This document shows positions 1 to 13,629 of a DNA stretch of 13,629 nucleotides, piece after piece. The stretch is taken from assembly GCA_018061385.1 (NCBI GenBank), contig JAGOUF010000016.1, positions 1 to 13,629 on the forward strand, written 5' to 3'. Position 1 is the first letter of the stretch. Every line of letters starts with the position of its first letter. The notes under the pieces are model-generated. The model did no database searches. It was not told the DNA's origin and was given only the letters and a program-made list of their open reading frames with translations. The DNA is from Chitinophagaceae bacterium (GTDB lineage: Bacteria > Bacteroidota > Bacteroidia > Chitinophagales > Chitinophagaceae). Made by a program: the position numbers and the translations under genes.

Positions 1-63
1 CACTACACCAGTAAGAATAAAAAGTTTTGAAGTGGTGAGTTTATTACTGTTCAATTGTTCCAT
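1..63 (-). CDS. norB: N-terminal fragment, probable nitric oxide reductase subunit B (norB), cut by window edge
   Basis: An ATG at 63-61 opens a frame that stays open for 21 codons to the window edge, reading MEQLNSNKLTTSKLFILTGVV. It begins inside the last codons of norC and overlaps that gene by 20 bp, a spacing typical of translationally coupled subunits. The short peptide turns hydrophobic from about residue 14, as expected for the first membrane helix of a heme-copper-type subunit. NorB, the catalytic cytochrome b subunit that reduces NO to N2O, is the usual partner downstream of norC. The identity is inferred from gene order and the hydrophobic start, because no catalytic residues are in the window. 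Another membrane protein is possible. Confidence 0.55.
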   Translation of the reverse strand, partial: MEQLNSNKLTTSKLFILTGVV

Positions 64-445
64 CGTAATTACGTATAAAAGTTTTAGGATCAGATTTTCC
101 CGAAGCATCAATGGTTTTTAGAAAGGCCAGTAACATACTTGTTTCTGTTTCTGTTAAATTAAATTGAGGCATGGCTCCAGTACCAGTTTTTAAAAATGCT
201 TGTATGTATTTTGAGCCTCTTGTAGAGTATACATTGGTTAAATCTGGGCCTAAGTATCCACCAAGTCCATATACTTGATGGCAGGCATTGCAATTGTATT
301 TTTGCCAAATTAATTTTCCAGCATCTGCATCTTTATTTACCTCAGTTGTTTGTATGGGTAATTCGGTGTACAAGAAAAAAGAGTAGCTTAAAAAGCCCAT
401 TAATAGTAAGAGTAGCGTAAATACTTTTTGCCGATTTCGGAACAT
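44..445 (-). CDS. norC: Nitric oxide reductase subunit C, membrane-anchored monoheme cytochrome c
   Basis: This 133-aa protein passes electrons to the NorB subunit, which reduces NO to N2O. Residues 8-26 form one N-terminal membrane anchor; the rest would face the periplasm. The heme c motif is CNACH (Cys52, Cys55, His56). It is followed by GGYLGPDLTNVYSTRG, very like the segment after the heme site in proteobacterial NorC, and by GAMPQFNLTE, where Met92 is the likely axial ligand. Length and motif order fit NorC (about 145 aa) better than a generic cytochrome c. The start is an ATG just before the anchor, with no Shine-Dalgarno sequence. The 3' end overlaps the next minus-strand frame, probably norB. 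A -7-like box and a long palindrome sit directly upstream. The family is clear; the assignment to NorC rather than another small cytochrome is strong but not certain. Confidence 0.85.
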   Translation of the reverse strand: MFRNRQKVFTLLLLLMGFLSYSFFLYTELPIQTTEVNKDADAGKLIWQKYNCNACHQVYGLGGYLGPDLTNVYSTRGSKYIQAFLKTGTGAMPQFNLTETETSMLLAFLKTIDASGKSDPKTFIRNYDGTIEQ

Positions 446-460
446 AAAAAATAAATTGTA

Positions 461-490
461 ATAATAAAAGACAAAGTTATCTTTTAATGT
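461..490. promoter_or_regulatory. Operator-like palindrome in front of norC, copy 1 of 2, overlapping a -7 element
   Basis: The left arm ATAATAAAAGACAA and right arm TTATCTTTTAATGT flank a 2-bp centre, and the core AAAAGA...TCTTTT is symmetrical. The 30 bp match the palindrome at 10162-10191 at 25 positions, and the symmetric core is conserved. On the minus strand the site contains TAACTTTG (479-472), a full match to the Bacteroidota -7 consensus TAnnTTTG. This would place the norC start of transcription near 467, about 22 nt before the ATG. A protein bound here would cover the -7 element, which suits a repressor. An NsrR/Rrf2-type NO sensor is one possibility, but the binding protein cannot be identified from the sequence. 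Confidence 0.6.
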
Positions 491-510
491 TATATTTACC
501 GAATAATTTT

Positions 511-555
511 ATTAAATCTGTCATCATTTTTAAGAAAACAATACAATTAAAGTTG
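511..555 (+). promoter_or_regulatory. Possible Crp/Fnr-type promoter for the DGC gene
   Basis: The stretch 511-524 reads ATTAA-ATCT-GTCAT, which fits the ATGAC-N4-GTCAT pattern seen at 10150-10163 and 10435-10448 at 8 of 10 arm positions. At 548-555 TAAAGTTG differs from TAnnTTTG at one position. The distance from the centre of the symmetric site to the start of the -7-like box is 30.5 bp, against 29.5 bp in the promoter at 10435-10478, so a start near 560 would put the site close to -41.5. Each element is weak alone; the matching geometry is the main support. Confidence 0.35.
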
Positions 556-572
556 AAAATTTAAATAGTTAA

Positions 573-1088
573 ATGAGCCGAGAACAATATATTTCTCCAT
601 TATTCAATCGCATTCAACGTTGGCAAATGTTTGTTAACACACATATTTTTTGGAAGTTCCAATTTTTTAAAGATCTAGTGGTCAATAAAATAGAGCAAAA
701 AAATATTCCTATCGAAAACCCAATAACGAATCAAAATCCCCTGGTGTATTCCTGCTCTGGATGTTCTAGTGCTGCACAAATGGCTAATTATTTAGCTGTT
801 CAGTTAGATAGAAAAAACGTTGCCGAAATGTCGTGTATTGCAGGTGTTGGTGGCAATGTAAAGAAGCTAATACGTACTGCTACTTCAGGCAGGAAGATTA
901 TTGTTATAGATGGTTGCCCATTGGCATGTTCAAAAGCATGTTTGGGCAATCATTCAATAACGCCTGATGTTCATATTGAATTAACAAGTATGGGTGTAAA
1001 AAAAATGAATCATGTTGATTTTGATATGCAACAAGCCAATAAAATATTAGAGCAACTTCAACAACAGCTTGAAGAAAAGTTGGTATAA
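573..1088 (+). CDS. DGC domain protein, putative zinc-binding
   Basis: The 171-aa protein has a C-terminal DGC-type domain (residues about 57-165), named after the Asp-Gly-Cys motif seen here as DGCPLACSKACL (Asp113-Gly114-Cys115). The cysteines Cys61, Cys64, Cys88, Cys115, Cys119 and Cys123 would form the proposed metal site; the first pair lies in YSCSGCSS. There is no signal peptide or membrane helix, so a cytoplasmic location is likely. The first 50 residues are an aromatic, basic extension that I do not recognise. The molecular function of the family is unknown. The gene is divergent from norC and shares its control region, which suggests a role in handling NO or nitrite stress, for example metal or thiol sensing. 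That is inferred from context only. A terminator-like hairpin follows at 1207-1246. Confidence 0.8.
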   Translation: MSREQYISPLFNRIQRWQMFVNTHIFWKFQFFKDLVVNKIEQKNIPIENPITNQNPLVYSCSGCSSAAQMANYLAVQLDRKNVAEMSCIAGVGGNVKKLIRTATSGRKIIVIDGCPLACSKACLGNHSITPDVHIELTSMGVKKMNHVDFDMQQANKILEQLQQQLEEKLV

Positions 1089-1206
1089 AAGAAATTTTAT
1101 TCAAGTTGCAATTCATTCTCTTCAACTAGTTTTTCATCAATTTCAATATTCTTTGAAGAATTTATAATTGGTAGAATTGTTTTAGATTTATAGTAAATTT
1201 TGCAAT

Positions 1207-1246
1207 AAATGTGTATCTAAACAGTAAAGCGTGGATACACATTTTT
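1207..1246 (+). terminator. Rho-independent terminator-like hairpin after the DGC gene
   Basis: AAATGTGTATC (1207-1217) pairs with GATACACATTT (1234-1244) as a perfect 11-bp stem with a 16-nt loop, and the T run continues to 1246. It lies 119 bp past the DGC stop and 45 bp before mnmH, so it would separate the two transcripts. The stem is AT-rich and the loop large, so termination strength is uncertain. Confidence 0.55.
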
Positions 1247-1290
1247 AATTTAAATGGCTTCTCAAATATCCTTTAAATATATTTGTTTAT

Positions 1291-2346
1291 ATGGGAGTAA
1301 ATAGAATTGATGTAACCAGTTTCTTAAACCTTGCAACAGAGCATTTAATTATTGATGTAAGAAGCCCTGCAGAATTTGAACATGCACATATTCCTAAAGC
1401 ATTTTCGTTGCCATTATTTACCAACGATCAACGTAAAGTTGTTGGTACAACTTACAAACAACAAAGTAGGGAAGAAGCCATTAAAATAGGACTAGATTAT
1501 TTTGGACCCAACATGAAAAGTATAGTTGTACAAGTTGAACAACTATTGCAAAAAAAAAATACCAAAACGGTTTTAGTACATTGTTGGCGTGGAGGAATGC
1601 GAAGTGCAGCCATTGCTTGGTTATTGGATTTGTATGGCTTTAAAGTATATACATTACAAGGCGGTTACAAAGCATTTAGAAATTGGGCATTGCAACAATT
1701 TATTGCACCATATCCATTACAAGTTTTAGGAGGATTTACTGGTAGTGCAAAAACAGAAACACTATTGGTTATGCAGCAACGCCAACAAATAGTAATAGAT
1801 TTAGAAGGATTGGCCAATCACAAAGGTTCGGCATTTGGTAGCTTAGGAATGATTGCACAACCAAGTACAGAAATGTTTGAAAATATACTGGCATTGGAAT
1901 TGCGTCAGGCTTTAATTAAAATTTCCAATACTCCACAAAATTGTATTTGGGTTGAAGCTGAAAGTCAGCGAATTGGTAATATTAACATACCTATAGAATT
2001 TTTTAAACAAATGCAAGCAGCACCGTATTTGCTGGTAAACATTCCTTTTGAAGAAAGATTAAATTTTATTGTATCGGCTTACGGCAAATTTGAAAAAGCA
2101 GAATTAATTAATGCAACCCTTAGAATTAAAAAAAGATTGGGAGGCTTAGAAACCAAAACGGCTATTAATTTTTTATTAGAAGACAATGTAAAAGATTGTT
2201 TTGCATTGTTATTACAGTATTACGATAAATACTATAAAAAAAGTAAATTGGGCAACGAGCCAATGGTTCAATCAATTGAATTTAACGATATCAATGCAAC
2301 ATTAAATGCAAGTAAAATTATTGAATGGAAAAGTCAACAAGTATAA
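1291..2346 (+). CDS. mnmH: tRNA 2-selenouridine synthase (SelU/YbbB)
   Basis: MnmH replaces the sulfur of 2-thiouridine at the wobble position of Lys, Glu and Gln tRNAs with selenium from selenophosphate, through a geranylated intermediate. The 351-aa length fits the family (about 360). An N-terminal rhodanese domain (about 5-135) carries the active-site loop VHCWRGGMRS with Cys98. The C-terminal part has a P-loop, GGFTGSAKTE (147-156), followed by the family signatures DLEGLANHKGS (170-180) and WVEAESQRIGN. The P-loop has Ala where the Walker A consensus GxxxxGK[ST] has Gly. The last 22 bp overlap the start of selD, so the two are probably translationally coupled, which suits an enzyme that uses the product of SelD. 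Start: an ATG directly before the rhodanese domain. Confidence 0.93.
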   Translation: MGVNRIDVTSFLNLATEHLIIDVRSPAEFEHAHIPKAFSLPLFTNDQRKVVGTTYKQQSREEAIKIGLDYFGPNMKSIVVQVEQLLQKKNTKTVLVHCWRGGMRSAAIAWLLDLYGFKVYTLQGGYKAFRNWALQQFIAPYPLQVLGGFTGSAKTETLLVMQQRQQIVIDLEGLANHKGSAFGSLGMIAQPSTEMFENILALELRQALIKISNTPQNCIWVEAESQRIGNINIPIEFFKQMQAAPYLLVNIPFEERLNFIVSAYGKFEKAELINATLRIKKRLGGLETKTAINFLLEDNVKDCFALLLQYYDKYYKKSKLGNEPMVQSIEFNDINATLNASKIIEWKSQQV

Positions 2347-3407
2347 CAACAGAAAATAACGAACCAATACAATTAACACAATTTGCAAGTGGTGCAGGTT
2401 GTGGTTGTAAAATTGCCCCACAAGTGTTGGCAACTATTTTAGCAGGCAATCAATCAGAAATATTTAAGGAATTATTGGTAGGCAACAGTGCCAACGATGA
2501 TGCAGCTGTATATAAAATTAATGATACACAAGCCATTATTAGCACTACCGATTTTTTTACACCAATTGTAAATGATGCATTTGTTTTTGGACAAGTTGCA
2601 GCCGCCAACGCCATTAGCGATGTATATGCAATGGGTGGAACTCCTTTAATGGCATTGGCAATTTTAGGATGGCCAGTAGATGTTTTGCCAACTGCATTGG
2701 CACAACAAGTTTTAGCTGGTGCAAAAGCCATGTGTAAACAAGCTGGTATACCATTGGCTGGTGGACATAGTATAAACATTAAAGAACCAATTTTTGGCTT
2801 AAGTGTAAATGGTACAGTTGCCATAGAACATATTAAACAAAACAATACAGCTAAGCCAGGCAATTTATTGTTACTCACAAAACCAATTGGTGTAGGCGTT
2901 TTAGCAACAGCAGCAAAACGTGGTTTGTTAGAAGAAACTGATTTGCCAATTTTTTATCAGCAACTAACACAACTAAATTCTATTGGAGAAGCTTTGGGGA
3001 AAATAGATGCTGTAACCGCATTAACTGATGTAACAGGTTTTGGACTTTTAGGACATTTAATTGAAATGGCAGAAGGCAGCAATTGTAGTGCATCCATTCA
3101 ATACAATGCTATTCCAATATTGCCATCCATAAAAAATTATTTAGCTCAACGCATTGTGCCAGATGCTACTTTTAGAAACTGGAATGGTTATAGCCATAAA
3201 GTAAAATTTGAAACTGGTGTAAATGTGATGGAAGCTTTTCAAACTTTGCCAGATCCTCAAACAAATGGTGGTTTATTAATTGCTGTAGAACCACAAGGTT
3301 TAGCAATAGTGCAAGAATTGCTAAAAGCCAATGGCTACGAAGCTTTTATACAACCAATTGGTTATTTAACAGAACCGCAAGAAAAGTGTATTACTGTAAC
3401 TATTTAG
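2325..3407 (+). CDS. selD: Selenide, water dikinase (selenophosphate synthetase)
   Basis: SelD makes selenophosphate from selenide and ATP, giving AMP and phosphate. The 360-aa protein shows the N-terminal catalytic loop GAGCGCKI with Cys26, Cys28 and Lys29, so this is the cysteine form, not a selenoprotein. It continues with NDDAAVY, STTDFFTPIV, the segment ISDVYAMGGTP, the Gly-rich GGHSINIKEP, TDVTGFGLLGHL and DPQTNGGLL, in the order expected for the PurM-like ATP-binding fold. The start codon lies inside the end of mnmH. No selA, selB or selC is seen in the window, so the visible use of its product is tRNA selenation. Confidence in the function is high. Confidence 0.96.
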   Translation: MEKSTSITTENNEPIQLTQFASGAGCGCKIAPQVLATILAGNQSEIFKELLVGNSANDDAAVYKINDTQAIISTTDFFTPIVNDAFVFGQVAAANAISDVYAMGGTPLMALAILGWPVDVLPTALAQQVLAGAKAMCKQAGIPLAGGHSINIKEPIFGLSVNGTVAIEHIKQNNTAKPGNLLLLTKPIGVGVLATAAKRGLLEETDLPIFYQQLTQLNSIGEALGKIDAVTALTDVTGFGLLGHLIEMAEGSNCSASIQYNAIPILPSIKNYLAQRIVPDATFRNWNGYSHKVKFETGVNVMEAFQTLPDPQTNGGLLIAVEPQGLAIVQELLKANGYEAFIQPIGYLTEPQEKCITVTI

Positions 3408-3454
3408 TAAACGTATAATATAAAAAAATCAGAAAAAGGGTTTAGTATTGCACC

Positions 3455-5128
3455 ATGCAACAGCCACGTATTTTATTAACTACACTCAATTCCAAATACA
3501 TACACATGAATTTGGCAATTCGTTTGTTGTACGAGTTGAATAAAAATGATGAACGACTCAGCTGGAAAGAGTTTACTATAAAAGAAGATGCACAAGAAGT
3601 GGCTAATTTTTGTTCAACTTTTGAGGTGGTTTGTTTTAGTTGTTATATCTGGAATATTACACAAACAATGGCAGTTGCTAAACTCATAAAATTGATGAGT
3701 CCCACTACACAAATTTTAGTTGGTGGACCAGAAGTTACTTACGATTGGGGCGACGTAATTCAACAACCCTATATTGACTATATTATTGTTGGTGAAGGTG
3801 AAATTCCTTTTACTCAATTTTTACAACTATATCCTCAAGTAAACCAAATAGCAAATTTGGTTTCAAAAGTAAATGGAGATATTCAATATCATCAACATTC
3901 TACAAATTTTGATTTAGAATTATACGCCAACACTAACCCTTATCAAAATGATGATACAACAACTTTAGCCAATAGAGTTTTGTATATAGAAACTTCGAGA
4001 GGTTGCCCATACAAGTGTGAATTTTGTTTAGCAAGCTTAGACAATAGAGTTCGTTACTTGCCCATGGAGCATATTAAAAGCAATTTGTTGTATTTAATGA
4101 AGTATGGCAAAACCATTAAATTTTTAGATAGAACTTTTAATGTTAAAAAAGATTTTACGCTAGAAGTTTTTCAATTTATTTTAGACCATGCTCAACCCGA
4201 TACTGTTTTTCAATTTGAAATAACTGCCGATATTTTGCATCCTGCAATTATGCAGTTTATTATAGATAAAGTTCCTAAAGGAATGTTTCGTTTTGAAATT
4301 GGTATTCAAACCGTAAACCAAAAAGCCAATTTAGAAGTTAGCCGAAAACAAAATTTTGAAAAAACAAAAGAGGTCATTCTTAAATTGAAAGATCATGTAG
4401 AAATGCACCTCGATTTAATTGTAGGCTTGCCATTAGATTATTGGGACGATAACAAAAACAGTTTTGAAGAAGTGTTTAAATTGTATCCTCCAGAATTACA
4501 ATTGGGTTTTCTTAAATTTTTAAAAGGTACACCCGTTCGTGAAAAATATCAACAGCATGGTTTTGTGTTCGATCCTGTTGCACCCTATCAAATTATAGAA
4601 AGCAATTATTTAAGTAAAGAACAATTGGCCAATATTGTAAAGCTAGAACATGCACTTGAAATTTATTGGAATAAAAAACGATTGCTACAAACTTTAAAAT
4701 ACGTTACTGCCAACTATAGTATTTTCAACTTTTTTTTAGAGTTAGGGCAATTCTTTGAAACTCGTAGCAGCTTTTTTTCGTATACCGCATTAGATATTTA
4801 CACCATTGCCAATGCGTTTATACAACAACATTATGCCGATGATAAAACTTTGCATCAGTTGTTGGCAATCGATTATTATTTGCAACATAAAATAAAACCT
4901 GCTCAACATTTTATTAATGAAATTGATAAAAAAGAAAAATTTAGTTTGTTAGATGAGTTGCATTTGCCACATCAAAAAATGCGATATACAGTGTTGCCAA
5001 TATCATTCAATTATCAAACATTTACAATAACCAATACAATTGTACACGAGCCTCAACTGCTCATTATTCAATACACAGGTACAAGTAAACCAACTGTTGT
5101 AGATGCAATACCAGCAATGGTTGTATAG
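3455..5128 (+). CDS. B12-binding domain radical SAM protein with DUF4080-like C-terminus
   Basis: The 557-aa protein starts with a cobalamin-binding-type Rossmann domain (about 1-150), with the opening LLTTLNSKYIHMNLAIRLL and later LVGGPEVTYDW and IVGEGEIPF. A radical SAM core follows, with the cluster motif CPYKCEFC (Cys184, Cys188, Cys191), then FLDRTFN and the strand LDLIVGLPLD. Residues from about 380 on look like the DUF4080 tail found on this subgroup. Such proteins are cytosolic and use SAM and probably a corrinoid for a radical reaction; the substrate of this subgroup is not known. The gene starts 47 bp after selD on the same strand and may be cotranscribed, but a functional link to selenium is not shown. 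The 3' side opens into a 483-bp gap. Confidence 0.85.
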   Translation: MQQPRILLTTLNSKYIHMNLAIRLLYELNKNDERLSWKEFTIKEDAQEVANFCSTFEVVCFSCYIWNITQTMAVAKLIKLMSPTTQILVGGPEVTYDWGDVIQQPYIDYIIVGEGEIPFTQFLQLYPQVNQIANLVSKVNGDIQYHQHSTNFDLELYANTNPYQNDDTTTLANRVLYIETSRGCPYKCEFCLASLDNRVRYLPMEHIKSNLLYLMKYGKTIKFLDRTFNVKKDFTLEVFQFILDHAQPDTVFQFEITADILHPAIMQFIIDKVPKGMFRFEIGIQTVNQKANLEVSRKQNFEKTKEVILKLKDHVEMHLDLIVGLPLDYWDDNKNSFEEVFKLYPPELQLGFLKFLKGTPVREKYQQHGFVFDPVAPYQIIESNYLSKEQLANIVKLEHALEIYWNKKRLLQTLKYVTANYSIFNFFLELGQFFETRSSFFSYTALDIYTIANAFIQQHYADDKTLHQLLAIDYYLQHKIKPAQHFINEIDKKEKFSLLDELHLPHQKMRYTVLPISFNYQTFTITNTIVHEPQLLIIQYTGTSKPTVVDAIPAMVV

Positions 5129-5295
5129 TTTTGGGGCTGTGAAATGTAGTATTTTTTTCAACTTTAGTTCAGGCTTTCACAAGTAGTGCCCTCCTTTGTC
5201 GGTCAGCTACTTTGCTCAATCCTGCAGCCAATCAACAGTTGAAAACAAATCAACAATAAAACAACAGACTATTAAGACAAGTTCACGTAAAATTT

Positions 5296-5324
5296 TAATA
5301 GCGGGTTTTAGAATCCCACTATTA
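5296..5324. repeat. Imperfect inverted repeat in the 5129-5611 gap
   Basis: TAATAG-C-GGG (5296-5305) faces CCC-A-CTATTA (5315-5324) around a 9-nt loop, giving 9 pairs with one C/A mismatch. It has no T run after it and lies inside the possible gene relic, so its role is unclear. Confidence 0.4.
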
Positions 5325-5434
5325 CCAGTAATCTCATAAGCCACCTTTTTTTCTTCGGTTTCAACGAAGTTGGAATTGAAAAAATGCGAAGCATATTTTT
5401 TCAAAGAAGAAAAATCAGTGGTGTTGCGATTATG

Positions 5435-5462
5435 AAGCCATGCGGCTTGAGCAATTTTTTTT
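5435..5462 (+). terminator. Weak terminator-like hairpin
   Basis: AAGCC (5435-5439) and GGCTT (5444-5448) form a 5-bp stem with a 4-nt loop. Six bases later a run of eight T begins (5455-5462). The gap between stem and T run makes it a poor intrinsic terminator. It lies more than 300 bp past the radical SAM stop. Confidence 0.25.
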
Positions 5463-5515
5463 GAATAAGTGCATTTTTATCATAGTGGTTCTTTTACAGC
5501 AAATGCTAATTTAAA

Positions 5516-5523
5516 TACGTTTG
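5516..5523 (+). promoter_or_regulatory. -7-like box upstream of the DUF4256 gene
   Basis: TACGTTTG matches the Bacteroidota -7 consensus TAnnTTTG. It is 88 bp before the ATG. No TTG-type -33 element is at the usual 19-21 bp spacing, so this is a modest prediction. Confidence 0.3.
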
Positions 5524-5611
5524 CCCTGCTATCGGATAAAATCATAATCGATTGCTTATTTTTAGTAAATAAGAAATTGCATTTCAAATTCATACAACAT
5601 AAAAAGATACA

Positions 5612-6175
5612 ATGGCAAACAACAAAAAAATTTCTACAAAACAACAAACAGAATTGTTGAATATTTTAGAAACTCGGTTCAATAAAAACCTGAAACGCCA
5701 TAAGAATATTGATTGGTCTGTTGTTCAAGCAAAACTCATCAAACATCCAGAAAAATTATGGAGTTTGAATGAAATGGAACTAACAGGTGGTGAACCAGAT
5801 ATTATTGAGTTTGATTCAAATACAAATGAATTTATTTTTTACGATTGTTCTACAGAAAGTCCTAAAGGCAGAAGAAGTATTTGCTACGATAGAGCAGCAT
5901 TGGATGCTCGAAAAGAATTTAAACCAGCAAATAGTGCAATGGATATGGCAACAACGATGGGTATTGAAATGTTAACTGAAGAGCAATATAGAGTACTGCA
6001 ACAACATGGATCTTTTGATACCAAAACTTCAAGTTGGTTAAAAACCCCAAATGATATTCGAAAATTGGATGGTGCAATATTTGGCGATTTCCGATATAAC
6101 AAAGTGTTTATTTATCACAATGGAGTTCAATCTTATTATGCAGGAAGAGGGTTTAGAGGCTTGCTTAAAGTTTAG
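5612..6175 (+). CDS. DUF4256 family protein
   Basis: The 187-aa protein carries the conserved run of the DUF4256 family over nearly its whole length: RFNKNLKRHKNIDW, LWSLNEMELTGGEPD, FYDCSTESPKGRRSICYDR, NSAMDMATTMGIEMLTEEQYR, FDTKTSSWLKTP, and the C-terminal YHNGVQSYYAGRGFRGLLKV. It has no signal peptide or membrane helix, so it is probably cytoplasmic. The biochemical function of the family is unknown. The ATG used here has no Shine-Dalgarno sequence, as usual in this phylum, and the protein is full length. Its 3' end overlaps the end of the convergent SCO gene by 11 bp, so the two transcripts meet tail to tail without room for a terminator. Nothing links it to the denitrification genes except proximity. 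Confidence 0.88.
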   Translation: MANNKKISTKQQTELLNILETRFNKNLKRHKNIDWSVVQAKLIKHPEKLWSLNEMELTGGEPDIIEFDSNTNEFIFYDCSTESPKGRRSICYDRAALDARKEFKPANSAMDMATTMGIEMLTEEQYRVLQQHGSFDTKTSSWLKTPNDIRKLDGAIFGDFRYNKVFIYHNGVQSYYAGRGFRGLLKV

Positions 6176-6782
6176 ATTTTGCCAAGTTTTTTATGGTACT
6201 TATTGTTTGAGAATGATTGGCTTCTAAACCTTCTGTTTGAAGTTTTAATCGGCCTTGTTGGTCTAACACAGAAATAAGATTGCTGTGAGAAAAATTTCCA
6301 TCTGCATCTTTTTCATATTGAACATTGAGCAACACCGAGAGTGTTCTTACTGCATCATCGCTGCCATGTAATAAGGTCCATTTTTTATCCAATCCCGATT
6401 CGTTAGCAAAAACTTTAAGTCTTTCTGGAGTATCTCTTGCTACATCAAAACTTACCAATAAATAATTTACATCTATACCTTTTAAAGAGTCTGAAACAGA
6501 AACCATATCTGCTGTTAATCTTGGGCAAGCATAACCACAATGTGTAAAAACCATTCCAACCACTGTAGGTTTGCCTTTCAACTTATCAAGTGTAAAATCT
6601 TGATTGTCCTGTGTTTTAAATGTGTCTTTCAAATTAAAAATACTTTCAGCAGGAATAACTTCATTGATACTATTGGCTGAGTCTTTACCATTTGAAGCTG
6701 CATCTTTTTTAGAATCAGCTCCGTTACCACATGATAATAGTACAATTGATATCATAGCAATTGCTGCTAAATATTTTTTCAT
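6165..6782 (-). CDS. SCO1/SenC-family copper chaperone lipoprotein
   Basis: The 205-aa protein has a lipoprotein signal, with lipobox LLSC and lipidated Cys18, then a thioredoxin-like SCO domain (about 45-200). The copper/redox motif CGYACP supplies Cys82 and Cys86, and His166 in NFSHSNL fits the third metal ligand. SFDVARDTPERL matches the conserved segment of the family. SCO proteins deliver copper to, or reduce, CuA sites of terminal oxidases and act in the assembly of other cuproenzymes. As the last gene of the nirK operon, this one could help load the copper centres of NirK; that is inferred. The gene starts 34 bp after the SUMF1-like gene. A short inverted repeat (ATCAAAA-TAT-TTTTGAT, 6801-6817) lies between them. 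Confidence 0.9.
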   Translation of the reverse strand: MKKYLAAIAMISIVLLSCGNGADSKKDAASNGKDSANSINEVIPAESIFNLKDTFKTQDNQDFTLDKLKGKPTVVGMVFTHCGYACPRLTADMVSVSDSLKGIDVNYLLVSFDVARDTPERLKVFANESGLDKKWTLLHGSDDAVRTLSVLLNVQYEKDADGNFSHSNLISVLDQQGRLKLQTEGLEANHSQTISTIKNLAKSKL

Positions 6783-6816
6783 TTTTATAAATTTAATAGT
6801 ATCAAAATATTTTTGA

Positions 6817-7602
6817 TTATTTCACGTAATCTGCTGCACACCTAAATCCTAGGTTTGCAATACAATAATTTCCTCTTAAACTTCCTCTGTAAGAAAATCG
6901 TAAAAATGCAGCATAATCTTCCATGTCATTTACTTCAATAGAAGCTGCTGCACAAAAAGTTTTTCTTTCTTCTTCTTCACTACTTCTTGAATCTCCTTTA
7001 CTTAAAAAACTGTTGAAATCAAATGTCCATTCCCAAACCAATCCATGCATATCGTACAAGCCATTTACATTGCTGTAAGTAGTTTTTACATTGGGCAATA
7101 CTTTTGGATTGGGATGCCTATACCACTCTAAAATGTATTTGGTAAGTGGCATGGTTATTTTGTTTTTGGGTGCTGCATTTCCAGCCATTTCCCATTCTGC
7201 AATAGTTGGTAAACGTTTCTTTTTCCAACTACAATATGCTTTTGCTGCAAACCAACTTACATTTACAACTGGCGATTTATAAATGGCTTTTTGTGAATCG
7301 CCAATTATAAAATCGCTTTCCCAATGTTTTAAATAATTGGCATCGGCAAACAATCGATTTATTTTTGAACGGCTCCACTGTGGATTTGCTTTTACAAATT
7401 CTACAAACTCTTCATTTGTAACTGCATATTCATCCATATAAAATGCTTCCACTTTTATAGGTTTGTTATTGCCTGTTTTAAAGAATGACTTATAAAAACC
7501 ACTCTTTATTGGTTTTGATTTATTATCGACAATTGTTTTTTGCTGAGCATTTACCAACGTCGAAAAATAAAAAATAAATAGTATAGATAGTAGATATTTC
7601 AT
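6817..7602 (-). CDS. SUMF1/FGE-fold protein, NirV-like, exported
   Basis: The 261-aa protein begins with a signal peptide (cleavage likely after NA at 18-19) and then has the formylglycine-generating-enzyme-type fold: FYMDEYAVTNEEFVEFV (54-70), VNVSWFAAKAYCSWKKKRLPT, GLYDMHGLVWEWTFD and the C-terminal NLGFRCA. In true FGE two cysteines five residues apart bind copper in the active site. Here the region reads TFCAAAS...FSYRGSLRGNYC, with Cys217 and Cys247 far apart, so the second active cysteine appears to be missing and sulfatase activation is unlikely. Members of this fold are encoded next to nirK in denitrifiers, where one has been named NirV, with no clear function. Its place directly after nirK fits that name. 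A periplasmic role in NirK maturation is inferred from context. Confidence 0.8.
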   Translation of the reverse strand: MKYLLSILFIFYFSTLVNAQQKTIVDNKSKPIKSGFYKSFFKTGNNKPIKVEAFYMDEYAVTNEEFVEFVKANPQWSRSKINRLFADANYLKHWESDFIIGDSQKAIYKSPVVNVSWFAAKAYCSWKKKRLPTIAEWEMAGNAAPKNKITMPLTKYILEWYRHPNPKVLPNVKTTYSNVNGLYDMHGLVWEWTFDFNSFLSKGDSRSSEEEERKTFCAAASIEVNDMEDYAAFLRFSYRGSLRGNYCIANLGFRCAADYVK

Positions 7603-7607
7603 TGCAG

Positions 7608-7644
7608 AAAAAATAACGAACGGCTGTATAAAGCCGTTCGTTAT
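7608..7644 (-). terminator. Strong hairpin with T5 run between nirK and the SUMF1-like gene
   Basis: ATAACGAACGGC (7613-7624) and GCCGTTCGTTAT (7633-7644) form a perfect 12-bp stem with an 8-nt loop. Read in the direction of the operon it is followed by five T (7612-7608), and the ATG of the next gene is only five bases further on. It has the form of an intrinsic terminator, yet no separate promoter fits in front of the downstream gene. It probably acts as a partial terminator or as a 3' stabiliser of the nirK message. Confidence 0.75.
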
Positions 7645-7653
7645 AAAATTTAA

Positions 7654-8691
7654 TTATTTTTTTATGGCTTTATAAACATTGGGGTTTTCATCGCCTTCAA
7701 CTTTTATTTGTGCAACTGCACCTTTATGAAATGCTCTAAAAATTGCATGATCTACTATATGATATGTACCTGGAACTTCCATTTTCATTTCTACAATAGA
7801 AGAGCCACCTGGAGGAATAACAGTTGTTTGCACATTGTTATTAATTAAACTTCCACCTTCAACAAATACTCTATCAAATATTTCACCAATTACATGGAAA
7901 GATGACGTAAGGTTGGGTCCACCATTTCCTACAAACAATCTTACAGTTTCACCAGTTTTTGCTTTTAATGAATTGGCTCCTGCATTGGCATTTACTTTAC
8001 CATTAAACAACACATAATCTGCATCTTCTCTAATTGCTTTTTCCATATCAAACTCTTGTAAGCCTGGTGCTCCAAATTTTCCTTTTGTATAAAAATCGCC
8101 TTGCATTAAATAAAATTCTTTGTCAACTTTTGTCATGCCAGATTGTGGTTCAACAAGAATTAAACCATACATGCCATTTGCAATGTGCATACCAACTGGA
8201 CCAGTAGCACAATGGTAAACAAATAAGCCTGGATTTAATGCTCTAAACTCAAATGTAGCAGACTGGCCAGGAGCAACCAATGTTGCCACTGCTCCACCTC
8301 CAGGTCCAGTTACAGCATGTAAATCAATGTTGTGTGGCATCTTGCTATCTGGCATATTTTTCAAAGTAAAATTAACCAAGTCACCTTCTCTCACCCTTAT
8401 AAATTTCCCAGGAACTTTACCACCAAAAGTCCAAAAAGTATAGTCCGTTTTTTCATCAATCTTCATCACTTTTTCTATTACTTCCAACTCTACCATTACT
8501 TTTTTAGGAGAAGTATATTCTAGTTGTTTTGGTACCATTGGAACGTCAGTAAGTTCTGCTGTAACTGTTCCTGTAGTAACTGTGTCAATTGTTGCTTTGT
8601 TGCTTGCATTGTTTTTTCCTCCTTCTTTGCAGGAAATGGCGGCAAACATAATTACCATAATTGGGATGACTTGCAATAATTTTCTGTTCAT
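7654..8691 (-). CDS. nirK: Copper-containing nitrite reductase, AniA-type lipoprotein
   Basis: NirK reduces nitrite to nitric oxide in denitrification. The 345-aa protein has a lipoprotein signal with lipobox AISC (Cys21), a low-complexity linker to about residue 60, and two cupredoxin domains. [12 protein letters not shown] gives His120 (type 1 Cu), Asp123 (catalytic) and His125 (type 2 Cu). [17 protein letters not shown] gives His160 (type 2), then Cys161, His169 and Met174 (type 1). SSFHVIGE gives the catalytic His266 and VDHAIFRAF the type 2 ligand His315. All ligands are present. The short Cys-to-His spacing and the sequence around [15 protein letters not shown] are like Neisseria AniA. 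Its product NO would be handled by the NorCB pair at the left end. It follows the porin-like gene by 38 bp. Confidence 0.97.
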
Positions 8692-8729
8692 TTTTTTTAT
8701 TTTAAATTGTTAATGTGCGATTACTTATT

Positions 8730-10073
8730 TTAAATATTTCGACTAAAAAGTTTTATTTCTGGATTTACAATAATGGATATCCAAATCCAGTTTTGCATGG
8801 GTTTCATTTCTTTGCTATCTGGTATATTTTTTATATACTTCATAGAAGCTGAAGGCAGCATTTGTCCAACCCCTCCAATAATTTTAGCTCCATTGTCTAA
8901 GCTATAATTGAATGATAAATCTATTTCATTTCCTAAGTATGCACTTGCTGCTTTATTTTGATAATTGAGAATACTTACTGGCGATACAAAATGATGAACT
9001 GCAATTTGGAAATTTGTTTTTTTATCGGCTTTTAAAGAAGCATTTAAATAGCTATCCCAAAGCCCTGTATTTTTATGTGGGCTTGCAACATAGAAGTAAT
9101 CCATGTAACCATAAAACTTATGGTGTGTTCCATAAAGTGGATTAAAAGCTGTCATTTTGTTACTTGTACTGCCCATACCCATACCACTTAAATAATCAGA
9201 TCCAATACCAAGGGTAAATTTTTTACTAACTGAATAGTTGCCATAAAGCGAAGCCATCCAAGCTGAAGTATTTATTGCAGCAGCATTTTTAATGTTCGAT
9301 TTTCCTGTTTGTAAATAAACACTAGCTGTTGCATTTAGCTTAGCTGTTTTATAAAAAGCATTAACTCCAAATGTTTGTGTAGTAGCATACAAAGAATCGG
9401 TACTTTTTTGTTTTGCTTGATTCATTAATAAAGTAGTAAATTTTAAACTATCATTTACTTTATATTGTAACCAAGCAAATTGTAAAGATTTGTAAGGCTG
9501 ACTTTGTGCATCGTTAAAAAAGGTATTGTTTACTTTTTCTGTATTCTGATTAAAAGCCAATCCAATATGTGTTTTTAATTTTCCTTTTTCGTGCATCAAC
9601 AATACAGCATCATGTTTTCTACCAGCATTGTGCCAATCCAATGAACCCAATATTCTTTCGTCATCATAAGATAATATTTGACGGCCCATTTTAATTTGCA
9701 TTTTTTTAGATAAAGCCATTTGTACCCATGCTTCAAAAAGACTAACGTTGTTAGCTGTTTGTTGTACTTGTGCATCGTTACCCCAAACATTCAGCATTTG
9801 TAAGGTTATGCTGGTTGTAATTTGATTTCCTTTTGAATAAATTAAACCCAATCTGTTGCGTTGCGAAATAAATGCTGCAGGTTGTTCTCCTTGTAAAATT
9901 GGAGTAAATACACCGTTTCTTAATTCAGCCCTTGGCCTTATTTGTAATTGAATTTTTAGTTCTTCTTGTATATCTGTTGAATTGTTTTGCTGAGCAAATA
10001 TAACTTTTGTTGTAGATAGGATAAATACGCTTAGAAGAATTGTGGTGAGAATGATTTTGTATGCTTTTTGCAT
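8730..10073 (-). CDS. Alginate-export-family outer membrane beta-barrel protein
   Basis: The 447-aa protein starts with a signal peptide (MQKAYKIILTTILLSVFI..., cleavage likely after FA at 26-27) and then shows alternating strands typical of a porin-like barrel. LKIQLQIRPRAELRNG, FISQRNRLGL, the segment MGRQILSYDDERILG (129-143) and WHNAGRKHDAV are typical of the alginate-export-type family (AlgE-like fold). It probably forms a channel in the outer membrane; the solute is unknown, and nitrite, nitrate or another anion would suit its place as first gene of the nirK operon. A longer frame is open back to a TTG at 10094, but the ATG at 10073 gives a normal signal peptide and lies after the predicted promoter, so it is preferred. 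No alginate genes are near. Confidence 0.75.
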   Translation of the reverse strand: MQKAYKIILTTILLSVFILSTTKVIFAQQNNSTDIQEELKIQLQIRPRAELRNGVFTPILQGEQPAAFISQRNRLGLIYSKGNQITTSITLQMLNVWGNDAQVQQTANNVSLFEAWVQMALSKKMQIKMGRQILSYDDERILGSLDWHNAGRKHDAVLLMHEKGKLKTHIGLAFNQNTEKVNNTFFNDAQSQPYKSLQFAWLQYKVNDSLKFTTLLMNQAKQKSTDSLYATTQTFGVNAFYKTAKLNATASVYLQTGKSNIKNAAAINTSAWMASLYGNYSVSKKFTLGIGSDYLSGMGMGSTSNKMTAFNPLYGTHHKFYGYMDYFYVASPHKNTGLWDSYLNASLKADKKTNFQIAVHHFVSPVSILNYQNKAASAYLGNEIDLSFNYSLDNGAKIIGGVGQMLPSASMKYIKNIPDSKEMKPMQNWIWISIIVNPEIKLFSRNI

Positions 10074-10098
10074 TTGTTGTATGGTTGATTTCAAACAA

Positions 10099-10106
10099 CA
10101 AAATTA
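10099..10106 (-). promoter_or_regulatory. -7 element of the nirK operon
   Basis: On the minus strand TAATTTTG matches TAnnTTTG. Transcription would begin near 10094, leaving a leader of about 21 nt before the ATG at 10073. The box starts 50.5 bp from the centre of the ATGAC-N4-GTCAT site, which puts that site near -62 (class I activator geometry). No good -33 TTG is present, which fits an activator-dependent promoter. Confidence 0.45.
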
Positions 10107-10128
10107 AAATAACCAAGAATTTTTTATT

Positions 10129-10150
10129 TGAGAATTCTCATATTGCAATA
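10129..10150. repeat. Two adjacent perfect palindromes upstream of the nirK operon
   Basis: TGAGAATTCTCA (10129-10140) is a perfect 12-bp palindrome and TATTGCAATA (10141-10150) a perfect 10-bp palindrome. They abut each other and run into the Crp/Fnr-like site. They may be binding sites or simply part of a larger DNA-bending region. Confidence 0.5.
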
Positions 10151-10164
10151 TGACATTTGTCATA
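10149..10164. promoter_or_regulatory. Crp/Fnr-type operator, nirK operon side
   Basis: TATGAC-ATTT-GTCATA is a perfect 6-4-6 inverted repeat with the layout of FNR/CRP-family sites (compare TTGAT-N4-ATCAA for FNR). The core ATGAC-N4-GTCAT recurs at 10435-10448, and the shared sequence extends leftwards as AATATGAC in both. The regulator, possibly an NO- or oxygen-responsive Crp/Fnr protein, is not in the window. Confidence 0.6.
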
Positions 10165-10191
10165 ATAAAAGATAATCTTATCTTTTATTAT
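10162..10191. promoter_or_regulatory. 30-bp operator-like palindrome, copy 2 of 2
   Basis: A perfect inverted repeat: left arm ATAATAAAAGATAA (10162-10175), 2-bp centre TC, right arm TTATCTTTTATTAT (10178-10191). It overlaps the end of the Crp/Fnr-like site by three bases, and its centre is about 82 bp upstream of the predicted nirK-operon start. The sequence recurs in front of norC (461-490) with 5 mismatches in 30. Recurrence before two NO-metabolism transcription units argues for a dedicated regulator site rather than chance AT-rich symmetry. Confidence 0.65.
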
Positions 10192-10217
10192 TGTACTTTA
10201 ACTCTCGAACTTTCTTT

Positions 10218-10337
10218 ATGGATGCTACCATTGTAATATTTGTAATTTTTATAGGATTGTCTTGAATCTCAATGAAAAATGATGCTCCCGAAAGAACTCA
10301 TGAAAAAAAATTTACACCACAAGTAATTAACGAATAA
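10218..10337 (+). other. Small frame with hydrophobic start and in-frame TGA, possible broken small membrane protein
   Basis: From ATG 10218 the frame reads MDATIVIFVIFIGLS, then TGA (10263-10265), then continues in the same frame as ISMKNDAPERTHEKKFTPQ... to TAA at 10335. If the TGA were TGG it would encode a 39-aa protein with one membrane helix and a charged tail. It could be a nonsense-mutated small protein, two unrelated short frames, or non-coding DNA. The rest of 10192-10434 shows only AT-rich sequence and a 6-bp inverted repeat GGAAGA/TCTTCC. Confidence 0.2.
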
Positions 10338-10434
10338 AAAATTGCGGAAGACAACAACTGTATGAGTTTCTTCCAAAACCAGACATAAAAAGATAAATAA
10401 TTTTTTTAATGCAATATTCAATTATTTACAGAAT

Positions 10435-10478
10435 ATGACTATGGTCATTTTATGTGCCCCAAAAAAAGATTGAATTTG
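10435..10478 (+). promoter_or_regulatory. Crp/Fnr-type class II promoter of the large uncharacterised gene
   Basis: ATGAC-TATG-GTCAT (10435-10448) has its centre 29.5 bp before the -7-like box TGAATTTG (10471-10478), which differs from TAnnTTTG at one position. A start near 10483 would place the operator at about -41.5, the classic class II activator position. This start lies after the ATG at 10452 and before the ATG at 10536, so it also decides the start codon of the gene. Confidence 0.5.
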
Positions 10479-10535
10479 CAAATAGCTACACAAGTTTTTA
10501 GTGTGTGGCATAAACTTCAATCAACATTTTGTACT

Positions 10536-12344
10536 ATGCAGTATTCATCACCTCACAAATTTCACATACCAGTAATGGGATTGGCTTACACAATTGATAG
10601 CCCAATTAAAGTTGCAAAATTTGGTATTTCATCGGTTATTTCAATTGTGGAAGATCGTTTAATTGAAATGATGCGTAGCCATTACTATCCAATGATTGAT
10701 AAGGTTTACACTGCTATTAGTACACATGAAGAAGATTACAGAGCTAAAAGAATTGCAGATTATTTAAATCTTGTAAATGCAATTGTACAATCACAAATTG
10801 AAAAAGTACGAACAGCAGCTTTTGAAGTTGGATCGGATATTGTACAATATTTTGAAATGCTACCAAATGATAGTACACTTAAAAAAATCTATCAACAAAT
10901 GGTTGAAAGTAGCAATAAAGTTGAGCAAGAAAAATTAGCAACTTATTTAAGAGCTCAAATTGTTGCAGGAAGCATTGATGTAAATATTATGACCAAAGTG
11001 GATAGAGATACTTACAACAAAGATGGTGAAGTAATTGCCGATAATTCCGATGCTATTGCTGCATTAAGAGGTTATGCAAATAGTAATTTATCTAACTCGT
11101 CCGTAATTTTTTCTGCAGGTATGAACCCAAGGTTGTACAATTATTTAGAAAAGTGTACCGACTTTGATTTGCAAGAAAATGGAACATTTAAAAAGAAAGT
11201 AATTATAAAAGTAAGCGATTATAGAAGTGCATTAATTCAAGGAAAGTATTTAGCAAAAAAAGGAATTTGGGTAAGTGAGTTTAGAATCGAATCTGGCTTA
11301 AACTGCGGTGGTCATGCTTTTGCAACAGATGGGGTTTTGTTGGGTCCAATATTAGAAGAGTTTAGAGTGAATAAAGAAGAACTAATTGCTTCGTTGTTTG
11401 AAATATATCAAATGGCAGTCAATAGAAAAAATGGTACAACATTAACTTCAGCTCCAAACATCATTTTTTCTGTGCAAGGTGGTATTGGCACTTTTGAAGA
11501 AGATACGTTTTTACATCAATATTATCAGTTTGAAAGTACAGGTTGGGGAACTCCATTTTTATTGGTACCAGAAGCAACTACAGTTGATAAAGCAACTTTG
11601 CAAAAACTAAGTGCAGCACAAGCAAGTGATCTTGTATTGAGTTATAACTCACCTTTAGGGGTTCGTTTTCACTACTTAAAAGGCACAACTGCCGATGCTG
11701 AAAAACAAGCTCGTATACAAAGTGGTAAACCTGGTAGCCCTTGTACAGAGAAGCATTTGGCGTTTAATACAGAGTTTACTAAAGAGCCTATTTGTACTGC
11801 ATCTCAAAAATACCAGAAGCTAAAAATTGAACAATTACAAACACTTGATTTGCCAGCTGTTGAATACAATAAGCAAGTAAAGTTTGTGTTAGATAAAGAA
11901 TGTTTATGTGTTGGATTGAGCAATTCGGCAGCATTGGAACACAATGAAATTTTCTTAAAAAAATATACTGCTGTTAATGTTTGTCCTGGTCCAAATATTG
12001 CCAATTTTTCAAAAGTAGTTTCTTTAAAAACTATGATCGATCACATTTATGGCAGAACCAATGTAATTACCAATACTAGCAGGCCACACATGTTTGTTGC
12101 AGAATTGTATTTGTATATTGATTATTTGAAAGAGCAGTTAGAAGATTTTTTTCAAACAAATCAATTTGCTAAAAAAGAAAAATACATAGCAAGTTTTTGT
12201 AAAAATTTAAGAGACGGAATTAACTATTATAATCAATTGCCAGAACAAGAAAAGATAGCTCAAAAACAGTTTATTAAAGATTTAAATAAAATTGAATTGG
12301 AGTTAGATGCGTTGAAATATCAGTATGAAATGTCTTTTGCATAA
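10536..12344 (+). CDS. Large conserved-looking protein of unknown function, possibly an FMN-type TIM barrel
   Basis: This 602-aa protein (ATG 10536; the frame is open to an ATG at 10452, 28 codons earlier) has no signal peptide or clear membrane helix and is probably cytosolic. I cannot assign a characterised function. The N-terminus FHIPVMGLAYTIDSP runs into KVAKFGISSVISIVED (9-40), then a charged helical part follows (about 40-180). Next come the motif-rich segments KVSDYRSALIQGK, SEFRIESGLNCGGHAF (247-262), FSVQGGIGTFEED (311-323) and GWGTPFLLVPEAT (336-348). Cysteines sit in GLNCGGH (257), GKPGSPC (403), EPIC (420), CLC (456, 458) and NVCPGP (483). The order IPVMG, then GGH, then GGIGT, then GTPFLL resembles that of nitronate monooxygenase-type FMN barrels; this is a weak inference. 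The Crp/Fnr-like promoter ties it to the nirK operon. Confidence 0.75.
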   Translation: MQYSSPHKFHIPVMGLAYTIDSPIKVAKFGISSVISIVEDRLIEMMRSHYYPMIDKVYTAISTHEEDYRAKRIADYLNLVNAIVQSQIEKVRTAAFEVGSDIVQYFEMLPNDSTLKKIYQQMVESSNKVEQEKLATYLRAQIVAGSIDVNIMTKVDRDTYNKDGEVIADNSDAIAALRGYANSNLSNSSVIFSAGMNPRLYNYLEKCTDFDLQENGTFKKKVIIKVSDYRSALIQGKYLAKKGIWVSEFRIESGLNCGGHAFATDGVLLGPILEEFRVNKEELIASLFEIYQMAVNRKNGTTLTSAPNIIFSVQGGIGTFEEDTFLHQYYQFESTGWGTPFLLVPEATTVDKATLQKLSAAQASDLVLSYNSPLGVRFHYLKGTTADAEKQARIQSGKPGSPCTEKHLAFNTEFTKEPICTASQKYQKLKIEQLQTLDLPAVEYNKQVKFVLDKECLCVGLSNSAALEHNEIFLKKYTAVNVCPGPNIANFSKVVSLKTMIDHIYGRTNVITNTSRPHMFVAELYLYIDYLKEQLEDFFQTNQFAKKEKYIASFCKNLRDGINYYNQLPEQEKIAQKQFIKDLNKIELELDALKYQYEMSFA

Positions 12345-12381
12345 GCAATAGCAACTGTATTTCTATTCAATAAATTGGAAT

Positions 12382-12843
12382 TTATAAAAACAGCAATTCT
12401 GGATTGTTAAGTTCTTGTTGGATCAATTTCTTTTTAGGAAATTGTAAGCAACTTATTATGCATTGAATAATTAATAAGTACAGCATATACTTGTTATAAG
12501 ATGATAGGTAAAGTATGGCTACAAACGTGATGATTAGTGAGTTCCAAAACAATCTTTTTCTTGCTAAAATTTCATAGGCTTGAAATTTTTCCTCAGTATT
12601 TTCAATAGTTTGAATTGTTTGTAATTTTTTTCTAAGACCTCCTTTGTATATTAAGATAGGCACAATAAATAAGAAAATGAGTATGCTTTGGCCTGTATTT
12701 TCTGTAAACGGTATTTGAATAGGATTCTGAAGCCAAATGCTTAATAAGTAAGCTGATATTACAATTACACAGTTAATACAAATGAAAACAATAGCTTGTT
12801 TTTTTAACTGTTTTAAATTAAATATAACCAAATGCTCCTGCAT
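12382..12843 (-). CDS. Small multi-pass membrane protein of unknown function
   Basis: The 153-aa protein shows about four hydrophobic segments: roughly residues 16-37, 50-67, 98-112 and 118-134. A charged cytoplasm-like loop with KGGLRKKLQTIQTIENTEEKF joins the second and third, and the C-terminus is Lys-rich. No enzyme motif is visible and I do not recognise the family. It follows the histidine kinase gene by 66 bp on the same strand and may be cotranscribed, for example as an accessory membrane component, but nothing in the sequence proves it. Its 3' end faces the large uncharacterised gene across 37 bp. Within that gap, 12370-12385 (ATAAATT-GG-AATTTAT) is a weak symmetric AT-only element. 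Confidence 0.6.
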   Translation of the reverse strand: MQEHLVIFNLKQLKKQAIVFICINCVIVISAYLLSIWLQNPIQIPFTENTGQSILIFLFIVPILIYKGGLRKKLQTIQTIENTEEKFQAYEILARKRLFWNSLIITFVAILYLSSYNKYMLYLLIIQCIISCLQFPKKKLIQQELNNPELLFL

Positions 12844-12909
12844 ACAAATTGTTTTATTTAAATCGTAATTTACTTACATCTGAACTCACCAACAAATAAT
12901 TATAAATTT

Positions 12910-13629
12910 TTACATAGGTATATGTATGCTTACTAGTGTGCCTTTGTTGGGCACTGCATCCCACTCAACTGTGCCTTGTAAGTAAGTAATTCTTGCTTGA
13001 ATATTTTTTAAGCCAATACCTTCAGTTAAATTTTTATCGTTGAAATTAAATCCAATGCCATTGTCTTCAATGGTGCAACTTAAGCCATCTACATCTTTAA
13101 TTATTGCAATATCCAATTGGTTGGCTTTGGCATGTTTAATTACATTGTTTACAGTTTCTTGTATTACTCTGTAGAGTACAATTTCAACAGTATCTGGCAA
13201 TCTATTGTCTAAACCTTCTGAGTGTAAATTTACTTTTAATTTTTTGTGGTCTATTTTATCTACAAAGGTTTTTATAGCAGATGATAAGCCAGATTTTAAT
13301 AAAGCATTGGGCATCATATTGTGGCTTACAGTTCTCACTTCTTTGCAGCTTTCATCGGTTAAAGCCATTGTTTTTTCTAACAATGCAGCTTCTTGTGGCG
13401 TTAACGAAGTAAGTTTATAAGCAAGGCTAGATAAGTTCATTTTTACAGCACTCATCATTTGTCCAATACCATCGTGTAAATCGCTTGCAATTCTTTTGCG
13501 TTCTTTTTCCTCTGCCGCTAAAATAGCCATTGCTGCATTGTTTTTCTCTTTTAAAATTGCAGTGGCCATTTCATTTTTTAGTGCATTTTTTTTACGAGAA
13601 AAATACAAGAAAACTAAACCCAAACTCAG
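12910..13629 (-). CDS. Sensor histidine kinase, NarX/DesK type (HisKA_3), N-terminus outside window
   Basis: The frame is open to the window edge (codons CTG AGT TTG before GLVFLYFSRKK), so the gene is cut at its 5' end; 239 codons are visible. They begin with the end of a membrane helix, then a coiled-coil-like linker. The HisKA_3 dimerisation box KERKRIASDLHDGIGQMM has the phospho-acceptor His at visible residue 52. A HATPase_c domain follows, with the N box VIQETVNNVIKHA, the G1 box EDNGIGF and the G2 box GIGLKNIQARI, and an intact C-terminus GTLVSIHIPM. Such kinases phosphorylate NarL/LuxR-type response regulators; none is in the window. The signal it senses cannot be read from this part. 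A link to nitrite or NO control is only positional. Confidence 0.9.
   Translation of the reverse strand: MSLGLVFLYFSRKKNALKNEMATAILKEKNNAAMAILAAEEKERKRIASDLHDGIGQMMSAVKMNLSSLAYKLTSLTPQEAALLEKTMALTDESCKEVRTVSHNMMPNALLKSGLSSAIKTFVDKIDHKKLKVNLHSEGLDNRLPDTVEIVLYRVIQETVNNVIKHAKANQLDIAIIKDVDGLSCTIEDNGIGFNFNDKNLTEGIGLKNIQARITYLQGTVEWDAVPNKGTLVSIHIPM

Follow-up and report, generated by a model that had tools for sequence, protein, structure and literature searches.

A conserved, unnamed Bacteroidota protein, probably a remote relative of the nitronate monooxygenase superfamily, is associated with genes of low-oxygen and nitrogen-oxide respiration

FabX of H. pylori (HP0773) is described as a nitronate monooxygenase (NMO)-family enzyme that carries FMN and a C-terminal [4Fe-4S] domain (PMC8626469). 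Anaerobic conditions induce both the NMO-like protein NGO1024 (UfaA) of N. gonorrhoeae and the nitrite reductase aniA (PMC3032703); NGO1024 is reported to be essential for the anaerobic synthesis of unsaturated acyl groups, its electron acceptor being given as unknown (PMC11300592). PMC4549310 is a further source on UfaA. Here we describe a protein encoded opposite a copper nitrite reductase operon, whose family has no name in the papers surveyed; since subscription papers are thinly covered among them, this is weak evidence of absence. The window, which is the whole stretch of DNA analysed, is a complete contig (C16) of 13,629 bases from a draft genome that is 80% complete. About four in ten sampled Bacteroidota genomes encode this conserved protein without a name, often beside genes for nitrite, N2O and cbb3 respiration.

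The gene and its family

The open frame extends from 10452 to 12344 on the plus strand, and the favoured start at 10536 gives a protein of 602 residues, in agreement with the initial annotation, which had placed a protein of about 600 residues there. Position 10536 is the better start codon because most homologues begin within about 10 residues of it, and because the promoter palindrome described below then lies about 94 bp upstream and does not touch the open reading frame. Residues are numbered from this start. No signal peptide or membrane segment was visible by eye in the 602-residue protein. The gene and the genes that face it are as follows.

10536-12344, plus strand: the protein of this study, 602 residues, stop codon included (open reading frame, homologue starts, matches in 112 of 296 genomes)
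7654-8691, minus strand: copper nitrite reductase NirK of the facing operon (TIGR02376, 367 bits, cut-off 296)
6165-10094, minus strand: facing gene run encoding an alginate-export-like porin protein, NirK, an FGE-sulfatase-domain protein and an SCO1-like protein (Pfam/NCBIfam)

We take the FGE-sulfatase-domain protein to be NirV-like. Elsewhere in the window, positions 44-445 (minus strand) encode a small c-type cytochrome like the NorC-like partner of NO reductase (PF22085, below cut-off); the contig ends at this gene, and norB may lie just outside. A DGC-domain protein and further open reading frames occupy 573-3407 (plus strand); the latter are presumably rhodanese/MnmH-like and SelD-like, perhaps a selenium-for-tRNA set.

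Family members were matched in 112 of 296 sampled Bacteroidota genomes, and nearly all matches span at least 530 of the 602 residues at 43-69% identity. One match is cut by a contig end (G290), one genome holds an intact gene together with a second, broken copy (L099, G095:C1:4371176-4372856), and another has two full-length matches (G152). A contig search with one sequence found three relatives. No family match was obtained by tblastn among 72,556 plasmids, nor in four scans of viral contigs with one query each. Six cysteines (C257, C403, C420, C456, C458, and C483) are present in all 64 aligned homologues, and H260, G315, G316, G318, P484, G485, and P486 are kept in at least 63 of the 64, as is CPGPN. 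The motifs GLNCGGH, QGGIGT, GKPGSPC, CLC, and NVCPGP, which had been singled out in the initial annotation, are all present and belong to the best-conserved regions of the family.

Direct searches with the window protein and 22 further members against Pfam and NCBIfam returned no credible family and nothing near a cut-off; neither PF03060 nor TIGR02814 gave a row at E 1 or better with any of these proteins. The best profile row, NF001645 (a hypothetical protein; E 0.0011 in 4 of the 23 members), is unrelated and far below its cut-off. Searches of the PDB with phmmer and with profiles of the whole protein and of its C-terminal part gave no credible sequence match, the C-terminal part yielding only weak, mostly helical chance matches. 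Within the Bacteroidota sample and the Pfam, NCBIfam, and PDB libraries searched, the protein is widespread, strongly conserved, and unnamed, which bears out the earlier failure to name a family for it.

A predicted barrel with a cysteine-rich tail

Remote relationships were evaluated with HHalign, using a family profile of 64 sequences, an NMO/FabK set of 29 proteins, an IMPDH set of 10, a DHODH set of 5, and profiles of 19 neighbour families. The NMO/FabK set matched at E 0.0045 (score 31.65), and all of the other 21 families gave E 0.1 or worse; the highest score among 60 column shuffles was 23.8, and the reversed alignment reached 17.9. The match to the PfaD-type enoyl reductase domains of three proteins had an E of 0.0023 (score 34.15, 60 shuffles at most 24.2), with the family GGH opposite SGGH and GGIGT opposite GGIGT. 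Cropping both sides to beta3-beta8 gave E 0.0011 with NMO, default settings aligning the beta7-beta8 part only. With a relaxed posterior threshold, this crop brought VN (beta3), SAG-NP (beta4), VS..A (beta5), and GGH (beta6) into colinear register with NMO, followed in order by GGI (beta7) and G[ST]xF..EA..A..D (beta8); one of 100 shuffles came close to the score of the crop (28.49 vs. 29.52). The probabilities that HHalign itself assigned were low (8-21%), so the result is to be read as remote homology backed by several agreeing lines and not as a firm family assignment.

Structure prediction pointed the same way at low confidence. The AF2 models had a barrel-like strand order with pLDDT values of 58-63, and their Foldseek matches were mostly TIM barrels. 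The top match of both models was DfnA, a PfaD-type enoyl reductase domain (4cw5; 9.8e-4 and 3.4e-4), and the structural matches of a cropped model were unspecific barrels. The regions that carry the assignment and those of the tail are listed here.

10554-10643, plus strand: predicted beta1-beta2 of the barrel, H7 to S36 (AF2 strands 7-14 and 33-37, low model confidence; conserved HxFHIPVMG)
10698-10970, plus strand: predicted helical insertion from beta2 to beta3, about residues 55-145 (AF2 helices 68-93, 101-107, 114-124, and 128-140)
11295-11315, plus strand: GLNCGGH, residues 254-260, after beta6, with invariant C257; H260 in the place of the catalytic His of NMO/FabK/PfaD (aligned with PfaD SGGH and NMO EAGGH)
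11475-11492, plus strand: QGGIGT, residues 314-319, after beta7, the presumed FMN-phosphate loop (aligned with NMO GGI and PfaD GGIGT)
11541-11669, plus strand: beta8 and the next segment, GWGTPFLLVPEATTVD..LSxxSPLGVRF, residues 336-378 (matches the NMO region after beta8)
11724-11795, plus strand: GKPGSPC (397-403) to C420, the first two invariant cysteines of the C-terminal extension (alignment)
11901-11909, plus strand: CLC (ECLC, 455-458), invariant C456 and C458 (alignment)
11982-11993, plus strand: CPGP (NVCPGP, 481-486), invariant C483 (alignment)

Together these lines make it probable that the protein is a barrel of the NMO/FabK/PfaD superfamily, as a remote relative. If so, bound FMN, of which the phosphate-loop motif is the one sign in the sequence, would be very likely. 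The initial annotation had likened the protein to an NMO-type FMN barrel with a cysteine-rich C-terminal extension; of this, the barrel stands at the strength of remote homology, as judged from the profile alignments, the order of the motifs, and the weak models of a TIM barrel, by way of profile-profile matching to NMO/FabK and not of a direct match to PF03060, and FMN stays presumptive. The five invariant cysteines of the tail are spaced C-x16-C-x35-C-x-C-x24-C, and a metal or Fe-S site appears fairly likely.

Promoter sites, gene neighbours, and co-occurrence

The gap between the gene and the facing operon contains two palindromes.

10436-10447, no strand: TGACTATGGTCA, Fnr/Crp-type palindrome, centred about 94 bp upstream of the start codon
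10151-10162, no strand: TGACATTTGTCA, second palindrome, upstream of the divergent nirK operon (motif scan)

These are the only two occurrences of TGAC-N4-GTCA in the window, both in the 10095-10535 gap, and none of 200 shuffles reached two, which supports the Crp/Fnr-like promoter that had been proposed opposite the nirK operon. The looser TGAY-N4-RTCA matched just the same two sites, and 49 of 200 shuffles reached two; the classical TTGA-N6-TCAA with one mismatch occurred in the window at chance level. Across the family loci, the strict motif preceded 8 of 64 family genes vs. 9 of 687 other open reading frames of the same loci (p 2e-5), and the relaxed motif 17 of 64 vs. 41 of 687 (p 1e-6). 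The 687 comparison frames include many inside operons, and the comparison was repeated with minimum upstream gaps. With at least 100 bp upstream the counts were 7 of 50 vs. 8 of 354 (strict, p 9e-4) and 13 of 50 vs. 28 of 354 (relaxed, p 4e-4); with 150 bp the difference was weaker (strict 4 of 39 vs. 7 of 276, relaxed 8 of 39 vs. 23 of 276; p 0.035-0.038). No TGAY-N4-RTCA site was present in the 300 bp upstream of 47 of the 64 family members. In some family loci the palindrome also precedes nirK, ccoNO, ccoI, and cytochrome c genes. The enrichment suggests that the palindrome is probably the site of one Fnr/Crp-type regulator, through which the gene would be regulated.

Gene neighbourhoods were compared in 64 loci: the window, the three loci of the contig search, and 60 of the other 111 matched genomes, chosen mostly by rank and then spread over lower ranks; some loci are cut by contig ends. 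The proteins encoded near the family gene included Rrf2 regulators (9 loci), CcoNO (8), NirK (7, the window included), NosZ (7), NadA (6), NadB (5), CcoI-type ATPases (5), NosD (5), ScdA/hemerythrin-type proteins (4), CcoG (4), radical-SAM proteins (3), and U32 peptidases (3). The three radical-SAM neighbours read as HemN. The recurrence of nirK, nosZ, cbb3 oxidase, ScdA, and nadAB genes supports the regulon link proposed in the initial annotation. Some of these names are our own presumed assignments, on top of the Pfam/NCBIfam identities. The two largest neighbour clusters were generic, with Por-secretion-tail proteins in 14 loci and a kinase-like cluster in 12. A NosD-F-Y run lies close upstream of the family gene in five loci. 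The authors of PMC9697520 argue that a hypothetical protein of the nos cluster studied there is NosB.

In several lineages (L002, L036, L067, L071, L072, and L090), nadA and/or nadB adjoin the family gene or lie close to it, which could mean that de novo NAD synthesis and the family gene share one low-oxygen regulon. NadA/NadB and HemN belong to oxygen-independent routes to NAD and haem, so the neighbours as a set resemble a group for respiration and biosynthesis without oxygen. The linked cbb3 oxidase, nadA/nadB, and a HemN-like protein suggest a regulon of low oxygen, not one confined to nitrogen oxides. No fatty-acid gene was found among the recurrent neighbours identified in the 64 loci.

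The family tracks nitrogen-oxide reductases among the sampled genomes. It was present in 27 of 156 genomes with no kind of N-oxide reductase, 44 of 87 with one, 34 of 46 with two, and 7 of 7 with three, the kinds counted here including divergent NirK-like and NorC-like matches. By gene, the family occurred in 32 of 48 genomes with NirK, 55 of 98 with NosZ, 29 of 37 with NO reductase (ten of which rest on sub-cut-off NorC-like matches alone), and 83 of 144 with CcoN. The 48 NirK genomes are those over the cut-off; 18 with 128-177-bit matches were added where stated, one genome (G227) being in both lists. Stratified by taxonomic family, the Mantel-Haenszel odds ratio was 3.9 (p 4e-4), based on 169 genomes in 19 families and not on all 296, and in some families the trend is reversed (an N-oxide reductase occurs in 3 of 5 carriers of f34 and in 4 of 5 of its non-carriers). 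An N-oxide reductase was found in 67 of 83 carriers vs. 36 of 61 non-carriers when ccoN was present (p 0.005), and in 18 of 29 vs. 19 of 123 when it was absent (p 1e-6). Forty carriers have nirK, a divergent NirK-like gene, or nosZ on the same contig as the family gene; in 25 of them the distance is at most 25 kb (for 6 of these, to a divergent NirK-like gene alone) and in 11 it exceeds 100 kb, the distances including one pair 185 kb apart (G124). The 128-177-bit TIGR02376 matches form a divergent NirK-like group, possibly not nitrite reductases, mostly in one taxonomic family (f23), and in several genomes their distance from the family gene is no more than a few kb.

Twenty-seven of the 112 carriers lack nirK, nosZ, and NO reductase. 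NrfA was over the cut-off in 11 of them, and nine with matches above 400 bits were counted, one of which (G255) has an internal stop; three NirS matches, weak, partial, and barely above the cut-off (35 bits at most, neighbours included), were not counted. Eighteen carriers have neither nirK, nosZ, and NO reductase nor a convincing NrfA, and 13 of the 18 have ccoN over the cut-off. Orthologues thus occur in part in genomes without these markers of nitrogen-oxide metabolism, one of the observations that the initial annotation had named as counting against its proposal, and the link to a denitrification regulon proposed in the initial annotation holds, through promoter sites, co-occurrence, and neighbours, with the exception of its restriction to denitrification. 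Membership in a broader low-oxygen/N-oxide regulon is highly likely from this genomic evidence.

Proposed function and comparison with known systems

The reading that we tentatively prefer is a flavoenzyme with a tail cluster in a low-oxygen/N-oxide regulon; its substrate is not part of this reading. The protein would be a TIM barrel interrupted after beta2 by a helical insertion, an undescribed remote relative of the NMO/FabK/PfaD superfamily, in which FMN would sit in the barrel with its phosphate at the GGIGT loop. His260, near the flavin, could act as the general base, and the invariant C257 beside it may tune the chemistry or take part in it. The five cysteines of the tail (403, 420, 456, 458, and 483) are the probable ligands of a metal or Fe-S cluster, which would pass electrons to or from the flavin. 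The gene would be expressed from the Fnr/Crp-type promoter together with genes of low-oxygen and N-oxide respiration. The FabX and NGO1024/UfaA precedents favour a biosynthetic redox step that needs no oxygen (desaturation, isomerisation, or dehydrogenation) on an acyl or similar substrate, the acyl substrate being suggested by analogy only. In cells that depend on nitrite, N2O, or trace oxygen, the enzyme might then take the place of an oxygen-requiring one, as do enzymes of the UfaA type. This role is possible and, of those considered, the likeliest, above detoxification and maturation. A bolder version, which we hold to be rather speculative, is that the family represents a new, independently built FMN and Fe-S class of the NMO superfamily, seen in Bacteroidota (other phyla were barely sampled), which would replace an oxygen-requiring step during nitrite, N2O, or micro-oxic respiration, a new cysteine module passing flavin electrons to an anaerobic acceptor.

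The initial annotation had suggested that the protein detoxifies a reactive nitrogen product. Such FMN chemistry on a nitro compound, nitronate, or nitrosated metabolite formed by nitrite or NO reduction would suit the NMO-superfamily signatures, the presence of the family in 29 of the 37 NO-reductase genomes, and the ScdA/hemerythrin-type proteins and Rrf2 regulators among its neighbours. The carriers without nirK, nosZ, and NO reductase, most of them also without convincing NrfA, argue against it; the nitropropane dioxygenase reaction consumes oxygen according to PMC3032703, which would be odd for an anaerobically controlled gene, and the family has NCGGH where the 29 NMO-set proteins have EAGGH. 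Detoxification gained no particular support and is unlikely. A similarly low probability attaches to an electron-transfer or maturation factor for copper or haem respiratory enzymes (cbb3 oxidase, NirK, and NosZ), to which the CcoI-type ATPases, NosD-F-Y runs, and Sco close by in several loci, the ccoN matches over the cut-off in 83 of 112 carriers, and the many cysteines would point; 61 of 144 ccoN genomes lack the family, neither a signal peptide nor a membrane segment is apparent by eye, and the signatures are those of substrate-converting flavoenzymes.

Less probable still is that the barrel likeness is convergent or an artefact and that the protein is a cysteine-rich one of unknown fold, its regulon link being real. 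The low model confidence, the low HHalign probability, and the unspecific barrels matched by the cropped model are in keeping with this explanation, against which two separate target sets, the shuffles, and six colinear motifs agree. If the protein is an oxygen-independent bypass enzyme, it would show which biosynthetic step is replaced when these abundant bacteria turn to N-oxides and would indicate a possible limit on their N2O consumption. It would, in addition, bring a new cofactor arrangement into the NMO superfamily.

The family compares with known systems as follows. With nitronate monooxygenase/FabK (PF03060) it shares the beta3 to beta8 signatures in order, the segment after beta7-beta8 being the best match; it differs in escaping PF03060, in having NCGGH where all 29 NMO-set proteins have EAGGH, and in its length of about 600 residues vs. 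311-365. With PfaD and trans-acting enoyl reductases (TIGR02814; the ER domains of DfnA and MlnA) it has in common GGH after beta6 and GGIGT after beta7, but it is not detected by TIGR02814 and adds the helical insertion after beta2 and the cysteine-rich tail, and no PKS or PUFA gene was noticed among its recurrent neighbours. A FabX-type protein in the same genomes would make an acyl role redundant; the FabX cysteine motif was present in none of the 29 NMO-set proteins, which are best matches only from 28 genomes, our own genome being 80% complete. That motif, C-x3-C-x3-C-x11-C by the residue numbers in PMC8626469, is absent from the family, whose cysteine spacing differs. FabX and UfaA are NMO-family enzymes that offer precedents for the proposed protein, FabX through its combination of FMN with a cluster and NGO1024 through its anaerobic induction.
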